DNA from: a virus | DNA length: 62,534 bases | Virus record (IMG/VR): IMGVR_UViG_3300042987_002787 | Span: 1-62,534 of that record | Direction: 5' to 3' (one strand) | In this document: one piece after another, positions 1-62,534 of the stretch | Layout: each line of letters opens with the position of its first letter | Position numbering within the stretch: position 1 is the stretch's first letter | Notes under the pieces: generated by a model | Told to the model about the DNA's origin: nothing | Seen by the model: only the letters and a program-made list of their open reading frames with translations | The model's database searches: none | Position numbers and translations under genes: made by a program

Positions 1-68
1 GCTGCTTTGATTGCCGCCACTGCGCTTGCCTGTGTAGAGGCTTTGTCTCCAATTATTTTTTTGGTCAT
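1..68 (-). CDS. N-terminal fragment of a small protein
   Basis: Only the first 22 residues are inside the window (MTKKIIGDKASTQASAVAAI...). The ATG has a GAGAG ribosome site upstream and follows the next gene by about 23 nt in the same direction. I do not recognise it. Confidence 0.5.
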   Translation of the reverse strand, partial: MTKKIIGDKASTQASAVAAIKA

Positions 69-91
69 TGATTTCTCTCTTGGTTGTTTAA

Positions 92-262
92 TTAGGCTTT
101 GTTTACTTCGACAACAACACCACTGCCTAGTAGTTCTTCTGCTACAGATCCCAGTGCCGCGATAATTTCTGTGTTGGCAAGATCGGGTGTGTCTGCTGCA
201 TCGCTGTCTTTAACTAACTTACTGATTGTGATTACAATTACTTCTTCATGTACTTTTGCCAT
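92..262 (-). CDS. Small conserved phage-type protein, unknown function
   Basis: 56 residues, starting MAKVHEEVIVITISKLVKDS. An AAGGA ribosome site lies 8 nt before the ATG. The sequence alternates hydrophobic strands with an acidic centre and has no signal peptide or metal motif. It resembles small proteins seen in marine T4-like phages, but I cannot name a function. It is co-directional with the 287-1009 gene. Confidence 0.6.
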   Translation of the reverse strand: MAKVHEEVIVITISKLVKDSDAADTPDLANTEIIAALGSVAEELLGSGVVVEVNKA

Positions 263-286
263 ACGAGCAATCCTTGAATAATAACA

Positions 287-1009
287 TTATTTATTATCCA
301 GGCAAACCAGCTCAGAAACTTCTCTAATTAGATCTGGATGAATTAAAGTTAAAAATGTTGCTACGTGTTTATCGTTGGTAAAAAAGTTAGCTCCCCAAAT
401 CCAATTGTGTGGTTTCTCGAGATTGTCTCTCGAGTGATCGCTTATTCTTACTAGATCACCAAGACTGTCTAAGTAAGCCAAAACTTGGTGTCTAATTTCA
501 GTATCAAATTGCTTTTCTCTCAACCAAACACGATATCGATATTTTGGCGGTTTCTTTACCAAAACTATATGTTTGTCTAATAGTGCCTTTATTTCTTCGT
601 TAGCAGGACCTGTGATAGATGTTAAGTTATTTCTATAATCTTGATCCATAGATTTAGCCACCGACTGTAAAACTAACTCATCTGTGGCGTATACTGATAC
701 TTTTGGTTCTTCTGTACGAATTTTAACATCAGGGTATTCGTAGTACAAATCTTTAAGGCTATGTAAAAAGCCAATGTCTGCATGTTGCAAATATTCAGCT
801 AGTTGTTTGTTCCACCATGAACCTTGGCGTCTGTAATTTCTTACCCAATTTCTACGCCGTTCTATGTCATCGGAAACATTGTCGCAACGAATACTTTTAC
901 AACCTGGAGCATATACGTCCAATCTGAAATAGTATTCGTTGTAAAACTGCTTGGTTGATGAAAGTACTTCGATGCTAGGAGAGAGACTCTTCCAAAACAA
1001 TGTATCCAT
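287..1009 (-). CDS. Hypothetical protein, 240 aa
   Basis: I start it at the internal ATG (MDTLFWKSLSPSIEVLSS), which overlaps the clpA-like 3' end by 35 nt; an ATG 69 nt further upstream lies deeper inside clpA. The protein is soluble and rich in aromatic and charged residues, with a YRVWLREKQFD segment and a C-terminal WIWGANFFTNDKHVATFL segment. No domain is recognised. The long overlap suggests translation coupled to the unfoldase. Confidence 0.65.
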   Translation of the reverse strand: MDTLFWKSLSPSIEVLSSTKQFYNEYYFRLDVYAPGCKSIRCDNVSDDIERRRNWVRNYRRQGSWWNKQLAEYLQHADIGFLHSLKDLYYEYPDVKIRTEEPKVSVYATDELVLQSVAKSMDQDYRNNLTSITGPANEEIKALLDKHIVLVKKPPKYRYRVWLREKQFDTEIRHQVLAYLDSLGDLVRISDHSRDNLEKPHNWIWGANFFTNDKHVATFLTLIHPDLIREVSELVCLDNK

Positions 1010-3263
1010 TAGTGTCAATTCTGTATGTGGAATCGGTTGACGAAATAGGCAAGAAAGAAAATTCTTTATTATAATCAACTACTATTATACAGCCTGCGCT
1101 AATGTTGTCAAACAAAATAAGTTTACTCAAAGGAACTTTTATTAATTCATTTATTTTTCGTTGTAAAGGTCTGGCACCTAGTTTTTTGTCGAATCCTTGA
1201 GCAATAAGCTCATCTACCGCTGCTTCAGTTAAACGTATTCTTAGCTGTTTATCAATCAACAGATCATTTATATCAGTAATAAATTTACCTACAATTTTAC
1301 GCATGCTCAATTCATTTAGTTTGTTAAATTTAATTACACCATCTAATCTATTTCTAAATTCTGGAGCAAAATAATTTTTTATTGCCTTGTCATCTTCATC
1401 TGTTTTTTCAAAATTTTGAGTGAAGCCTATTGTATTTTTTTCATTGTCAGCAGCACCTAAATTTGAGGTTAGGATAATTATCGCATTTCTACAACTGGCT
1501 TTTTTACCATTACTGCTGCTTACAATGCCTTCATCCATCATACTTAACAATATATTGCTAACATCAGAATGTGCTTTTTCGATTTCGTCCATTAAAATAA
1601 TACAATTAGGGTTTTTTTCAATGTCGCTAATCAAAAGTCCACCGCCTAAATTACCGTCATCATATCCTACATAACCAGGCGGAGCGCCAATCAGTTTAGC
1701 AATTGCATGTTTCTCCTGATATTCGCTCATGTCATATCTCAACAGTTTCATTCCTAGAGATTCTGACAGTAATTTTGCCAATTCGGTTTTACCTGTTCCA
1801 GTGGGTCCTGAAAACAAAAAACTGCCAATTGGTTTGTTTATTGACTTAAGACCTGCACGACTTACATAAATTTTTTCCAAAACACTGTCCACTGCTCGAT
1901 CCTGACCAAACAGTTTATCTTTAATTTGCTCATCCAAATTGGTTAGAACCTGTGTTTGGGTTACATTGCCAATTTGGTCTTCTGGGATCTTGGTCATGTT
2001 GCTGACAGCAGAAATTACGTCTGCTTTAGTAACTTGCCAGTTCTCTAAATTGTTATACTTGATTTTTAGTTTTGCGCAGCAAGCATCGATTAAATCAATT
2101 GCTTTGTCAGGTAGTTTTTTATCAGTTTGGAAACGCACACTTAAATCTACAGCTGATTCAATTGCTTCATCTGTAACTACACCATCATGAAACTTTTCAA
2201 AATGCCCACGTAAACCAAATAAAATTTCCTTAGCAACTTTTACAGAGGGTTCATCAATAGTCACACGTTGAAAACGTCGCATCAAGGCTCGATCTTTCTC
2301 GAAGCTTTGAGTGTATTCTTCCCATGTGGTTGATGCAATCACTTTAATTTTACCTTTACTCAAAGCCGGTTTGATCATGTTTGAAAAATCTACACTGCTT
2401 TGACTTCCTGCTCCTGCACCACGCATTTGATGTGCTTCGTCAATGAACAAAATTGTTTTGTCCTTGGAGTTTAGTGCGTTAATGATTTCATGAATTTTTT
2501 CTTCAAAGTCTCCACGATATTTTGAGCCAGCTAACAAGCTGCCAATATCTAAATTGTAAACTGTATAGTTTTTCAAATAATCTGGGACATATTCATTTAC
2601 TATAGACAGAGCTAGTCCTTCGGCAATAGCAGTTTTACCAACACCAGGATCGCCAATCATTAACACGTTACATTTGTTTCTTCTTGCCAAGATTTCAATT
2701 ATTTCGCCAGTTTCTATTTCTCTACCGATTACAGGATCAATTTTATTGTTAATGGCTAGTTTGTTAAGATTAGTACAGTAGTGCTCAAGAATTTTATCAG
2801 CCTGAGCTGAATTTACAATGGATTTGTTTGATTCTGTTTTGTACAGTTTATTATATTGTTCAATGAGTTTACCACGTTCAAGTTGATATTTTACAATAAA
2901 ATAATGTGCATAACTGTTTGTTTCGGAATTTATGCTAAGAAACAAATCCATGATTTGAACATGAGTTCGTCCGCTAAACAACACTTGTGTAAACGCTCTG
3001 TTAAATGTGCGTTCGAGTGCATGCGTCTTTTTTGGCTCAATGTTTTCTGCTACTAGATAGGTTTGATTTTCTATGTAGGCGGCAAGATCTGCATCTAGAC
3101 CTTCTATATCAACACCAAAGTTAGTTAAAAACTCTCTAAATGGATTAAATCTAATCATCGAGAGAAAAACATGCTCTAATGTAACATACTCGTGACTATA
3201 ACTTTTTGCAATGTCTATAGCTTCTGAAACAATTAAATCAATTTCTGGATTAGTTTGTAACAT
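975..3263 (-). CDS. clpA: ClpA-like AAA+ unfoldase
   Basis: The 762 aa match ClpA in length and layout. A Clp N-domain (about 1-140) precedes AAA+ domain 1 (Walker A GDPGVGKT 204-211, Walker B ILFIDEAH 271-278) and AAA+ domain 2 (Walker A GPTGTGKT 486-493, Walker B IILMDEIEKA 555-564). An IGF tripeptide at 612-614 sits where ClpA has its ClpP-docking IGL loop. Known role: a ring unfoldase that feeds substrates to ClpP. Inference: it docks on host ClpP, since no clpP is visible here. A late box AATAAATA ends 5 nt before the ATG, so the mRNA may be leaderless. It lies downstream of dnaJ. Confidence 0.93.
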   Translation of the reverse strand: MLQTNPEIDLIVSEAIDIAKSYSHEYVTLEHVFLSMIRFNPFREFLTNFGVDIEGLDADLAAYIENQTYLVAENIEPKKTHALERTFNRAFTQVLFSGRTHVQIMDLFLSINSETNSYAHYFIVKYQLERGKLIEQYNKLYKTESNKSIVNSAQADKILEHYCTNLNKLAINNKIDPVIGREIETGEIIEILARRNKCNVLMIGDPGVGKTAIAEGLALSIVNEYVPDYLKNYTVYNLDIGSLLAGSKYRGDFEEKIHEIINALNSKDKTILFIDEAHQMRGAGAGSQSSVDFSNMIKPALSKGKIKVIASTTWEEYTQSFEKDRALMRRFQRVTIDEPSVKVAKEILFGLRGHFEKFHDGVVTDEAIESAVDLSVRFQTDKKLPDKAIDLIDACCAKLKIKYNNLENWQVTKADVISAVSNMTKIPEDQIGNVTQTQVLTNLDEQIKDKLFGQDRAVDSVLEKIYVSRAGLKSINKPIGSFLFSGPTGTGKTELAKLLSESLGMKLLRYDMSEYQEKHAIAKLIGAPPGYVGYDDGNLGGGLLISDIEKNPNCIILMDEIEKAHSDVSNILLSMMDEGIVSSSNGKKASCRNAIIILTSNLGAADNEKNTIGFTQNFEKTDEDDKAIKNYFAPEFRNRLDGVIKFNKLNELSMRKIVGKFITDINDLLIDKQLRIRLTEAAVDELIAQGFDKKLGARPLQRKINELIKVPLSKLILFDNISAGCIIVVDYNKEFSFLPISSTDSTYRIDTNGYIVLEESLS

Positions 3264-3268
3264 AAAAA

Positions 3269-3276
3269 TATTTATT
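3269..3276 (-). promoter_or_regulatory. T4-like late promoter of clpA
   Basis: AATAAATA followed by exactly 5 nt (TTTTT) and the ATG of the ClpA-like gene. With T4 late spacing, transcription would start at the A of the ATG. It overlaps the 3' end of dnaJ. Confidence 0.6.
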
Positions 3277-4138
3277 GAATGTTGAAAATACTTTTGAGAC
3301 TATTGATTTGGTCTATATTCAAATTGGTAGGCACATACACTCCAAGTTGAACGATTAAATTACCTCTGTTACTTTGATTCATTACATACAAACCTTGACT
3401 AGGTATCCTTAACTTACTGTCGGGCTGTGTACCTGGCGGTATTTGCAAGTCAAATTTCTTACCATCAAGTCCCTCTACTACTAATGTTGTTCCTACAATT
3501 GCACTTATACAATCAATTTCATGAATTTTAATTAAATCAACATTATCAACTAAAAATCTTGGATCACCTTCGACTTGTATTCTTACATACAAATCTCCCC
3601 TAGGTAAACTTCCAAAAAAGTTATCACCTAAGTTAGGAAACTTTATTACACTATTTGGTCTAACTCCTCGGGGTATTTGCACATTTACTGAATAACGTTC
3701 TCCATTTGTACTCTGTACGCTTATTGTTTTTTCTTGTACATCTAAGGTGCTTGCCAATGACACTGTAATTCCAACTTGAATGTCTTTATTTCTTCGTTGT
3801 TGTCTAAAAACAGAAAAAGGGTCGCCGTGACTAGCAAATCCTGGGCCAAAACTAAAACCAAAGTTCCTTAACATCTCTTCCATTTCATGAGGCATGCCAC
3901 TACCCATGTCATGCCCGTTAACAGTAAATCGGAACCCACCAACTCCTCGGCGTTCTGCATCGTATTGCGCCCGTCGAGAATCGTCGCTGAGTGTTTCGTA
4001 CGCAGATTGGATTTGTTGAAACTTTGTTGTATCTCCGCCTTTGTCAGGATGATGTTGATTGGCTAGTTTACGATAAGCCTTTTTAATTTCATCCGGACCG
4101 GCAGATTCTGAAATGCCTAAGGTGTCGTAGTAAGTCAT
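3272..4138 (-). CDS. dnaJ: DnaJ/CbpA-like J-domain co-chaperone
   Basis: 288 aa when started at MTYYDTLGISESAG. The J domain occupies about residues 1-65 and has the HPD motif (HHPDKGG). A Gly/Phe-rich stretch follows (GGFRF..., FGFSFGPGF), then two C-terminal substrate-binding beta domains. The zinc-finger repeats of true DnaJ are missing, so this is CbpA-type (type II). J-proteins stimulate DnaK ATPase; here host DnaK is the likely partner. It lies directly upstream of clpA, which suggests a phage protein-folding or unfolding module. Confidence 0.92.
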   Translation of the reverse strand: MTYYDTLGISESAGPDEIKKAYRKLANQHHPDKGGDTTKFQQIQSAYETLSDDSRRAQYDAERRGVGGFRFTVNGHDMGSGMPHEMEEMLRNFGFSFGPGFASHGDPFSVFRQQRRNKDIQVGITVSLASTLDVQEKTISVQSTNGERYSVNVQIPRGVRPNSVIKFPNLGDNFFGSLPRGDLYVRIQVEGDPRFLVDNVDLIKIHEIDCISAIVGTTLVVEGLDGKKFDLQIPPGTQPDSKLRIPSQGLYVMNQSNRGNLIVQLGVYVPTNLNIDQINSLKSIFNIQ

Positions 4139-4170
4139 AGTATAATTATATACCTTATAGAAAAGTTTGT

Positions 4171-4202
4171 CAAACAAAAAGAGCCCACGAATGGGCTCTT
4201 TG
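4171..4202. terminator. Bidirectional Rho-independent terminator
   Basis: AAAGAGCCCA, CGAA loop, TGGGCTCTTT: a 10-bp hairpin. A T-run follows on the minus strand and an A-run precedes it. It ends the lysis-region transcript before dnaJ. Confidence 0.85.
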
Positions 4203-4218
4203 TTAAACTAGAATAAGA

Positions 4219-4410
4219 TTACTTTTTAGAATCTTTTTTTGCATCTTCAATTTTGGTGCCTTCTAACTTCTTATGTACCTTAATTGTTTTGCAAACTTCT
4301 TTTTCTTTATTTGTTTTGTTGTCAAATTCTTTAACACAAACCTTCTTCTCTTCTGCCGCAAATGCTACAGACACTAGAGACATTAATACAATTGCTAATA
4401 GTTTTTTCAT
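4219..4410 (-). CDS. Small secreted protein, Lys-rich
   Basis: 63 aa. A clear signal peptide (MKKLLAIVLMSLVSVAFAA) is followed by a short, very Lys/Glu-rich mature part with two Cys. It overlaps the upstream gene by 4 nt (ATGA) and is the last gene before the terminator. Exported by inference; function unknown. Confidence 0.7.
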   Translation of the reverse strand: MKKLLAIVLMSLVSVAFAAEEKKVCVKEFDNKTNKEKEVCKTIKVHKKLEGTKIEDAKKDSKK

Positions 4411-4634
4411 TTTAATGTTCCTTTTTTAGTAAATTTTTCTGATGCTGTAAAACCTAAACCGCCTAAAACTATGTACATCATTGCGTCAAATGTTTGCGGG
4501 CTTACTTTTTTTTCAAAGAATAATTCTGCTATGAAACCAATCGCAACTAGTATAAAGGCCAAAAAAGTAATTACCCTTTTACTGCTAGGATTGGTTTCAC
4601 TTTCGCCCGAAAGCATTTTGACTAAAAACAACAT
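4407..4634 (-). CDS. Small membrane protein, holin candidate
   Basis: 75 aa with two predicted membrane segments (about 22-40 and 50-66) and a charged C-terminus (SEKFTKKGTLK). The start overlaps the upstream stop as TAATG. An alternative start is the internal ATG of MLSGESET. Its size, topology and place in the lysis cassette fit a class II holin, but no family motif proves it. Confidence 0.65.
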   Translation of the reverse strand: MLFLVKMLSGESETNPSSKRVITFLAFILVAIGFIAELFFEKKVSPQTFDAMMYIVLGGLGFTASEKFTKKGTLK

Positions 4635-5140
4635 TATCGTTCCGGATGATCAGGCTGTACAGGTGCTTCTTTTCCTCCAAATCCCGCACTCACTGAAGGA
4701 GTAAAACTACTTAGTGCAGCATCAGCTAAAGATGCCAATGGAGTAGGATCAATTGACGCTCCAAATGCTGCTGGTGCTACGCCGCCGAAGCCACCCAATG
4801 ATGGTTCAATTCTTGTTGATGCAGGTGGTGGAGCACTTGGCGGAGGTGGCTTGTTGGCCGCTTCTAATGCCTTTGCTCTCAATTCTTTGTCATCACCAGC
4901 TAACATAATACCCGACAGTGTGCCAGTTAAGAAAGTAGCAATAGGAATAATCAGTTCAAAAAACTTATTATCCACTGGACTCATTCCATTCATTGGCTGT
5001 GTTACAAAAATAAGACTGTATAATACCACAAACACAATACCAAACAAGGTTAAACCAAGAACAACACCAATAAAGAATTTAAGTCTTACATTGAGTTCTT
5101 CAGTTGTATATCTTGGACCTTCCCAAATATCTTTAATCAT
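4634..5140 (-). CDS. Membrane protein with Pro/Ala-rich tail, lysis region
   Basis: 168 aa with two membrane segments (about 23-48 and 62-82) and a long low-complexity tail rich in Pro, Ala and Gly (PPPPSAPPPAS). It is translationally coupled at both ends (ATGA upstream, TAATG downstream). It lies between the endolysin-lipoprotein pair and the candidate holin, so it may be a second holin or an antiholin. That role is inferred from context only. Confidence 0.65.
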   Translation of the reverse strand: MIKDIWEGPRYTTEELNVRLKFFIGVVLGLTLFGIVFVVLYSLIFVTQPMNGMSPVDNKFFELIIPIATFLTGTLSGIMLAGDDKELRAKALEAANKPPPPSAPPPASTRIEPSLGGFGGVAPAAFGASIDPTPLASLADAALSSFTPSVSAGFGGKEAPVQPDHPER

Positions 5141-5376
5141 TTACATTCTCCTTTTTTTGGTGCAGGTGCAGCTGGTGCAAAACTATTACCCATCTGTCCG
5201 CCTGCCTTGTCTTTTTCATATGGTGTTAAATCTTCCGGGCAAGTGCCATTTGCACTGCAAAAGGGTTTTTTACATTCTTTACTGTCCCAGTTATCAGGAT
5301 CTTGACATGGATATCTATATCTTTCCTCGCAAGCTACTAATAGTGGAAGTGCTAGTAGTAGGAAAAAATATTTCAT
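5137..5376 (-). CDS. Small lipoprotein
   Basis: 79 aa. The signal peptide ends in a lipobox (LLVAC) at residues 12-16. The mature part has six more Cys in pairs (CQDPDNWDSKEC, CSANGTC), probably disulfide-linked. It follows the endolysin and overlaps the next gene by 4 nt. It is likely an outer-membrane or periplasmic lipoprotein; its lysis role is unknown. Confidence 0.7.
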   Translation of the reverse strand: MKYFFLLLALPLLVACEERYRYPCQDPDNWDSKECKKPFCSANGTCPEDLTPYEKDKAGGQMGNSFAPAAPAPKKGECK

Positions 5377-5994
5377 TTAATGAACTCCTAATACATGTAG
5401 TGCATGGTTGTAATGTTTAATACGGTCATCCAATCCAATAAAGCCGCCGTTGATTTTACGAGTCATTGTTTTAATATCGCCCTTGTCGGCTTCATTGTTC
5501 AGTTTATTAGTTTCCCAAAACCAGCATGCACTTTGCGCAGCACCTTCAAAGGTTTGTGTGTATTCAGCTGCTTCTTCTGCTGAAATTTCTAACGATGCTG
5601 CAAACCAAGTGTAATTAGTTTTACCAGTCAATTGAATTAGGCCACGACCACGATAACGATATCCATCTCCGCTTGCCTCATCGCCATTGCCCATTCTATT
5701 TGCATAGATTCTGTTAGCAATCTTTTCTGGCTTCTTTTCATATGCTTTGGCAGTGGCCATGTCTTTAAAATATTTGCCAAAAATTTTCATTAAGCTTTCT
5801 GCTTTGTAGTTTAAATTTTCTGTAAGAAAAACAAAATTACCCGACTCATGAGCGCATTGTGCCATGAAGGCAGCAATTCGTTGAGGAGTGTTAATTTCAT
5901 AATCTGGTAGTAGTTGACTCAAGGCGAGATGCCAATGGTCAATGTAGGGATTTTTTGGTAATAATTCTCTTAACTGCTCTTTTGTAAGTTCCAT
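5377..5994 (-). CDS. GH19-type endolysin (chitinase-like muramidase)
   Basis: 205 aa, the usual length of a single-domain GH19 phage endolysin. The catalytic-acid motif is seen in MAQCAHESGNF, then the family signature YRYRGRGLIQLTGKTNY and the C-terminal TRKINGGFIGLDDR. There is no signal peptide, so it needs a holin for release. GH19 phage lysins cut the glycan backbone of peptidoglycan. It sits in a lysis operon with spanins and membrane proteins. Confidence 0.92.
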   Translation of the reverse strand: MELTKEQLRELLPKNPYIDHWHLALSQLLPDYEINTPQRIAAFMAQCAHESGNFVFLTENLNYKAESLMKIFGKYFKDMATAKAYEKKPEKIANRIYANRMGNGDEASGDGYRYRGRGLIQLTGKTNYTWFAASLEISAEEAAEYTQTFEGAAQSACWFWETNKLNNEADKGDIKTMTRKINGGFIGLDDRIKHYNHALHVLGVH

Positions 5995-6005
5995 TTAGGG
6001 CTCCT

Positions 6006-6056
6006 TTATCGATTGTGTTTGCCGCCACATTTTGGGCAAGCTTCTTGCTCTTGCAT
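6006..6056 (-). CDS. 16-aa zinc-knuckle-like micro-ORF in the lysis operon
   Basis: MQEQEACPKCGGKHNR. The start overlaps the o-spanin stop as TAATG, so it is placed for coupled translation. A following AAAGGAG serves the endolysin gene. CPKCGG is half of a zinc-ribbon site. It may be a coupling leader rather than a working protein. Confidence 0.4.
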   Translation of the reverse strand: MQEQEACPKCGGKHNR

Positions 6057-6322
6057 TATTTTATTTCCTCAAATATTTTTTTCTGTTTTGCGTGCCAAGA
6101 GTTCCATTCTTCTACCTTGATTGCGCACTCATGATAAAGTGTGTAGTTCTCGACCACCTTGGTATGTAGATCTACAATTGAAACTTGTTCACCTTCTATC
6201 TTTTGTAGCGGTGGACAAGGTTCTGTCAGTGACTTTGGGGCAGCTGGAAATTTAGCAACTACCGGAACAGTGGTTGAACAACCGACTAGTAACAAAGATA
6301 TTAATAGTGCTGTAGTTTTCAT
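6056..6322 (-). CDS. o-spanin (Rz1-like lipoprotein)
   Basis: 88 aa. The signal peptide has lipobox LLVGC at residues 11-15, followed by a Pro-rich stretch and a short helical region. Its start lies in the last codons of the i-spanin gene (ATGA overlap), the usual two-gene spanin arrangement. It would sit in the outer membrane and join the i-spanin to fuse the membranes during lysis. Confidence 0.82.
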   Translation of the reverse strand: MKTTALLISLLLVGCSTTVPVVAKFPAAPKSLTEPCPPLQKIEGEQVSIVDLHTKVVENYTLYHECAIKVEEWNSWHAKQKKIFEEIK

Positions 6323-6810
6323 TTTGGATCAGCTGCCTTGTTATGTTCTTCTACAATAATTCTAGGAACAGGACAGTTCTTAAGTGCATCTTGTAATTCT
6401 TTTTGCTTTGCTAAGAACACTTGTTTTTCCTCTTCGCTCATATCTTTAACTATTTCAACAGTTTTGCCTTCAACTAATCTATGGATATACTCTATTTGCT
6501 TACGGCCTTTTTCACGTACAACTTTGGTTTTTTCAACTACTCGCTGTTCTATTTCTTCGTTGGCCTGTTGTGATTTGGCCTCAGCTAATTTGACTTTAGC
6601 TTCCATTTCTTCAACTCTGGCACGCCAATCCTGCTCTACGCTATAACCTCCGTACCAATAAACGCCGCAGCAAAAAATTATTAACGAAACAATTTTGACT
6701 GGGAATTTATCTAATAAAAAACCCACTATTAAACCTGCTAATCCAAAGAAAAGCATGGCATAAGTTATAAAAAGAATTAAAGAGTCTGGTAGTAAATGTA
6801 AAAGCCACAT
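6319..6810 (-). CDS. i-spanin (Rz-like)
   Basis: 163 aa. Two hydrophobic segments (about 10-31 and 38-55) are followed by a long periplasmic coiled coil rich in Glu/Lys (about 60-140). It ends CPVPRIIVEEHNKAA, typical of Rz-type proteins. It is the first gene of the lysis operon, behind a late box and a palindrome. It spans the periplasm with the adjacent o-spanin. Confidence 0.82.
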   Translation of the reverse strand: MWLLHLLPDSLILFITYAMLFFGLAGLIVGFLLDKFPVKIVSLIIFCCGVYWYGGYSVEQDWRARVEEMEAKVKLAEAKSQQANEEIEQRVVEKTKVVREKGRKQIEYIHRLVEGKTVEIVKDMSEEEKQVFLAKQKELQDALKNCPVPRIIVEEHNKAADPK

Positions 6811-6813
6811 AAT

Positions 6814-6838
6814 ATACTGTTAGTTGAACTAACAGTAT
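6814..6838. repeat. Perfect palindrome before the lysis operon
   Basis: Two 12-bp arms (ATACTGTTAGTT / AACTAACAGTAT) around a single central G. It overlaps the late box at its edge and lies just before the i-spanin ATG. It could be an operator or a leader hairpin. Confidence 0.7.
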
Positions 6839-6843
6839 TTATG
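6836..6843 (-). promoter_or_regulatory. Late promoter of the lysis operon
   Basis: CATAAATA, a T4-like late box, 25 nt before the i-spanin ATG, leaving a leader of about 20 nt that contains half of the palindrome. Confidence 0.6.
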
Positions 6844-6852
6844 CTATTTTGG

Positions 6853-7392
6853 TTAAAGAATGCCAGCTAGGCTTCTTATATTTTGGGTATGATCATTAAT
6901 GGGAGCTTTAGTCTTAACTTGCACTCCTGCTGCTGTGCGCATTTCGTCTAGTGTTTTATTGCCGTGTCTAGCAATATAATCTTGCGGAGTCAGAGCCACA
7001 TTGTTTTGAATATTTTCGGCTGTTGCGTCTAATAGACTAGGATTTGATCTAAACTGTAATTTCCAATCTTCTAGATTTTGATCAGTAAGTTTAGTAATAT
7101 CACCTAGCATTTTAATTATTTCATCGGCAACTTCAGGTTTGCGATCGCATTCAACAAACACTAGAAAATCGCCGTCGTCCATTTCGCCTGCACTAATATC
7201 TGCGTCCACGACCCAGTCATAACCTTTTTCTATAAAGTTAACTAAATCATTGGCTGGAGCTCTTCCAATCAATTTAAAACTTAGGACAATAATATCTTCA
7301 TCTTTGCCCATTTTACTTTTAAATTCATCAATGTGCAGCTCAGGTTTTACCAATCTTTTTAAATCGTTTTTTTCTAGACCCTCACTTAGCAT
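6853..7392 (-). CDS. Hypothetical T4-like phage protein, 179 aa
   Basis: Started at MLSEGLEKNDLKRLVKPE, with GGAG just upstream that overlaps the 3' end of the preceding gene. The protein is soluble and acidic, with a beta-rich first half (DIIVLSFKLIGRAPANDLVNF) and an Ala/Asn-rich second half. Paired with the 7394-7930 gene, it resembles adjacent structural or assembly proteins of marine T4-like phages. The exact role is unknown. Confidence 0.7.
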   Translation of the reverse strand: MLSEGLEKNDLKRLVKPELHIDEFKSKMGKDEDIIVLSFKLIGRAPANDLVNFIEKGYDWVVDADISAGEMDDGDFLVFVECDRKPEVADEIIKMLGDITKLTDQNLEDWKLQFRSNPSLLDATAENIQNNVALTPQDYIARHGNKTLDEMRTAAGVQVKTKAPINDHTQNIRSLAGIL

Positions 7393-7393
7393 A

Positions 7394-7930
7394 TTACACT
7401 CCTGCCTGTACTTGTGTGGCTGCATTTGTATCAGTTTTATAGATATTATCGTCTAATCCTTCTTCATAGCTTTGCTCAATATCCTCGGCATCAACTGAAT
7501 CTTTTTCCAATTCTACACTACCTTGGTTTATTTCTTGCATCAGCTGTTTTGGCATAACAATTTCTACTAACCAGACTGGAGTACGATTCATTTTGGGAAC
7601 TTTGGTTCCCGGTTGAAAATCGTTGGGATCTTCGACTTTCATTGGGTAAACCAAGTGATCCTTTTTGTACTTTATTTCGCATCCGTAATCAAGCAAACGT
7701 TCGCCACCTCGAGGATCGGGCATTAATTTGTAGGGCCACATAAAAGTACACGTGACAAAATATTTTTCATATTTTGGTCCAGCTACTAGTTCGCCCTTTT
7801 TCCAATTATCAAATGTATATACGTCAAGTTCATCAATTACACGTTCAAAATCCAATAGTGTGTTGATCGAACTACCTGTCATTGTGATAGTTTTGAGGTT
7901 TTCTAAAATGTCTGAAATATCTTGTGCCAT
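7394..7930 (-). CDS. Hypothetical T4-like phage protein, 178 aa
   Basis: Started at MAQDISDILENLKTIT because the late box AATAAATA ends exactly 5 nt before this ATG. It has a central region rich in Tyr/Trp/Pro (MWPYKLMPDPRGGERLLDYG) and an acidic C-terminal tail. No known domain is seen. It is possibly a virion or assembly protein, judged only by its late promoter and neighbour. Confidence 0.7.
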   Translation of the reverse strand: MAQDISDILENLKTITMTGSSINTLLDFERVIDELDVYTFDNWKKGELVAGPKYEKYFVTCTFMWPYKLMPDPRGGERLLDYGCEIKYKKDHLVYPMKVEDPNDFQPGTKVPKMNRTPVWLVEIVMPKQLMQEINQGSVELEKDSVDAEDIEQSYEEGLDDNIYKTDTNAATQVQAGV

Positions 7931-7935
7931 ACAGT

Positions 7936-7943
7936 TATTTATT
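7936..7943 (-). promoter_or_regulatory. Late promoter, leaderless spacing
   Basis: AATAAATA, 5 nt (ACTGT), then the ATG of the 178-aa gene. Confidence 0.6.
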
Positions 7944-8107
7944 ATCAAATAATGTAATTGTTTTTTTGATCGAATTAGCACTACAGTCTTTTACTTAGCA
8001 TGCTTCTACAGCTCATAAAACACAGTTAATCCAAAAAAGTTAGTCATTTAAATAATCATGTGGACTTGATAAAAAAAGATGCCAAGCCACTTCAAGGAGC
8101 TCGGGCT

Positions 8108-8860
8108 ATGGCAGATCCACCAATTATAAAGGAGGCACTCTTGAGCAAACGTCGCAGAAGCGAAGCAGCACAGTTGTCAGTTGTAAGCAACATAGAATCA
8201 TATCAGAAACAACGTCGCCAAATCAATTTAATTCCTAAAAGTCTCAACCAAGAAACGTACATAGATCTACTACAAAATCCACAACGCTTAATAGTTTTTG
8301 CTGCGGGTCCGGCAGGTACAGGCAAAACTATGCTAGCTGTACTGGCTGCATTACAAGCATTTAGAGCAGGTGAGTGCTCTAAGATTGTAATTACAAGACC
8401 AGCAGTAGGCGTTGATGATGAGCAACACGGATTTTTGCCGGGCACACTTAATCAAAAGATGGAACCATGGACTAGACCTATCTTTGATATCATAGAAGAA
8501 TACTATAGACCACAGGAGGTATCACGTCTGCTAGAAGAAAAATATATCGAGATTGCTCCACTAGCATACATGCGAGGACGGACATTTAAAAACTCGTGGA
8601 TTATTGCAGATGAAATGCAAAACGCGACACCAAGTCAGATGAAGATGCTGTTAACTCGTTTAGGTGAAAACTCCAAGATGGTTGTTACAGGTGATACGCA
8701 GCAGGCCGACCGTAGGGCCAAGGACAACGGATTATTGGACTTTCAACGTCTTTATAAAGATTTTGATAGCCAATACATTGCTGGCGTAGAATTTGCAGTC
8801 AAGGATGTTCGTAGACATCCTGCTGTAGCTGAAGTTCTTAAACTTTACGGGGAGGATTAA
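8108..8860 (+). CDS. phoH: PhoH-like ATPase
   Basis: 250 aa from the ATG of MADPPIIKEALLSKRRRSE, chosen because an AAGGAG site precedes it by 9 nt; an in-frame GTG at 8060 is the alternative. Walker A is GPAGTGKT (67-74 in this numbering) and Walker B lies in WIIADEMQN. VVTGDTQQAD and the C-terminal DVRRHPAVAEVL complete the PhoH pattern. PhoH proteins are common in T4-like marine phages; an RNA-related role is suspected but unproven. It is one of few plus-strand genes and converges on the HAD gene. Confidence 0.92.
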   Translation: MADPPIIKEALLSKRRRSEAAQLSVVSNIESYQKQRRQINLIPKSLNQETYIDLLQNPQRLIVFAAGPAGTGKTMLAVLAALQAFRAGECSKIVITRPAVGVDDEQHGFLPGTLNQKMEPWTRPIFDIIEEYYRPQEVSRLLEEKYIEIAPLAYMRGRTFKNSWIIADEMQNATPSQMKMLLTRLGENSKMVVTGDTQQADRRAKDNGLLDFQRLYKDFDSQYIAGVEFAVKDVRRHPAVAEVLKLYGED

Positions 8861-9339
8861 TACAGTCGAAACAGCTCATACAGTGTAGTATCAAACCCAA
8901 TATGATGGATGGCGATGCCACCTGCTGCTCGCCATTCATCAATATTGCTAGATCTATCATCAATGAGAATATCTCCGGGTTGGCAGTGTTGCCATTTATC
9001 TTTGCTATAAGGACCAAACATAACTGGTATACCGGGAAAATTAGTTTGTGCCCACATAACTTTGTCATAAAAAGCCCAGTTAATATCGTTCGCTTTAGGA
9101 ACCGCGGTCAAAAAACATAAATCAAATTCTTTTGTCAAAACAAAATCTTTACATTCTTCAACCAATCGATCTGCATAGGGTGTTTTGATTAAATCTCTGT
9201 AAATTCTTTTATTTTCAGCTAAAATTTGCCATTTGTCGTCAGAGTAAATTCCGCCACTGGGTGGCAATCCTAAAGTTCGATAGGCATACTCGTCGAAGTC
9301 AACTACGACCCCGTCCATATCCAAGTATAAAGTTGTCAT
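8857..9339 (-). CDS. HAD-type 5'(3')-deoxyribonucleotidase-like phosphatase
   Basis: 160 aa. HAD motif I is LDMDGVVVDFD at residues 5-15, motif II is the Thr in CFLTAVP, and motif III/IV is GDILIDDRSSN. The size and the acidic VVVDFDEY stretch match 5'(3')-deoxyribonucleotidases, which dephosphorylate nucleoside monophosphates. Inference: nucleotide-pool adjustment. It overlaps the convergent phoH end by 4 nt and is coupled to the upstream gene by ATGA. Confidence 0.82.
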   Translation of the reverse strand: MTTLYLDMDGVVVDFDEYAYRTLGLPPSGGIYSDDKWQILAENKRIYRDLIKTPYADRLVEECKDFVLTKEFDLCFLTAVPKANDINWAFYDKVMWAQTNFPGIPVMFGPYSKDKWQHCQPGDILIDDRSSNIDEWRAAGGIAIHHIGFDTTLYELFRLY

Positions 9340-9575
9340 TGTTTTCTTAGTTTGTTATGTAGTGCGTCAAGATAATTAGTTTGATTAAACAGTTTGTTTT
9401 CTAATCTTCGCACAGTGTCTTTGAGATTATGTACTTCTCGGTTCATTGAGTTGATAATGTCGTCCTGTTGTCGTAGTTTGACATCATGACGCATCAAGTT
9501 AGGCCGCGGAGGAGCATCAGGATCTATTTTCCTTTTGGTCTTCTGACGCATGGCTTTTAGCATCTTTGGATTCAT
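9336..9575 (-). CDS. Small coiled-coil protein
   Basis: 79 aa. A basic N-terminus (KAMRQKTKRK) is followed by a predicted coiled coil (about 38-79) with heptads of Leu, Val and Met. A late box lies 6 nt before its ATG, inside the upstream cupin gene. Function unknown. Confidence 0.65.
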   Translation of the reverse strand: MNPKMLKAMRQKTKRKIDPDAPPRPNLMRHDVKLRQQDDIINSMNREVHNLKDTVRRLENKLFNQTNYLDALHNKLRKQ

Positions 9576-9895
9576 ACGTAGTATTTATCGCCGGGAATAC
9601 TAGGAAATTTGACTGCAACTGTATCTGTATCCTCTGAATAATACCCTCCAACTATATCACCGGGCTCCACAATTACAATATCTCCGGCACGATATTCAAC
9701 GTCGTTAAGAATCATACAACCTCTAGTGATCAATTGAATTTCGGTTATTATCTTATGATAATGCTGGACATAAACTGTCCCGGCTGTGTTAGTTTGATAA
9801 CAAGTTTCAAAGTCGCTAGTACGATGCACAGCTTCAGGAAAGTCGCCGATGAACCAGCCTCTAGCACCGCTGTCACTGAGCTTGAATTTCTTCAT
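9572..9895 (-). CDS. Cupin-like protein
   Basis: 107 aa from MKKFKLSDSGARGWFIGDF; the upstream ATG at 9907 is possible. A single cupin beta-barrel pattern is visible (YVQHYHKIITEI..., YRAGDIVIVEPGDIVGG). HYHK could be part of a metal site, but the second His is weak. Related cupin-fold proteins occur in T4-like phages. The ligand is unknown. Confidence 0.72.
   Translation of the reverse strand: MKKFKLSDSGARGWFIGDFPEAVHRTSDFETCYQTNTAGTVYVQHYHKIITEIQLITRGCMILNDVEYRAGDIVIVEPGDIVGGYYSEDTDTVAVKFPSIPGDKYYV
9582..9589 (-). promoter_or_regulatory. Late promoter inside the cupin gene
   Basis: GATAAATA, 6 nt, then the ATG of the coiled-coil gene, which would give a near-leaderless transcript. Confidence 0.5.
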
Positions 9896-10250
9896 TCTTT
9901 TCAGCATCTACTTCTGCTTGTAGTTCGTCTAACATTGAACTGAAATATTCTGCATCAAGTTGGACCATGATGTCTGTGATGTATTTGTGATAACCCTTGA
10001 AAAAATACTTGAACAATTCGTTGAAGTTTTTGTTGTGACTGAAATTGTTGACTTGAACAGTCTTGTTACTCAAGTTCATAATTATTTTAGCACTAGCAAT
10101 ATCTTTTGGTCTCAGTTTTGTACTAATGTGTACCTGTTCATCATAACGCACATTTGCAGGATCCTTCATATATCCTTTGATATGTGTTTTTGCAGGATTT
10201 TTTGGTTTAACAGTATAATTTGCTACTAGATAAATTGATTGTCTTTTCAT
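9873..10250 (-). CDS. Hypothetical protein downstream of the clamp loader
   Basis: 125 aa, Lys/Asn-rich, with a helical acidic end (MLDELQAEVDAEKNEEIQAQ). It is coupled to the clamp-loader gene by a 4-nt overlap. In T4 the gene after gp44 is gp62, but I see no convincing gp62 similarity and the protein is shorter. Function unknown. Confidence 0.65.
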   Translation of the reverse strand: MKRQSIYLVANYTVKPKNPAKTHIKGYMKDPANVRYDEQVHISTKLRPKDIASAKIIMNLSNKTVQVNNFSHNKNFNELFKYFFKGYHKYITDIMVQLDAEYFSSMLDELQAEVDAEKNEEIQAQ

Positions 10251-11167
10251 AATTGACTTAATTCAACAAATGTGGCAGATAGATTAATTTCATGATCTGC
10301 CACTAACGAATGAGTTGCTGCACCTTTACGTATAATCTTAATTGCTTCGTCTTGACCTTCGGGTGTGGATGCCCAGAGATCTAGATTTTGATACATCCAA
10401 GTGAATACACTTTCACATTCGTCGGCAGATGTATTTGAACAAAATAATGTCCTAGCTTCTCGAATTTTTCCTTGTTTGAATAAATTAACTACATCAAGTT
10501 TATAATCAGTACTGCCGGAACTGCTTGAACTTCGTGATATTGAGAGTGTGCCTGATACACTATTTGTTTGTAGTAATTTCAAACAACTGCGTAAGTCTGG
10601 ATATGTTGCTTTAACATAGCTGTCAAGAGTATCCAAGTCAAATTCAATACCTTCAGTAATTAATACTGTTGCTGCTCTACTAGTAAACTCGGTTTGATCT
10701 GTTTTGTCAATGATAATTTGTTGACAACGGCTTTTTAAAGGACCGATGATTTTGTGAGCAAGATTGGCAGTCAGTATAAATCTTGCCTGACTTTGGTACG
10801 TCTCCATTAGTCCACGTAGAATAGCCTGTGCATTATGCGACAGATAATCTGCTTCATCTAGTAGCACAATTTTTAAATCACCAAATGGCAACGTACTAAC
10901 AAAGCCTTCAATTTTGCTTTTTAAAAAGTCAACACCATTGTCTCGACTAGCGTTCACTTGTAAAAAGTCATAAGGATCAATGTTTAAACTATTGACTAAA
11001 ATTTTAGCCAATGTGGTTTTTCCTGTACCAGCTGGTCCAGTAAACAACAAATGGGGAACACTTTTTTCCTGAACAAAATGTTCTATTTGTTCACGTTGTA
11101 CAGGATCAGTGAACACGTATCCATCTAGTGTTTGTGGGCGATACTTTTCAGTCCAAAGTTCTTTCAT
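10247..11167 (-). CDS. Sliding-clamp loader ATPase (gp44-like)
   Basis: 306 aa, the size of T4 gp44 and RFC small subunits. It starts with the RFC-box-like MKELWTEKYRPQTLDGYV. Walker A is GPAGTGKT (44-51), Walker B is IVLLDEADYLS (about 100-110), and the sensor/SRC motif is seen in GPLKSRCQ. It opens and loads the clamp for the replisome; in T4 the clamp also drives late transcription, which fits the late boxes here. It is coupled at both ends by 4-nt overlaps. Confidence 0.93.
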   Translation of the reverse strand: MKELWTEKYRPQTLDGYVFTDPVQREQIEHFVQEKSVPHLLFTGPAGTGKTTLAKILVNSLNIDPYDFLQVNASRDNGVDFLKSKIEGFVSTLPFGDLKIVLLDEADYLSHNAQAILRGLMETYQSQARFILTANLAHKIIGPLKSRCQQIIIDKTDQTEFTSRAATVLITEGIEFDLDTLDSYVKATYPDLRSCLKLLQTNSVSGTLSISRSSSSSGSTDYKLDVVNLFKQGKIREARTLFCSNTSADECESVFTWMYQNLDLWASTPEGQDEAIKIIRKGAATHSLVADHEINLSATFVELSQL

Positions 11168-11964
11168 AGATTATCTTTGTGTATACATAATAAATCTTCA
11201 CTGCGAATTTCTACATCTGCTTCTTCCATTGTATAAGGATTCAGTGCAACATAGCCTGCATCATTGATTACTCGGAATAGTTCTTGAGAATCTGCTTGAC
11301 TATACTGAGCGAACCATTCTGTAAACACCACAGGTTTATATTGTACAAGAATATCACGTATATTGCGAATAATTTCTATGTCATGTCCTTCGGTGTCTGT
11401 CTTAATAAAACCTATATTAGCTATTTCGTCTTTGGTTAGGTATTTTTGTAGCATGGATTCTAAAGTCATGCCCGAAACAGTAATACTATCGCCACTCATT
11501 CCGGCCATCTTGGCCTGTGTTTCGGCGTCCCAATTTTCACCAACTAAGCCTCCGTTGCACATGCCGTTATGATGATCCTTGAAAGTTAAATTGTCTGAAT
11601 TCTTGTCAGTTACAGCTTCTGAGGCGATAACAAAAGTCCCACCCAAGTGCCTGTTAATATGACAGTTAAGTTCTAAGTATGGGCGTATGGTTGGATTGGG
11701 TTCAACTGTTAACACTGTACCACGACTATATACCATCATGGGAATAGCTGTGTCTCCAGAATGTCCACCTATGTCTAGACAAGTCATGCCCGGAGTAATC
11801 CATTTGCTCCAGTAATTTTTTACGGCATAGTAATCAAAAATTTCCTTAAAACTAGGAACACGTTCAAATTGATGATCCATTTCTAACCAAAAACAATGGT
11901 CGTTGTGGCCGTATTCAGTCAGCTCAAGTCTATGAGCTCTGCGTAATGGTAATGTTGAAATCAT
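11164..11964 (-). CDS. FkbM-family methyltransferase
   Basis: 266 aa. The SAM-binding motif I is CLDIGGHSGDTAIP (about 61-74) and the acidic motif II is LTVEPNP. FIKTDTEGHDIEIIRN carries the FkbM signature (K-D-x-E-G). FkbM enzymes O-methylate sugars or small molecules; the substrate here is unknown. It sits between the clamp loader and the co-chaperonin, coupled by 4-nt overlaps on both sides. Confidence 0.87.
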   Translation of the reverse strand: MISTLPLRRAHRLELTEYGHNDHCFWLEMDHQFERVPSFKEIFDYYAVKNYWSKWITPGMTCLDIGGHSGDTAIPMMVYSRGTVLTVEPNPTIRPYLELNCHINRHLGGTFVIASEAVTDKNSDNLTFKDHHNGMCNGGLVGENWDAETQAKMAGMSGDSITVSGMTLESMLQKYLTKDEIANIGFIKTDTEGHDIEIIRNIRDILVQYKPVVFTEWFAQYSQADSQELFRVINDAGYVALNPYTMEEADVEIRSEDLLCIHKDNL

Positions 11965-12383
11965 TCGTAAGTTTCTCTTGTTTTACGTTCTGCATGTACT
12001 GCTGTTGAAATAGTATCTACGTTTTCTGGTTGATTGTCAGATACAAAAATAATTGCTTCTGGATCAGCTCTGCGGATGATGATTTCTTCGCCGTCTTTAA
12101 TAATTTTTACGCCGCGGCTCCATCTTCCATGTTCAACAAGCACCCATTGATCTACATGCACGTCTTGTTGTTCAGGACCAACTGCGTATACTTTAGCCCA
12201 CCGTGGACGAATACCATCTGTTTTGCCATCATCACCTAATAATACTATACCACTACTTAATTGTCTAGCTTCAAAACTCATTTCTGTTACAATAATACTG
12301 TTGTGTAAAGGCTTTATTTCGCCATCTATTTCTACACCAAATTGATATCCTCGTTTTTGATCAAACGGATTTTCGACTGCCAT
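11961..12383 (-). CDS. GroES-like co-chaperonin (T4 gp31 type)
   Basis: 140 aa, longer than GroES (about 97) and similar to gp31. A beta-barrel core is seen in NSIIVTEMSFEARQLSSGI and WAKVYAVGPEQQDVHVDQW. The GroEL-contact mobile loop should fall near LSSGIVLLGDDGKTDG. gp31 replaces GroES on host GroEL to fold the capsid protein in T4; the same role is inferred here. With DnaJ and ClpA it makes a third protein-quality-control gene. Confidence 0.82.
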   Translation of the reverse strand: MAVENPFDQKRGYQFGVEIDGEIKPLHNSIIVTEMSFEARQLSSGIVLLGDDGKTDGIRPRWAKVYAVGPEQQDVHVDQWVLVEHGRWSRGVKIIKDGEEIIIRRADPEAIIFVSDNQPENVDTISTAVHAERKTRETYE

Positions 12384-12394
12384 AGTTGCCTTTC

Positions 12395-12796
12395 TTAAAT
12401 TCTTGAGGGACCAGTTTTTTTCACTTCTACTTTTTCCACAATCTTTGACTGCGAAACTGAATCTGCCAGTTTTCCACGTAAACCCGGTTTTGACTCGCTA
12501 ACTGCTTCCTGTTCAGTTACTGACGTTTCGCTAGGTTCTACCCATTCGTCAACCAAATCTTTAGTCTTACGTGATTGATGCGGTTGCGGAGGTGTGTCAA
12601 CTGCAACTGGAGTGTTTAGTTTATAATATTCTTTCATTACTTGTTCTTTAGTTTGTTCTACTTTGCCGCCTGGGCCTAGTCTATCTCCTCGAGCATTGAC
12701 CTTCATGTTTCCTACTGCAATAGTATGCTCATTATCGGCAATTAATGCGTCGAGGTTTACTTGTTTACCATTGGCTGTAGTGTATACTTTTTTCAT
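12395..12796 (-). CDS. Conserved T4-like phage protein, unknown function
   Basis: 133 aa. It starts MKKVYTTANGKQVNLDALIA, with a conserved-looking head domain (AVGNMKVNARGDRLGPGGKV) and a disordered acidic/basic tail. A late box and AGGAG site precede the ATG. Similar proteins with the same head occur in marine T4-like phages. No biochemical role is known to me. Confidence 0.75.
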   Translation of the reverse strand: MKKVYTTANGKQVNLDALIADNEHTIAVGNMKVNARGDRLGPGGKVEQTKEQVMKEYYKLNTPVAVDTPPQPHQSRKTKDLVDEWVEPSETSVTEQEAVSESKPGLRGKLADSVSQSKIVEKVEVKKTGPSRI

Positions 12797-12813
12797 ATAT
12801 TTCTCCTTGTACC

Positions 12814-12821
12814 TATTTATC
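12814..12821 (-). promoter_or_regulatory. Late promoter with leader
   Basis: GATAAATA, then GGTACAAGGAGAAATAT before the ATG of the 133-aa gene. Unlike many others here it leaves a leader with a full ribosome site. Confidence 0.55.
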
Positions 12822-13335
12822 GTAAAAATTCTTCGATATCTAAATCATAATATAAGCTGTTTATTTTATGAACCCCAATCAAGAATAGCACGTAGCTTGC
12901 AACACTTGATCCTCTACCTACTCCCCAAACGATGTTGTGGTTTCTCCATGTATCAACTACGTACTTCAATTGTTTAAGCAGCGGGAATAAATTTCTTTCT
13001 TGATATAAAAGTAACTCTTGGCCTACACGCTGTAGTTCCTCTTGAGTTTTACATTGATCTAGTAACCATTTTGCAATATCTATTTTACAGTAATCGTCGG
13101 GCATGTTCCATGTTGCTTGATTTGTTTCGTGAAATTTATCTACTGAATAGTTGCTTGGCAATGGATGATATTCTTTCACCAACGGAAGATCGGAAAAGTT
13201 ACATTTTACTGCACTATTATATTGATCCCAATCTTCTACAAAAAAATTACCAATATTAATGTCTGGATTTTGATAAAGCAAATCACAGAGTTCATTGCTT
13301 GATACATATACCTGACCAAAACTATCGTACTTCAT
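12817..13335 (-). CDS. DnaE-like fragment lacking the catalytic Asp motifs
   Basis: 172 aa. Its last 45 residues (VVDTWRNHNIVWGVGRGSSV then ASYVLFLIGVHKINSLYYDL) match the segment of bacterial Pol III alpha that carries the GxGRGS...YLLGI motif. The protein ends (EEFLR, stop) just before the position of the PDxDxDF catalytic motif. There is no PHP domain. Either it is a remnant or a separate small protein using the DnaE fold. It is coupled to the upstream gene by a 4-nt overlap. Confidence 0.65.
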   Translation of the reverse strand: MKYDSFGQVYVSSNELCDLLYQNPDINIGNFFVEDWDQYNSAVKCNFSDLPLVKEYHPLPSNYSVDKFHETNQATWNMPDDYCKIDIAKWLLDQCKTQEELQRVGQELLLYQERNLFPLLKQLKYVVDTWRNHNIVWGVGRGSSVASYVLFLIGVHKINSLYYDLDIEEFLR

Positions 13336-13568
13336 TGTATATCTACTATACCTTTAAATTTGTTATTTTTTGATTCAATTTCCTCTAACGTTTTACGATT
13401 ACGCTTGTCCATTTCAAACTTATAGTTTTCTAAAATCATTTGCATTTGCGGAATAACGCTGACAGGGCCAAATCTATGTGCTTGATTAAACTTGGTCATT
13501 AGTTCATTGTATTTTTTATGTAATTCTTCGTTTGAAAGTTCTTCTAAATTTCCTACTAATGGGTGCAT
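13332..13568 (-). CDS. Conserved small T4-like phage protein
   Basis: 78 aa, mostly helical, beginning MHPLVGNLEELSNEELHKKY. Proteins with this MHPLV...LS.EEL start are frequent in T4-like marine phages. Overlaps: shares the A of TAATG with mazG and overlaps the DnaE-like gene by 4 nt. Function unknown. Confidence 0.7.
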   Translation of the reverse strand: MHPLVGNLEELSNEELHKKYNELMTKFNQAHRFGPVSVIPQMQMILENYKFEMDKRNRKTLEEIESKNNKFKGIVDIQ

Positions 13569-14002
13569 TACAAGTCTCCTTCTCTCCTGTTCTCGGAATA
13601 ATGTACGTCAAATTCGCCGCCCGGATACCTTGCTTTTAATTTATTTACATTTTCTGTAATTACATCGTTGGGATTCAAATTTAAGGCGCGACAGGCATTG
13701 ATCCAATACCATATAATGTCACCTAGTTCACGTTTCATGTGAAATAGATTTTCTTCATTTAATGGTTTACCCTGGAAAAATATTTTTTTTGGAATTTCAC
13801 AAAACTCACCGGTTTCAGATGCTAGGCCCAATGCTGCTGTAAGTAACAACGGAACATTTACGTCCGGTCCATGTCCCTGTGCTTCAAAATCCCAATTACC
13901 ATCTACTTCGTCTAAACGATTCATAAATGTAGTTAGATCATTAGAAGGTTTACTGGTTACTGCTTCAACAAACTCTTGATATCGTTGCAAATCTACAGTC
14001 AT
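13568..14002 (-). CDS. mazG: MazG-like nucleotide pyrophosphohydrolase
   Basis: 144 aa. The all-alpha NTP-pyrophosphatase pattern is clear: ALGLASETGEFCEIPKK carries ExxE-type metal ligands, KRELGDIIWYW carries ExxD, and NKLKARYPGG is typical. MazG hydrolyses nucleoside triphosphates to monophosphates and is common in marine T4-like phages. A sigma70-like promoter lies upstream. An insert at 17-45 before the core is longer than in short MazG forms. Confidence 0.85.
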   Translation of the reverse strand: MTVDLQRYQEFVEAVTSKPSNDLTTFMNRLDEVDGNWDFEAQGHGPDVNVPLLLTAALGLASETGEFCEIPKKIFFQGKPLNEENLFHMKRELGDIIWYWINACRALNLNPNDVITENVNKLKARYPGGEFDVHYSENRREGDL

Positions 14003-14023
14003 AAAAAACTCCTAGTTTGCATA

Positions 14024-14052
14024 ATTTTACATTATACAACACTAGGAGTCAA
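14024..14052 (-). promoter_or_regulatory. Sigma70-like promoter of mazG
   Basis: TTGACT, 17-nt spacer, TAAAAT; a CTAGGAG ribosome site follows. Confidence 0.6.
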
Positions 14053-14066
14053 TGAAGATTTTAAAA

Positions 14067-15092
14067 TTAACCTACCTTAAACCATCTACCAACTGATGAA
14101 TTATAAAGTAATTTTATTGAAACCGAATTAGTAAAGCTTGCTGATGCTGCCCAGGTGTTAGCCAATCCGTACACTGATGTAACATCAGGAGTCATATTTG
14201 AAACAAAACAACTTGTGATTGCTGTCATCGAAGTTATATCAAGTATTCTACCATCTTCCACTGAGTTAGGTAAGGTAATAAACAAATTAGCCACTGTTCC
14301 AGTTGGTGAACAGTTGGCGATAAATCTATTATAGTTTACGTTAGCGAAAAGATTTTGACCCGTTACAACATTGGCTAATAGGTAATCGGTATTGATAATA
14401 CCACCGTTTATTATGGTATTTCCGCCAATTGTTACATTACCAGTAACTGGCAAATCACCAGTAACAGTTGATCCAGTAAGATTGACATCCCTGTTTCTAA
14501 TTAGATCCTTGATACCAATTGTAGTACCGCCATCAACAGTAAAAAATTCAAAAAGATAATTAGTATTATTTGCTATTTCAGCTGAATTAAAGTTAATAAT
14601 AGGTGGAGAAGTGCCTGTCAAACCAGCAATAGTGTCTGGATCGCCGAGTGTCACTGCACTTGGCAAAGTTAGTGTATAACCAGCATTTGGATTTACAATC
14701 CATAATTTAATTGAAGCTAACTGATTATTAGTGTTTGACGGAAAACTAAAAGATAGCGTGGTTGATCCTGCCATGGTAATTTTTTGATAATTTCCATTGG
14801 CAAAGTTCACTGTTACTGCGCCACTTGCGCTACCGATGTTATTGTAGGTTTCTCTCCAAGCTGTTAGGGATGGATTTGAAATAATATTACCTGCAAAATC
14901 GTTATCTAAGGTAGTGTTTGACAAAGCTGTTTTAAGCACAGCTTTGTTCTGAATATCTTCAATTTCAGCTTTAACAAAGGTGAAATTATTTCTGATGTTA
15001 GTAAAATTGTCACGGAAACCTTGACTATCGTTGTCTTGCCCTGCTACAGGGTAGGCACCGTCAATATTATTTGGATTAACTTGGCTTGTCAT
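14067..15092 (-). CDS. Fibre/structural protein, 341 aa
   Basis: It begins MTSQVNPNNIDGAYPVAGQD followed by NDSQGFRDNFTNIRNNFTFV, the head motif shared by structural proteins of marine T4-like phages. The rest is Asn/Thr/Gly-rich beta sequence. Its start abuts the stop of the 1176-aa gene. Probably part of a tail fibre or whisker set. Confidence 0.78.
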   Translation of the reverse strand: MTSQVNPNNIDGAYPVAGQDNDSQGFRDNFTNIRNNFTFVKAEIEDIQNKAVLKTALSNTTLDNDFAGNIISNPSLTAWRETYNNIGSASGAVTVNFANGNYQKITMAGSTTLSFSFPSNTNNQLASIKLWIVNPNAGYTLTLPSAVTLGDPDTIAGLTGTSPPIINFNSAEIANNTNYLFEFFTVDGGTTIGIKDLIRNRDVNLTGSTVTGDLPVTGNVTIGGNTIINGGIINTDYLLANVVTGQNLFANVNYNRFIANCSPTGTVANLFITLPNSVEDGRILDITSMTAITSCFVSNMTPDVTSVYGLANTWAASASFTNSVSIKLLYNSSVGRWFKVG

Positions 15093-18000
15093 TTATACAA
15101 ATACTCCATTTTGTGGGAACTTGATATATTTATCCTTAGTTTCGGGTTTGACATATTTGTCTCTGTTTGTGCTGAAATTTGTTCCGCCCCTTACACCTTT
15201 CGCTCCCCTTTGGATATCGCGTTCTCTTACACAGCAAGTTCCGCCGTCAAAAGTAGTTTCTGCCGTTCTAAATGTAGTGTTTACAGGCACATAATAAGGA
15301 ATTGCACTACCACCCGATGTGGTGTAAGTCAAAACACTGGTTGGATAACCTCTACCCGATCTTATGTATACCTGTTGATTAAATATAACTTCGTTCTGGA
15401 ACAACAATTTGACCTCACTGTCACCACCTTGATCAAAATAGCCATTGATCAAATCTCCATACGGGCTGTCAAATCCCACATCGTCCCCATCAAATCCAAT
15501 TTCAACTAAATCTTCCCAAACTATTTTCCAGGAGCCAGCACGTTTATTAACAACCTGAGAATTGGTAACTTTATCTAAATAACCCGGTATAATATTATTA
15601 TTTTCATCTACCCATCCATCATTGGGTTCATTAACAAACCCTTCCTGAATTCTAAACACTATGGTTTCTCCTTTTAGGAAATTTACTACGCCATCAATGT
15701 AGAAACTTGCCCGCAATCGGCTGAGTAGAGTGTTGTTAATATTGTTAAATGGCACGCTAACAGCATAGTCAACTTTAGTTTCGCCATCAATTTTAATAAC
15801 AGATCCGGCTGTGGCTGTAATGTTTGATGACAAAGTAAGAGTGGTTGATATGGCACTTGACTGCACAGAAATTAACTGTGTGTTAGCCGATATTTCCGAA
15901 TTAATATCCAACGGAGATACTATCCACCCGTATGCAACCGAAACACTACTTGGAATTGTTATAATTGCTGAATTATTTACTGTGTTAGTGATTGTGGTTC
16001 TTACTATATCTCCTGCAGTTGACTGATTCACATATTTGTCAAAGGTAGTCTGTACACTAGGTTCAAACGTGGCAGTTATAGGATTGTAGAATTCTGACAG
16101 ATAATTATCCCATTGATATCTATCAGCAACAAAACTAAAATTGATATCATTGTCGGATAAATTTTGTTTGACTCTATAGGCTACCAATTTGCTTGCACCA
16201 GGCTTGAGATAGGCCAAAACTATCGCTCTAGTTAAACCTGGAATTCTACCATTTTCTTGAACGGTTAGCATCCAATTGGGTAATGCACCTCTATTAGAGT
16301 AGCCTAATACTCTTTCTACTCTCGATTGCATATTGTTAAAACTGTTAGGATAGATAGTTTTGAATTCGCTGTCGTCCCACACGAATCCGTTGGCAATGTC
16401 TAAATCTATGCTTAGTGCTGGTCCTAATGTGTCATAGGCCTGGCTGTCTTGTGCGTCAACATATACAACTTCATAAACAATTTCACCATCTTCATTTTTT
16501 GCTACAGCAGTTTTGACCTCACCAAAGTTGATAACTTTGTTATAATGATTGTATCTTATTGCTTCTACAAATGCTGATGCAGTGCTTGGCAACAATCCTG
16601 CTAGAAATAAAAATTTAAAAGATTTTGCTATTCCAAAATTTGGATCATCTGGTCGGTATATCAGTGAGCTAGGAAATATATCTACATTTGTTGTTAGCGA
16701 ACGTAAAAGATTACGATCTGACTCTGAGGGCAACGATCGCAAATAAATGTTTTCATATGGCGACAAGTTCCTTGGCCTTACCATGACAGTGAATTCTTTT
16801 TTAGCCGAGGAAGTTCCATCTACTGTAGTGGCTTGAACAGTAAATCTTGCCAACTGATCAAAAGTTGTGCTTCCATTGTCGATTGATGTCGAAATTGAAT
16901 TTGTGGTAGTAGACTTGATTGTGGTTGAATCTAAATTAAAAAATGTAAGCAAGGTACCTTGTTCAACGTATATTGCTGGTCGTACCTCTACTTGAGTTGT
17001 GTTAAAAATTTCAGTTACTCTGCAACCCGAAGACACACCTGGCCCTGCGATTTGCATACCTACCACTAAATTATTTGTATTAGTTAAATTTAAAGTAGCA
17101 CTTGCACCATCTAAACTAAAATATCTAAAAGTAGTGCGTCCTATTAATCTGCCAGATGATAAAAATTTAGTGCCTTGCGGCAATTTTTTGTAAGGCTCGT
17201 CATACGAAAATGCATATGAAAGCTCTTTGCCCAGTGTGTTATATGCTTCAACTGCCAACTCACTTACTGCACCGTTATCGATGAACCCTAAGAAACTTGG
17301 CGAAGTCCATACTATTTCTTCGTTTAAGGTTCGCTGGACAGTTAAACTAAATGAAGCGGTATCACTTCTTTCACTCGGAGTGGCAGTTCTGAACGCCGTT
17401 ATTCTAAAAGTGTAAGTAACAAATTCATCCACTTGATCAGGTAAAGTACCAAATATCCACCCTGTTAGTTCATTAATGGATAACCCGGATGGCAATCCAG
17501 AGGCACCTTGATCAAAAAGTAAAGTATCAAATCCTGAATTAACTTCAATAAACAGTATTTGAATTACATCAGTGATCAATGGAGTAATACTAGTAAAAGT
17601 CAATTGATCGCCTGCTGTGGTATAGTCAGTATAAGCTGTAAGTAATATATCGTTGACTCGAACCGTAATACGAGCAGCATTTATCGGGGTATTGACTAAT
17701 GTGTACGGGCCAGTGGTTCCGTCACCAAACATAACTTGTTCTATAGGATAATCTAAATCATCCATTCCACTGAAATCAAGTTCATCAATTTGCCACGACA
17801 CTTGCTCGTCATCAGGGTCATACGCTAAAAATCTATAGGCAAAAACACTTCCTGACACCAATATAGGTAAGCTATCTGGTGTGTTTAATATAATTGGCCG
17901 ATATTTGTTGTCTGCATCAATGTTTATAAATGTGTTATTAATTAAAGTTATACTATTGTCAGCTGTAAAGTCACCTTTGCTGACAATCATTAATGCAACA

Positions 18001-18623
18001 TTTTTAGTTTCGAATTTCAACCCGTCTGTTATTTGTACCTTGAAATTGTAGAATCTATCAGTACTGTTAACTCTAGGATCATAAATTTTACTGTCATTGT
18101 CTACCCCATCATATCCAGTTTCGGCGATGTTTTCGCCTATTATTTCTAAGTATCCACTTAGGAATCCCGAGCTCGATAAAGACACTCCTGGTGGCAATGA
18201 TCCATTTACTATCGAAAAAGTTGGTATTGAATTTGAGTTGTCAACAGTGTATTCAAATTGATAACTTAAATATGTTCCATCGAACCAAGCGCCTATAATA
18301 TCTGCAGGTAGTACTATAGAAGGTCCAGAATTATTTGTAACAGTCAAGTAGAAAGACCTGTCATTTACTTTTCCCTGGGGGTTAGTTGCTCTAACTGTAA
18401 ACGAAAAAATTTGTGTTGAATCGTAATTGCTTTGTAGCACCGGGATTCCACGTAACTCACCTAGTCGGGTAATATACATACCAGGCGGAGCAGCACCGCT
18501 TATGAGACTGTAAAATAAAGGTTGTTCGTCACTATCAACCGCCTCCAAGTTTAACGAAAAAAAATCAGACTCGGCTATAGTGCCTAAATTACCGCGCGGT
18601 GTGGACCATGCAATTGTACTCAT
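15093..18623 (-). CDS. Giant Ig-like-domain virion protein, 1176 aa
   Basis: The N-terminal half repeats a putative Ig (He_PIG/cadherin-like) pattern: SGAAPPGMYITRLGELRGIP, GSLPPGVSLSSSGFLSGYL, GASGLPSGLSINELTGWIFG and others. The C-terminus carries a Cys pair and a basic end (GGTCCVRERDIQRGAKGVRG). Such proteins form surface-binding tail parts. It overlaps the upstream gene by 1 nt and abuts the downstream gene. No enzyme motif is seen. Confidence 0.82.
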   Translation of the reverse strand: MSTIAWSTPRGNLGTIAESDFFSLNLEAVDSDEQPLFYSLISGAAPPGMYITRLGELRGIPVLQSNYDSTQIFSFTVRATNPQGKVNDRSFYLTVTNNSGPSIVLPADIIGAWFDGTYLSYQFEYTVDNSNSIPTFSIVNGSLPPGVSLSSSGFLSGYLEIIGENIAETGYDGVDNDSKIYDPRVNSTDRFYNFKVQITDGLKFETKNVALMIVSKGDFTADNSITLINNTFINIDADNKYRPIILNTPDSLPILVSGSVFAYRFLAYDPDDEQVSWQIDELDFSGMDDLDYPIEQVMFGDGTTGPYTLVNTPINAARITVRVNDILLTAYTDYTTAGDQLTFTSITPLITDVIQILFIEVNSGFDTLLFDQGASGLPSGLSINELTGWIFGTLPDQVDEFVTYTFRITAFRTATPSERSDTASFSLTVQRTLNEEIVWTSPSFLGFIDNGAVSELAVEAYNTLGKELSYAFSYDEPYKKLPQGTKFLSSGRLIGRTTFRYFSLDGASATLNLTNTNNLVVGMQIAGPGVSSGCRVTEIFNTTQVEVRPAIYVEQGTLLTFFNLDSTTIKSTTTNSISTSIDNGSTTFDQLARFTVQATTVDGTSSAKKEFTVMVRPRNLSPYENIYLRSLPSESDRNLLRSLTTNVDIFPSSLIYRPDDPNFGIAKSFKFLFLAGLLPSTASAFVEAIRYNHYNKVINFGEVKTAVAKNEDGEIVYEVVYVDAQDSQAYDTLGPALSIDLDIANGFVWDDSEFKTIYPNSFNNMQSRVERVLGYSNRGALPNWMLTVQENGRIPGLTRAIVLAYLKPGASKLVAYRVKQNLSDNDINFSFVADRYQWDNYLSEFYNPITATFEPSVQTTFDKYVNQSTAGDIVRTTITNTVNNSAIITIPSSVSVAYGWIVSPLDINSEISANTQLISVQSSAISTTLTLSSNITATAGSVIKIDGETKVDYAVSVPFNNINNTLLSRLRASFYIDGVVNFLKGETIVFRIQEGFVNEPNDGWVDENNNIIPGYLDKVTNSQVVNKRAGSWKIVWEDLVEIGFDGDDVGFDSPYGDLINGYFDQGGDSEVKLLFQNEVIFNQQVYIRSGRGYPTSVLTYTTSGGSAIPYYVPVNTTFRTAETTFDGGTCCVRERDIQRGAKGVRGGTNFSTNRDKYVKPETKDKYIKFPQNGVFV

Positions 18624-20407
18624 TACAGAATAACTGCCTCGATTATTTTGGTTTTGTTGTTTGGGTTGGATTCTAATGCCTTGGCAAATATTCTTAAACC
18701 AAATCCAGTATCAGACCCTACACTTCTTGCATACCCTGGAGTCGTTGAAGTTACCAGTAAATCCCCTTTGGCAACTGGTCCAGTAACTCGAACCGGCACT
18801 CTGCCTCTTAGAGCCACTGGCAAGCCTTGAACGCCGTCATTCATGAGATAGGCAGGGTTCTGACTTATTACTCCTGCCACTCTGTGATCTGCAAATTCGT
18901 TAGTGACAGTTATTTCTCGTTCGCCACCAAATATTACTACAGTGCCATATTCATAATTGGCGTCTGCGACATAGTTTTCTGCTAAGTCAGCATACCTGGC
19001 CGATGTAGCAACTGCATGTACTGTGTTAAACGCAAAGCCCGGGCTGCCTATATTGGCCACCCCGTCGCTGTTGGTTACAATGTTACCGCTTAATATAGCA
19101 ATATTACCAGTAGCAGTAATACTTCTGCCTGCTGACCCACCTACAAAAATGTTTCCTGTTTCAACCGATAAGCCGCCTTTGACTCTGATATCTCCAGTTG
19201 TGGTAGAAGTTGCCTGGTTGTTTCCACTTGTATTCAAATACCCAGACAAAGTCAGCGCACCGGTAGCATCTAAATCATAGGCCCAAATTTTTAACCAACG
19301 ATCTGTTCCAGAGGTGCCTAAGCTGTATGTTTGATTGGCATTGGGACTAATATCATTTACATTTAGTTGCCCATTTATATCTAAACCTGTTAGTGTTCCG
19401 AGGCTGGTTATAAAAGGTTGAGCTGCTGTAAATATATTACCTTGAATGTTTGCTCGTACGTTGCCACCTATGTTGGCATGTATGTTACCTACCCATAAAT
19501 TGCCTGCTACACCAAGACCACCTCTTATCTGTACTGCACCTGTTGTCGCAGAAGTTGACTGTGTGGCGTCCAAAAAAGTAGTACTAAGACCAACACTACC
19601 ACCATTAAATGCATTAGCAGCAGTTTGTACTGGACTTCCATTAATGTAAACTGTGTCGCCGCCGGCAAAGTTAAGACTTCCTACATGATACCCAGTAACT
19701 GCTAAATTACCAATATTTGAGGAACTTGAATTTAATTGTCCATTTACAAATAAATTACCACCTATACCAGCTCCACCTGTAACTTGTAAAGCCCCAGTAG
19801 TATAATTAGTAGCAGCAGTGCTATTAGCAACTAATAATGATCCAATTTGAACATTACCTGGTGTGCCTGCGGTTATTATGTTACCAACGCTTTCTGTAAT
19901 GTTGTCCCAGTAAATTAAACTTCCTGTTGAATTTTGCCATCCTAAAAAAGCTTTTTTTTCTGGTCCGGTACCGTAATATTGCCAAACCAAACCAATATCT
20001 CTATTGTCGTTGACTACAAACGGAGTCGCTGAATAATGTAAATTCAACAATGAAGCAGTCGAAGATTGAGCCTGAGCTGCTGCCTGTGTACCTGAAACAT
20101 TCAAATTACCAATAATGTTAACATTACCGATAATATAAGCACCGTTGCTCTGAACAAATAGATTTCCACCTAGCGCACCAGTTACTACAACGTTATTTGA
20201 TGTTGTTAAATTTGCTGTGACAGAAGTATTGGAGACAATTACTCCGCCTGTAACACTAACAGCACTAATGGTGCTCGCCTCCGATCCTGCAAATAAACCT
20301 CCGTTTATGTAATCAAAGTTGCTGTTTACAATTTGAAAGGCTGATCGTATTGGATCGCCAGATCCATCATTGGCTGTTGCACCTACATCAATTAAATCTA
20401 TAGACAT
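18623..20407 (-). CDS. Tail-fibre protein with C-terminal peptidase-G2-like domain
   Basis: 594 aa. The head is MSIDLIDVGATANDGSGDPI followed by RSAFQIVNSNFDYING, as in T4-like fibre proteins. The middle is Gly/Asn/Val beta repeats. The C-terminal 120 residues (SARYADLAENYVADANYEYG, then VVIFGGEREITVTN) match the self-processing peptidase-G2/intramolecular chaperone type found at fibre ends. By family knowledge this domain helps trimer folding and may be cleaved off. Confidence 0.82.
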   Translation of the reverse strand: MSIDLIDVGATANDGSGDPIRSAFQIVNSNFDYINGGLFAGSEASTISAVSVTGGVIVSNTSVTANLTTSNNVVVTGALGGNLFVQSNGAYIIGNVNIIGNLNVSGTQAAAQAQSSTASLLNLHYSATPFVVNDNRDIGLVWQYYGTGPEKKAFLGWQNSTGSLIYWDNITESVGNIITAGTPGNVQIGSLLVANSTAATNYTTGALQVTGGAGIGGNLFVNGQLNSSSSNIGNLAVTGYHVGSLNFAGGDTVYINGSPVQTAANAFNGGSVGLSTTFLDATQSTSATTGAVQIRGGLGVAGNLWVGNIHANIGGNVRANIQGNIFTAAQPFITSLGTLTGLDINGQLNVNDISPNANQTYSLGTSGTDRWLKIWAYDLDATGALTLSGYLNTSGNNQATSTTTGDIRVKGGLSVETGNIFVGGSAGRSITATGNIAILSGNIVTNSDGVANIGSPGFAFNTVHAVATSARYADLAENYVADANYEYGTVVIFGGEREITVTNEFADHRVAGVISQNPAYLMNDGVQGLPVALRGRVPVRVTGPVAKGDLLVTSTTPGYARSVGSDTGFGLRIFAKALESNPNNKTKIIEAVIL

Positions 20408-20428
20408 TTTTTATTCCATTTTTTATAT

Positions 20429-21361
20429 TTAACCACCAAGATTCTTAATTCTTTCTGCAAGTTGATCCAAGGCTGATGAAATAGTTGAGACATTACTGGT
20501 CCAATTTTGGTAGTTACCCATAGTGTATAGTTCCGCTCCAACATTTGCATCCAGCGTAGCTAGGTTTGATACAATCACTCCAAGATTAGCATCAATGTTT
20601 ATAATTGATGTGGCCTGGGTGGCTGCATTGGTATTAGCAAAAATCTGATATGCACCTACATTGGCATTAATTGAATCAATTGATGTGGCCTGGGTGGCTG
20701 CATTGGTATTAGCAAAAATCTGATATGCACCTACATTGGCATTAATTGAATCAATTGATGTGGCCTGGGTGGCTGCATTACTATTCAATGCTGCTAAGTT
20801 AGAAATATGACTAGATGCCAAGGAATTTAGTATTACTAGCGAATCGGCCTGTGCGGCTGCATTTGAATACAAAGTAGTTAAATCATTGGCTTGCGAAGCT
20901 GCATTTGCAGTTAGAGTTGATAACGTTGTTGCCTGCACGGCTGCATTGGCTGTCAATGAAACTAACTCAACACTCTGAGTAGCAGCATTCGCTGTCAAAG
21001 TATTTAAAGTTGTTGCTTGGGTGGCTGCGTTTGCTGTCAGTGAATCTAAGTTTGTTGCCTGTGTTGCAGCATTAGCAAATAAGGTGACTATATCGCCACT
21101 AGTGGCAGTAAGGTTAGCAAGAATTCCAACTAATGCAGATGTCAAAACGTTACCACCCAGACTAATAGTGCCAGGAGAACTAACTGTAATATTTCCTAAT
21201 GTTAGATTGCCACTCGCCGATAAAGCCACTGGATTTCCACCAGCAGTAGCGCCATCACCAACAAAAATCTGATTGGTATCTGTAATAAAAATAATTTCGC
21301 CGGCTGCAGGAGTAATTGAAGTTCTATTTGCTGCTAGCCCGCGTCGTATTTGTAAAGCCAT
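20429..21361 (-). CDS. Fibre protein with tandem NAATQAT repeats
   Basis: 310 aa. The N-terminus MALQIRRGLAANRTSITPAA, then GEIIFITDTNQIFVGDGAT, is typical of phage fibre head modules. The rest is a chain of heptad-like repeats (NAATQATxLxxL), expected to form a trimeric coiled coil. Two perfect tandem 75-bp copies lie in the gene (20604-20753). It sits between two other fibre genes. Confidence 0.8.
   Translation of the reverse strand: MALQIRRGLAANRTSITPAAGEIIFITDTNQIFVGDGATAGGNPVALSASGNLTLGNITVSSPGTISLGGNVLTSALVGILANLTATSGDIVTLFANAATQATNLDSLTANAATQATTLNTLTANAATQSVELVSLTANAAVQATTLSTLTANAASQANDLTTLYSNAAAQADSLVILNSLASSHISNLAALNSNAATQATSIDSINANVGAYQIFANTNAATQATSIDSINANVGAYQIFANTNAATQATSIINIDANLGVIVSNLATLDANVGAELYTMGNYQNWTSNVSTISSALDQLAERIKNLGG
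20604..20753. repeat. Two tandem 75-bp direct repeats in a fibre gene
   Basis: The 25-residue unit ending NANVGAYQIFANT appears twice with identical DNA. The identity suggests recent duplication and length variation of the fibre shaft. Confidence 0.85.
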
Positions 21362-21370
21362 TGTGTTCTC

Positions 21371-23065
21371 CTAAAACGTTCCTAAGTCAAGTGTGTAATT
21401 GATTGGTGCAGCAAATGTACCAAAGTCAAATGCTGGTGTTGAGTAATTAATTTGATTGCCATTTACTAACAAATTACCACTTTGTATTGTTAACGCAGCA
21501 CCCCCAATATAAATTGTATTACTGCTTACCCATAAATCTTTCCATTGTTTTGATTGACTACCAAGGCTATATGTGACATTAGCACTAGGTAATACATTGC
21601 TAGAAACTGCTTGTAAATTTGGTCCAGATGCTATAGCCAAATTCATTGCAATAATGTTTGCATTTATGGTGTTTATCGCTATTGCTTGGACAGTGGCATT
21701 GGCATTAGCATATAATTGGTACGAACCTAAATTAGCCTGTGTGGCAGCATTTATTGCATTAGCATATAATTGATATGCACCAAGATTAGCCGAAAACATT
21801 GGCAGATTAGGTATTTGTATATTAGCCCAAGTCTGGTACGCTCCAATATTCGCACTTAATGTGTTTAACGAAGCACCTTGTGTAGCTGCATTTGAAATTA
21901 AATTGTCAATAGCTTGAGCTTGTACAACTGCATTGGCTGTCAAGGACACCAGACTTGCTGCCTGTGACACAGTATTGGCATTTGCATAGATCTGATAAGC
22001 ACCAACATTGGCATTTAAAGAATCAATTGACACAGTTTGTGTGGCTGCGTTTGATTGTAAATTTGTAATATTGGTTGTAGCCGTTCCTAGGTTGGCATTT
22101 AGTGCGAAAAGAGTTGATCCTTGAGCTGCTGCGTTTGAAATTAGGTTATCTAATGATTGTGCTTGACCTACTGCATTTGCTAACAAACTTGATAAACTGC
22201 CGGCTTGACTGGCTGCGTTAGCATTTGCAAAAGTTTGATAAGCACCAATATTGGCGCTAATATTATCAAGAGATTGATGTTGTGAAACTGCGTTTGATAT
22301 TAATGTGGCTAAACTTGTAGCTTGTGTGACTGCATTTGCTGCTAAATCGGCCAAAGAGGTAGCCTGTGTAGCAGCATTGCTAATTAAACTGGTTAGTTCC
22401 GATGATTGTGCAGCAGCATTACTTACAAGCCCATTTATTGTGTTTTGTTGACTAGCGGCATTGCTCTGCAAACTAGTAATTGCTGCATTGGCAGCAATAA
22501 TATTGGCATTTATTAAAGCTATCTGAGTGGTTTTTGTGCCTACATTGGCTTCTAAGTTTTGTATTCTTGTGTTAGCAGCGGCCAAATTGGCATTGATTGA
22601 ATTGACATTTGCTAATACAGCATTACTACTAAGTGCGTTTGATATTGATGTATCAACATATGTAACAGTTGCTTTAGTTGCTGTAAGTGTGGTTATAGAT
22701 GTAGCTTGGGAAGCAGCATTTGCTTCCAGTGTTGTTATTCTTGCGTCATGACCGCTTATTACAGAATTGGCGGCAGTAATATTTGCCCGTAGCGAAGCGA
22801 TGTTGCTGTTAACTTGGGTTATATTCGAGGCTATTGCAGTATTTACGTAGGATTTGGCTGCGGCCTGAGTGACATCATTGACTGTCAAAGTCACATTACC
22901 AGTTCGACCTGCCACTGAGTAAACTTGTATATTTGCAGCCGTTATCTGTACATTACCACTATACAGTTCGGTGAAATTTTCGTTTATCTTTGTAAATGCG
23001 TCTCGTAACTGATCACCGGTACCATCACCGGCTACATTGCCTACCGTGACAAGTTGTTGTGCCAT
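21371..23065 (-). CDS. Long coiled-coil fibre protein, 564 aa
   Basis: The head MAQQLVTVGNVAGDGTGDQL, then RDAFTKINENFTELYSG, matches structural proteins of T4-like phages. Residues of about 80-470 form repeats of LxxNAAxQAxSLxxL and NANxGAYQxxANA type. The C-terminal part (VTYSLGSQSKQWKDLWVSSN) is a known fibre module. A late box with an AGGATG ribosome site precedes it, so it heads the fibre operon. Confidence 0.83.
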   Translation of the reverse strand: MAQQLVTVGNVAGDGTGDQLRDAFTKINENFTELYSGNVQITAANIQVYSVAGRTGNVTLTVNDVTQAAAKSYVNTAIASNITQVNSNIASLRANITAANSVISGHDARITTLEANAASQATSITTLTATKATVTYVDTSISNALSSNAVLANVNSINANLAAANTRIQNLEANVGTKTTQIALINANIIAANAAITSLQSNAASQQNTINGLVSNAAAQSSELTSLISNAATQATSLADLAANAVTQATSLATLISNAVSQHQSLDNISANIGAYQTFANANAASQAGSLSSLLANAVGQAQSLDNLISNAAAQGSTLFALNANLGTATTNITNLQSNAATQTVSIDSLNANVGAYQIYANANTVSQAASLVSLTANAVVQAQAIDNLISNAATQGASLNTLSANIGAYQTWANIQIPNLPMFSANLGAYQLYANAINAATQANLGSYQLYANANATVQAIAINTINANIIAMNLAIASGPNLQAVSSNVLPSANVTYSLGSQSKQWKDLWVSSNTIYIGGAALTIQSGNLLVNGNQINYSTPAFDFGTFAAPINYTLDLGTF

Positions 23066-23085
23066 AAATCATCCTATATACTAGG

Positions 23086-23093
23086 TATTTATG
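23086..23093 (-). promoter_or_regulatory. Late promoter of the fibre operon
   Basis: CATAAATA, 20 nt before the ATG of the 564-aa fibre gene; the leader includes AGGATG. Confidence 0.6.
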
Positions 23094-23118
23094 GCATTTG
23101 GGATTTATATAGTTTTGG

Positions 23119-23445
23119 TTAGTAAGGACTGAAACTGCTGCCGCAGCCACATGTGGTTTGTGCTTGTGGATTATCAATACTAAAGCTTGCGCCCATGGCA
23201 TCTTCTGTGTATTTTATTTTAGCTCCTTGTAGATACTGAGCACTCATTGAGTCAACTAGAAGTTTTACACCATCATATTCTAGATCAAAATCATCTTCAT
23301 TTTGCATTTCGTCAAACGTAAATCCATATTGAAATCCCGAACATCCTCCGCCTTGCACAAATACACGCAGTTTTAGATCTGGGTTTCCCTCTTCTGCTAT
23401 TAATTCTTTTAGTTTAACTACTGCTGATTCATTTAAATCAATCAT
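23119..23445 (-). CDS. A-type Fe-S carrier protein (IscA/ErpA-like)
   Basis: 108 aa with the three conserved Cys: [11 protein letters not shown] (one) and TTCGCGSSF (two). The N-terminus and length fit the HesB/IscA family, which delivers Fe-S clusters to apo-proteins. Homologues occur in marine T4-like phages. It overlaps the SOD gene by 4 nt, so the two are probably co-expressed late. Confidence 0.92.
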
Positions 23446-23993
23446 GCTCGATCTCCTGCATAAATTCTCCTGTTAACATAATCCCAGTTAATAATACGCC
23501 AAATGTTTTTAAGATATCGTTTCTTATCTGCGCCATAGTCATTGACCCAGGCGTGTTCCCACCAGTCTACTAACAAAGCTATATCATTGCGCTTTGCGTG
23601 ATTTTTGATTGTTTTTATTTTACCCTGGCGACTCAAATAAATCCAATTTGAGCCTTGAAGTTTCATGGCTTCTTCTTCAAAGTCCTTTTTAAAATCTGTA
23701 AAAGTGCCAAAGTGTCGATTTATTAACGCTAGACTTGCACCAGTGGGACTGTTACCGTTTTTAGGTGCTCTCAATTGAGGAAAAAATATATTGTGCAAGT
23801 ATGCGCCAGCTTCATTGAATGCAGCATCGCCCTCGCCCTTGTTATACCTATCTACGTATCCACGAGCTAGTTTACCATAATGATTTTCGATAGTAGTTTT
23901 GCTCATTACTGGAGCCAGCCCACCTTCGCTGTAAGGCAATTTTTTTAATTCTAGTTTTTTATCTTCTTCTAGCAGGTCAATTATGTTACGCAT
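23442..23993 (-). CDS. Fe/Mn superoxide dismutase-like protein
   Basis: 183 aa. All four metal ligands can be placed: His in [15 protein letters not shown], His in [11 protein letters not shown], and Asp and His in [15 protein letters not shown]. The C-terminal [17 protein letters not shown] matches SodB. It differs from typical SodB at the active-site gate (KLARGY instead of KHHxTY), so activity is not certain. A late box ends 5 nt before the ATG. Confidence 0.87.
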
Positions 23994-23997
23994 GTAT

Positions 23998-24216
23998 CTA
24001 TTTAGTGCGATAAACTATGCGACCTCTATGTAGATCATATGGACTCATTTCTATTTCTACACTGTCGCCAGCTAATATGCGTATATTATTTTGACGTAGC
24101 TTACCAGCAATGGTAGCTATAATTTGATGATTGTTATCTAATGTAACACGAAACATTGCACTCGGTAGTAATTCATCTACTACGCCAGTCATTCTAATTA
24201 AATCTTCTTTGCCCAC
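23998..24216 (-). CDS. infA: Translation initiation factor IF-1
   Basis: 72 aa, exactly bacterial IF-1 length. It begins [20 protein letters not shown] followed by MFRVTLDN and has [20 protein letters not shown] followed by GRIVYRTK, a near-match to IF-1 along its full length (S1-like OB fold). The start is GTG behind an AGAGGA site, with a late box further upstream. IF-1 binds the 30S A site and works with IF-2 and IF-3. A phage copy could shift initiation towards phage mRNAs; that is inference. Confidence 0.95.
23999..24006 (-). promoter_or_regulatory. Late-type box before SOD, leaderless spacing
   Basis: ACTAAATA, 5 nt (GATAC), ATG. It overlaps the infA stop codon. Confidence 0.45.
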
Positions 24217-24236
24217 ATATCCTCTTTTAAAGTACC

Positions 24237-24244
24237 TATTTATC
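24237..24244 (-). promoter_or_regulatory. Late promoter of infA
   Basis: GATAAATA, 20 nt before the infA GTG; the leader carries AGAGGA. Confidence 0.55.
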
Positions 24245-24617
24245 TACGCATTGAACTGATATCTTTGGCTTCTTGGTCCGTAAAGATAGGAACTGCATTG
24301 CTCTTGTGCATAGTGCCAATGCCTACAATGTTGTCGCCGGTATATTGCATTGGTTTACGAACAGTAACCGCACCTTGTACGCCTGTGTCTAAACTAGGAA
24401 TACGTGGCTTATCTGAATCACGACGCAAAGGTTTGGGTGCTACGAAACTTTTACGCTCAAATTTTATTTTAGACGACGGCGCATATTTGTCTTTAAGTTT
24501 TTGCCACTCTGACTCTAGCCACTCTGCTTGACGTTTTTGTTCAGCACTCGCAAATTTTTTCTTGCCCTTGCGTTTACCCGTTAGAGACAGCCAAGGACCT
24601 TCCATGTGCATACTCAT
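24240..24617 (-). CDS. Conserved basic phage protein
   Basis: 125 aa, very Lys/Arg-rich in its first half ([19 protein letters not shown]). It starts [15 protein letters not shown], with the second or third Met also possible. No known domain. A good sigma70 promoter lies upstream. Confidence 0.7.
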
Positions 24618-24647
24618 AGTGTCACCTATAATTTAGTACAGAGTTGT

Positions 24648-24676
24648 ATTATAGCACTAAACGGATTTAGCGTCAA
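24648..24676 (-). promoter_or_regulatory. Sigma70-like promoter
   Basis: TTGACG, 17-nt spacer, TATAAT, upstream of the 125-aa gene and inside the end of the next one. Confidence 0.72.
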
Positions 24677-25016
24677 CTGGATCCAAAATCTTAGTAATTG
24701 TTGCTTTTTCGTTAACGATTAGTATTTGATGCCTTGGATAGTAAAGTTGGATATTTTTTGCTGCATCGTCTTCGTTTAAACCTTGGCCTAGGAACTTGTT
24801 GTTTTTGCCATAAGCAAGAACCACATTGTGACCATTTTCTTCAACGTGTTCGAATCGTAGTGCAAGTACCTGCTTCTCTGCTTCCTTTAGCAATTCTGCT
24901 TCTTCTACGGCGTCGTTTATTTTATGTTTGAGTTGTTGCACAAATACCCAAGAACTTAAAAGTTGCCACATTAAGTAAAAGAAAACGGCCCAACCTAAAA
25001 TATCAAGAAAGTTCAT
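24657..25016 (-). CDS. Membrane-anchored coiled-coil protein
   Basis: 119 aa. One N-terminal membrane segment (about 5-25), a coiled coil rich in Glu/Lys (about 28-55), then a small beta domain. Function unknown. It ends 1 nt before the next start in the same operon. Confidence 0.65.
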   Translation of the reverse strand: MNFLDILGWAVFFYLMWQLLSSWVFVQQLKHKINDAVEEAELLKEAEKQVLALRFEHVEENGHNVVLAYGKNNKFLGQGLNEDDAAKNIQLYYPRHQILIVNEKATITKILDPVDAKSV

Positions 25017-25017
25017 G

Positions 25018-25845
25018 TTATGTCCAAAGTGCTTGCCGAATTTTGATAAGACGAATCATCATTTCTTCGTCCTCTTGATTATACTTATCTTCTATTGCTT
25101 GTGTAGTGTCTAAGGCACGTGAGCTTGCCTCTCTTTCTTCGTCAGTGCGATCCTCAAAGTCTAAGAAATCTCGACCCTCATTACGGAACTTTTCGCAATA
25201 GTCGGACCACCCACCAGCATCATGTGGATCAGGACGGTTAGGATATATTTCTGTCCACCACTGATATAGAGCTAATATTTCTTTTGCAGTTTCAGCTTGC
25301 GGGCTAGACTTGTGCCTGTCGGGATGATCATCTGCTAACCAATCATTAGTAAGGCCCATTTGCCAAGCTAGGTTGTCAAGTCCAGCCTGTGGACAACGCC
25401 ATGTGCGCCAACGGAACCAACCAGTAGCCCAAAAAGGAGGGTTGTATTTCGCTCGGACTTCTTTGCCTTCCCAGGCAATATGCCACCAGGCTAGCTCCAC
25501 TTCAACAAAATCTCTAAGTTCATTAAACAGACATGGAAGAAACCTGCTGCCAAGATCACGCCACTCGCCGCGAGGAATGTCGCTTGGGCTAGCAGTAAGA
25601 GCATGGGTGCCAGTGACCCAACGATTGTTGATATAATATTTGAGATCATACAGTTTGTTGGGAATGTAGCAAAAAAATCGTTGTAGGTAATCAAGGCCTT
25701 CTTCGGCTAGCCAGTAACGGACGGGGTGAGCTTTGGCAGCAGCTTCATGCCATTCTCGCCAACCGCGGCTGGTAAGGGCACCCGGGCTAGCAGTGCCTCT
25801 AAGCCAGTCAGCAAACGGTCCAATTGTCCAGTAATGGTTACGCAT
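25018..25845 (-). CDS. Conserved phage protein rich in Trp, 275 aa
   Basis: It starts MRNHYWTIGPFADWLRGT and contains many Trp/Arg stretches (TGWFRWRTWRCPQAGLDNLA) and an acidic C-terminal region. Its base composition is visibly more GC-rich than its neighbours, which suggests separate acquisition. Similar proteins occur in many large phages. I do not know the function. Confidence 0.75.
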   Translation of the reverse strand: MRNHYWTIGPFADWLRGTASPGALTSRGWREWHEAAAKAHPVRYWLAEEGLDYLQRFFCYIPNKLYDLKYYINNRWVTGTHALTASPSDIPRGEWRDLGSRFLPCLFNELRDFVEVELAWWHIAWEGKEVRAKYNPPFWATGWFRWRTWRCPQAGLDNLAWQMGLTNDWLADDHPDRHKSSPQAETAKEILALYQWWTEIYPNRPDPHDAGGWSDYCEKFRNEGRDFLDFEDRTDEEREASSRALDTTQAIEDKYNQEDEEMMIRLIKIRQALWT

Positions 25846-25846
25846 A

Positions 25847-26047
25847 TCAACTAAAATGTTTGTTCAGAACTTCCAATTTATCTTCGTATTCAGCAATGTG
25901 AGCAATTTCCGCCTCCATTGCACTCATCCAATCAGTATGATCATGAATTGCAATAGGATTGTTTAACATCACTTCCACATTCATACGATGCTTTTGTATA
26001 TGGCTTTCAAAGTGTGCTCTAGCTGCATCTAATAGTTTCTGTCTCAT
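25847..26047 (-). CDS. Small conserved helical protein
   Basis: 66 aa from MRQKLLDAARAHFESHIQKH, chosen for the AGGA ribosome site just upstream; the longer frame begins inside the previous gene. Proteins with HIxKHRxNVEVxLxNP are frequent in T4-like phages. Function unknown. Confidence 0.72.
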   Translation of the reverse strand: MRQKLLDAARAHFESHIQKHRMNVEVMLNNPIAIHDHTDWMSAMEAEIAHIAEYEDKLEVLNKHFS

Positions 26048-26063
26048 ATTATATCCTAAAAAG

Positions 26064-26336
26064 TTATTTAATGTCAAAATGTTTTTTAATTAGTGAAACT
26101 TCGGCATCTGCAGTCATCCTTTGCATATACCCTGGCACAAGATTATGCTCATTTTCCTTGATCAATCTACAACATTCTTGCACTATCGACTCAGCAAATC
26201 TACGGCCAGTACCACGCCAGATATCTGAATGATACACATTGAAGTTGGCTTGAGCGGCCAATTGCTCAAACTGATCCTCCATGTCTTTTATCAAGACTGT
26301 CTGATATTGTGCATCAAATTCAGGAAATTCACTCAT
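26064..26336 (-). CDS. Paralogue array member 1
   Basis: 90 aa. It shares the FAESIVQECCRLIKEN helix and the C-terminal IKKHFDIK with the small proteins that follow, but has a longer, different N-terminus. ATGA overlap with the next upstream gene. Function unknown. Confidence 0.65.
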   Translation of the reverse strand: MSEFPEFDAQYQTVLIKDMEDQFEQLAAQANFNVYHSDIWRGTGRRFAESIVQECCRLIKENEHNLVPGYMQRMTADAEVSLIKKHFDIK

Positions 26337-26551
26337 TCTGCAACTCCAAAATGTCGTTTTATAGCACTACTACACTCTCGAGCAAATCTGGCATCATGGG
26401 CATCCTCGTGTAGAAAATGCCCACCTTCTACAACACCAACGCACTCCTGAACAATCAACTCAGCCAACATTTCCATACGATTCTGACAGTCTTCGGTGAT
26501 GTGTTTGTGTAACCCGTGATTACGCATTAGTTCTGCAAGTCGTTCTTTCAC
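26333..26551 (-). CDS. Paralogue array member 2
   Basis: 72 aa, MKERLAELMRNHGLHKHITE ... LAELIVQECVGVVEGG ... IKRHFGVAE. It has the array pattern: start M(N/K)ER, central helix with LIVxEC, end HFGV. Coupled by 4-nt overlaps on both sides. Confidence 0.68.
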   Translation of the reverse strand: MKERLAELMRNHGLHKHITEDCQNRMEMLAELIVQECVGVVEGGHFLHEDAHDARFARECSSAIKRHFGVAE

Positions 26552-26772
26552 GATTCAACTCCAAAATGTTCTGCTACACGACAGATCCTATCAACTACTT
26601 CGGTCATTCTACCATCGCCAGGTTCGGGCAGGTCTCTTCCAAACACATCCATGCATTCCAACACAATCAATCCGGCAAATCGTTCAATAAATTGTTCTTG
26701 CGTATCCCAATTATCTGGGTCAGAATCTTCTCTAGCAGCCTTGATCCAACATTCTCGAATTCTTTCGTTCAT
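26548..26772 (-). CDS. Paralogue array member 3
   Basis: 74 aa, MNERIRECWIKAAREDSDPD ... FAGLIVLECMDVFGRDLPEP ... AEHFGVES. Its C-terminal 38 residues are nearly identical to those of the 28599-28817 gene. Confidence 0.68.
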   Translation of the reverse strand: MNERIRECWIKAAREDSDPDNWDTQEQFIERFAGLIVLECMDVFGRDLPEPGDGRMTEVVDRICRVAEHFGVES

Positions 26773-26775
26773 TCT

Positions 26776-26883
26776 TCAACCCCACAGATATTTTATCATT
26801 GATGCCATAGCCAGCAAATAGGTTAGACCTTTACCGATTGTAAATAGACCTACCCACCACAATTCCATTTCATGTTCACTCAT
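26776..26883 (-). CDS. 35-aa membrane protein
   Basis: MSEHEMELWWVGLFTIGKGL followed by TYLLAMASMIKYLWG: one membrane helix. It ends 3 nt before the next array gene starts and follows the secreted protein gene. Function unknown. Confidence 0.55.
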   Translation of the reverse strand: MSEHEMELWWVGLFTIGKGLTYLLAMASMIKYLWG

Positions 26884-26889
26884 TTTAAA

Positions 26890-27060
26890 TTATCCCTTCT
26901 CAATACAAGTGGTCCGAAGAATATTACCAGGATGCGGCTTATTCAGCAGCACCCAATTCTGAGCATTTTCACACGCCGATTTGGTACCAAATTCTTGCAT
27001 TGTAAAACCAAAAGGATATGATCCTGCGGACTGGAATGCTATAATAAGAATCCATTTCAT
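26890..27060 (-). CDS. Small secreted two-Cys protein, family member
   Basis: 56 aa: a short hydrophobic leader (MKWILIIAFQSAGS) and a mature part with one Cys in the middle and one near the end (KSACENAQNW, TTCIEKG). The same plan is seen in four other genes of the window. Exported by inference; function unknown. Confidence 0.6.
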   Translation of the reverse strand: MKWILIIAFQSAGSYPFGFTMQEFGTKSACENAQNWVLLNKPHPGNILRTTCIEKG

Positions 27061-27245
27061 TCTGTTACTCCAAAATGGTCTAATACATCAAGTGCCGACT
27101 TTGGTCCAACTCGTTTATGAACAACATCAGCACATTCTCTCACAATCAACTCGGCAAACTTTTTACAAAAGTCAGCATCAATATGCTTGTCCCCTGGAAT
27201 AGTTCGTCCAGCCTCTAGCATTAGTTCTTGAATTCGTTCGTTCAT
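27057..27245 (-). CDS. Paralogue array member 4
   Basis: 62 aa from MNERIQELMLEAGRTIPGDK. It contains KKFAELIVRECADVVHKR and ends DHFGVTE. Its first half is nearly identical to the 28599-28817 gene. ATGA overlaps on both sides. Confidence 0.68.
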   Translation of the reverse strand: MNERIQELMLEAGRTIPGDKHIDADFCKKFAELIVRECADVVHKRVGPKSALDVLDHFGVTE

Positions 27246-27421
27246 TTTCTGTCCTTCCACATTTCAATCGCCTGCTTCAATTGATCCATTTGATCAAGTC
27301 GAATATCATCCATAATACCCATACCAATATACTCTGAATTCATATTGCGTTCAGTCATCTTCCAGAGTATATCATATTGCTTCTGAAGTGTATTAATCAC
27401 CACATCATAATCTTCTGTCAT
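27242..27421 (-). CDS. 59-aa hypothetical protein
   Basis: MTEDYDVVINTLQKQYDILW ... KQAIEMWKDRK. A small acidic, helical protein in the paralogue array operon, coupled to the following gene by AATGA. Function unknown. Confidence 0.6.
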   Translation of the reverse strand: MTEDYDVVINTLQKQYDILWKMTERNMNSEYIGMGIMDDIRLDQMDQLKQAIEMWKDRK

Positions 27422-27633
27422 AGTTTGAATGCTTTCTGATATAGTTGCAACTCTTTACTCGGTACCCATTCTTCCATATCCGAATCAGCAGTAGAGGAAA
27501 GACGCAGAAACGAATAATCTGTAAAATCAAACTTACCATTGTTTCTTACTACACGAACAAAAATATCACACGGGTTACCATCCTCATCTGTGCGTGGTCC
27601 TCTGACCAAAACGAATTCTGTGTTAGGTGTCAT
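27418..27633 (-). CDS. 71-aa hypothetical protein
   Basis: MTPNTEFVLVRGPRTDEDGN ... a small beta-rich domain followed by a Tyr/Lys helix. ATGA overlaps at both ends show it is translated with the array. Function unknown. Confidence 0.6.
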   Translation of the reverse strand: MTPNTEFVLVRGPRTDEDGNPCDIFVRVVRNNGKFDFTDYSFLRLSSTADSDMEEWVPSKELQLYQKAFKL

Positions 27634-27890
27634 TCTTCAACTCCGAAATGTAATATACCACCATCACCGTTATCAAAGTGATTTTCTATACGCTGGGCAT
27701 AATGGTCACCTTCTTTGGTACCATCCATTACAGCCTTAACACATTCAAACACAATCAACTCGGCGAACTTTTGTTCAAACATTTCATTATAATACTTTGT
27801 AGACCATTCAGTAGGGTCTTGACTGTTTTCTACTTCCCCGAAAGCATACTGTCTAGCCTCAACGGCAAGTTTTTCAATTCGTTCGTTCAT
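27630..27890 (-). CDS. Paralogue array member 5
   Basis: 86 aa from MNERIEKLAVEARQYAFGEV. It keeps FEQKFAELIVFECVKAVMDG and the end LHFGVEE, with a 10-residue insert before the end. An upstream Met 5 codons earlier lies inside the neighbouring gene. Confidence 0.68.
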   Translation of the reverse strand: MNERIEKLAVEARQYAFGEVENSQDPTEWSTKYYNEMFEQKFAELIVFECVKAVMDGTKEGDHYAQRIENHFDNGDGGILHFGVEE

Positions 27891-28077
27891 CTGGATCTTT
27901 CTCATAACAAGTTAAACATACAGCATCCGATCGTGGTCCCATGGTAGGACTAATAGCACCTTGACAATATCTACAAAGTATAAATGCCTGTGTGACTATA
28001 CTGCCTTTTGGAGATTCATACAATGAGTAGAATCCTTCTTCACGCTCAGTATAGCCGATTAGTTCTTGTTCGTTCAT
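27874..28077 (-). CDS. Zinc-ribbon-like small protein
   Basis: 67 aa from MNEQELIGYTEREEGFYSLY. Two Cys pairs (LCRYC, VCLTC) 20 residues apart suggest a zinc ribbon. It is translated in the array operon with a 4-nt overlap on its upstream side. Function unknown. Confidence 0.62.
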   Translation of the reverse strand: MNEQELIGYTEREEGFYSLYESPKGSIVTQAFILCRYCQGAISPTMGPRSDAVCLTCYEKDPDERTN

Positions 28078-28172
28078 AGTCCAAGTCTTCCTAATATATT
28101 GCCCAACCACATCATTCCAACTCCAAGCATAATGGTGCCAACGATTAGTATTTTGATTTCAGTTCTATTCAT
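28074..28172 (-). CDS. 32-aa membrane protein
   Basis: MNRTEIKILIVGTIMLGVGM followed by MWLGNILGRLGL, a single membrane helix. ATGA overlaps with both neighbours support translation. Function unknown. Confidence 0.55.
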   Translation of the reverse strand: MNRTEIKILIVGTIMLGVGMMWLGNILGRLGL

Positions 28173-28402
28173 TCTTCAACTCCGAAATGTTCAGCAATAA
28201 ATTGTTTCACAGTAATTGCACCCGATGCCTCAACATCACACTCATGAGTCACAAAACTCATCTCCGTAACCTCGCACATACGCATACATTCCCGAACAAT
28301 CAACTCAGCGAATTTTACAGGATCCAATTCACCACAAACATAGTCTCCACCATCTTCGATGACAATAGCCTGGTCATACAGTTCAGCAATTCGTTCGTTC
28401 AC
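28169..28402 (-). CDS. Paralogue array member 6
   Basis: 77 aa, MNERIAELYDQAIVIEDGGD ... KFAELIVRECMRMCEVTEMS ... IAEHFGVEE. It shows the full array pattern. Confidence 0.68.
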   Translation of the reverse strand: MNERIAELYDQAIVIEDGGDYVCGELDPVKFAELIVRECMRMCEVTEMSFVTHECDVEASGAITVKQFIAEHFGVEE

Positions 28403-28602
28403 GATTCAACTCCATATTCTGTATAAAGTTTACCCAACTCTGCTCGTACTCGTTCAGCCATTGGTCTATACTTGGCGGGATGGATAGGATGATATACCCA
28501 CTCCATACCACCCCATATCTTACTACTGTCCAATAGCCTATCTAAATCTGCTAGTAGTTGGAATCTAGGATCTGCCCACATGGCTTCAACTTTTTCGTTC
28601 AC
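28399..28602 (-). CDS. 67-aa protein within the paralogue array
   Basis: MNEKVEAMWADPRFQLLADL ... it shares only the MNE start and the end YGVES with the array; the centre is different (Trp/Pro/Tyr-rich). ATGA overlaps at both ends. Confidence 0.62.
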   Translation of the reverse strand: MNEKVEAMWADPRFQLLADLDRLLDSSKIWGGMEWVYHPIHPAKYRPMAERVRAELGKLYTEYGVES

Positions 28603-28817
28603 GATTCAACTCCGAAATGTTCGGCTACACGACAGATGCGGTCAATCACTTCAGTCATTCTACCATCACCTGGTTCAGGCAAGTCTCGTCCAAACACATC
28701 CATACACTCCAAGACTACCAGTCCTGCTAATTTATTAGCAAAGTCAGCATCAATGTGTTTGTTGCCTGGAATAGTTTTTCCAGCCTCTATCATTAGTTCG
28801 GTAATTCGTTCGTTCAT
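28599..28817 (-). CDS. Paralogue array member 7, mosaic
   Basis: 72 aa. The first half (MNERITELMIEAGKTIPGNK) matches the 27057-27245 gene; the second half (LECMDVFGRDLPEPGDGRMT) matches the 26548-26772 gene almost exactly. It therefore looks like a recombinant of two neighbours. Confidence 0.7.
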   Translation of the reverse strand: MNERITELMIEAGKTIPGNKHIDADFANKLAGLVVLECMDVFGRDLPEPGDGRMTEVIDRICRVAEHFGVES

Positions 28818-29654
28818 TTAAACCTCCACATATTTAAGTTGAAACTGTTCGGCACGAGCTTCGTACCCATCGTAACCACGCGGATTGCAAACAACACGAG
28901 TAGTGCCAATCATGTAGTCAAAATCCTCGTGTGTGTGTCCATGCGTCCACAATCTAATTTGTCTACGATCCAAAATAAAATCATCTAAATTGGAACTATA
29001 AGCACCATTCATGACAATCTCGTTTTTGTATCTAGGATGAGTACTGGCCTTGCTTGGAGCATGATGGCCAACTACTACAACAGGCAAATCAGGATGTTGT
29101 TCTAAAACTGCATCCAATCCACGCTTAAACTCATAATGATCCTCTACTGCATCTTCGGGCATGAGTACCTTCTTGCCTTCTTCGCTGGTATTTTTGATGC
29201 AATTAAAGTCATTCATCATCATACGAATACGATGCATTGTCATAGGATCTTCGCCGTTCATATTGGTCCACAATGTACCACCGTAGAACAATATACCATC
29301 AATGATTCGCCATTCTTTGTCCAAAAAATACACATTAGATAAAGGTTCAAATGCTTGGCGAATTGTTTTAGCACTAGTAGCAAAGTCACCATGATAGTGT
29401 TCATGATTGCCCATGATAAGAACTACATGCGGAAATCTTTCTGCGCAACGACTAACAAAATTGACATATCGTTCTGCACGGGCACGAGCAGTGGCAGTCA
29501 CGGCCACCACACCCGAATCATCATACATAAAGTCGCGCAACTCAGCTGCAATGAAAATATCGCCGCCCAGAACTAGAACATCAGCACCTTCGGTGTTCTC
29601 TAGTTCTAGGTCTCCAAACTCTAAGTGGAGGTCTGAGCAAACTGCGATTTTCAT
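28818..29654 (-). CDS. Calcineurin-like metallophosphoesterase
   Basis: 278 aa. The metal motifs are in order: CSDLHLEF (DxH), VLGGDIF (GD), LIMGNHEHY (GNHE), VVGHHAP (GH), and WTHGHTHED (GHxH). The substrate is unknown; these enzymes cut phosphodiesters or monoesters. It is the first gene upstream of the paralogue array and is more GC-rich than average for the window. Confidence 0.87.
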   Translation of the reverse strand: MKIAVCSDLHLEFGDLELENTEGADVLVLGGDIFIAAELRDFMYDDSGVVAVTATARARAERYVNFVSRCAERFPHVVLIMGNHEHYHGDFATSAKTIRQAFEPLSNVYFLDKEWRIIDGILFYGGTLWTNMNGEDPMTMHRIRMMMNDFNCIKNTSEEGKKVLMPEDAVEDHYEFKRGLDAVLEQHPDLPVVVVGHHAPSKASTHPRYKNEIVMNGAYSSNLDDFILDRRQIRLWTHGHTHEDFDYMIGTTRVVCNPRGYDGYEARAEQFQLKYVEV

Positions 29655-29655
29655 A

Positions 29656-29826
29656 TTACGTCCATTTCAGTGCAAAAAGTGTTGCTTGATCCTTCCGTTC
29701 AAATGTAAATTCATACATATTGCCCGGAAAATTGTGCTGTATAATGTAACCACCTGTACCAAATTCTTGACTGGCCCAAACGATTGCATCATATGCTTTT
29801 GTGTTAGGAATAGTAATTTTATTCAT
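29656..29826 (-). CDS. Small conserved phage protein
   Basis: 56 aa, MNKITIPNTKAYDAIVWASQ ... FERKDQATLFALKWT. A compact alpha/beta protein resembling small T4-like phage proteins. Its stop codon overlaps nothing, and the next gene starts 2 nt further on. Function unknown. Confidence 0.6.
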   Translation of the reverse strand: MNKITIPNTKAYDAIVWASQEFGTGGYIIQHNFPGNMYEFTFERKDQATLFALKWT

Positions 29827-29859
29827 ACACGTAGTATAGCATAAAAATCATTAAGTGTC

Positions 29860-29867
29860 TATAAATA
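29860..29867 (+). promoter_or_regulatory. Late promoter, plus strand
   Basis: A perfect TATAAATA, 15 nt before the ATG of the 65-aa gene; the leader has AAAAGGAT as ribosome site. Confidence 0.68.
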
Positions 29868-29882
29868 TCCAAAAGGATCCGT

Positions 29883-30080
29883 ATGTGGTTATTATTAATT
29901 ATTGTACTTAGCTCAGAACCACCATATAACCATAGAGGTACAGTTCAAAACTTTTACATTTCCGAAAGTGAATGTAGAACCGAACTGTCCAAAGCAACCC
30001 AGGCATTATACTTAAAAGGTACACAAGTCACAGGTAGTTGTGAATTTAGAGAATATTTAACACCTAAGCGGACCTTTTAA
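29883..30080 (+). CDS. Small secreted two-Cys protein, family member
   Basis: 65 aa, leader MWLLLIIVLSSEP, then Cys in SESECRTELSKATQ and Cys in TGSCEFREYL. Same layout as the 26890, 41223, 45172 and 51778 genes. It is transcribed from a perfect late box. Confidence 0.6.
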   Translation: MWLLLIIVLSSEPPYNHRGTVQNFYISESECRTELSKATQALYLKGTQVTGSCEFREYLTPKRTF

Positions 30081-30290
30081 ATGAAAACACATATTGCATC
30101 ATTACTAGAAAAATTTGCTTCTGTAACCAAATATCAACCAGCAGATAACGATAAACAGATACAAGCGATAGCATTACTGGTTGCACTTGATATTTTAAAA
30201 ACCATATTACATGATAAAAGCTTAGGTGCAGCCAGAATCGACTTAATCAAACGCATAGCAGCCACTTATGAAATAGAAATGCCACTTTAA
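30081..30290 (+). CDS. Small helical hypothetical protein
   Basis: 69 aa, MKTHIASLLEKFASVTKYQP ... RIAATYEIEMPL. It starts immediately after the stop of the secreted protein gene. All-helical, soluble. Function unknown. Confidence 0.6.
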   Translation: MKTHIASLLEKFASVTKYQPADNDKQIQAIALLVALDILKTILHDKSLGAARIDLIKRIAATYEIEMPL

Positions 30291-30652
30291 CTTTTTTTAA
30301 GAATATTAAATACCTTTTGTTTTTCCAGTAACTGGCGTTCTAGTTCAACATATCGTTGTCTAAGTTCGGCCAATTCTAACCATTCCTTTTCCAAATCTGG
30401 ATTTGGTTTCAATATACTCAATCTAGCTTCAATACTTTCGAACCATTCACGCATATCCCTGTCTTGCCAGGTAATATTACCTTCAAATACAGCATCTCCC
30501 TGCACATGGATTTTCGCTGCTTTTTGAGTCAAACTTGGTCCTGTCCAGGTATAATCTGCATTCGTGCCAAATACCGAATAGGTGCCACCCGAGCCACCAA
30601 TAATAGCATTACCGTATGTTGCTGGATTGAGTGGATCGTATTGACTGCTCAT
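30287..30652 (-). CDS. Conserved phage protein with coiled-coil end
   Basis: 121 aa. A Gly/Tyr-rich N-terminus, a beta motif (AKIHVQGDAVFEGNITWQDR), then a coiled coil (LAELRQRYVELERQLLEKQK). Proteins with this beta motif and coil are found in marine T4-like phages, probably virion-associated. It converges with the plus-strand pair (4-nt overlap). Confidence 0.7.
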   Translation of the reverse strand: MSSQYDPLNPATYGNAIIGGSGGTYSVFGTNADYTWTGPSLTQKAAKIHVQGDAVFEGNITWQDRDMREWFESIEARLSILKPNPDLEKEWLELAELRQRYVELERQLLEKQKVFNILKKS

Positions 30653-30828
30653 TTGATCTTGACCATGCTATTTTTTCTAATCCAGTTCACTCTACGATGC
30701 GGATCCGACTCACGCCACACGCCGATAAATGGTTCGCCGTCGATATCTTTTTCGTAGATGTTACTAGTGGTGAAAACTTCACCTGTTCGCAAATTTTTAA
30801 CTCGATAAATTTTTTCAGGTTTACGCAT
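30649..30828 (-). CDS. Small basic hypothetical protein
   Basis: 59 aa from MRKPEKIYRVKNLRTGEVFT; the longer frame starts before the expected transcription start. A small beta domain. A sigma70 promoter lies 18 nt upstream and ATGA couples it to the next gene. Confidence 0.6.
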   Translation of the reverse strand: MRKPEKIYRVKNLRTGEVFTTSNIYEKDIDGEPFIGVWRESDPHRRVNWIRKNSMVKIK

Positions 30829-30845
30829 ATAGACCTCACTTGTAT

Positions 30846-30874
30846 ATTTTAGCTTCACTTAACGACTATGTCAA
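30846..30874 (-). promoter_or_regulatory. Sigma70-like promoter
   Basis: TTGACA, 17-nt spacer, TAAAAT. Confidence 0.68.
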
Positions 30875-30875
30875 C

Positions 30876-30897
30876 AAAAAACGGGCCGAAGCCCGTT
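30876..30897 (-). terminator. Terminator after tRNA-fMet-like gene
   Basis: ACGGGC, TTCG loop, GCCCGT, then six T on the minus strand. It separates the tRNA block from the next promoter. Confidence 0.82.
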
Positions 30898-30907
30898 TCA
30901 AATTTGG

Positions 30908-30981
30908 TTGCGGAGAACAGGAATCGAACCTGATGTCTTTAGCTTATGAGACTAACGAGTAAACCGTTTCTCCCCTCCGCC
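30908..30981 (-). tRNA. tRNA-Met(CAT), initiator-like
   Basis: The 3' end reads CGCAACCA as in bacterial fMet, and position 1 (G) cannot pair with A72, an initiator hallmark. Anticodon loop CTCATAA. The anticodon stem (TTAGT/GCTAA) lacks the three G-C pairs of normal initiators. CCA is encoded. Confidence 0.85.
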
Positions 30982-30987
30982 ATTATT

Positions 30988-31065
30988 TTATCTAAAACGT
31001 TTTAGCAACTGTTTAAAACGCCATTTAATGTAATATGGAATTTCACGCAATGGTATCGGAAACAT
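30988..31065 (-). CDS. 25-aa basic peptide
   Basis: MFPIPLREIPYYIKWRFKQL followed by LKRFR. TAATG coupling to the upstream gene. Similar short PYYIKW peptides occur in other phages. Function unknown. Confidence 0.5.
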   Translation of the reverse strand: MFPIPLREIPYYIKWRFKQLLKRFR

Positions 31066-31256
31066 TATGCCGTATCCTTGTTTGTGTATTCTTTCATGTA
31101 GAAAAATACTTCATCTACTGCAATGGCTAACCATCCGCAAAAAGCGGTGATGTTAGCATGCACTGCCGGCATGTTGTCGGCACCGTATGCGACCACTGCA
31201 TTGAATGCTACTGCCAAAACTACAAAAATTGGAACGCCTACTCTAAGATATCTCAT
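31065..31256 (-). CDS. Small membrane protein
   Basis: 63 aa, with a hydrophobic N-terminal helix (about 6-26) and a second weak one (about 36-50). Coupled by TAATG to the following peptide. It lies between two tRNA genes. Function unknown. Confidence 0.58.
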   Translation of the reverse strand: MRYLRVGVPIFVVLAVAFNAVVAYGADNMPAVHANITAFCGWLAIAVDEVFFYMKEYTNKDTA

Positions 31257-31281
31257 TTTTGAATTCCTTAAAAATTGTTGG

Positions 31282-31352
31282 CTCCGGTGGAGAGAATCGA
31301 ACTCCCACTAACGGTTTTGGAGACCGCCGCACTGCCATTATACTACACCGGA
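31282..31352 (-). tRNA. tRNA-Trp(CCA)
   Basis: Acceptor TCCGGTG/CACCGGA, discriminator G, anticodon loop CTCCAAA with stem GCGGT/ACCGT, T arm with TTCGATT. Confidence 0.92.
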
Positions 31353-31361
31353 ATCATTGCT

Positions 31362-31604
31362 TTAATATTTCTTCAATCGTTCCTCGATAGCATCCATGCT
31401 TTCTTTAATGCTTTCGTCCATCTTAAGTTTACTCAACATCAATTCATACATTGTATAAACCAAAAAAAGACCAATTAAACAACCAAAAATTAATGGAGCA
31501 TCGGCGCTAAAAAAGTGAGCAATTGCTACTATAGCAAATGCACCTGAAAAAATAGCTGCTAACACACCAATAGTATAAATTGCTGCTTTAAGTCGAATGT
31601 TCAT
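31362..31604 (-). CDS. Two-helix membrane protein
   Basis: 80 aa with two membrane helices (about 7-30 and 37-54) and a charged amphipathic C-terminus (MDESIKESMDAIEERLKKY). CTAGGAG ribosome site and sigma70 promoter upstream. Function unknown. Confidence 0.65.
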   Translation of the reverse strand: MNIRLKAAIYTIGVLAAIFSGAFAIVAIAHFFSADAPLIFGCLIGLFLVYTMYELMLSKLKMDESIKESMDAIEERLKKY

Positions 31605-31636
31605 AAAAAAACTCCTAGTTAGTTAATGTACTTAAC

Positions 31637-31665
31637 AGTTTACTTGAAGTTCTCTTTTGTGTCAA
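31637..31665 (-). promoter_or_regulatory. Sigma70-like promoter
   Basis: TTGACA, 17-nt spacer, TAAACT, before the two-helix membrane protein and tRNA-Trp. Confidence 0.68.
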
Positions 31666-31757
31666 TGGTAGTTGCCTTGAAAACAATGCCGAAGTTCATG
31701 ACCTAAATCGTGTATGGTGGCCTTGTTTCTGGTGATGATTGTACACTCGGTGCCTTC
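31662..31757 (-). other. In-frame continuation after an amber codon: HExxH protease-like end
   Basis: After the TAG that ends the 31758-31988 gene, the same frame stays open for 31 residues: EGTECTIITRNKATIHDLGH then ELRHCFQGNYH. HELRH is a zinc-metalloprotease-type motif, and the two parts read as one family: EACSFWN, then ECTIIT..., then LGHELRHCFQG. So the gene is either broken, read through, or affected by a sequence error. Confidence 0.6.
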
Positions 31758-31988
31758 CTAGTTCCAAAAACTACAGGCCTCAATGCTGTAGCCGAAACCG
31801 TTATTGCCTCTAGCACGACTTTCTGCTTCGCAAGCCTTTTGCACATCGTTTACTGTGCGCCATGTTAGTTTAATAGTTTCCGACATTTTTTTTCTAGCAT
31901 CAAACTTGGCATCAGGATCCCGCCAATTTTCTGCCGCAACATTAGTTGCAAAAAAAGCAATTGTTAAAATAGCAATTGTTTTTTTCAT
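31758..31988 (-). CDS. Secreted protein cut by an internal TAG
   Basis: 76 aa with a signal peptide (MKKTIAILTIAFFATNVAA). The mature part has Cys in VQKACEAESRARG and YSIEACSFWN. It stops at TAG directly before an in-frame stretch holding HELRH, so the visible product lacks its likely catalytic end. A strong promoter (TTGACC/TATAAT) and CTAGGAG site precede it, so it should be expressed. Confidence 0.7.
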   Translation of the reverse strand: MKKTIAILTIAFFATNVAAENWRDPDAKFDARKKMSETIKLTWRTVNDVQKACEAESRARGNNGFGYSIEACSFWN

Positions 31989-32018
31989 AACATACTCCTA
32001 GTTGTTTACTATACAGCA

Positions 32019-32047
32019 ATTATAGCAAAATCGAGATTTTTGGTCAA
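32019..32047 (-). promoter_or_regulatory. Sigma70-like promoter
   Basis: TTGACC, 17-nt spacer, TATAAT; then CTAGGAG before the secreted protein gene. Confidence 0.75.
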
Positions 32048-32055
32048 TCTGGAAT

Positions 32056-33216
32056 TTATTTAATAGCAAGCCATTCTAACAATGAGTCGGCAAATATGTT
32101 TGCATTTAGGTCGCTACGCCTTGCTACAAACTCTACCAAGAAACTTCGCAAAGATTCTACTAATTTGGGATCTGGAATTGTTACGATTGATTGTAAAATT
32201 CTTTCACGGTCTACGTCTGTAATCCGACTAGTATTAACCTGTTCAAGCCTGTGTCTTATACAATCTTTGCTAGCAGGATCAAGCACATAAGGTGCCAAGA
32301 AGCCCGGGTGATACACAAATTGATATACGAAAGGAATATCATTAAAATAGTCAACAAAATCAAAAAATGACAACAAAGTCAAATTGGTCAAAGTGCAGTT
32401 GAATTTGAAGTTGATTTTACGCTGTTGCATGATTTTGACTTTGTTTGCAAAATCTTGCCACGCGGCACCATATCTATTAAATTCGTAATTTTCTTTTATT
32501 GATTCTGCACTAACAGTAAATGTTATGTTTGTGTGGTGCTGTATGCTGTCCAAAACCTTTAAAAATCTTGATTGTGATACTCCCAGTCCTGTAAATATTT
32601 CTATGGTTTTGACATGACTGAAAAGATCAATGTTTTTTTCTAGGTTGGTATCTAATAACGGTTCGCCACCAGTGATAATCAAGTGTGTGTCGCTGTTGGT
32701 TATCTTAACTGTTTCATCAACCAATAATTGATATCGTTTACTTTTTTTTAGAACAGGTTGACTTATTTTTGTTAATAAAACATCCCTAGGGGATAATTGG
32801 TATCTGCTGTTTGTAAAATGCGGAATCTGATACTGTCCATTTTTTAAAATGTCGCGACGCCATGAACTACTATATTCTTTTGTGCAATAAGAACAGGTCA
32901 AATTACAATCGCTTGTGGATGTAAATTCAATCATGGTGGGCAGAGTGTAAACATCAAAGTGTGTTTTTTCTATACCGTTTTGATACATTCTTGGACTTAT
33001 TGCATTGTTGTCTTCTGCTGTCCAACAATTTTGTTCGCAACTGGCATTTCTCTCATTGCGTAACATCATGTTTCGTTCACGTACATTGATTTCAGTGTTA
33101 AACAGTTGTCCGGTGTTAGTACTAACCCATTCAAAGTCGATAGGATTAGGAGCCGCGGCATGACAATTGTATGTTGTATTTGATTCGGCATCAATTTTGA
33201 GATACCGAAACTTCAT
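32056..33216 (-). CDS. Radical SAM protein, twitch type
   Basis: 386 aa from MKFRYLKIDAESNTTYNCHA; an upstream ATG at 33249 is less likely. The 4Fe-4S/SAM motif is CNLTCSYC, preceded by a Cys-containing head (NASCEQNCWTAEDNN). GGEPLLDTNLEKN is the conserved GGEPL element. Similar proteins occur in T4-like marine phages with unknown substrates. A second radical SAM gene of different type lies at 42817. Confidence 0.87.
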   Translation of the reverse strand: MKFRYLKIDAESNTTYNCHAAAPNPIDFEWVSTNTGQLFNTEINVRERNMMLRNERNASCEQNCWTAEDNNAISPRMYQNGIEKTHFDVYTLPTMIEFTSTSDCNLTCSYCTKEYSSSWRRDILKNGQYQIPHFTNSRYQLSPRDVLLTKISQPVLKKSKRYQLLVDETVKITNSDTHLIITGGEPLLDTNLEKNIDLFSHVKTIEIFTGLGVSQSRFLKVLDSIQHHTNITFTVSAESIKENYEFNRYGAAWQDFANKVKIMQQRKINFKFNCTLTNLTLLSFFDFVDYFNDIPFVYQFVYHPGFLAPYVLDPASKDCIRHRLEQVNTSRITDVDRERILQSIVTIPDPKLVESLRSFLVEFVARRSDLNANIFADSLLEWLAIK

Positions 33217-33232
33217 TGAGCAGTAATAACTT

Positions 33233-33526
33233 CTATCGCTCACTGTCATCTTGGTGTAATCGATTTTGAAAAAATTTCTTCTCCTGTACCGTAGGTTCCT
33301 TGAACCATTTCCTTGGATTACCGCACATGTAACATCTAGGATCCCCGCAGTTGAAGATGTGTTTTTTATGATTTCTATGAGGCTGTGTTAAATATCGCCA
33401 CTTGTTCATTCCGCTGCTAAGTTTATGATATCCATAATTTTTAGCTAGTTGCACCTGCTTTTCGATTGCTACTTCATCTGCATATCTGCGACCGCTGTTT
33501 TTAATTTTATCGTTTTCATTTGACAT
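33233..33526 (-). CDS. Zinc-site phage protein
   Basis: 97 aa. The centre FNCGDPRCYMCGNPRKWFKE has three Cys in a CxxxxCxxC cluster. The basic, Tyr-rich N-terminus and the end VQEKKFFQNRLHQDD are typical of a phage family of unknown function. It is directly upstream of the radical SAM gene and overlaps its longest possible start. Confidence 0.72.
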   Translation of the reverse strand: MSNENDKIKNSGRRYADEVAIEKQVQLAKNYGYHKLSSGMNKWRYLTQPHRNHKKHIFNCGDPRCYMCGNPRKWFKEPTVQEKKFFQNRLHQDDSER

Positions 33527-33548
33527 ACAATCTCCTACTACTAATTGG

Positions 33549-33636
33549 CGGAAGCGGACGGAGTCGAACCCTCAAGGCGCTATTAACGCTCAACTGTTTT
33601 CAAGACAGGTACCATCGCCAATTGGTTTGCGCTTCC
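33549..33636 (-). tRNA. tRNA-Ser(TGA)
   Basis: Class II. Acceptor GGAAGCG/CGCTTCC, discriminator G, anticodon loop CTTGAAA, long variable arm, TTCGACT loop. Confidence 0.92.
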
Positions 33637-33644
33637 TATAAATA
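33637..33644 (+). promoter_or_regulatory. Late promoter, leaderless spacing
   Basis: A perfect TATAAATA, then 5 nt (AAACT), then ATG. It touches the 5' end of tRNA-Ser on the other strand. Confidence 0.68.
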
Positions 33645-33649
33645 AAACT

Positions 33650-33910
33650 ATGTTAACTGCTATTGTACTTAGCCTTGCCCTCACCGTAGAAGAACTGCCC
33701 TTATCTACATTAGAAAAATATTATTGGGATTGCGATACCTTGTTCATGAAGGGCGAAATGGGCGGCCAAGATGTTCTTAGTTGTCTAGCAATTACTGATC
33801 AATTTATACTAAAAAAATTTAAAAATAATAAGAAAAAATTTCGAGAATATTGGAACAAAAACAAATATCAAGAATGGGAAACTCGTGGTTTTATCCCCGA
33901 ACAAGTTTAG
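33650..33910 (+). CDS. Small exported phage protein
   Basis: 86 aa. A hydrophobic start (MLTAIVLSLALTVEE) is followed by LEKYYWDCDTLFMKGEMGGQ and DVLSCLAITDQF with two Cys, then a Lys-rich helix. Proteins with WDCDTLFMKGE are conserved in T4-like phages. No ribosome site is visible; the late box predicts a leaderless mRNA. Confidence 0.72.
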   Translation: MLTAIVLSLALTVEELPLSTLEKYYWDCDTLFMKGEMGGQDVLSCLAITDQFILKKFKNNKKKFREYWNKNKYQEWETRGFIPEQV

Positions 33911-34143
33911 TCTGTCCAGGTTAGTACAAATAATGTTCTATCTTGATCCCATTTAAATGCTACACCTATGTTATATAATGCTCTGCAGTCATCATAAGCC
34001 CAACGGGCATATCTTGGACCTATGCATTGTCGTAACCAATCTTCAATAGACAGTAATCCTTCAACCCAATCCAGTTGTGCTGAATTAGATAAGGGCCACG
34101 GTATCTGGGCATGATATTGGAAAGCGTGACTGTCCACTAACAT
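33907..34143 (-). CDS. Hypothetical protein, 78 aa
   Basis: MLVDSHAFQYHAQIPWPLSN ... rich in Trp/Tyr. It converges with the plus-strand gene (4-nt overlap). A late box ends 5 nt before its ATG. Function unknown. Confidence 0.62.
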   Translation of the reverse strand: MLVDSHAFQYHAQIPWPLSNSAQLDWVEGLLSIEDWLRQCIGPRYARWAYDDCRALYNIGVAFKWDQDRTLFVLTWTD

Positions 34144-34148
34144 GCAAA

Positions 34149-34156
34149 TATTTATG
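34149..34156 (-). promoter_or_regulatory. Late promoter, leaderless spacing
   Basis: CATAAATA, 5 nt (TTTGC), ATG. Confidence 0.6.
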
Positions 34157-34176
34157 GAGCAACGGGCTGGATTTGC

Positions 34177-34800
34177 CTACCAGTTCTTGATTCTATCCAT
34201 TAACTCTTGAATTGAAATCGAACTTTTTTCTCTCTTTTTTTGATTTTGTTTATGTAACACTAATTCGCAGTTTGCCGGATGTTTTATAATTTCAGGATCT
34301 ATTCCAAGATTAAATCCTTCCTTAACACTTAGCAAATGATCTTTAGATACTCCATTTAAATTATTTCCTTTATTTGATGGACTATACCAGCCATGCTGTT
34401 CAACCAATATCAAATTGAATTTATTTGGGTATTCTTTAATATCAAAATCAAAATTTGCTCTTTGTCTATATAACAGATAAGGCTCTTTATTTTTTTCGGT
34501 GTAAGATATCCAACAACTTAACTTACAAAATTTGCGATTATCGCTCGGACGACATTTCATTACAACTCCACAACCAAGACAATTTTTTATAATTTTGTTT
34601 TTACGATTAAAGTTATTAGACTCTTCAATTTTTTTCTTATGTTCTTCGGTTAATTTTCTACCTGCTAATTTAGCAGAAACTTTTTTGTTAATGTTTTCTC
34701 GTTTGTGCTTAGTAGAAAATCCTCTTGCACATTTTGTGCTACAAAATCTTCCAGATCCATAAGTTCCATTATGGTCATTATTACAATTTTCACATTTCAT
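34177..34800 (-). CDS. HNH-type homing endonuclease candidate
   Basis: 207 aa. Two Cys clusters (CENCNNDHNG...FCSTKC; CLGCGVVMKC...FCKLSC), a NUMOD-like AGRKLTEEHKKKIEES, and a C-terminal HNH-like GVSKDHLLSVKEGFNLGIDP ... HPANCELVLHKQNQ. It is AT-rich and sits free-standing upstream of a tRNA cluster, which fits a mobile endonuclease. Activity unproven. Confidence 0.78.
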   Translation of the reverse strand: MKCENCNNDHNGTYGSGRFCSTKCARGFSTKHKRENINKKVSAKLAGRKLTEEHKKKIEESNNFNRKNKIIKNCLGCGVVMKCRPSDNRKFCKLSCWISYTEKNKEPYLLYRQRANFDFDIKEYPNKFNLILVEQHGWYSPSNKGNNLNGVSKDHLLSVKEGFNLGIDPEIIKHPANCELVLHKQNQKKREKSSISIQELMDRIKNW

Positions 34801-34848
34801 TTTGAACCTTCGCTTTATATATATTTAGCGTTAGTTCAAATTTTTTGG

Positions 34849-34921
34849 AGCTCGGGGTGAGAGTTGAACTCACATTGACGCAGATTTGCAGTCTGCCGCG
34901 TAGCCTTTCCGCCACCCGAGC
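34849..34921 (-). tRNA. tRNA-Cys(GCA)
   Basis: Acceptor GCTCGGG/CCCGAGC, discriminator T, anticodon loop CTGCAAA. Confidence 0.93.
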
Positions 34922-34926
34922 ATTAC

Positions 34927-35003
34927 TGGTACCACCGGCGAGATTCAAACTCACATCGTACGCTTTAGAAGAGCGTTGCCTTATTCAATTAGACCACGGT
35001 GGT
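34927..35003 (-). tRNA. tRNA-Arg(TCT)
   Basis: Acceptor ACCACCG/CGGTGGT, anticodon stem ACGCT/AGCGT with loop CTTCTAA. CCA is encoded. Confidence 0.93.
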
Positions 35004-35009
35004 AAAACT

Positions 35010-35095
35010 TGGTGGGCCGGGTCGGACTCGAACCGACATGGCCTTTCGGACTGAATTATGAGTTCAGGGCATCCCTCCAATAGTGCTTCCGGCCC
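35010..35095 (-). tRNA. tRNA with CAT anticodon and long variable arm
   Basis: Acceptor GGGCCGG/CCGGCCC, discriminator A, encoded CCA. Anticodon stem CTGAA/TTCAG is perfect with loop CTCATAA. A variable region of about 13 nt contains CC-GAAA-GG, as in Leu/Ser/Tyr tRNAs. It reads as Met by anticodon but is class II by shape, so its charging is uncertain. Confidence 0.85.
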
Positions 35096-35102
35096 ACGAA
35101 AC

Positions 35103-35187
35103 TGGTGCGGGTGGCCGGACTCGAACCGGCATGACTTTCGTCGATGGATTTTAAATCCATTGCATATACCTATTTCGCCACACCCGC
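35103..35187 (-). tRNA. tRNA-Leu(TAA)
   Basis: Class II. Acceptor GCGGGTG/CACCCGC, anticodon ATGGA/TCCAT with loop TTTAAAA, encoded CCA. Confidence 0.93.
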
Positions 35188-35196
35188 AATTTAATT

Positions 35197-35272
35197 TGGT
35201 CTCCCTAGAAAGATTTGAACTTCCACCGCCTGCTCCCAAAGCAGGTACGCTGCCAGATTACGCCATAGAGAG
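35197..35272 (-). tRNA. tRNA-Pro(TGG)
   Basis: Acceptor CTCTCTA/TAGGGAG (one G-T pair), anticodon stem CCTGC/GCAGG with loop TTTGGGA, encoded CCA. Confidence 0.92.
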
Positions 35273-35277
35273 TATTA

Positions 35278-35511
35278 CTAATCATCATCTTCATCTTCAC
35301 TGCTATTAAAATATGCAACTATTTTACTACGGGCTTCGGCTTCTGTCAAGGCCGGGATGGTCACTGTGGCAAAACCATTTTTTATTTTGATATCAAATGG
35401 CACAACTCCACGTGGCAACCACCCATCTTCAACAGGCACAGTGACAGTGAACTCTTGCAAGTTCATTAATCTGTTTATCACTTGTTGTGTTACATCTGCT
35501 GGATGTGGCAT
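35278..35511 (-). CDS. Hypothetical acidic protein
   Basis: 77 aa, MPHPADVTQQVINRLMNLQE ... ending in an acidic tail (NSSEDEDDD). It has a small beta domain with IPALTEAEARSKIVAYF. It lies inside the tRNA cluster in the same direction. Function unknown. Confidence 0.6.
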   Translation of the reverse strand: MPHPADVTQQVINRLMNLQEFTVTVPVEDGWLPRGVVPFDIKIKNGFATVTIPALTEAEARSKIVAYFNSSEDEDDD

Positions 35512-35523
35512 AATAAAATCCTT

Positions 35524-35606
35524 TGGTGCTGGAGGTGAGACTCGAACTCACGGAGGTTTCCCGCTGCATTACAAGTGCAGTGCAATTGCCGCTATGCGAC
35601 TCCAGC
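35524..35606 (-). tRNA. tRNA-Thr(TGT) with enlarged variable arm
   Basis: Acceptor GCTGGAG/CTCCAGC, discriminator A, encoded CCA. Anticodon stem CTGCA/TGCAG, loop CTTGTAA. The variable region is about 12 nt (CGGGAAACCTCC) instead of 4-5. It is the only Thr-type anticodon in the window. Confidence 0.87.
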
Positions 35607-35617
35607 GTTTTAAAACT

Positions 35618-35712
35618 TGGCGGAGAGTGAGGGATTCGAACCCTCGATACAGGTTTTAGCCCGTATGTCTTCTTAGCAGGAAGGTGGTTTCAGCCAGCTC
35701 ACCCAACTCTCC
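35618..35712 (-). tRNA. tRNA-Ser(GCT)
   Basis: Class II. Acceptor GGAGAGT/ACTCTCC, discriminator G, anticodon loop CTGCTAA, long variable arm, encoded CCA. Confidence 0.93.
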
Positions 35713-35721
35713 AACATCAAT

Positions 35722-35750
35722 AATATACAGTAAAGTAATGGTCCTGTCAA
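35722..35750 (-). promoter_or_regulatory. Sigma70-like promoter of a tRNA block
   Basis: TTGACA, 17-nt spacer, TATATT, just before tRNA-Ser(GCT). Confidence 0.7.
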
Positions 35751-35753
35751 CAA

Positions 35754-36356
35754 CTACATCACAGGACCATTACCGTTCCGAAAGCCTATTGTACCGCCTT
35801 CTGCTTCAATACGCTTGATCACATCTTCAAACAGTATTGGAGCAAAGTCGGTTTGTTCTACGCACACGCAATGGTAACGTGCATCAATTCGTTCCCGAAC
35901 ACCCCAATCCATGAACTCGGCAGTACTACTGGCACGTTTCATGACTCTGTTAGCATGTAAGTGTCCGTGTATGTTAGTACCAAAGCGTCCTAGGCTTTCC
36001 TCATGTACCGGTATATGACTCAGTATCATACCATTCATGACATGATAGCCACGTATATCTCTAAAGTAAGGTGTGTAATCCTCTAGCTTAAAGATGTCGT
36101 GATTACCACGAATAAGCACCTTGTCACCGTTAAGACGACCGAGTGTGGTCAAATGCTTGCGATTGATTACAACATCGCCAAGGTGATACACTTTGTCCTT
36201 GGGTCTAACACGCTCGTTCCAGGCCTTGACCATGTACTCGTCCATTTCCTCAGGATCGTCCCAAGGACGCAGTTTGGTCACACCGTCATTGCGTAGAAAT
36301 TTGCAGACGCCGGCGTGACCAAAATGCGTGTCACTTATCAAAAAAGTTGCCGGCAT
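35754..36356 (-). CDS. Calcineurin-like phosphoesterase, YfcE/ligase-associated type
   Basis: 200 aa. Metal motifs: ISDTHFGHAG (DTHFGH), YHLGDVVINRK (GD), LIRGNHDIF (GNHD), LSHIPVH (H), IHGHLHANR (GHLH). The DTHFGH form is common in small phage phosphoesterases. Substrate unknown. It is one of three phosphoesterases here. Confidence 0.87.
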   Translation of the reverse strand: MPATFLISDTHFGHAGVCKFLRNDGVTKLRPWDDPEEMDEYMVKAWNERVRPKDKVYHLGDVVINRKHLTTLGRLNGDKVLIRGNHDIFKLEDYTPYFRDIRGYHVMNGMILSHIPVHEESLGRFGTNIHGHLHANRVMKRASSTAEFMDWGVRERIDARYHCVCVEQTDFAPILFEDVIKRIEAEGGTIGFRNGNGPVM

Positions 36357-36366
36357 CTTGTTCTCC

Positions 36367-36537
36367 TTAACTATATTTTACAGGCGTTAGTCTATCAGCA
36401 TGAACCCAAGTATACCAGCCAAGACCCAACACACCAACCTTGACATATTTTAGTCTTTTACGGAGCACTTCGCCAATTAAAAATCCGTGAGCACGGTGCT
36501 CAAAAGTTACATGTTCGCCTTTGTTATAGATTCTCAT
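36367..36537 (-). CDS. Small beta-barrel-like basic protein
   Basis: 56 aa, MRIYNKGEHVTFEHRAHGFL ... VLGLGWYTWVHADRLTPVKY. It alternates beta strands and glycines like a KOW/SH3-type fold. An AAGGAG site after it serves the next gene. Function unknown. Confidence 0.58.
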   Translation of the reverse strand: MRIYNKGEHVTFEHRAHGFLIGEVLRKRLKYVKVGVLGLGWYTWVHADRLTPVKYS

Positions 36538-36549
36538 AAAATTTTCTTT

Positions 36550-36855
36550 CTATGCTACAAGCCATTTAGTGTTGGCTTTTAATTCAATTGATTCCGCACC
36601 ATCAAATTCGTCAATTCTAAATTCGGTGCCTTGATCTATCCATTCGACAGTTAAATCATCTAATCCACCAAAATATTCGTTGGGATATTTTAATGCGAGA
36701 TAGTGTTCTATCTTGTCCGGTTCTTTTGCCTCAAGCCATAATACAATGCTAGGGTCATAGAGCAGTTCCTCTATCCTGTGCCACGAATACCAACCAGCAC
36801 CATAGTCAGGTGATACAAGAACTGCGACCTTACCATCACGAATAAGTTTATTCAT
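36550..36855 (-). CDS. Conserved phage protein of unknown function
   Basis: 101 aa, with VAVLVSPDYGAGWYSWH near the start and GGLDDLTVEWIDQGTEFRID, both familiar from proteins of many phages and plasmids. It lies directly downstream of the GC-rich structured leader (36868-37040), which may regulate it. Confidence 0.68.
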   Translation of the reverse strand: MNKLIRDGKVAVLVSPDYGAGWYSWHRIEELLYDPSIVLWLEAKEPDKIEHYLALKYPNEYFGGLDDLTVEWIDQGTEFRIDEFDGAESIELKANTKWLVA

Positions 36856-36867
36856 TTTATTTCAACA

Positions 36868-37040
36868 ATAATAACTAACAAGGACCGTCGTCAGTCAAGT
36901 TTAAGGTCCGCCGTCCCCATCCTGCGATTTTCTTGCCGGGATGCCACGGTCACGCTACGGCTCATTCACGCCGGTGGCTTGCCTTCTGCCACCACTCACT
37001 TTCGCTAGTGTCACAGGGCACTATAGAGTCAGCCTGTGCT
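36868..37040 (-). ncRNA. GC-rich structured RNA candidate (leader)
   Basis: About 190 nt between two genes, far more GC-rich than its surroundings. Hairpins on the minus strand: AGTCAG/CTGACT; CACT-AGCGAA-AGTG; GGTGGC/GCCACC; CATCC/GGATG; GGACC/GGTCC. The loop of the first (CACAGG) can pair with CCTGTG just downstream, a possible pseudoknot. I match it to no known family. Confidence 0.5.
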
Positions 37041-37045
37041 CTGAC

Positions 37046-37207
37046 TTACAACAGAACATTACATGCTTCGTAAAACCGGGTAATGTTGAATCTAGAATTA
37101 ATTTTCATGCATGCAGCGGCTACTGCCGTCGCTGCTTCTACTCTAGTGTTACGGTCAGCGATTTCACTGATATGCTTTGCAATAATCTCAAAGTCTTTTC
37201 TAGACAT
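37046..37207 (-). CDS. Small helical phage protein
   Basis: 53 aa from MSRKDFEIIAKHISEIADRN; AAGGAG lies 6 nt upstream of this ATG. It contains AATAVAAACMKINSRFNITR and FYEACN. The pattern 'MSRKDYxxIA...NPRFDxxRFxxAC' is common in phage and plasmid proteins. Function unknown. Confidence 0.68.
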   Translation of the reverse strand: MSRKDFEIIAKHISEIADRNTRVEAATAVAAACMKINSRFNITRFYEACNVLL

Positions 37208-37217
37208 CGTCATCTCC

Positions 37218-37529
37218 TTAGGCCCAAACAAGTTCTCGTGCAGGAAATTCAATCTGGCCATCAAACTCCAATTGGTCACGCTCGAACTGGGTTAGATAAT
37301 CGTCGGCCACAATATTGAAATCAACGATGTGCTCGCGGAAGTATGGGCTGTCTTCTTCAATCTGACCACGCAAAGCCATAACAGCTAGGGTCACATCTTT
37401 ACCCCGGAAATTCCGGACCACATAGTCGTTGCCGCCCTTGGCCTTCCAATACTCAGGGCACTCACCCCGACCGTCCCAATCATGGGCGCCGTAGTTTTCA
37501 TAAACTTGGGTAGTAATTACTAGTTTCAT
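37218..37529 (-). CDS. Conserved phage protein, 103 aa
   Basis: MKLVITTQVYENYGAHDWDG ... CPEYWKAKGGNDYVVRN. A small alpha/beta protein of a type found in many large phages. It is the first gene after a sigma70-like promoter. Function unknown. Confidence 0.68.
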   Translation of the reverse strand: MKLVITTQVYENYGAHDWDGRGECPEYWKAKGGNDYVVRNFRGKDVTLAVMALRGQIEEDSPYFREHIVDFNIVADDYLTQFERDQLEFDGQIEFPARELVWA

Positions 37530-37557
37530 AACAGCTCCTTTGCTTTACAATACCCAT

Positions 37558-37586
37558 AGTATAGCAAAATGAGCCATTATGGTCTA
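37558..37586 (-). promoter_or_regulatory. Sigma70-like promoter
   Basis: TAGACC, 17-nt spacer, TATACT. AAAGGAG precedes the ATG of the 103-aa gene. Confidence 0.65.
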
Positions 37587-37652
37587 CTAAAATAAAAGTT
37601 GCTGATTTTGTAACACAAGTTAACAACCTATTAACTGTTGCTATAGTAACAA

Positions 37653-39053
37653 CTAAAACCATCCATATTGTGCAAGATCATATTGTCCTATTAGGCTAAC
37701 AGTTGCATCATTGAATTTGACATATTCTACGTTATACATGTCATAAATGCCGTCAATGCCATTGATTCCGTTGTAAACATCAAATCCACCATTTGTGTTG
37801 TCTTTGACTATTTTACAATTGTCAATATAGTTATGAATTGTTAGTGTATCTATACCCCCTCGACCATCTATCAATTTGTTGCCGGCGAAGGTTTCAAGTT
37901 GATTACTAAAAAAGTTTCCCACAATAGGTTTAGTTGAGTAATTGAACCAATTGGTAAAAATGTCAGATGCGGTTTCATTGTTATAAAATTCACTATGCAT
38001 CTTGCTGAAAAGATTCCACTGTTTGCCCACTGTGTCTTGTGGATTTTGTATCCATGATGCCTGTTTCCATGGGGCATATTCATAGAAAGCTATACCCGAC
38101 AATCCATCATTACCATCATAAATTGATGCCTTGATTATATCCCTAAGTGTGTTTGCTTGTAAATCTTTCCTTATGGTTATTTTATTTAAATCTTGATTAT
38201 TACCAAGCATACTCCATGGATCAACACCGTTTTCAGTTGCAGTGACAGCAATAGGGCTCCAAATTACATCTTTGTTATATTTGGTTTCTAAACGCTGTGC
38301 ATGCTGTAAAACCAATGCTTTGTCGGGATTTTGCGCACCTTGTCCAATACTAATAACATCAACCAAATTGAATATTGGGGTATCGCTTTCGGCATTTGTA
38401 GAGTAAGTTAATTTTCCTTTAAATTTACTTTTGATACTATCAACCAACAGTTTCCAATTGTCCTTGTATGAGTCGGTGTCAAAACCGTGTTGATAATTAC
38501 CAATGCCAATCATGTCAACTTTATACCGATTAGCGATACTGGCTATGTTGGATTGATAATTGGTTACTGAATCAAAAAACTTTTGTGTGTCAAAATTTGG
38601 TCCTACGTTTTCGATCATGAGCAGATTATCATTTTTATAATCTACAATATTAAAATTTAATGTGACGTCAAGTTTAAGTTTTTTAGCATATTGAACAACT
38701 GCCCAAGTATCTCGCGGAATATTTTTATCCGGGTTAAATGCACCGGGTCTATCATCAAACAATTTGACTTGACCAGTAATTGGATCTATCGGTACATTCA
38801 TATTTAAAACTATACCATTAAATCCGTCTTTTCTGATTTTGTCAACAACAGATTTGGTATGAGCAAATGAAGCAACCTTTAAACCTGATGCTGTATAATC
38901 ATTGTCCTGATCAAATCGCCAATCAAGATAGGCATATTTTTCAAACTTGTCAACGGCATCCACTGTGTTTTCAAACACGAGATTGGATTTAACACGCTGA
39001 TTAGAACTCAGTGCAGCAAATTTTCTTGACAAGAATTCAAACATATTAAACAT
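37653..39053 (-). CDS. GH113-like TIM-barrel protein with RTX-like end
   Basis: 466 aa. The barrel pattern is visible in DGFNGIVLNMNVPIDP, LDVTLNFNIVDYKN, VDMIGIGNYQHGFDTD and LSGIAFYEYAPWKQASW; the last carries a Glu in the nucleophile position. The expected acid/base Glu appears as Asn in IGIGNYQHG, so activity is doubtful. The C-terminus (NKLIDGRGGIDTLTIHNY, then NGINGIDGIYDMYNVEYVKF) looks like a calcium-binding RTX repeat. It may bind or cut host-surface glycans; inference only. Confidence 0.72.
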   Translation of the reverse strand: MFNMFEFLSRKFAALSSNQRVKSNLVFENTVDAVDKFEKYAYLDWRFDQDNDYTASGLKVASFAHTKSVVDKIRKDGFNGIVLNMNVPIDPITGQVKLFDDRPGAFNPDKNIPRDTWAVVQYAKKLKLDVTLNFNIVDYKNDNLLMIENVGPNFDTQKFFDSVTNYQSNIASIANRYKVDMIGIGNYQHGFDTDSYKDNWKLLVDSIKSKFKGKLTYSTNAESDTPIFNLVDVISIGQGAQNPDKALVLQHAQRLETKYNKDVIWSPIAVTATENGVDPWSMLGNNQDLNKITIRKDLQANTLRDIIKASIYDGNDGLSGIAFYEYAPWKQASWIQNPQDTVGKQWNLFSKMHSEFYNNETASDIFTNWFNYSTKPIVGNFFSNQLETFAGNKLIDGRGGIDTLTIHNYIDNCKIVKDNTNGGFDVYNGINGIDGIYDMYNVEYVKFNDATVSLIGQYDLAQYGWF

Positions 39054-39065
39054 AATTGATAGAAA

Positions 39066-39139
39066 TGGAGCGGGATATCGGAATCGAACCGATGACTAGA
39101 GCTTGGAAGGCTTTCGTTTTACCATTAAACTAATCCCGC
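39066..39139 (-). tRNA. tRNA-Gly(TCC)
   Basis: Acceptor GCGGGAT/ATCCCGC, discriminator T, anticodon loop CTTCCAA, encoded CCA. The anticodon stem has one mismatch. Confidence 0.9.
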
Positions 39140-39153
39140 TAGGGTTGAAAAAC

Positions 39154-39228
39154 TGGCGGTCGGTACGGGAATCGAACCCGTGACTACGGCGTGACAGGCC
39201 ATTATTATTACCGTTTAACTAACCGACC
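39154..39228 (-). tRNA. tRNA-Asp(GTC)
   Basis: Acceptor GGTCGGT/ACCGACC, discriminator G, anticodon loop CTGTCAC, encoded CCA. Its 5' end overlaps the 3' end of the upstream HNH gene. Confidence 0.93.
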
Positions 39229-39766
39229 TTTTTAAAATTAAATCTCTTCGTTTATAAATTGCTGCATTTGAGATTTTTAACATCTCTTCTAGTTCGCCAA
39301 TTGAATATTTTTTCATTAAATCTATAAGGTCAATGTTATCCCAATCAACCTTTCTTCTATTTGTTTGAGCACACTTAGCACTACAAAATCTAGACTTAAC
39401 GGATTTTTGATTTTGGCAGACTGGACATTCATTATATTCTAATACCATTTTAACATCTAAATATGTTTCGTCAAATTTTTCAAATATTTCGGGTAATTCT
39501 CTAATACCAGCATGTATTTCACTATGGCAGTTATGACAAACCAATATACACTTTTTTAATTCGTTTGTAATCTTAGCCCAAGTCTTGGGATTAGCTCTAG
39601 TGTCAGCAAAAGCTATATCTTTTTTAGTTGGATCTAAATGATGAAAAGCAAGTGCTTTATCGCATTTGTTATAACCACAGCACTGACATTTACCACCCAT
39701 GGCCGTTACCATTTTATTTTTTGTATTATTTCTCCACCTTTTAACTGCTTCGCTTGATTTTGACAT
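39215..39766 (-). CDS. HNH endonuclease-like protein, tRNA-linked
   Basis: 183 aa. A zinc-bound HNH core: CQCCGYNKCDKALAFHHLDP ... ILVCHNCHSEIHAG. A second Cys cluster (ECPVCQ...RFCSAKCAQ) and a C-terminal helix-turn-helix-like segment (YSIGELEEMLKISNAAIYKR) suggest sequence-specific binding. The last four codons and stop lie inside the first 14 nt of tRNA-Asp. This fits a homing gene inserted at a tRNA. Confidence 0.83.
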   Translation of the reverse strand: MSKSSEAVKRWRNNTKNKMVTAMGGKCQCCGYNKCDKALAFHHLDPTKKDIAFADTRANPKTWAKITNELKKCILVCHNCHSEIHAGIRELPEIFEKFDETYLDVKMVLEYNECPVCQNQKSVKSRFCSAKCAQTNRRKVDWDNIDLIDLMKKYSIGELEEMLKISNAAIYKRRDLILKRSVS

Positions 39767-39821
39767 ATAACCTCTAACCTTAAAATTACTTATACTTTAT
39801 TTATGGTTAGAGGTTAGAAAA

Positions 39822-39900
39822 TGGCTCCGCATCTGAGAATCGAACTCAGCTAACCATTGCTTAACAGGCAAGCCCATGCACCATGCTCGGGTTCTGCGGA
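39822..39900 (-). tRNA. tRNA-Asn(GTT)
   Basis: Anticodon loop CTGTTAA, discriminator G, encoded CCA; the acceptor TCCGCAG has a mismatch at its last pair. Confidence 0.88.
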
Positions 39901-39907
39901 ATAAAAT

Positions 39908-39982
39908 TGGTGGACGGTGAGAGATTCGAACTCCCGACCCGTTCCTTGTAAGGGAACTCTTCTACCGCTGAAATAACCGTCC
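39908..39982 (-). tRNA. tRNA-Val(TAC)
   Basis: Acceptor GGACGGT/ACCGTCC, anticodon stem GTTCC/GGAAC, loop CTTACAA, encoded CCA. Its first G is also the last base of the upstream gene's TAG. Confidence 0.93.
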
Positions 39983-40266
39983 TATATATATCTATCAATG
40001 TTTAGTCCTACTGCACTGGCACGTTGAACTAATCTTTGTTCTTTAATACTTTCGCCAAAGGCATATAGTCTTAAGAATTCTGTTTGTTTATCATAATCAT
40101 AATTTCGCTGTAACCTTGTGGCTTCTTGTATGGCCATCAAATGGGCAAGTTCTCTCATTTCCTGCTGGTCAATGTCCTTACGTTTCATGTCCATAAGAAC
40201 CTGCACTCGCTGACCAATCATTTGATAATCATTTAGATATGCATGAGGTACACGATATATAACCAT
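39982..40266 (-). CDS. Hypothetical helical protein between tRNAs
   Basis: 94 aa from MVIYRVPHAYLNDYQMIGQR; the longer frame would start inside tRNA-Tyr. Mostly helical and basic. The stop TAG shares its G with tRNA-Val. Function unknown. Confidence 0.62.
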   Translation of the reverse strand: MVIYRVPHAYLNDYQMIGQRVQVLMDMKRKDIDQQEMRELAHLMAIQEATRLQRNYDYDKQTEFLRLYAFGESIKEQRLVQRASAVGLNIDRYI

Positions 40267-40279
40267 AATATTCCTGAAC

Positions 40280-40364
40280 TGGTGGGGATGGAAGGATTCG
40301 CACCTACTCACCCAAAGGAACGGATTTACAGTCCGCCGCCACTCTCTAACTTAGCCGCATCCCC
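40280..40364 (-). tRNA. tRNA-Tyr(GTA)
   Basis: Class II. Acceptor GGGGATG/CATCCCC, anticodon loop CTGTAAA with CGGA/TCCG, long variable arm, encoded CCA. The T loop is TGCGAAT. Confidence 0.92.
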
Positions 40365-40799
40365 TTAAAAAATTCTTGCTGTTACGCTCCATCTGTATCT
40401 ATCAGCTTCGATACCTTCAACCGAATGATATGTATCTGCTTTTAAAATATGCCAGCGAAATGGTTCAATTTGATATTGATCTAGCAAATTAAAGTCGTCG
40501 TCCCAAAATCTAGTTACAACATTAGAACCACCTGTATCAATAATATACACAAATTTTGTTTTTGTGTCTATGTCTTTATGACGAGGTATGTCACCGGTCA
40601 TCATTTGAAATGCATAATATATATCTTTACAAATATTTTCCTGTGCCCAAGCATTTAGCTTTTCATTAAACGAGTCAGTCCAATGGTAATTTTCAATAGT
40701 TTCTTTTTTATAAACATCAAGTTTATTCGGAAGATTCTGTATTATCTCCTCCGGAATAGATGGCAAGTTTACGTATTGAATATATCTTGATTTATACAT
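40365..40799 (-). CDS. 2OG-Fe(II) dioxygenase-like jelly-roll protein
   Basis: 144 aa. A candidate metal site: HKD in GDIPRHKDIDTKTK, and the distal His and Arg in ADTYHSVEGIEADRYRWSVT. The HxD...H...R pattern fits small 2-oxoglutarate oxygenases seen in marine phages. Substrate unknown. It ends 1 nt before tRNA-Tyr begins. Confidence 0.65.
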   Translation of the reverse strand: MYKSRYIQYVNLPSIPEEIIQNLPNKLDVYKKETIENYHWTDSFNEKLNAWAQENICKDIYYAFQMMTGDIPRHKDIDTKTKFVYIIDTGGSNVVTRFWDDDFNLLDQYQIEPFRWHILKADTYHSVEGIEADRYRWSVTARIF

Positions 40800-40805
40800 A
40801 AGTTT

Positions 40806-40879
40806 TGGTGGAGGATAACAGAATCGAACTGTTACGAAGGCCTTGCAAAGGCCCCAGGCTCCCTTTACATCAATCCCCC
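40806..40879 (-). tRNA. tRNA-Ala(TGC)
   Basis: Acceptor GGGGGAT/ATCCTCC with the G3-U70 pair that marks Ala. Anticodon loop TTTGCAA, encoded CCA. Confidence 0.93.
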
Positions 40880-40881
40880 AA

Positions 40882-41130
40882 TTATTCTCTTACTTGTTTT
40901 GCATCAACGCACGTTTCGCCTTTGAATACATACACATCAGAGTCTACACGTAGTTGTTCAAATACTTGATTGTTTACACAAATATATGGATCTTTGTGAT
41001 TTTCCATATAAAAGAAAATGCCATAGCCAATACCAGCTAACACCATTAATATTGGTATATATTTTAGATACTTAACAATTTCAGGCATGGCACCTAAAAT
41101 TTGTGGTAAGTTTTTAAGCAATTCTTTCAT
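40882..41130 (-). CDS. Single-helix membrane protein
   Basis: 82 aa with a membrane helix (about 24-42) and an outer part with two Cys (YICVNNQVFEQL, GETCVDAKQVRE). A perfect late box ends 5 nt before its ATG. Function unknown. Confidence 0.62.
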   Translation of the reverse strand: MKELLKNLPQILGAMPEIVKYLKYIPILMVLAGIGYGIFFYMENHKDPYICVNNQVFEQLRVDSDVYVFKGETCVDAKQVRE

Positions 41131-41135
41131 GCTCG

Positions 41136-41143
41136 TATTTATA
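41136..41143 (-). promoter_or_regulatory. Late promoter, leaderless spacing
   Basis: A perfect TATAAATA, 5 nt (CGAGC), ATG. Confidence 0.68.
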
Positions 41144-41144
41144 A

Positions 41145-41220
41145 TGGCACACCCAACCGGATTCGAACCGGTGTAACCACCGTGAAAGGGTGGTGTCCTA
41201 GGCCACTAGACGATGGGTGC
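41145..41220 (-). tRNA. tRNA-Glu(TTC)
   Basis: Acceptor GCACCCA/TGGGTGT, discriminator G, anticodon loop CTTTCAC, encoded CCA. Confidence 0.93.
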
Positions 41221-41222
41221 TT

Positions 41223-41384
41223 TTATTTTGCTTCTCTACATTCTACTACCAGTTTACTTTTGACAATTCTTAATCTTTGATCCCACACTCGGGCAGATTC
41301 TACACACTTTTGTTCTGTAGCAAATTTATCATAAACTGTGAAATTTTCAGGAAATTGTAACCAAAAAACTAGTATCCAAGTCAT
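41223..41384 (-). CDS. Small secreted two-Cys protein, family member
   Basis: 53 aa from MTWILVFWLQFPENFTVYDK. A short hydrophobic leader, Cys in TEQKCVESAR and Cys in LVVECREAK. Same plan as the genes at 26890, 29883, 45172 and 51778. It lies between two tRNA genes. Confidence 0.58.
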   Translation of the reverse strand: MTWILVFWLQFPENFTVYDKFATEQKCVESARVWDQRLRIVKSKLVVECREAK

Positions 41385-41400
41385 TCCAATCTCCCGGTCA

Positions 41401-41475
41401 TGGCACCTCTGGATGGAATCGAACCACCATCGCAAGTTTCGTAGACTCGCATCCTATCCGTTGAACGACAGAGGC
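41401..41475 (-). tRNA. tRNA-Arg(ACG)
   Basis: Acceptor GCCTCTG/CAGAGGT, discriminator G, anticodon stem CGAGT/ACTTG with loop CTACGAA, encoded CCA. A34 would need TadA editing to inosine for full CGN decoding. Confidence 0.92.
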
Positions 41476-41478
41476 AAT

Positions 41479-41635
41479 ATATTAGTAAGTGCTATAGGAC
41501 CAATTTAGGCGTCCACTGCTAAGTGTGCCAAAGCCGCTGTCGGTTATGTTAGGACCCATCCCCGGCCGGGAGTGCCCGCATAGTGAGCACGTCTGCTTAC
41601 GATACCCGTTTTTCATCTATAACACTTACTGATAT
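41479..41635 (-). ncRNA. Long-stem structured RNA candidate A
   Basis: A 19-nt terminal stem (41479-41497 with 41617-41635; one mismatch, one G-U) encloses a GC-rich interior with hairpins CCCGG/CCGGG-like, GTGC/GCAC, and GGTCC/GGAC. No ORF. It starts 4 nt after the tRNA-Arg 5' end. No family recognised. Confidence 0.48.
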
Positions 41636-41647
41636 ACTGCAAAATCA

Positions 41648-41742
41648 TATTGAAACACACTAGGGGATTCGAACCGCCTCACTGTCGGCATCGGACAGCA
41701 TTACCACCCGTCGTGCGCCCTTCGGCTTAGTGTGCTTCAATA
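41648..41742 (-). ncRNA. tRNA-like RNA in a 15-bp stem
   Basis: The stem TATTGAAGCACACTA/TAGTGTGTTTCAATA (one G-U) encloses a tRNA-like layout: an arm CTGTC/GACAG with 7-nt loop CGATGCC and a T-arm-like GGTTCGAATCC. The loop has G, not T, at position 33, and CCA is absent, so it is not a working tRNA. It could be a decoy or a relic. Confidence 0.45.
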
Positions 41743-41936
41743 TAATTGCTCGGGCCACGCTTTTCCACGGTCGCCCCCAAGCTGGAGTTGTTGCCCTGTC
41801 CGAACACTGTTTGGCATATGGCCGACGAAGTGTCCACGCTGCTAGGTTGTCTGCATCTAGTTGCGCTGTCGGTGCCCTAGCCACCGGGATCATATCGTGT
41901 CCCCACGCTACTTTCAGGAAAGTAGTAACCGGAATC
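41743..41936 (-). ncRNA. GC-rich structured RNA candidate B
   Basis: About 190 nt between the 88-aa gene and the tRNA-like element, without ORF. Hairpins on the minus strand include CTACTTT/AAAGTAG (could also end the upstream gene), CGTG-GGGA-CACG, CGGTG/CACCG with a 7-nt loop, and GGACACT/AGTGTTC around GGC/GCC. No family recognised. Confidence 0.42.
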
Positions 41937-42200
41937 TTAACTCGCCCAGACTAGTGCAAATGCAACTGCTAGGCCGTTGTTTGCGAATCTATAAGTATCG
42001 CCTGAATCAAAGTAATCATTACCGCAGCGATATCCGTGATCTGTAAACCATTTTACGATTGCACGATCTCTTTCTATCATTTTGTTGCGAACTTTTAATC
42101 TTGCAGCACCAAATTCTGCCGCTTCTGCTTCTTCGACTAGATCGGCAAAAAATGGTTCGCGATCTAACAAAACATTTAAATGCGGATATACTTGTTTCAT
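41937..42200 (-). CDS. Hypothetical protein, 87 aa
   Basis: Started at MKQVYPHLNVLLDREPFFAD because AGGAG lies 7 nt upstream; the longer frame runs through a structured region. Helical first half, then WFTDHGYRCGNDYFDSGDTY. A promoter (TGTACC/TATACT) precedes it. Function unknown. Confidence 0.62.
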   Translation of the reverse strand: MKQVYPHLNVLLDREPFFADLVEEAEAAEFGAARLKVRNKMIERDRAIVKWFTDHGYRCGNDYFDSGDTYRFANNGLAVAFALVWAS

Positions 42201-42225
42201 CTGCACTCCTTGATCTAATTTCAAG

Positions 42226-42254
42226 AGTATAGCACAATACATCTTTTTGGTACA
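42226..42254 (-). promoter_or_regulatory. Sigma70-like promoter
   Basis: TGTACC, 17-nt spacer, TATACT. Its -35 touches the 3' end of the RNA stem at 42253. Confidence 0.55.
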
Positions 42255-42391
42255 CCATATTGAAACACACTCCCAAGGGGCTGTCATTAACCCACTTGTA
42301 ACTTTGTACAACCTGTCGGGTAGCTAGTTCCGACTCTTGTACTCACCGTGAAGTTGGCACGGCAATGACAGAAATGTGCTTCAATATGGTG
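42253..42391 (-). ncRNA. Long-stem structured RNA candidate C
   Basis: A 17-bp terminal stem (42253-42269 with 42375-42391; one G-U) whose 5' strand includes the 3' end and CCA of tRNA-Leu(TAG). An inner stem CTGTCATT/AATGACAG and hairpins CCGTG/CACGG and GTCGG/CCGAC within GTACAA/TTGTAC follow. The stem motif GAAGCACA/TGTGTTTC is shared with the 41648 element. Confidence 0.48.
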
Positions 42392-42468
42392 CCCTGGGAG
42401 GGACTCGAACCCCCACGCTCTCGCACTTGCTCCTAAGGCAAGCGTGTCTACCATTTCACCACCGGGGC
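42387..42468 (-). tRNA. tRNA-Leu(TAG)
   Basis: Class II. Acceptor GCCCCGG with GGGC at the 3' side, anticodon stem CTTGC/GCAAG with loop CTTAGGA, encoded CCA. The 3' end also forms part of the following RNA stem. Confidence 0.92.
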
Positions 42469-42510
42469 AATATGCTTATTGTTAATGAACGTGTACTGCA
42501 CTATTTCATT

Positions 42511-42539
42511 ATAATAGCAAAATACATATTTTAGGTCTA
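42511..42539 (-). promoter_or_regulatory. Sigma70-like promoter
   Basis: TAGACC, 17-nt spacer, TATTAT (an overlapping TATAAT gives 20 nt). It precedes tRNA-Leu(TAG). Confidence 0.58.
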
Positions 42540-42566
42540 CCTTTATTTTGTTGCTATTTTGTTAAC

Positions 42567-42642
42567 TGGTAGTAGAGGTCAGACTCGAACTGACGATACA
42601 CACCGTATGAAGGTGCTGCATTGGCCACTATGCTACTCTACC
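42567..42642 (-). tRNA. tRNA with CAT anticodon
   Basis: Acceptor GGTAGAG/CTCTACT with a G1-U72 pair, anticodon stem GCACC/GGTGT, loop TTCATAC, encoded CCA. Either elongator Met or an Ile-type needing lysidine; the sequence does not decide. Confidence 0.87.
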
Positions 42643-42643
42643 A

Positions 42644-42720
42644 TGGTACCCTGTCTTGGATTTGAACCAAGGACTCCCACCTTATCAAGATGGTACTCTT
42701 ACCAACTGAGTTAACAGGGC
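42644..42720 (-). tRNA. tRNA-Ile(GAT)
   Basis: Acceptor GCCCTGT/ACAGGGT, anticodon stem CCATC/GGTGG, loop TTGATAA, encoded CCA. It ends 1 nt before the CAT tRNA starts. Confidence 0.92.
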
Positions 42721-42728
42721 ATGCTAAT

Positions 42729-42803
42729 TGGCCGGTCCTGAGAGATTCGAACTCCCGACAGCTGGTTTCGAAGACCAGAACTCTTCCGCTGAGCTAAGGA
42801 CCG
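42729..42803 (-). tRNA. tRNA-Arg(TCG)
   Basis: Acceptor CGGTCCT/AGGACCG, discriminator G, anticodon stem CTGGT/ACCAG, loop CTTCGAA, encoded CCA. Confidence 0.92.
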
Positions 42804-42810
42804 TTAAATA
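42803..42810 (+). promoter_or_regulatory. Late-type box, near-leaderless
   Basis: GTTAAATA, 6 nt, then the ATG of the plus-strand radical SAM gene. It overlaps the 5' end of tRNA-Arg(TCG) by one base. Confidence 0.42.
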
Positions 42811-42816
42811 TAAAAT

Positions 42817-43950
42817 ATGGCAAATACAAGTAATTACTGTGCTTTACCTTTTAGAGGTATGCAAATATGGACCGACGGATCTTTAAAACCTTGTTGTATG
42901 TACAATCAAGATTTGCATGTTGGTAAAATTTACAATATAAACGAATACAATGAATGGTGGTCTAACGGACTCACAACATTACGAAATAATTTTATAGAAC
43001 AAAAACCTCCGGCAAGTTGTTCGCTTTGTTTTAACAAAACTTTTCAAAATTCAGGAGTGCGTGTAAATGTTAATAACTGGATGGTTAATAATCAAGTTGA
43101 TTTTACTATAAGTGAAACTCCTGAACATATTGATATAACATTCGGAAATGTCTGCAACTTAAAATGTATAATGTGTAGTTCTTTTTCTAGTAGTAAAATT
43201 GAAGCCGAGTATCAACAACACAAGCAAAAATACAACTCAATAGGCATTATTCATCCTGCCATGCCTAAATTAAACAAATGGTGGGAAGATTCAAAAATTT
43301 TAGAGCAAGTATTGCACATAATTTCTAAAGCCAAATACATAAACTTTTCGGGCGGAGAACCGTTATTGACCCCACAAATAGTTGATATGTTGAAAGTAAC
43401 TCCTAAAAATTGTCAAGTTGAAATAAACACCAATTTAACAAAACTTACCGACGAACATATTGATTGTTTAAGGAAATTTGATCTAGCTAGAATAAGTATT
43501 AGCTTAGATGGAGTAGGTCCTCATCATGAATATGTTCGTTATGATTCCAATTGGAGCGAAATAGAAAATAATATTAATAAACTATTTGGCGCCAATATAA
43601 AAAATTTAGAAATCGCTTTTAGTTACATTTTACAACATACATCAATTTATACCTTTCCGAGTTTTTGGAATTATATGAAAGATTTTACTAATAGAATTAG
43701 AATATCCGAAGTTGTTCCTAACACTCACAAAGATAATCTAATGACCATTAACTCTGCTCATCCAACAGATGTATCAAAATTTCAACAGTGGCTTATTCAT
43801 AATCCTAACAAATATTCCAACATTCTAGAAACTTGGATAGACAACTATAAATTTGACCTACAATCTCACAATGAATTTAAACAATATATGTCAACTATCG
43901 ATCAAATTCGTGGATGTGATTTTGTTAAAACTTTCAATCCAAGTTGGTAA
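42817..43950 (+). CDS. Radical SAM protein with SPASM-like head
   Basis: 377 aa. The head CALPFRGMQIWTDGSLKPCC resembles the Cys-rich auxiliary segment of SPASM/twitch proteins. The SAM/4Fe-4S motif is CNLKCIMC, GGEPLLTPQIVD follows, and ISISLDGVGPHHEYVR is the conserved mid-barrel element. Substrate unknown. It is a plus-strand island inside a minus-strand tRNA array. Confidence 0.87.
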   Translation: MANTSNYCALPFRGMQIWTDGSLKPCCMYNQDLHVGKIYNINEYNEWWSNGLTTLRNNFIEQKPPASCSLCFNKTFQNSGVRVNVNNWMVNNQVDFTISETPEHIDITFGNVCNLKCIMCSSFSSSKIEAEYQQHKQKYNSIGIIHPAMPKLNKWWEDSKILEQVLHIISKAKYINFSGGEPLLTPQIVDMLKVTPKNCQVEINTNLTKLTDEHIDCLRKFDLARISISLDGVGPHHEYVRYDSNWSEIENNINKLFGANIKNLEIAFSYILQHTSIYTFPSFWNYMKDFTNRIRISEVVPNTHKDNLMTINSAHPTDVSKFQQWLIHNPNKYSNILETWIDNYKFDLQSHNEFKQYMSTIDQIRGCDFVKTFNPSW

Positions 43951-44026
43951 TGGTGCCGACTCCTGGTTACGCTCCAGGCCATTCTGCTCTTCAGGCAGAC
44001 GCTTCCACTAGGTTAGCTTAGACGGC
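43951..44026 (-). tRNA. tRNA-Phe(GAA)-like, unusual T loop
   Basis: Acceptor GCCGTCT/AGTCGGC with a T-T mismatch, encoded CCA. Anticodon stem TCTGC/GCAGA, loop CTGAAGA (GAA). T stem CCTGG/CCAGG is perfect, but the loop is AGCGTAA, not TTCRANY. It is the only Phe-type gene in the window. Confidence 0.78.
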
Positions 44027-44027
44027 A

Positions 44028-44103
44028 TGGGGTGTCTGACCGGTATCGATCCGGTACTATCGCTTTCACAGAGCAATGTGCAGGCCACTACACCACAGAC
44101 ACC
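44028..44103 (-). tRNA. tRNA-His(GTG)
   Basis: Acceptor GTGTCTG/CAGACAC plus an extra G at -1 opposite C73, the His mark. Anticodon loop CTGTGAA, encoded CCA. T loop ATCGATA is slightly unusual. Confidence 0.92.
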
Positions 44104-44109
44104 ACTGAA

Positions 44110-44184
44110 TGGTAGGGGATGAGGGATTCGAACCCCCGCATGGCGGAATCAAAATCCGCTGTCTTACCGCTTGACGAATCCCCG
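44110..44184 (-). tRNA. tRNA-Gln(TTG)
   Basis: Anticodon stem GCGGA/TCCGC, loop TTTTGAT, encoded CCA. The first acceptor pair is open (C-T), which fits Gln tRNAs. Confidence 0.9.
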
Positions 44185-44185
44185 A

Positions 44186-44335
44186 CTAACTTGGTATTAC
44201 TTTTGGAATATATGGAACATTCCTAGGCCCGTGACGCTGTTCAAATAACATACGTGCCTCTTGAAGATCCTTTGCATACACTCGATCTTTAGTATCACCT
44301 TGCGGCGTTCTTACTGTAGTTTCATACATTGGCAT
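44186..44335 (-). CDS. 49-aa hypothetical protein
   Basis: MPMYETTVRTPQGDTKDRVY ... AKDLQEARMLFEQRHGPRNV. AAGGAGACGGTA before the ATG is a strong ribosome site. Basic, with one helix. It lies between tRNA-Lys and tRNA-Gln. Function unknown. Confidence 0.6.
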   Translation of the reverse strand: MPMYETTVRTPQGDTKDRVYAKDLQEARMLFEQRHGPRNVPYIPKVIPS

Positions 44336-44386
44336 TACCGTCTCCTTGTACCATATAGAAATACACTCAATAAATGCACTTGTGTA

Positions 44387-44463
44387 TGGTGGGTGCGGTG
44401 AGACTCGAACTCACGACTCTCTGATTAAAAGTCAGATACTCTAACCAACTGAGTTACGCACCC
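44387..44463 (-). tRNA. tRNA-Lys(TTT)
   Basis: Acceptor GGGTGCG/CGCACCC, anticodon stem CTGA/TCAG, loop CTTTTAA, encoded CCA. Confidence 0.93.
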
Positions 44464-44501
44464 AGGCGTTTGGGACCGCCGTCCGTCTTATCACTATCCA
44501 T
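44454..44501 (-). CDS. 15-aa leader ORF running into tRNA-Lys
   Basis: MDSDKTDGGPKRLGA behind AAGGAGACAT and a good promoter. The stop TAA lies 10 nt inside tRNA-Lys. Translation of it would compete with tRNA folding or processing. It may be chance. Confidence 0.35.
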   Translation of the reverse strand: MDSDKTDGGPKRLGA

Positions 44502-44519
44502 ATGTCTCCTTAAAAATAT

Positions 44520-44548
44520 ATTTTACATCTATTTTACATTACGGTCAA
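44520..44548 (-). promoter_or_regulatory. Sigma70-like promoter of tRNA-Lys block
   Basis: TTGACC, 17-nt spacer, TAAAAT. Confidence 0.7.
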
Positions 44549-44616
44549 CCATTATTAAAACTGCTATTGTAAAAATTAATACTGTCAAAGCCCCATGGTG
44601 ATCACCCTTTCTTAAA

Positions 44617-45159
44617 TTAATTTAACAAATGTGTTGGTTCCGGTTTAAATCTAAAACTTACCATACGTCTGATATTTGGACCATTTTCTACTGAATGATA
44701 CTCTCTCACATTTACTAGTGTAGGCGAAACAATTTCGTGTTCATCCAACTTGGTTGCATATTTTTCTGAGTAAAAATGTAGGGCGTTATTCTTTTGAAAA
44801 CCTCCGTCCACGGTCACTACATCAATTGGAGCATTTTCTTCTAATTTCCACCAGATCATCTTTGTGCCTTGACAATTGCAAATTGGCCAATTTAGTGCTA
44901 AAAATTTAGGAAACTCTGGTGTACCATCATGATGTATTCGTATACCAGCAAATGGTTGAGAAACATATTCCCTAAAAATTTCTGGATATAAGTCAAGCTC
45001 AACAAATTGACTGTATAACTTAGGAACACGAGTTTTTATTAATTCACAATCAAATACTTTTGTAACTTTTAAATTTGGATTAAACTCTTGAGCAATGTGT
45101 AACAATTGTTGAGTTATTTCCGGCACATAATCAAACTTTAAGTTTTTGTATAAAAACAT
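44617..45159 (-). CDS. 2OG-oxygenase-like jelly-roll protein
   Basis: 180 aa from MFLYKNLKFDYVPEITQQLL; the GAGG site suits this second ATG better than the first. Candidate metal site: HHD in GIRIHHDGTPEFPK, distal His and Arg in VREYHSVENGPNIRRMVSFR. A similar but not closely related protein is at 40365. Substrate unknown. Confidence 0.65.
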   Translation of the reverse strand: MFLYKNLKFDYVPEITQQLLHIAQEFNPNLKVTKVFDCELIKTRVPKLYSQFVELDLYPEIFREYVSQPFAGIRIHHDGTPEFPKFLALNWPICNCQGTKMIWWKLEENAPIDVVTVDGGFQKNNALHFYSEKYATKLDEHEIVSPTLVNVREYHSVENGPNIRRMVSFRFKPEPTHLLN

Positions 45160-45171
45160 GTTCATCCTCGA

Positions 45172-45348
45172 TTATTTTAAAAAAACGCAACCTGCATTGA
45201 CCCGGTAATTGTCAACTTGAACTGTTTTCAATACTTGTTCTTTGGCTACCATGCATTCTTCACGACTGTTAAATTTTGCCTGTATGCTACCGCTACTGGT
45301 CAGAGAGCCAGGCGATACACTAAACAGACTGATTACTAGAACCCACAT
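45172..45348 (-). CDS. Small secreted two-Cys protein, family member
   Basis: 58 aa, MWVLVISLFSVSPGSLTSSG ... SREECMVAKEQVLKT ... NAGCVFLK. Hydrophobic leader and two Cys, as in the 26890, 29883, 41223 and 51778 genes. GGAGG precedes the ATG. Confidence 0.6.
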   Translation of the reverse strand: MWVLVISLFSVSPGSLTSSGSIQAKFNSREECMVAKEQVLKTVQVDNYRVNAGCVFLK

Positions 45349-45367
45349 ACAGCCTCCTTGTTATATT

Positions 45368-45462
45368 TGGTAGTAGGCCAGGGATTCGAACCCTGTCGTT
45401 CCAGCCCGTCCGGCCAGTCTCCACGGCTTATAAAACCGCGCCGCATACCAATGCTGCCTACC
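45368..45462 (-). tRNA. tRNA-Ile(TAT) with long variable arm
   Basis: Acceptor GGTAGGC/GCCTACT with G1-U72, encoded CCA, T arm CAGGG/CCCTG. Anticodon loop TTTATAA on stem GCGGT/GCCGT. The variable region exceeds 20 nt, as in class II tRNAs, which is unexpected for Ile. Confidence 0.85.
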
Positions 45463-45465
45463 ATT

Positions 45466-45690
45466 CGCTAACACACTCTGATTTCAAAGTGTATGATTGA
45501 ACAGACTAGTTGCTACGGTGATAGCATGCCTACGGTCGAAGCGGCTGGGATTACAAGGCCCCAATACTTTCTTCTAATCTGCTCAATCATTCCTATTTTT
45601 CACACCACACAAGGTGATCCATCCAGGGCTCCGCCCGTTTGGCAATTTATAGTGCTGCCGCGGCCTCGTTCCGCATCACACTGGTTAGCG
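45466..45690 (-). ncRNA. Structured RNA candidate D
   Basis: About 225 nt closed by a 7-bp stem (CGCTAAC/GTTAGCG) directly before tRNA-Ile(TAT). Inside: a 15-bp helix GATTGAGCAGATTAG/CTAGTCTGTTCAATC, hairpins GGGC-GGA-GCCC, CACC/GGTG and GCTA/TAGC. The interior is GC-rich and has no ORF. No family recognised. Confidence 0.5.
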
Positions 45691-45849
45691 TCGTTTAATT
45701 AGACGGCGCATTCGTTCTGCATCTTCATTTTGCTGACGCAGTCTTTCCATTTTACCTTTAACTAATTGCTCAAGTAACCTATCGTTAAAAACAAAATTGC
45801 GCTCTTCTAATTTTTTTTGAAACGACACGATATCTTGTTCACTTGTCAT
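45685..45849 (-). CDS. 54-aa basic helical protein
   Basis: MTSEQDIVSFQKKLEERNFV ... EDAERMRRLIKRR. A coiled, Arg/Glu-rich helix. AAGGAAGCG before the ATG. Its stop lies in the closing stem of the structured RNA that follows. Function unknown. Confidence 0.55.
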   Translation of the reverse strand: MTSEQDIVSFQKKLEERNFVFNDRLLEQLVKGKMERLRQQNEDAERMRRLIKRR

Positions 45850-45859
45850 CGCTTCCTTT

Positions 45860-45897
45860 ATAAAAACAAAAACCCCAGGGTTTTGAGTCCTGGGGTT
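45860..45897 (-). terminator. Rho-independent terminator
   Basis: CCCCAGG, 9-nt loop, CCTGGGG, then TTTTTG on the minus strand. It ends the transcript from the DUF2061 side. Confidence 0.8.
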
Positions 45898-45920
45898 TAA
45901 TAGAATTTAGTATACTACAC

Positions 45921-46040
45921 TTAGGTTCTATAATCCCCCAGAATACGATTACTATCACGTGTAATCATACCCCAATAGGCTGTTAGCCCCGATTCGGGTT
46001 GTGATATAAACGATTTATGTAACTGTACTGTATTCATCAT
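45921..46040 (-). CDS. 39-aa hypothetical peptide
   Basis: MMNTVQLHKSFISQPESGLT then AYWGMITRDSNRILGDYRT. It is flanked by a late box (GATAAATA, 46069-46062 region) and the terminator. The ribosome site is weak. Confidence 0.45.
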   Translation of the reverse strand: MMNTVQLHKSFISQPESGLTAYWGMITRDSNRILGDYRT

Positions 46041-46056
46041 AGTCTCTATTGTATAT

Positions 46057-46248
46057 TTATTTATCTTTTTTGTCAAGCGTTCCCCAATTTATTTTCAGCC
46101 ATATTCTTTCATGAACATAATGTAAAACTGTTAAAACAATATTAGCCATAATTGCCCCACTCCATCCGGCCCATATAGCTGTTACCACGGTTGCTATTAC
46201 TCTCCAACAAACTGCTCTTGCCACAGTTCTTTTGTGTGATTCTGTCAA
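46057..46248 (-). CDS. DUF2061-like membrane protein
   Basis: 63 aa. It matches the DUF2061 pattern: KRTVARAVCWRVIATVVTAI, a second helix, then the end LHYVHERIWLKINWG. Two membrane helices. DUF2061 proteins are small bacterial membrane proteins of unknown function, so this looks host-derived. Confidence 0.75.
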   Translation of the reverse strand: MTESHKRTVARAVCWRVIATVVTAIWAGWSGAIMANIVLTVLHYVHERIWLKINWGTLDKKDK

Positions 46249-46260
46249 TGCGTTCTCCTA

Positions 46261-46281
46261 AAAAAAAACCCCTTTCGGGGC
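46261..46281 (-). terminator. Terminator of the rubrerythrin operon
   Basis: GCCCC-GAAA-GGGG then eight T on the minus strand, right after the GDSL gene. Confidence 0.83.
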
Positions 46282-46286
46282 AAATA

Positions 46287-46682
46287 TTATTTTGTAAGCT
46301 TACCTAACATTCGATATCCTTTTGCTGTTGGATGCACACCATCAGGTGATAGTTCAGGTATATTTATAAAAGTATCGCCATAACTTCTAGCAATCTTTTG
46401 TACTATTTCTTGTTTCTGTGGTTGATTAGCAGGTACGATCCAAAACACTCGATCGGACTTGACACTATGCCTTAGTGCCACTAGCTCTATTTGTGTGTTA
46501 AGTAGTCTATAGTCATTACTGCCCAAACTGATAATTGTAGTCTGGGCAGGTTTAACCTTTCTTATATAGATGTTGTTCCAGTCATGACTGTTAATACCAC
46601 TTTGTGCATAGGTTACACATTCGGTTCTAACTTGGCCTATACCTTTGGCGATACTGTCACCTACTATTAAACACTCTAACAC
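46287..46682 (-). CDS. GDSL/SGNH-type hydrolase
   Basis: 131 aa. The SGNH blocks are present in short form: GDSIAKG (Ser nucleophile), SLGSNDYR (GxND), and DGVHPTAKGY (Asp-His). This is short for the family (about 180-200 aa). These enzymes cleave esters, including acetyl groups on glycans. It is the last gene of the rubrerythrin unit before a terminator. Confidence 0.8.
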   Translation of the reverse strand: MLECLIVGDSIAKGIGQVRTECVTYAQSGINSHDWNNIYIRKVKPAQTTIISLGSNDYRLLNTQIELVALRHSVKSDRVFWIVPANQPQKQEIVQKIARSYGDTFINIPELSPDGVHPTAKGYRMLGKLTK

Positions 46683-46693
46683 ACTGCCTCCTG

Positions 46694-47302
46694 TTAAGAT
46701 AAAATAAGATTAGGTTGCCCGAAAAAGTCTGCGGTTAAAGTTCTTACTGTACCAACGGGCACTCTTGTGCTATGCGTATAATGAGTATGATCCACACCCA
46801 CAGTCAATTCAGAGGCATTATGCAATGAGTCGATCATGTCTGCAGTTAATTCAAAACGCAGAAAATGTACCGCTGCTGTTTTTAGATCTGTGCTGCGATC
46901 AAGATCTTCATCTGCAATGGCATATACAGGTTGATGTCCTTCGACTTTGATATACACACGGTCTTCAATTCCTTGTAATAGAGACAACTGCTGCGCTCTC
47001 ACCGCAGGATCGCTGTATTCTAGTGTAAGGGTAGCTTTTAGGTTGTTTCCTGAAGGAATAAGCGGATTGTAAGCATCAAGTTCATCTTGAATTCCTTGCT
47101 GACTAAATGTGCGCTCGATTAACAGCATCTCTTGAATTTGATACTGGACTGTAACACGATCTTCAAAATGTAAGGTCATGTTCATACCCAACTTAATCTG
47201 TCTGCGCTTGCGGTGTTCCACAGCCCGGCGTTTAAAATCCGGGCGGTGGGCACTATATTGTTCCAGCGAATATAGGTCTTGTGCAGTCAGCATATTAGGC
47301 AT
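46694..47302 (-). CDS. DUF3501 family protein
   Basis: 202 aa. Recognised by LYSLEQYSAHRPDFKRRAVE, VTVQYQIQEMLLIERTF, LDAYNPLIPSGNNLKATLTL and AVHFLRFELT. In proteobacteria DUF3501 genes lie next to rubrerythrin, usually with a Fe-S (heterodisulfide-reductase-like) gene between. Here that middle gene is absent and the start overlaps rubrerythrin by 8 nt. Function unknown, presumably oxidative stress. Confidence 0.87.
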   Translation of the reverse strand: MPNMLTAQDLYSLEQYSAHRPDFKRRAVEHRKRRQIKLGMNMTLHFEDRVTVQYQIQEMLLIERTFSQQGIQDELDAYNPLIPSGNNLKATLTLEYSDPAVRAQQLSLLQGIEDRVYIKVEGHQPVYAIADEDLDRSTDLKTAAVHFLRFELTADMIDSLHNASELTVGVDHTHYTHSTRVPVGTVRTLTADFFGQPNLILS

Positions 47303-47729
47303 TCTCTGCGCGATAAGCGTCTAAGGTTTTCTTGAACTTGCCGGCATGGCTGCGTTCTGCTTTAGCCAGTGTATCAAACCAGTCAGCAATTTCGTCGAAG
47401 CCTTCATCTCTAGCATCACGAGCCATACCTGGATACATATCAGTATATTCGTGTGTTTCACCATGGATAGCACTTTCTAGAGCCTGTACGATATCACCAG
47501 CTGGCAAACCAGTTTCTGGATCGCCCGAACCACCGGCAATTAGATATTCCATGTGACCATGTGCATGACCTGTTTCACCTTCTGCGGTATGACGGAAGAT
47601 GTTGGCTACGTCAGTTGCACCAGCAATATCGGCCATGTTTGCGAAATACAAATAACGACGATTGGCTTTTGATTCACCTGCAAAAGCATCTTTCAAATGC
47701 TGTTCTGTTTTAGTTCCTGTAATTTTCAT
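47295..47729 (-). CDS. Rubrerythrin (diiron domain only)
   Basis: 144 aa from [20 protein letters not shown], behind AAGGAGATAAAA. The diiron ligands can be placed: E in [11 protein letters not shown], ExxH in [11 protein letters not shown] in [12 protein letters not shown], ExxH in [10 protein letters not shown]. The rubredoxin-like C-terminal domain is missing, as in many short bacterial forms. Rubrerythrins reduce H2O2. It starts the rbr-DUF3501-GDSL unit from a strong promoter. Confidence 0.92.
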
Positions 47730-47767
47730 TTTTATCTCCTTATTGAAAAAGTGTTGCATTGCACTAT

Positions 47768-47797
47768 ATTATATATGACTAGTAGGCCTATTGTCAA
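47768..47797 (-). promoter_or_regulatory. Sigma70 promoter of the rubrerythrin unit
   Basis: TTGACA, 18-nt spacer, TATAAT. One of the best sigma70 matches in the window. Confidence 0.78.
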
Positions 47798-47869
47798 CTC
47801 GTTTTTAATAGATTTTTCATGAATATTTTTTTATTGTTCCAATAGAAAAAATCTAAGTCCGTGTTGTCC

Positions 47870-47877
47870 AATAAATA
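47870..47877 (+). promoter_or_regulatory. Late-type box before the polymerase gene
   Basis: AATAAATA on the plus strand, 33 nt before the ATG of the compact DnaE gene. Confidence 0.5.
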
Positions 47878-47910
47878 TTTGTGCTTAAGGCTTTCAATTA
47901 TGGATGAACA

Positions 47911-49584
47911 ATGAATCGATATGATGAACTTGAAATATTAATTAAAAAATTTACACGAGCGATACCAGATACCGAAGAATACAATAGCAGATTACAAGAA
48001 GAACTAGAAATTATCGCAAAGCTGGGTTTTGCCAAACATTTTCTTCGTGTTAGAGAAATACTAGATCTTACAAAAGACATTCCACATATTACTAGAGGAT
48101 CAGCAGGTTCAAGCCTGATATGCTACCTTATGGGCATCAGTGATGTAGATCCCATACAGGAACGCATACCATTATCACGGTTTATGAATCCAAAGCGTGA
48201 CGACCTACCAGATATTGATCTAGACTTTCCGCACTGGCAGCAGGAAACAGTGATGAATAGAATATTCAAAAGATGGCCAGGACAGAGTGCTCGTGTATCA
48301 AACTATGTAATGTATAAAGAAAAGTCAGCGGTACGCGAAGCAGCCAAACGCTATGGTGCCAAGGGCAGATTAAAACGCAATTTTAAATTGGCAGATGTGG
48401 TACCTGCTGAATATGTTGGTGAAGCAGAACGACTAGCAGACAAACTGTTAGGAAAGAAACGCTGTATAAGCAAACACTGTGGCGGCATACTGATCTTTGA
48501 TCGTGCGGTACCTAAGAGTTTAATTAACGGCGAGAATCAAATCTTGTTAGACAAATACGAGATAGAAGATCTAGAACATTTCAAGATTGATATCCTGGCT
48601 AATCGAGGATTAAGTCAGCTATGGGAGATTGATCAAAGAGATCTATTAGACTATCCTGAAACTGATGAGGCGACTGCTGCACTACTGAGCAGAGGTGATG
48701 TACTAGGTGTTACACAGGCAGAATCGCCTGCCATGAAACGACTATTTAGAGCTATACGCCCCCAAAGTCGCGCAGACTGTGTGTTAGGTACAGCACTTAT
48801 TCGACCTGTGGCCACACAAGGTCGTCGTAGAGCAAGTGCATTCCAAGATTGGACCAAAGACAATCTGAGCGAAACAATTGTATTTGAGGACGATGCTATT
48901 GAATTGATCGGAGAAATATTAGGCTGTGACCAATACGAAGCAGACATGTGGCGTAGGGCATTTGCTAAGAAGAACGAAGAGAAGATGTTCGAGTTCATGC
49001 AAAAGGTCGGGGATCATCCTCGTAGAGATGATGTGTTGTTGGCCTTACGTGAATTGAGTCACTTTGGCCTGTGTCGTGCCCATGCTATCAACTTAGGTAG
49101 ATTGATTTGGGCACTGGCTTACCAAAAAGCACACAATCCAGAACGGTTCTGGCGTGCAGCACTTAAACATTGCCAAGGTTCGTATGCTAGATGGGTGTAT
49201 TGGCAAGAAGCCAAATTGGCAGGAGCTGTTCCCGCTGTAGGTGAAGGCGGTGAAGTAGCAGACTTGTTACAGGAAGGTCGCTGGCGTAGTGGTAGATTTA
49301 TCCCGGTATGTCAAGAAATTCGTAAACCAGGCCAAGTGGAGTTTTGCGGATTAGTGGCTAACTATCGTGTGTTTAAATCGGGACCAAAAGAATATATTAC
49401 CTTTGCTACACTAGGCACAGGCAATGGCCGGTACCTTGATGTTGTTCTTCCGCATGCCACAAGTTTTCAGGAACAGCCTATCTTGTGGGGAACGGGCAAG
49501 TTGGGGTATAAAAATAATTCAGAATATGTTACAGTATATCGTAGTAAGAAGATGAAACTCTCTGATATTGCACACATAACATGA
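47911..49584 (+). CDS. Compact DnaE-type (family C) DNA polymerase
   Basis: 557 aa against about 1100 for DnaE. It starts just before the HITRGSAGSSLICYLMGISD motif, so the N-terminal PHP domain is absent. Catalytic Asp residues are kept: LPDIDLDFPHWQ (DxD) and EHFKIDILANRGLS (third Asp). Fingers-type segments follow (LGVTQAESPAMKRLFRAIRP) and AHAINLGRLIWALAYQKAHN. The C-terminus is an OB fold (VEFCGLVANYRVFKSGPKEY, then ITFATLGTG). No clamp-binding motif is obvious. It could be a repair or translesion polymerase; inference. Confidence 0.85.
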   Translation: MNRYDELEILIKKFTRAIPDTEEYNSRLQEELEIIAKLGFAKHFLRVREILDLTKDIPHITRGSAGSSLICYLMGISDVDPIQERIPLSRFMNPKRDDLPDIDLDFPHWQQETVMNRIFKRWPGQSARVSNYVMYKEKSAVREAAKRYGAKGRLKRNFKLADVVPAEYVGEAERLADKLLGKKRCISKHCGGILIFDRAVPKSLINGENQILLDKYEIEDLEHFKIDILANRGLSQLWEIDQRDLLDYPETDEATAALLSRGDVLGVTQAESPAMKRLFRAIRPQSRADCVLGTALIRPVATQGRRRASAFQDWTKDNLSETIVFEDDAIELIGEILGCDQYEADMWRRAFAKKNEEKMFEFMQKVGDHPRRDDVLLALRELSHFGLCRAHAINLGRLIWALAYQKAHNPERFWRAALKHCQGSYARWVYWQEAKLAGAVPAVGEGGEVADLLQEGRWRSGRFIPVCQEIRKPGQVEFCGLVANYRVFKSGPKEYITFATLGTGNGRYLDVVLPHATSFQEQPILWGTGKLGYKNNSEYVTVYRSKKMKLSDIAHIT

Positions 49585-49877
49585 AATCAAGAATACACCT
49601 TTACCCACACACAGGACCAGGTAGTCGCGGATATATTGTAGCTGAACGATCTGCACTAAGATCACTTGCCAGACATCTTGAAGATGCTGCTCGCGGTCTA
49701 GCCGGACTTGAAACTGTTAAATGTTATAGCTCCGATGGTCACGAATACGAACTAGTTATAGCATGTGATGTCTCAGAAGAAGAGTGGCAAAACTTACCAG
49801 GACCCAATGAAAAAAGTTCAGATCCCGGCAAGTTAGCCGTTGTTCAAACCTGGGACGAGTTTAGAAAAACAGACTAG
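49581..49877 (+). CDS. Hypothetical protein coupled to the polymerase
   Basis: 98 aa, MKSRIHLYPHTGPGSRGYIV ... ALRSLARHLEDAARGLAGLE. It overlaps the polymerase stop by 4 nt (ATGA), which suggests a linked function. A small alpha/beta fold with an acidic end. No known family. Confidence 0.68.
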   Translation: MKSRIHLYPHTGPGSRGYIVAERSALRSLARHLEDAARGLAGLETVKCYSSDGHEYELVIACDVSEEEWQNLPGPNEKSSDPGKLAVVQTWDEFRKTD

Positions 49878-50066
49878 TTATTTTTTCTTAAAGGAACTAC
49901 ACATCATTTCAAATTCTGCCTGTTTGGAATTAACTTGTCCATAACTGGCGTTTGGATTGCGCTCTCTATATGCGGCTTTTTCTCTTTCAATGCAAGCATC
50001 ATATTCATTGGAACATCCTGCCAGGCTCATCAAAACCAACAACACAATAACAAAAACTTGCAACAT
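49878..50066 (-). CDS. Small lipoprotein
   Basis: 62 aa. Signal peptide with lipobox LAGC (residues 15-18) and a charged mature part with two Cys (DACIERE, MMCSSF). It converges with the plus-strand pair without overlap. Function unknown. Confidence 0.65.
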   Translation of the reverse strand: MLQVFVIVLLVLMSLAGCSNEYDACIEREKAAYRERNPNASYGQVNSKQAEFEMMCSSFKKK

Positions 50067-50068
50067 TT

Positions 50069-50311
50069 TTAGCTCCTATATTCTCCAAAGTTCATTGGAA
50101 TAAATTCTGTACTGGGTTTAAATACTGGCTTGTTTACTTCGGGATCAAATTTAATATAGAATCCCGCCAGTTCCCCGTCTTTGATATTAACCTCTATATC
50201 GGTAACCTGTTTACCTGTTTCCTGCTCAACTGCGGCAATGATAATATTTTTTGCTACATCTGCGTCAATAGTGGCTGTCATAGATACATCAATCTTAAAG
50301 TTGTATGGCAT
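50069..50311 (-). CDS. Hypothetical protein, 80 aa
   Basis: MPYNFKIDVSMTATIDADVA ... a beta-alpha protein with IDADVAKNIIIAAVEQETGK and a C-terminal Pro/Phe-rich tail. It directly precedes the lipoprotein gene in the same direction. Function unknown. Confidence 0.6.
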   Translation of the reverse strand: MPYNFKIDVSMTATIDADVAKNIIIAAVEQETGKQVTDIEVNIKDGELAGFYIKFDPEVNKPVFKPSTEFIPMNFGEYRS

Positions 50312-50334
50312 ACTTGCTCCTTGTTTATAATTTA

Positions 50335-50973
50335 CTATCTACGCATTAAATTGTCAACAAAATCTAACAAATAACTGTGCTTTGGTGCTTGCCATCTCTT
50401 ACGCATCCAGGTATAATCTTGATACCAATGTTGTTCTGCTTCGGGGTGACAACCAATTAGTCCTATTCTATCTTGCATAATAGCCATTGGAGCACCATTG
50501 GGATAAGTTGCTATGGTATCAAATCCTGTGCCATAATATGTGCAGCCGTCGTAAAAATACATACTGGTTTTTGTGCTTTGCCAGTCTACTGCCATTTCCT
50601 TAGCGTGTGGCCTGCGAGTGCAAGAATGAGGATGTCTTATATACTGTTGCACTCTAACCCCATTCATCAAACCAAAGTAGTCTGTATCTGCCCAATACGC
50701 ACCCATACAAATACCTAGATAACGACCACCGGCTGCAACATAATTTCTAATAGCTTGTTGATGAATACGCATTAGATAGTCGTAACTATCGGCTTCACCT
50801 ACTCCGCCTGGCACAGCAATCAAATCTACATCAGTAAAAAAATCCTGTTCTAGTTCGTGTCGTGTGAAGATTTTGAAGTTGTAATACTGCCCTAATGCTC
50901 TTATGATGCCGTTAGCGGACTGCACAGAGCATTTTGGTTGATGAATAAACAGAGCAATAGTGGCTCGGCGCAT
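50335..50973 (-). CDS. BPL-N type glutamine-amidotransferase-like protein
   Basis: 212 aa. A Rossmann-like class I amidotransferase fold with LIAVPGGVGEADSY, nucleophile-elbow Cys in YLGICMGAYWAD, and the His/Glu pair in LIGCHPEAEQHWYQ. It resembles the biotin-protein-ligase N-terminal (BPL_N) family, whose substrate is unclear. No synthetase partner is seen. Confidence 0.8.
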   Translation of the reverse strand: MRRATIALFIHQPKCSVQSANGIIRALGQYYNFKIFTRHELEQDFFTDVDLIAVPGGVGEADSYDYLMRIHQQAIRNYVAAGGRYLGICMGAYWADTDYFGLMNGVRVQQYIRHPHSCTRRPHAKEMAVDWQSTKTSMYFYDGCTYYGTGFDTIATYPNGAPMAIMQDRIGLIGCHPEAEQHWYQDYTWMRKRWQAPKHSYLLDFVDNLMRR

Positions 50974-51003
50974 GATTGATATAAGTTTCCTTTGTATTTA
51001 GCG

Positions 51004-51026
51004 ATAAAAAAAAGCCCTTTCGGGCT
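51004..51026 (-). terminator. Rho-independent terminator
   Basis: AGCCC-GAAA-GGGCT then eight T on the minus strand, after the glycosyltransferase gene. Confidence 0.82.
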
Positions 51027-51070
51027 ATGCCGGTTACGAGTTCCGGCAGCACTCTATCGTTGTGCCCGAT

Positions 51071-51781
51071 TTAACTCCAATATTTGTTGTCTAATTTATT
51101 CCAATAACTAGGGTTATTACGATTGAGAAAATTTTGAATCAAAAACCATGCCATTCCAAAATAACCCATTTTTTTAAATCTACGACTGTCCTGACCAAAA
51201 TAATGCTCTATGATTTTAAATTTTTTAGGTGCGTACATGCGTGATAAAAAGAAATCTTCTGATGTTGAAAACCTTTCACTGAAACCACCATATTCTTCAA
51301 ATCGATCGCGTCTGGTCAGCATGAAAGCTCCTACCGCAAATGGAGCAAAATATTTCAGCATATGATTAACTTTGTTAAAAATCCAAAAACCAATTATGGC
51401 ACGAGAATCGCTGTCATAACATTTTATGTTCGCAGTTACTAAATCTAAATCGTTGTTTTCTAGTTCATCAACAGCATCACGAATAACATAAGGATCAAAA
51501 AATATCACATCAGCATCAATAAAAAGAATATACGGAGTTGTAGCCAGTTGTGCTCCTCTATTTCTAGCCACAGCCACTGGTCCGCCGTCGATGATTTCAA
51601 TGTTTAAAAAAGACTGGTTGTCTTTAATAATCTGTCTAGTATTGTCTGTAGAGCAGTCTGCTATTACGATTTTTGTGCCACTGAGTCGTTGTTTTCGTAA
51701 CGAATCCAGCAGATTTGTAATGTAATTTTCTTCATTACGCGACGGTACTACAATTGTAATTTTTTTGTCTAATGTATTCAT
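51071..51781 (-). CDS. Family 2 glycosyltransferase
   Basis: 236 aa. GT-A fold: ITIVVPSRNEENYITNLLDS at the start, ADCSTDNT, then the DxD-like metal motif in LFIDADVIFFDP. ED in RFSTSEDFFLSRM is the likely acceptor-side base. A C-terminal hydrophobic segment (MGYFGMAWFLIQNF) may bind the membrane. Possible role: altering host surface glycans. It is coupled to the small secreted protein gene. Confidence 0.87.
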   Translation of the reverse strand: MNTLDKKITIVVPSRNEENYITNLLDSLRKQRLSGTKIVIADCSTDNTRQIIKDNQSFLNIEIIDGGPVAVARNRGAQLATTPYILFIDADVIFFDPYVIRDAVDELENNDLDLVTANIKCYDSDSRAIIGFWIFNKVNHMLKYFAPFAVGAFMLTRRDRFEEYGGFSERFSTSEDFFLSRMYAPKKFKIIEHYFGQDSRRFKKMGYFGMAWFLIQNFLNRNNPSYWNKLDNKYWS

Positions 51782-51939
51782 TTTTTAACGCACCGTCCTT
51801 CTACTCGAAAATTATTAAATTTTAACCAATAATTCATACTTGATAAAGTTTGTTCGCAGGTTATTTGATCTACGAATTCTAGTGTAATTCTTCCTGGTAC
51901 GTCCCGAGGATCATTGATGTGTACCGCTATCAATATCAT
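51778..51939 (-). CDS. Small secreted two-Cys protein, family member
   Basis: 53 aa, MILIAVHINDPRDVPGRITL ... DQITCEQTLSSM ... VEGRCVKK. The start lies inside the end of the upstream phosphoesterase gene and the stop overlaps the glycosyltransferase ATG (AATGA). Same two-Cys plan as four other genes here. Confidence 0.58.
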   Translation of the reverse strand: MILIAVHINDPRDVPGRITLEFVDQITCEQTLSSMNYWLKFNNFRVEGRCVKK

Positions 51940-52699
51940 CAACCACATTATCTGTTGTCCTAGTCCATGAAACTATTTCCCACTTACCGTCATGATGTTC
52001 AACTAAGGCACTAAGTGATTCTACCCAGTCACCATCATTCATATATGTAATACCATCAATAGTTTTGATTTCTGCATGATGTATGTGTCCACATATCACA
52101 CCATCATAGCCTTTCTTTTTACAATACTGAGCTAGAGTTCGTTCAAACTCAAAAATAAAATCAACTGCTCGCTTTACCTTGTGCTTAAGGAAACGGCTAA
52201 GACTAAAATAGCCAAAACCCATTCTATGGAGGATCCAATTAACTCTATTATTAACTGATAAGATGAACTCATATGCTTTGTCTCCTAAAAAGTTTAACCA
52301 TGGTGCCAGTCTAGTAATACCGTCGAACATGTCTCCGTGTACCACAATATATCTTCGTCCATCTACCCCCACATGTTCAACATGATTGTGTAACTCTATC
52401 ATTCCAAAATTTAAATTATATTGTAAATAAGGTCTCAAAAATTCATCATGATTGCCTAACACATATACCACTCGGGTTTTTCTTTTAGCATGTCCCATGA
52501 TTCTACGCACAACATTGGTGTGACTTTGTCGCCAACGCCATTTGTTTTGCTTGATTTTCCATGCATCAATTATGTCACCTACCAGATAAAGAGTTTCACA
52601 GGTGTTATGTTTCAAAAAATTATTGAGTGCTTCGGCTTTACAATCTTTAGTTCCCAGGTGAACATCACTGATAAAAATACTACGATAAGTTTTGTTCAT
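51911..52699 (-). CDS. LpxH-like metallophosphoesterase
   Basis: 262 aa from MNKTYRSIFISDVHLGTKDC. Motifs: ISDVHLG (DxH), LVGDIIDAWK (GD), VLGNHDEFLR (GNHD), VHGDMFDG, CGHIHHAEI (GHxH). Together with the KHKVKRAVDFIFEFE helix this fits UDP-2,3-diacylglucosamine-hydrolase-type proteins acting in lipid A synthesis. It stands next to a glycosyltransferase, so envelope modification is plausible. A late-type box ends 5 nt before this ATG. Confidence 0.87.
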   Translation of the reverse strand: MNKTYRSIFISDVHLGTKDCKAEALNNFLKHNTCETLYLVGDIIDAWKIKQNKWRWRQSHTNVVRRIMGHAKRKTRVVYVLGNHDEFLRPYLQYNLNFGMIELHNHVEHVGVDGRRYIVVHGDMFDGITRLAPWLNFLGDKAYEFILSVNNRVNWILHRMGFGYFSLSRFLKHKVKRAVDFIFEFERTLAQYCKKKGYDGVICGHIHHAEIKTIDGITYMNDGDWVESLSALVEHHDGKWEIVSWTRTTDNVVDDIDSGTHQ

Positions 52700-52704
52700 A
52701 CAAA

Positions 52705-52712
52705 TATTTAAG
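52705..52712 (-). promoter_or_regulatory. Late-type box, leaderless spacing
   Basis: CTTAAATA, 5 nt (TTTGT), ATG of the LpxH-like gene. Confidence 0.45.
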
Positions 52713-52744
52713 GTTTCTAAGATTACATTTTTGTTACATTGCGC

Positions 52745-52772
52745 AAAAAAAGGCACCAAAGTGCCTAAAAAA
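52745..52772 (-). terminator. Terminator of the pstS-porin operon
   Basis: AGGCAC-TTTG-GTGCCT then T-run on the minus strand; A-run on the other side. Confidence 0.83.
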
Positions 52773-52791
52773 CATTTGATTTTTTTTGTTG

Positions 52792-54201
52792 TTAGAAACT
52801 TAATTGACTTCTAAACAGAATAGCACGATCGCCGTTCACACGACTGCCTGAACTACCAACAGGCGCATCGAACTTGGTATCAACATAGTTTACCATAAAT
52901 CTTAGATTGTCAGTACAGAACCAAGTGATACCGTATGTCATAGCAGTAGCACGATTTGTTTTGCCAGCCGCTACTACAATAGGACCGGCGTCAAACTCAC
53001 TCATACGTACACCCACTTGCCATGCACCACGACCACCTTTGTCGATAGGATTGTTTGGCTTTATCCAACCAAACGCACCATCTTTGTATGCGTGACTTTC
53101 ACCTGTCAAATTATAAACCGCTTGTACATAATAACCTTTGATTTCTTGATCATTACCTGTGGCAGGATCATATTTAAATTCAAACTGCTCACCTTGTAGT
53201 TTTAAAGCATTGTAAGCAAATGCGGCTTCAAGTCCTTGGCGTGTGCGTGATGTAGTTCCGGTGAGTGCCGGACCCACAAACCAATTTGATTGTGAACGGG
53301 CTTCAGTGCGACCACTTGCGGGTGTAACACCGCCTTTGATATCACCCATACTATATGCTGCACCTAAGTGTGCCACATACGCTTTACTGCCAGTGACTTC
53401 GGCAATGTTTGTTGTTACACGACCAATGTAGTCAAAACTGTCATTGGCAGCATCTTTGTTTGCTTTACCACGACTGATAGCCAGCGCATATGTCAATCCT
53501 GGTTTTGGCACACCATGTAACATGAAACCAGTCTCTTTTGCCGGGATTAATTCAGAATCATTTTGACCAATAAGACTGCGTTCCATAAAGTCTAGATTAT
53601 TTGAACTAGTCAATTGTTCTAGGCTGAATGGCATCTTAAACAAACCCAACTGAAACTGCATTTCTGGATTAGCAGCATAATTAACCCACATTTCATCTGC
53701 TGTGGTTGATGTAGAACTGAAACCATCACCTGCACCAAAGTTTGCTAACAATTGATACTTAAAGTCTTTGGCAAATTGACCACGAACACCAAATCTTGCA
53801 CGACGAACCTCTGCTAAGTTTTGATACGAATCTGTGGTTTGGCCGACACTGTAATCCGGTGAGTAGTGTCTATAGTCCATGTGAATTCGACCCGTAAACT
53901 GGGCAGTATTGTTCCCGTCTCGAGATTTGAGACCGATTCCGGATTCTGTGACTGATCCGTCGTTGATTCTGGCTTGTCGGTATTTGTTTGATTCGCTAAC
54001 ATCTTTGTCGATTCTTTGTTCTGCGAATTTTTTGTTTTCCGCTTTTTCTTCGTGTTCTTGCACTTTAACATCATATTCCTTTTGTGTCAAGATACCTTTA
54101 TCGCGTAAGATATTTAGAGTATCAATGTATTCATCTGCATAAGCAGGTATACTAAATGCCAAGGAAACAGCCAGTGCAATTTTTGTAAATGTTTTCATCA
54201 T
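52792..54201 (-). CDS. Phosphate-selective porin (OprP/OprO-like)
   Basis: 469 aa from MMKTFTKIALAVSLAFSIPA; the frame opens 5 codons earlier. Signal peptide (cut near AYA-DE), then a helical linker with a coiled coil, then beta strands typical of porin O/P (TAQFTGRIHMDYRHYSPDYS, VRRARFGVRGQF, FQLGLFKMPFSLEQLTSSN). It ends in Phe (LFRSQLSF), the signal for outer-membrane insertion. Role: phosphate or polyphosphate diffusion channel. It follows pstS. Confidence 0.9.
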   Translation of the reverse strand: MMKTFTKIALAVSLAFSIPAYADEYIDTLNILRDKGILTQKEYDVKVQEHEEKAENKKFAEQRIDKDVSESNKYRQARINDGSVTESGIGLKSRDGNNTAQFTGRIHMDYRHYSPDYSVGQTTDSYQNLAEVRRARFGVRGQFAKDFKYQLLANFGAGDGFSSTSTTADEMWVNYAANPEMQFQLGLFKMPFSLEQLTSSNNLDFMERSLIGQNDSELIPAKETGFMLHGVPKPGLTYALAISRGKANKDAANDSFDYIGRVTTNIAEVTGSKAYVAHLGAAYSMGDIKGGVTPASGRTEARSQSNWFVGPALTGTTSRTRQGLEAAFAYNALKLQGEQFEFKYDPATGNDQEIKGYYVQAVYNLTGESHAYKDGAFGWIKPNNPIDKGGRGAWQVGVRMSEFDAGPIVVAAGKTNRATAMTYGITWFCTDNLRFMVNYVDTKFDAPVGSSGSRVNGDRAILFRSQLSF

Positions 54202-54206
54202 AGTCC

Positions 54207-55232
54207 TTATTTCCAAATTGCGTTACCGTCTGGACCTTTGAAGTCCTTTTTCCAATTTTCCTGTACTAATTTGATTACATCAGCTGGCATGTGGACATAT
54301 TCTAGTTCTGTTGACATTTGACCACCATTTTTGTAGGCCCAATCAAAGAATTTTAGTACAGCACGACCTGTCAATGCATCAGCTTGTTGTTTGTGCATTA
54401 GAATGAAACTAGCACCCGTTGCTGGCCATGAATCTCGACCTGTTTGCCAAGTTAGTAACAAATACATACCTGGAGCATTTGCCCAATCAGCACCTGCTGC
54501 GGCTGCTTTAAATGTAGTGTCATCTGGTAGTACAAAATTACCATCGCGATTCTTTAACGCTGCATAAGGAATTTTGTTTTTCTTAGCATAGGCATATTCC
54601 ACATAGCCAAATGCACCCTTTAATCTTTGCACTTGTGCTGCTACACCTTCATTACCTTTGCCGCCTACGCCTACTGGCCACTTAACTGCTGTGCCCTCTC
54701 CTACAGTCTTTTGAAAGTCTGCGTTAGCTTTGCCTAAAAAGTTTGTCCATACAAAGGTTGTACCGGATCCATCTGCACGATGAACCACTGTGATATTCAT
54801 TGCAGGCAAGGTTACCCCTGGATTAAGTTCCGCGATAGCCTTGTCATTCCATTTAGTAATCTTACCTAGATGAATGTTGGCGATTACATCTGGAGTGAGT
54901 CTTAGTTTACCAGATTCAACACCATCAAGATTGAATACTGGTACTACACCACCAATAATTGCTGGGAACTGCACTAGACCTTCTTTGTCTAATTCTTCTT
55001 TCTTGAGTGGCATATCACTGGCACCAAAGTCAACCGTCTTTGCTTTAATTTGACGAATGCCGCCGCCTGAACCAATTGATTGATAATTTAGACCAATGCC
55101 AGTTTGTGCTTTGTAGGCCTCTGCCCACTTAGCGTAAATAGGAAATGGGAATGTTGCTCCTGCTCCTGTAAATTCTGCTGCTGTAGCAGACACCGCTAGT
55201 GTAGCAAATAGGATTGCTAAAAGTTTTTTCAT
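54207..55232 (-). CDS. pstS: Periplasmic phosphate-binding protein PstS
   Basis: 341 aa from MKKLLAILFATLAVSATAAE, with signal peptide. Phosphate-site blocks are present: FTGAGATFPFPIYAKW, SIGSGGGIRQI, FGASDMPL, and HRADGSGTTFVWTNFL. It delivers phosphate to the host PstCAB transporter, which the window lacks. A PHO-box-like element precedes it. Known as an auxiliary gene in marine phages. Confidence 0.95.
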   Translation of the reverse strand: MKKLLAILFATLAVSATAAEFTGAGATFPFPIYAKWAEAYKAQTGIGLNYQSIGSGGGIRQIKAKTVDFGASDMPLKKEELDKEGLVQFPAIIGGVVPVFNLDGVESGKLRLTPDVIANIHLGKITKWNDKAIAELNPGVTLPAMNITVVHRADGSGTTFVWTNFLGKANADFQKTVGEGTAVKWPVGVGGKGNEGVAAQVQRLKGAFGYVEYAYAKKNKIPYAALKNRDGNFVLPDDTTFKAAAAGADWANAPGMYLLLTWQTGRDSWPATGASFILMHKQQADALTGRAVLKFFDWAYKNGGQMSTELEYVHMPADVIKLVQENWKKDFKGPDGNAIWK

Positions 55233-55263
55233 ACTGTAATCTCCATTAAATGTGCATCGCACA

Positions 55264-55302
55264 ATAATATTTAAACACACTAAGATTACAATTCCGTTAC
55301 AA
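55264..55302 (-). promoter_or_regulatory. PHO box and -10 of pstS
   Basis: Two 11-bp direct repeats (TTGTAACGGAA, TTGTAATCTTA), 11 nt, then TATTAT. This matches the PhoB layout (tandem TGTMA-type repeats in place of the -35, about 10-11 nt before the -10). Host PhoB would turn the operon on at low phosphate. Confidence 0.68.
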
Positions 55303-55332
55303 AACACTGTTTCTATTAAAATATTTTGCCAT

Positions 55333-55359
55333 AAAAAAAGCCCGCCGAAGCGAGCTTTT
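55333..55359 (-). terminator. Rho-independent terminator
   Basis: AGCTCGC-TTCG-GCGGGCT then seven T on the minus strand. It isolates pstS from the upstream gene. Confidence 0.82.
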
Positions 55360-55375
55360 AATGCTACTTTTGGAC

Positions 55376-55645
55376 TCAGTCAACTAAACCCATTGCAATG
55401 GCTTTGTAACCAGCTGCTACGATCTTGCGGCTTGCTTTGCCATGCTTGTACTCGGTTACACGAACGCCGTTTCCTGCCTTGCGAGTGTTAGCGTAGATTG
55501 GGAAACCTGCGTAACGAATTTCGCTAACGGTAGCACGCGGATTCTTGATTGAGAATCGCTTTTGAATTTGACTAGCAGTTAGAGACTCTCCTTCAAGGAC
55601 GAGAGCACGGAACAACTTACCTTGTTTTGTTTTTAGATCAAACAT
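55376..55645 (-). CDS. Helix-turn-helix-like phage protein
   Basis: 89 aa, MFDLKTKQGKLFRALVLEGE ... LTASQIQKRFSIKNPRATVS then EIRYAGFPIYANT. A winged-helix DNA-binding pattern with a basic C-terminus. Similar proteins occur in T4-like marine phages, possibly as regulators. It is a single-gene unit between a sigma70 promoter and a terminator. Confidence 0.75.
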   Translation of the reverse strand: MFDLKTKQGKLFRALVLEGESLTASQIQKRFSIKNPRATVSEIRYAGFPIYANTRKAGNGVRVTEYKHGKASRKIVAAGYKAIAMGLVD

Positions 55646-55687
55646 TAATATCTCCTAATTAGATATGCTGTACGACAGCATCTAAGT

Positions 55688-55716
55688 ATTATAAGCGAGT
55701 GTTTTAGAAAAAGCAA
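55688..55716 (-). promoter_or_regulatory. Sigma70-like promoter
   Basis: TTGCTT, 17-nt spacer, TATAAT, before the helix-turn-helix gene. Confidence 0.65.
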
Positions 55717-55719
55717 CTA

Positions 55720-55902
55720 CTATTTGTCCGTTTTATCCTCTTGTTTAACCAAACTCCAAGATCCGTCTTTGTTGTCGATCCACTCTAGTACATCACCTTC
55801 TTGCCAGCCCACATCCGCTAACATTTCGTTGGTAAAAGGTAGAATTAAATCTCCAGTTTCAGGATCTTCTTCCAGTGTTACTACCCACCTTTTACTCGCC
55901 AT
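55720..55902 (-). CDS. AbrB-like small phage protein
   Basis: 60 aa. MASKRWVVTLEEDPETGDLI, LPFTNEMLADVGWQEGDVLE and WSLVK follow the swapped-hairpin AbrB-like pattern (EEDPETGDLxLPxPxELLxxxGWxEGD). Frequent in phages, role unknown. It overlaps the preceding gene by 11 nt. Confidence 0.72.
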   Translation of the reverse strand: MASKRWVVTLEEDPETGDLILPFTNEMLADVGWQEGDVLEWIDNKDGSWSLVKQEDKTDK

Positions 55903-56062
55903 CCTTGTCGCCTCGATTTTTGGCCGATCTTGCCTTGATGTTTTTTGCCAAACACTTAACAGTTTCCCTTATATAATGACGTTCTCGGTCTTTGTTGAAA
56001 CTGAGCGCAGCTATAACTTTATCGCCTTTTTTTACTCGAACTGCTTTGCTATCATATCCCAT
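55892..56062 (-). CDS. 56-aa basic hypothetical protein
   Basis: MGYDSKAVRVKKGDKVIAAL ... RERHYIRETVKCLAKNIKAR. Lys/Arg-rich. Its ATG overlaps the stop of the upstream gene (GTGATGG region). Function unknown. Confidence 0.58.
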   Translation of the reverse strand: MGYDSKAVRVKKGDKVIAALSFNKDRERHYIRETVKCLAKNIKARSAKNRGDKDGE

Positions 56063-56223
56063 CACTTGTCCTCTTGTTTTAAATAATCGTACTTTACTAA
56101 AGTATGGAGACGATCTGCGCAGTCTCTAATATCATCACTGAGCAAACCTGAACCAATTTCTTTTTCTACAAATCTAGCTATCTCATGCAGGTTCATTACC
56201 GCTTGATTTAAGTTTTCTATCAT
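56062..56223 (-). CDS. 53-aa helical hypothetical protein
   Basis: MIENLNQAVMNLHEIARFVE ... LLSDDIRDCADRLHTLVKYD. All helical; similar short proteins occur in T4-like phages. Overlaps both neighbours by 1-4 nt. Function unknown. Confidence 0.6.
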   Translation of the reverse strand: MIENLNQAVMNLHEIARFVEKEIGSGLLSDDIRDCADRLHTLVKYDYLKQEDK

Positions 56224-56624
56224 GATTTTACACTCTCAATATGCTTGCAGGTTCTACGAAATTGAAATCCTGGACATGTACAATTCCAAGAATTCTGATC
56301 TTTAATTACAATGTAATCGGATCCTTTGCTACCTTTTACTGTCCACTTTTGAGAATGATGTTTAACTGGCTGTGAACTGGCTTTGCGCCCATCTAAATAA
56401 TCTAAAACAATTACTTTGTTAATTGGTATTTCTCTAATTGATACCGGACTATCAAAGTCCGTTTTTAAACGTATATAATCAGTTGGAGTAAATTTTGTAG
56501 GTGATTCAACAGTACCATTTAATGTTGTATGGATAACTCCTTCATTTCCTAGCAAATAACTAGAAGACGAAAAAGTTATTTTAACTTGTGCACCAGTCAC
56601 CGGCATAGAAAATTGTGTATTCAT
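56220..56624 (-). CDS. SWIM zinc-finger protein
   Basis: 134 aa. The C-terminus holds the SWIM pattern CxCx(n)CxH: WNCTCPGFQFRRTCKHIESV. The N-terminal part is a beta-rich domain (VKITFSSSSYLLGNEGVIHT). SWIM fingers bind nucleic acids or proteins. It starts an operon of four small genes from a sigma70-like promoter. Confidence 0.8.
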   Translation of the reverse strand: MNTQFSMPVTGAQVKITFSSSSYLLGNEGVIHTTLNGTVESPTKFTPTDYIRLKTDFDSPVSIREIPINKVIVLDYLDGRKASSQPVKHHSQKWTVKGSKGSDYIVIKDQNSWNCTCPGFQFRRTCKHIESVKS

Positions 56625-56630
56625 ACTCTA

Positions 56631-56659
56631 AGTATAACACACAATGGAATAAAGGTCTA
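56631..56659 (-). promoter_or_regulatory. Sigma70-like promoter
   Basis: TAGACC, 17-nt spacer, TATACT, just before the SWIM protein gene. Confidence 0.63.
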
Positions 56660-56668
56660 GCTTGCCTT

Positions 56669-57085
56669 TTAAATATCTAGTACACCGCTAATAAAGAACT
56701 CTTCAGGAATATCCGCTGCACTATTATAGGCTATGTCTTCAATTGATCCCGGAGTATCCCAACCTGGGTCGAGTAAAAAAGCGTCTACATAAGTTCTAAA
56801 TTCAGGATCGTAATTGTTAGGAGCGCCCGATACATTCCAAAATATGCAAGCACTATAGAAGTCACTATCGTTGTCTAAATATGCCCAAAGTGGTGGTGTA
56901 ATCATGTTAGCGATATCAAAATACTCATTTTGTCTCGCTCTTGCTAATTCAAATTGATTTTGATCAAAATTTGGATAGTTTTGAATTAGCCAATTTTTCA
57001 ACAAGTCATGATTATTATTAATGTCGCAATGCGGTACTATAGATCCATTGTGAACTGGGTGCGTAATTTTAATAAAATGGTGCAT
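56669..57085 (-). CDS. Hypothetical protein, 138 aa
   Basis: MHHFIKITHPVHNGSIVPHC ... an acidic, Asn/Asp-rich protein with several Trp. CTAGGAG precedes the ATG, and a late box (GATAAATA at 57118-57111) lies just behind the tmRNA coding piece. Function unknown. Confidence 0.62.
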   Translation of the reverse strand: MHHFIKITHPVHNGSIVPHCDINNNHDLLKNWLIQNYPNFDQNQFELARARQNEYFDIANMITPPLWAYLDNDSDFYSACIFWNVSGAPNNYDPEFRTYVDAFLLDPGWDTPGSIEDIAYNSAADIPEEFFISGVLDI

Positions 57086-57119
57086 TGAAAACTCCTAGTG
57101 TATTATTGATTATTTATCA

Positions 57120-57440
57120 ACGCTTTGTAATCAAAACCAGCCACTTCTGTTACCGAGCAGGCTGGGCCATCTCTGAGTCTAGGTTTAGCTTAAGCAGCTA
57201 AACGAACCTCAAACAGCTCATCATTGGCTGCATTTGTTGTTTTGCTTGATTTACAGTCATCGCCTACTGTGTTGTCCATATCCTTACTCATTGCCCTGTC
57301 GAAACCAAATTCAGGCCCATCAAAAGTATATTATGCCACGCTCTGAACCTGGACTCTTAGTAATATACTTTTGGTGGACCTGCCCGGGGTCGAACCGGGG
57401 TCCAGAACACCTTTCAATCAACTTCATACAACAATTTAAA
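57120..57440 (-). ncRNA. ssrA: Circularly permuted tmRNA
   Basis: The 3' acceptor half comes first on the minus strand: T arm CCCGG-TTCGACC-CCGGG (57399-57383), CAGGTCC, A, CCA (57372). A 13-bp inverted repeat (57361-57373 with 57321-57333) follows as a spacer hairpin. Then comes the 5' half: GGGCCTG at 57318 and GGTTTCGACAGGG. GGGCCTG pairs with CAGGTCC and gives G3-U70, the Ala mark. The tag (57231-57190) reads AANDELFEVRLAA and stop. Ends of the pieces are approximate. Processing must remove the spacer to give a two-piece RNA. Confidence 0.9.
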
Positions 57441-57575
57441 TTACTTCTTTAAGAACCAAATCATGTCTAAGTATTTTTGAAGATGTTTTTCTTGAAATGA
57501 TTTAGCCCAACTTGGCTGCGGTAAATTCCAACCTACAAATGCACCTACTACGATCCAAAAAATTGTTTCTAACAT
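57441..57575 (-). CDS. 44-aa membrane peptide
   Basis: MLETIFWIVVGAFVGWNLPQ then PSWAKSFQEKHLQKYLDMIW. One membrane helix. AAAGGAG lies before the ATG. It ends where the tmRNA acceptor piece begins. Function unknown. Confidence 0.55.
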   Translation of the reverse strand: MLETIFWIVVGAFVGWNLPQPSWAKSFQEKHLQKYLDMIWFLKK

Positions 57576-57594
57576 TGTATGCTCCTTTGTTTGT

Positions 57595-57711
57595 TTACAT
57601 TAGAAAACCATACAAAGCACACCACAGTTCAAGAAGAACATAATATCCAGCATAGGCCAAAATACATGTCGCAATCAAATCAACCACTAACCAAATATCA
57701 TTTATTTTCAT
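57595..57711 (-). CDS. 38-aa membrane peptide
   Basis: MKINDIWLVVDLIATCILAY then AGYYVLLELWCALYGFLM. Strongly hydrophobic. It overlaps the upstream gene by 14 nt. Confidence 0.5.
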   Translation of the reverse strand: MKINDIWLVVDLIATCILAYAGYYVLLELWCALYGFLM

Positions 57712-57832
57712 CGTCTTTGTTTTCTTTGATCCATTCGTAATAGATTAGGGCCAACGGTACGGATATACTACCAATGAGTAAAACTCCAAGCAAAAAGCCT
57801 ACAATAAAATACAAACGGTTTACTTCATCCAC
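57698..57832 (-). CDS. 44-aa membrane peptide, GTG start
   Basis: Read from GTG: MDEVNRLYFIVGFLLGVLLI then GSISVPLALIYYEWIKENK. One membrane helix and an acidic tail. A perfect late box (57844-57837) ends 4 nt before the GTG. Confidence 0.5.
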   Translation of the reverse strand: MDEVNRLYFIVGFLLGVLLIGSISVPLALIYYEWIKENKDDENK

Positions 57833-57836
57833 CTAA

Positions 57837-57844
57837 TATTTATA
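57837..57844 (-). promoter_or_regulatory. Late promoter, leaderless spacing
   Basis: A perfect TATAAATA, 4 nt (TTAG), then GTG. Confidence 0.6.
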
Positions 57845-58400
57845 TCGCTAAATGTTTAAAATAACTGTAATGTTGTTCAAGGGTCCAATTTTCAAGATTA
57901 ATTTCTGTGCCATCATATGTTATAAATTGGCTATCAAACACATTACTATATCTCTTAAACGGTAACCACATATCAGGAGTATGTGCAGCCCATCCTGCAT
58001 CCTTTAATAACTCATGCTTTGCCCTACTCAATCTTACGGTCGGTGCATTTAATCCTTGTTCAACTGTAAGTACATTTGCTAAAATCAAATCACGTATTCT
58101 AGCAGCTGGTATTAGGTGCTCAAAGTCACAATCCTCATCCGCACCCACTTCATGATAATGCGCTTTCATACCATCACGTTGCTTAATACAATACTCATGA
58201 TATCTACGTAGATAGTAATCAATATCGTTGCGTATTTCTCTTAGCAACTGTTGATCATTCTCTACCTGATGATATTCATCTACTAGCCTGGTAATGTGTT
58301 TACTACAGTGCCCTGCTACAGTTTGGTATGTAGCAGGGGACCGTAACGTTTTACCGTAGTTTGGTGCGGTAAAATTTTCTAACGATTCTTTTAACATCAT
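57840..58400 (-). CDS. Conserved phage protein, HNH-neighbour
   Basis: 186 aa. Contains CDFEHLIPAARIRDLILANV and NAPTVRLSRAKHELLKDAG, which resemble phage proteins with an FEHVIPAxxIRD core, possibly a diverged nuclease (His near an acidic pair). Coupled to the HNH gene by a 4-nt overlap. Function unproven. Confidence 0.68.
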   Translation of the reverse strand: MMLKESLENFTAPNYGKTLRSPATYQTVAGHCSKHITRLVDEYHQVENDQQLLREIRNDIDYYLRRYHEYCIKQRDGMKAHYHEVGADEDCDFEHLIPAARIRDLILANVLTVEQGLNAPTVRLSRAKHELLKDAGWAAHTPDMWLPFKRYSNVFDSQFITYDGTEINLENWTLEQHYSYFKHLAI

Positions 58401-58798
58401 ATCTCAAACAATTCTGGATTTAAATAGGTAGTTACAGTATATCGGTTGAGATGATCGCCATTTTCTACAGTAACTCTACTGTGACAGTTACCGCATATAC
58501 GTTCCAAATTATCAGTCAACCCGTTGTATCTATTTCCATCTTTGTGATGAATATCAATTTGCGACGGACTGGTAATAGTAGATGTGCATTTGAACCCGTA
58601 CCTTGCATCTGAATTTTCACATCCCAACTCCATTTTCCATTTGTCAAATTCATGTTTCTTTTTCCCTCTATGTTCTTCGCAGGCGTTTTTCCATTTAAAA
58701 CCACGAGTGTTATCTTGTTTACGATAAACTTTGTGGTATCCAACAAGATTTGCACAAGTAGGGTATGCACATTTTGGGGCAAATAATTTGTATGTCAT
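58397..58798 (-). CDS. HNH endonuclease-like protein
   Basis: 133 aa. The C-terminal HNH core is IDIHHKDGNRYNGLTDNLER followed by ICGNCHSRVT. An N-terminal Cys set (PKCAYPTCANLVGYHKV...ACEEH) probably binds zinc. Coupled to the ParB-like gene by a 4-nt overlap. Could be a stand-alone mobile nuclease. Confidence 0.82.
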   Translation of the reverse strand: MTYKLFAPKCAYPTCANLVGYHKVYRKQDNTRGFKWKNACEEHRGKKKHEFDKWKMELGCENSDARYGFKCTSTITSPSQIDIHHKDGNRYNGLTDNLERICGNCHSRVTVENGDHLNRYTVTTYLNPELFEI

Positions 58799-59847
58799 AC
58801 ATCCTCCGGAAATAGACCTGGTGCAATGTTGTTTGATTCAATACCTATTTTACTGCCATCCCCGTGATAGGGCAACACAATTGTGCCACCGTTGCGAATA
58901 TACAACTCTCGCAAAAAGTTACTCATGGCCAACGGAGCGTTCCAGCCTGCGCCCGGATGACTATACTCCCATTGGGTCTTTGCTTTGCTATGGATCAAAT
59001 GCGAACTAATGAATGTTTGCTTGCACTTGGCAAGAACTTGTTTCATCCACCCCTTGGGTAGTTGGTCTCGAACATTAGTACTAGACAATCTATACAGTTC
59101 GTACAATCCAATATAAACACCTTGATCAATTTCTTCCTGCCTTTGAAAAGTTTCTTTTATTGCTGCGAGAATGTCATATAACACTTTGCCCTTTTCGTCT
59201 AGTTCAATGCCTTTTTGTGCGTACTTAAAATGACTAAAGAAATATTCGTTGTCACCACGTAATGCGGCACTTCGACGAGTGTTTTTATCTTCAAGATCAA
59301 TGCCTAGTGCATCAAATTGATCCTGCATGGTACGGGCACGAACATTTTTAATGTCGCTGCTTCCGTTTTTGTAACGCACAAGAGCGTTACGATGCAAGTC
59401 GCCGGGGCCTAGTCTACGCACGCCTGTGTCGTTGAGCATTTCAAAAGCCAACGACGGAAAGTTAGGATCGTCAGTTTCTACAATTGCACAAGGAATTTCT
59501 TTAAAGCCTAGTAAGGTTGCTGCAATTGTACGATGTTGTGCGTCATATAAAAAGATACGACCGTCACCGCCAATGATACGGCAAGCCGACCCCGGAGAAC
59601 AAATTCTCGGATCCCACTTTTTCATGATGTTCTTAATATGATCGTGTATTACGTCTCGTTGTACTTCGTAGTCAATATAAAGGTCGCTGATTGCAACCAT
59701 ACTACTTGTAGGAAACGTATAAGGATTGGCATGGGCGGCATTGCACCATGAATTCAGTTGCTCTTGTATTACATTGAAATGAGATTTGAGAGTCTGCTCT
59801 ACTTCAGCAGCTACATCGGTAAGCTTACGGACAAGGCGTTTGGCCAT
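58795..59847 (-). CDS. ParB/sulfiredoxin-fold protein
   Basis: 350 aa. The ParB-N-like core is RIFLYDAQHRTIAATLLGFK followed by EIPCAIVETDD (GxxR-like turn replaced by AQHR). A long helical C-terminal part follows. Proteins of this type in phages act as DNA-binding or nuclease factors. It begins an operon from a sigma70-like promoter with CAAGGAGAAT before the ATG. Confidence 0.78.
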   Translation of the reverse strand: MAKRLVRKLTDVAAEVEQTLKSHFNVIQEQLNSWCNAAHANPYTFPTSSMVAISDLYIDYEVQRDVIHDHIKNIMKKWDPRICSPGSACRIIGGDGRIFLYDAQHRTIAATLLGFKEIPCAIVETDDPNFPSLAFEMLNDTGVRRLGPGDLHRNALVRYKNGSSDIKNVRARTMQDQFDALGIDLEDKNTRRSAALRGDNEYFFSHFKYAQKGIELDEKGKVLYDILAAIKETFQRQEEIDQGVYIGLYELYRLSSTNVRDQLPKGWMKQVLAKCKQTFISSHLIHSKAKTQWEYSHPGAGWNAPLAMSNFLRELYIRNGGTIVLPYHGDGSKIGIESNNIAPGLFPEDV

Positions 59848-59883
59848 TTTATTCTCCTTGTTGAGATGTACAATACATCGATG

Positions 59884-59912
59884 AGTTTAACCGTTCTGTA
59901 TACGTTAGACAA
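59884..59912 (-). promoter_or_regulatory. Sigma70-like promoter
   Basis: TTGTCT, 17-nt spacer, TAAACT, before the ParB-like gene. Confidence 0.62.
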
Positions 59913-59920
59913 AACTAGTT

Positions 59921-59945
59921 AAAAAAAGGCGGGACGAACCCGCCT
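59921..59945 (-). terminator. Rho-independent terminator
   Basis: GGCGGG, 5-nt loop, CCCGCC then seven T on the minus strand. Confidence 0.83.
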
Positions 59946-59965
59946 TGTGCTACTATTTACAACGA

Positions 59966-60295
59966 TTAGGCTGATACAGCAGATTTGGCGCCGGCACGTG
60001 CCTTGATAGCATCCATGCTAGGCTTAGTACCTTTAACCTTAACGGTACCAGCAGCATTGTACTTGGCATCAGCTGCATCAATGGCAGCAGCAAACTCTGG
60101 ATTTTTGTATAGATCCGTAGTCTTAAGATGTGTTACAAGCTCACCTTTGGTCATTGCACGTGGCAACTCAACAAGATTGATATCAGTGTCAGTTTTAGCC
60201 AAGATCTTGACACGGGTCATGTCGCCAGCAAAACGAACCTTGTACTGGCCTTTAGTTTTAGAAACACCACCAACATTAAAAGTTTTGTCAGTCAT
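59966..60295 (-). CDS. Conserved T4-like phage protein
   Basis: 109 aa from MTDKTFNVGGVSKTKGQYKV, chosen because GGAG lies just before; the longer frame starts near the promoter. It contains MTKGELVTHLKTTDLYKNPE and FAAAIDAADAKY, features shared with proteins in marine T4-like phages. It stands alone between a strong promoter and a terminator, so it is probably highly expressed. Function unknown. Confidence 0.78.
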   Translation of the reverse strand: MTDKTFNVGGVSKTKGQYKVRFAGDMTRVKILAKTDTDINLVELPRAMTKGELVTHLKTTDLYKNPEFAAAIDAADAKYNAAGTVKVKGTKPSMDAIKARAGAKSAVSA

Positions 60296-60352
60296 TTGAT
60301 ACTCTCCACAAGTAAGTTGAAAATTTAGATTACTGTTTGTAACCATACCACT

Positions 60353-60381
60353 ATTATATTGCCATTCGAATTACAGGTCAA
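60353..60381 (-). promoter_or_regulatory. Sigma70-like promoter
   Basis: TTGACC, 17-nt spacer, TATAAT. Confidence 0.75.
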
Positions 60382-60410
60382 CCTGTTTATGGTCGGCAAT
60401 TTAACCAAAA

Positions 60411-60539
60411 TCATTTGCTTACTTCTACTGCCTGTTGCTTTGTTACATCTACTGCTTTATCTAAAATACGGGCCACACCGGAGAAGCCAATGGTAGCCAC
60501 AATTACACCAAAAATGGTTCCGTAGATAAAATTACTCAT
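60411..60539 (-). CDS. 42-aa membrane peptide
   Basis: MSNFIYGTIFGVIVATIGFS then GVARILDKAVDVTKQQAVEV. One membrane helix and a helical tail. Similar GVIVATxGFSGVA peptides occur in other phages. Function unknown. Confidence 0.58.
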   Translation of the reverse strand: MSNFIYGTIFGVIVATIGFSGVARILDKAVDVTKQQAVEVSK

Positions 60540-60568
60540 TGTACACTCTCCGATCTAACAATCAAATA

Positions 60569-60793
60569 TCACTGCGACTTAATCTGACGTTTATTTTTTG
60601 CCTTGGGAAATTTTGAACACCACGTACATTTTGTTGAACTTGTACCATAAAAGTAAAGGCCCACATCAGCAAATCTACCACCGCAACCCTTACACTCATA
60701 TGTTAACATTTCTGGGCCATATGGGTCAACCGGTCCATTTAAGGCTTCAGTTTGTTTTGGTCCAAGATCAGCTGAGACCGGCTGCGGTTCCAT
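60569..60793 (-). CDS. Zinc-ribbon protein
   Basis: 74 aa. Two Cys pairs: YECKGCGGRFAD and TKCTWCSKFPKA, a classic zinc ribbon. The N-terminal 28 residues are flexible (MEPQPVSADLGPKQTEALNG). Its start overlaps the upstream stop by one base. Function unknown. Confidence 0.7.
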   Translation of the reverse strand: MEPQPVSADLGPKQTEALNGPVDPYGPEMLTYECKGCGGRFADVGLYFYGTSSTKCTWCSKFPKAKNKRQIKSQ

Positions 60794-60954
60794 TAGTTAT
60801 AACCGACTTCAAAATCCGGCTCAAGCATATCGGCTTCGAGAATCGCATCTTGATATGTAGTAGCATTTAACATAATAGTTTGTCCGTGTAAGAAACTGGC
60901 TACATATGCCCCAGATACTTCGTCACGTTCTACACTGATTAAAAAATTACTCAC
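60793..60954 (-). CDS. Small hypothetical protein, GTG start
   Basis: 53 aa read as MSNFLISVERDEVSGAYVAS. I chose the GTG because AGGAGG lies 6 nt upstream; the ATG further up lacks this. Beta-rich then helical with an acidic end. It overlaps the preceding gene by 8 nt. Confidence 0.6.
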   Translation of the reverse strand: MSNFLISVERDEVSGAYVASFLHGQTIMLNATTYQDAILEADMLEPDFEVGYN

Positions 60955-61114
60955 TGATTGCCTCCTGATCATTGTAAAAGAATGCTGCACTGATTTGTGT
61001 TTCTAGCACATCTGCTCTAGTCGGATAATCCTTTACCAGGATCTGTGCCAGTTCCATCATGCTGGTATTACTCAGCAGAGCCAATTCGTTAGCAAGAATT
61101 TCTAGTCTGTTCAT
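60947..61114 (-). CDS. 55-aa hypothetical protein
   Basis: MNRLEILANELALLSNTSMM ... ADVLETQISAAFFYNDQEAI. Helical and acidic. Its ATG overlaps the stop of the preceding gene (ATGA). Function unknown. Confidence 0.6.
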   Translation of the reverse strand: MNRLEILANELALLSNTSMMELAQILVKDYPTRADVLETQISAAFFYNDQEAISE

Positions 61115-61284
61115 AGTTCATCCAAATTAATATCACTAAGTTCTTTTGGCTTACCTTGCGGGCGCCCCCATGCACTTTGTCCTACTTCCGGCGAGCTTTT
61201 GCCTAGCGGTATTTGCTGTATTTCTCCGCCATTGGCCAAAAACTCTTTGATTGCCTGTTCATAAAGTTCCTTGTCAATTTTCAT
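61111..61284 (-). CDS. 57-aa hypothetical protein
   Basis: MKIDKELYEQAIKEFLANGG ... GQSAWGRPQGKPKELSDINL. TAATG coupling upstream, ATGA downstream. A helix followed by a Gly/Pro-rich segment. Function unknown. Confidence 0.6.
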   Translation of the reverse strand: MKIDKELYEQAIKEFLANGGEIQQIPLGKSSPEVGQSAWGRPQGKPKELSDINLDEL

Positions 61285-61481
61285 TAGATTTTCCCATAAA
61301 AGTCGGCATCAAGATCAGCCGCATGTTCGGCATACTCCATCGGGTCTTCATCAAAATCGCTTTCTAGAAGTTCAACGATTTGTTTTGCACTCAGCCCTAC
61401 AATGTCGGCAATTTTTTGCGGGCTGTAGCCAAGAAAATCCATTTCACGAATTTCAATTTCTAAATTTTTGAAATATCCCAT
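61284..61481 (-). CDS. Small helix-turn-helix-like protein
   Basis: 65 aa from MGYFKNLEIEIREMDFLGYS. PQKIADIVGLSAKQIVELLE has the spacing of a helix-turn-helix. Acidic C-terminus. It may be a regulator; unproven. Confidence 0.62.
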   Translation of the reverse strand: MGYFKNLEIEIREMDFLGYSPQKIADIVGLSAKQIVELLESDFDEDPMEYAEHAADLDADFYGKI

Positions 61482-61483
61482 GA

Positions 61484-61735
61484 TTAACTCCAATCTTTCT
61501 TGTCACCAAACCGTTCGTTCCAATTGTAACCAGCCAAATATTCGTTCATGCTGGCTGTATCTGTCACGGTCACACGCGGACCGCTGTCACCACCTACGCC
61601 ACCATAGTGTGCCAATGGAGCACGATGATAATAACTATCCGCTTGTCCGCGATCATATAGACTGCCGTGATTTTCACGAACAAACTGCCATTGTTCTTTT
61701 AGGATATTAAACACTCTTTCTTTTTCTGCTTGCAT
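61484..61735 (-). CDS. Conserved phage protein, 83 aa
   Basis: Started at MQAEKERVFNILKEQWQFVR, which follows the promoter and an AAGGAG site. It contains RGQADSYYHRAPLAHYGGVG and YLAGYNWNERFG, known from proteins of several phages. First gene of a seven-gene operon. Function unknown. Confidence 0.68.
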   Translation of the reverse strand: MQAEKERVFNILKEQWQFVRENHGSLYDRGQADSYYHRAPLAHYGGVGGDSGPRVTVTDTASMNEYLAGYNWNERFGDKKDWS

Positions 61736-61765
61736 CACACACTCCTTATTAGTTACTATACCAAT

Positions 61766-61794
61766 ATTATAACAAAATGGTGAATTATGGTCAA
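61766..61794 (-). promoter_or_regulatory. Sigma70-like promoter
   Basis: TTGACC, 17-nt spacer, TATAAT; the -35 overlaps the stop codon of the upstream peptide gene. Confidence 0.76.
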
Positions 61795-61892
61795 CCCACA
61801 AGATTCTGGGCTAAAATGTTGCCCAAAAGCAACAAAAACACAGATGTTGCAAAGATAGCAATAAAGGATAGGGCAAGTTTTAATGTTTGCAT
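61791..61892 (-). CDS. 33-aa membrane peptide
   Basis: MQTLKLALSFIAIFATSVFL then LLLGNILAQNLVG. A single hydrophobic helix directly after the Rieske gene. Function unknown. Confidence 0.52.
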   Translation of the reverse strand: MQTLKLALSFIAIFATSVFLLLLGNILAQNLVG

Positions 61893-61896
61893 TTTG

Positions 61897-62534
61897 TTAA
61901 CGGGATGATTCGAGAAATGTCATAACATAATTGTCGTAATACTTGTAGAAATATGTCAGTCCCAATTCCATTGGATCGTGTACAGGACCACTGTCTGTGG
62001 TACCTCTACGGTCTAGTTGTTGTCGACCACGATCCATACGTTCGGCGATCTCGTCATCTTCTTCACAAGTTTCCATATAAGCCTCTTGATGTGCAGCTAC
62101 AAAGTCTGTTTCAAAATGACAAATTTCTTCTGGATAATAAAATTCTACAATGTTTCTTGTACGCTGTGGTGACTCTGGCCATAGTGTGGAGATAACCAAA
62201 ACCTCCGGATACCACTCTACCATTACATTAGGATAGATAGTCAACCATATAGCACCAAACTCAGGAGGAGCACCACGTCTGTAATCTAACAATGCTTTGT
62301 GCCATGTTTTATAAACAGGTGTACCAGGAGTTTTTAGGTTATTGTTTACACCAACACTCTGTACCGAATACCAGTTGCCAAATTGCCAATCTAATTTGTT
62401 ACAATCAACAAAATTACCTAGTCCTGGATGAAATGGTACCACATGGTAATCGTCCATGTAAACTTCTATAAATGTTTTCCAGTTGTAATTGCAGACGTGT
62501 TCTCGTCTAGAATGAAACGCATAACCGTCAAAGT
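61897..62534 (-). CDS. Rieske-type ring-hydroxylating oxygenase, alpha subunit (partial)
   Basis: The frame is open to the window end, so the N-terminal Rieske domain lies outside. What is visible is the catalytic domain: NWKTFIEVYMDDYHVVPFHP holds the DxxHxxxxH iron site, followed by WLTIYPNVMVEWYPEVLVIS and a conserved helix YMETCEEDDEIAERMDRGRQ. The overall pattern is that of bacterial aromatic-ring dioxygenase alpha subunits. A host-derived metabolic gene is the likely reading; substrate unknown. Confidence 0.87.
   Translation of the reverse strand, partial: FDGYAFHSRREHVCNYNWKTFIEVYMDDYHVVPFHPGLGNFVDCNKLDWQFGNWYSVQSVGVNNNLKTPGTPVYKTWHKALLDYRRGAPPEFGAIWLTIYPNVMVEWYPEVLVISTLWPESPQRTRNIVEFYYPEEICHFETDFVAAHQEAYMETCEEDDEIAERMDRGRQQLDRRGTTDSGPVHDPMELGLTYFYKYYDNYVMTFLESSR

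Follow-up and report, generated by a model that had tools for sequence, protein, structure and literature searches.

Genes for tmRNA (ssrA) have been described in phages on several occasions. Earlier phage ssrA genes were listed in one report (PMC4131195), huge phages with both tmRNA and SmpB were described in another (PMC7162821), and 79 phage tmRNA sequences were counted in the study in which the Rfam family RF04321 was built (PMC11915505). PMC9004378 reports a two-piece tmRNA in phage Melnitz and 53 two-piece tmRNAs in phage genomes, mostly aquatic. Because of these reports, the circularly permuted tmRNA gene analyzed here, which lies in a linear virus record of 62,534 bp from IMG/VR (here, the window, analyzed over its full length), is of a known kind. 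The new part is its spacer: the sequence separating the two halves of the gene belongs to a set of hairpins that phages place between their tRNA genes.

Prevalence of permuted tmRNA genes and their tags

At least 120 viral contigs fit a strict permuted-gene pattern, defined as a T arm, a gap of 65 to 95 nt, and GGTTTCGACNGGG. ARAGORN gave 118 permuted tmRNA tags among the matches listed; 75 of the 118 have 10 residues, 14 have 13 residues, and 24 have 18 to 33 residues, a few of these 24 being probably misread frames. Since so many viral contigs have the pattern and 14/118 listed tags share the length of the window tag, neither the gene nor its 13-residue tag is exceptional, and uniqueness of the tag was rejected. 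The initial annotation had considered a phage-borne permuted tmRNA notable as such and its tag unusually long; neither view is supported. Very long tags of 23 to 33 residues, for example ANADTFDFSAMSFTGNTVRGAANESRFALAA, occur in viral permuted tmRNAs of contigs L015, L038, L045, L051, L067, L088, L099, L108, L120, L153, and others; they are conserved in amino acids between contigs, with synonymous differences in the DNA. Among the isolate phages of INPHARED, the window tmRNA has only a 65-bp weak match, in Xanthomonas phage X1, and neither its neighborhood nor the linker described below has a match.

A complete permuted tmRNA gene of the betaproteobacterial type

The minus strand of the window carries, from position 57,433 to position 57,130, a complete circularly permuted beta-type tmRNA gene, which bears out the first reading of this locus. 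ARAGORN calls a permuted tmRNA (tmRNA*) at c[57099,57464] with the tag AANDELFEVRLAA. A covariance search (cmscan against Rfam), proposed in the initial annotation as a check, gave matches above the cut-off with both permuted models, namely 126.3 bits for RF04321 (tmRNA_permuted; cut-off 47; E value, 2.6e-24) and 105 bits for RF01850 (beta_tmRNA; cut-off 84; E value, 6.3e-31), and both models draw the H2/P2 helix. The refuting outcome named in that annotation, no H2 helix together with no covariance match, therefore did not occur. The folding z score of the precursor is -2.8, and promoter and terminator scans near the tmRNA gave nothing above shuffled sequences.

The acceptor (3') piece is encoded first, at 57372 to 57433, upstream of the 5' half. 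It comprises one strand of P2, the T arm CCCGG-UUCGACC-CCGGG (57399 to 57383), and CAGGUCC (57382 to 57376), followed by the discriminator A and an encoded CCA. The coding piece begins at 57,318 with GGGCCUG (57318 to 57312) and continues as GGUUUCGACAGGG; its 5' end (57291 to 57318) includes GGTTTCGACAGGG at 57306 to 57294. The two halves form a 7-bp acceptor stem with the G3-U70 alanine mark, which is present in the window as well as in 119/124 distinct viral sequences, and acceptor positions 4 to 6 covary among the relatives of the window tmRNA. Thus, the order and the alanine mark noted at the outset are both present, on the minus strand.

The segment leading from the tRNA-like domain to the tag (57232 to 57290) contains, according to the RF04321 and RF01850 alignments, the P2 strand ACAACA and a CAGU/ACUG hairpin; the latter is the clear first stem of a putative pre-tag pseudoknot, of which only this stem is drawn. 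The tag frame at 57190 to 57231 reads GCA GCC AAT GAT GAG CTG TTT GAG GTT CGT TTA GCT GCT TAA and encodes AANDELFEVRLAA; its resume codon and stop are conserved with those of a phage contig, L122. In the 3' part of the coding piece (57130 to 57189), a GUUUAGC/GCUAAAC stem surrounds the stop codon, and one H-type pseudoknot can be drawn by inspection after the tag (CAGAG/CUCGG with one mismatch and CAGCC/GGCUG), a type of structure to which the Rfam models give no score.

The spacer is a covarying helix

The intervening sequence (IVS) occupies 53 nt at 57319 to 57371, on the minus strand like the rest of the gene. Its arms (57373 to 57361 and 57333 to 57321) form 13 bp, including the CA of CCA, and are followed by the last bases before G1, a UGAU joint; they enclose a 29-nt loop, ACTAAGAGTCCAGGTTCAGAGCGTGGCAT (57333 to 57361). 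This is the 13-bp inverted repeat that had initially been seen bridging the acceptor strands, and it exceeds what chance would give. Across 124 distinct viral pre-tmRNAs, the CCA is followed directly by a helix that stops 4 nt before G1; pairing over 12 positions reaches 88%, compared with 40 to 54% when the offset is changed, and a single position can show as many as six pair types. In 108/124 of these tmRNAs, UGAU or UAAU immediately precedes G1. Because the helix covaries throughout the family, the inverted repeat of the window is a real, selected feature, and a chance origin of the repeat was rejected. Bacterial beta tmRNAs of Azoarcus, Thauera, and Dechloromonas have a similar spacer helix.

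The same loop separates tRNA genes in phage arrays

The core of the IVS loop, ACTAAGAGTCCAGGTTCAGAGC, which comprises its first 22 nt, recurs without change in 52 other viral contigs, which makes 54 places when the window is counted, mostly in tRNA arrays. In all 15 copies with a tRNA directly upstream, as called by ARAGORN, the core starts exactly 14 nt after the tRNA 3' end. Many copies end 23 to 24 nt before the next tRNA, while the neighbors of the remaining copies are not called as tRNAs by ARAGORN; the core also serves as the spacer of other tmRNAs. The 43 distinct copies share a covarying 17-bp linker stem (CCAUAU... / ...AUAUGG), and the searched core is followed by 7 nt that hardly vary. 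Because the search used an exact 22-mer, identity within the core is partly built in, and only the flanks and the stem give independent evidence of conservation. The spacer of the window has what marks these linkers: the 29-nt loop, a covarying stem, and a position between a CCA end and the 5' end of the next RNA. At least two other IVS loop classes (L061 and L088) also occur as linkers outside tmRNA IVSs. As counterevidence, the window tmRNA itself lies 12 kb outside the tRNA array, and the window holds only this one copy of its linker loop.

Stems anchored at CCA ends are a more general trait of the fetched loci: at least 15 of 17 pairs can be formed from the CCA in 60 of 767 CCA-ending tRNAs, compared with 10 of 767 random starts. 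The tRNA array of the window has a linker-type hairpin of its own at 42255 to 42389 (minus strand), in which CCATATTGAAGCACATT and AGTGTGTTTCAATATGG form 17/17 pairs from the CCA of a tRNA-Leu and close a 101-nt structured loop. A search of Rfam at E<=5 in a linker-rich stretch detected no linker family, only tRNAs and one antisense match below threshold; in the tRNA array of the window, only tRNAs were detected at E<=1. A literature search found no description of phage tRNA-array linkers.

Long, near-perfect stems, often anchored at a CCA and enclosing structured loops of 29 to 200 nt, recur in tRNA arrays (42389 to 42255 and 41746 to 41644 on the minus strand of the window; L247 to L296). 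Some of these loops contain T-arm-like sequence, such as GGCGGTTCGAATCCCC within 41746 to 41644. Lacking Rfam matches, the loops on these long stems are possible unannotated RNAs.

Spacer ORFs and probable exchange of tags

L122 and other phages have long IVSs of 167 to 223 nt. Of 27 distinct long IVSs, 20 have an open reading frame (ORF) that starts at most 15 nt from the CCA and stops 1 or 12 to 13 nt before the tmRNA 5' end, each placement having a p value of 0.003 to 0.007 against dinucleotide shuffles; in six others, the ORF continues into the coding piece. The ORFs (L122:829-1023 on the minus strand and those of 26 other distinct long IVSs in L141 to L187) have 50 to 68 codons and are often preceded by an AAGGA-type ribosome site. 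Their products belong to many unrelated families, with dN/dS values of 0.13 to 0.74, based on few changes, in the testable pairs; a PHROGs search with ten of them gave nothing convincing. The 53-nt IVS of the window has no ORF.

Comparison of the window with its relatives reveals mosaic ancestry. The IVS is identical at 52/53 positions (98%) to that of a 355-kb contig, G002/L067, the tag of which has 33 residues and is unrelated. With L122, the tag DNA agrees at 41/42 positions; identity falls to 69% in the pre-tag segment and to 74% in the acceptor piece, and the IVSs are unrelated. In the viral set, 24 IVS clusters have two or more members, and in 17 of them the tags are of more than one kind. 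Judged from these sequences, the simplest reading is that the tag was replaced by one crossover near the IVS. A permuted gene encodes its tag in the downstream half, so that a single crossover at this place can swap the tag while the acceptor half is kept.

As an alternative, the hairpin could be distributed across phage RNA genes as a mobile element, a recombination element, or a decoy for nucleases, and not as a processing signal. The identical core in differing surroundings, the near identity of the spacers in two genes with unrelated tags, and the small ORFs that fill the same slot in other phages can all be read in this way. Against it stand the strict spacing to tRNA ends (14 nt upstream and often 23 to 24 nt downstream), a stem that covaries while the loop is kept, and the retention of the UGAU/UAAU joint before G1. 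We therefore consider it a somewhat unlikely account of the spacer.

Phage context and a ClpA-like unfoldase

The window encodes 24 tRNAs according to ARAGORN and has phage-type matches to PhoH, a T4-type clamp loader, a split DNA polymerase, an endolysin, and a tail fiber. Two proteins with CxxxCxxC-like motifs, encoded near or inside the tRNA array (32056 to 33249 on the minus strand and 42817 to 43950 on the plus strand), look, by sequence alone, like radical-SAM enzymes. Near the tmRNA, at 52792 to 55307 (minus strand), are genes for phosphate uptake, encoding a PstS-like phosphate-binding protein and then a phosphate-selective porin (PF07396).

A gene at 975 to 3263 (minus strand) encodes a ClpA-like AAA+ unfoldase of 762 aa, which aligns to residues 5 to 737 of Escherichia coli ClpA and keeps the IG-F motif at the position of the ClpP-docking (IGF) loop. 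The same ClpA, with 45 to 65% identity, is encoded in four jumbo-phage contigs of 355 to 383 kb that also have permuted tmRNAs, and one of them, G002/L067, shares its gene order with the window in the region of PstS, the tmRNA, and the genes at 60 kb. Given the shared ClpA and this synteny, the window is probably a fragment of a jumbo phage. No SmpB gene was found in the window or in five related contigs, an absence that means little because the record is a 62.5-kb fragment.

The tmRNA had been described as lying next to the phage's own ClpA; a full-length ClpA-like unfoldase is indeed encoded, and it is a conceivable tmRNA partner, but the two genes are 54 kb apart. It might be supposed that the phage tmRNA competes with that of the host and reprograms host proteolysis, the tag being handled differently, for example by phage ClpA with host ClpP, so that proteins are recycled or spared. 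The preserved IGF loop, the presence of ClpA homologues in the four jumbo contigs with permuted tmRNAs, and the diversity of the phage tags, which reach 33 aa and are unlike one-piece host tags, are in line with this idea. In E. coli, ssrA tags are recognized through the terminal LAA by ClpX and through the AANDE-aromatic element by SspB. The window tag keeps an AANDE-L/F start and a terminal LAA, so that ordinary degradation is expected, and the L122 contig (a fragment) carries the same tag with no ClpA match. Together with the distance between the genes, this makes reprogramming unlikely; a special role of phage ClpA is possible but unsupported.

Origin of the gene and the host

A tree was built from 162 mature tmRNAs after removal of the IVS and the tag. 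In it, the window tmRNA joins that of phage L122 with an SH-aLRT support of 97%, and the two sit among 99 rows, 95 of them viral and the other four permuted tmRNAs of Herbaspirillum. As this was a quick tree and the end branch of the window is long (0.63), weight should be placed only on the pairing with L122. The tag AANDELFEVRLAA is present in none of the bacterial genome contigs searched.

The PstS of the phage and that of G153, a genome of the Burkholderiales (the order of Herbaspirillum), share 76% identity. G153 and nearly all other genomes with a close PstS carry one-piece tmRNA genes, the tags of which mostly have 10 residues, and only 4 of 150 sampled Burkholderiales genomes have a match above the RF01850 cut-off. 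The PstS similarity hints that the host may belong to the Burkholderiales; if it does, the tmRNA form of the phage differs from that of its host, most of this group being one-piece. A recent origin from the host was rejected on the grounds that the nearest relative is viral and the tag is absent from the bacterial genomes searched. The suggestion that the gene came from a past host accordingly finds no backing in its grouping within a broad viral assemblage or in the mostly one-piece tmRNAs of the Burkholderiales with the closest PstS.

The permuted tmRNAs of Herbaspirillum (L132, L134, L137, and L138) nest in the viral part of the tree. One of the Herbaspirillum genomes, G009, also has a normal one-piece tmRNA, and for this reason the permuted copy may be phage derived.

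Phages do pick up tmRNA gene fragments, a process discussed in PMC9004378, and the gene could in principle be a passively captured or decaying host gene with no function in the phage. Against this, the tag and every helix are preserved, compensatory changes are seen, the tag is more conserved than its flanks, the lineage is broadly viral while hosts with the closest PstS are one-piece, and the gene is syntenic in a 355-kb jumbo phage. Passive capture is thus very improbable. Least credible of all is a decoy resembling tmRNA that would tie up SmpB or ribosomes and so block trans-translation in the host, a role proposed for the tag-less tmRNA of mycobacteriophage DS6A: inhibition by TLD-only RNA is on record (PMC4131195), but the window gene has a resume site, a tag, and a stop codon, all conserved with L122.

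Proposed maturation and function

We consider it probable that the locus encodes a functional two-piece tmRNA of the betaproteobacterial type, the spacer of which is a linker hairpin excised by host nucleases, and that this RNA tags stalled products via the host machinery. The transcript would contain, in this order, the acceptor piece, the hairpin spacer, and the coding piece, with the acceptor stem predicted to run through an ACCA/UGAU joint into the spacer stem. Host RNase P and tRNA 3'-end nucleases may cut the spacer out in the same way as a tRNA linker, leaving two base-paired pieces; the tmRNA halves would then be released like neighboring tRNAs of an array. The product could be charged by the host alanyl-tRNA synthetase through G3-U70 and, together with host SmpB, might rescue stalled ribosomes during infection by adding AANDELFEVRLAA, possibly to the benefit of the phage. 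Because the tag keeps AANDE-L/F and LAA, the tagged products should enter the host ClpXP/SspB route.

More tentatively, and with somewhat more doubt than confidence, we suggest that uncultured jumbo phages and other large phages have modular RNA arrays, in which tRNAs, structured RNAs of unknown kind, and tmRNA halves are set apart by one repertoire of covarying linkers absent from Rfam. The halves would be exchangeable cassettes with tags swapped between phages, the spacer slot may hold a small translated gene, and the window tmRNA would be one such mosaic. If true, the modular arrays would offer a plausible way for the permuted tmRNA to mature and a rationale for the persistence of permutation in phages. 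A spacer that is also a tRNA-array linker is an RNA element open to test, and it bears on both the release of the two pieces and the diversity of tags, which would be swapped separately from the remainder of the gene. Likewise, linkers may flag unannotated structured RNAs in phage tRNA arrays.

Comparison with known systems

The one-piece tmRNAs of mycobacteriophages and the tmRNAs of Bacillus phage G and huge phages (PMC4131195 and PMC7162821) are, like that of the window, phage-encoded rescue RNAs, often found among many tRNAs. Their genes have the standard form or a form that is unspecified, however, and some huge phages encode SmpB (PMC7162821), whereas none was found in the window. The two-piece tmRNAs of the methylophage Melnitz and other aquatic phages (PMC9004378) are closer, being likewise phage-borne, permuted, and of a proteobacterial type, and the accessible text mentions no phage SmpB partner. 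According to the same text, the Melnitz tmRNA is of the alphaproteobacterial/SAR11 type with a glutamine riboswitch, whereas that of the window is of the beta type with a linker spacer.

The betaproteobacterial permuted tmRNA (RF01850/RF04321) has the same gene order, the P2 and acceptor helices, the T arm, the resume region, a hairpin and putative pseudoknot after the tag, and a spacer with a terminal helix. The window tmRNA differs from it in three respects: (i) the tag has 13 residues, with EVR between ANDELF and LAA, (ii) the spacer loop is that of a phage tRNA-array linker, and (iii) the sequence groups with phage and not with bacterial tmRNAs. Finally, the inter-tRNA linkers of phages share with the window spacer the 29-nt loop, the CCA-anchored stem, and the fixed spacing; the tmRNA has a shorter stem, and its ACCA lies opposite UGAU, where the linkers have a pairing AUGG.
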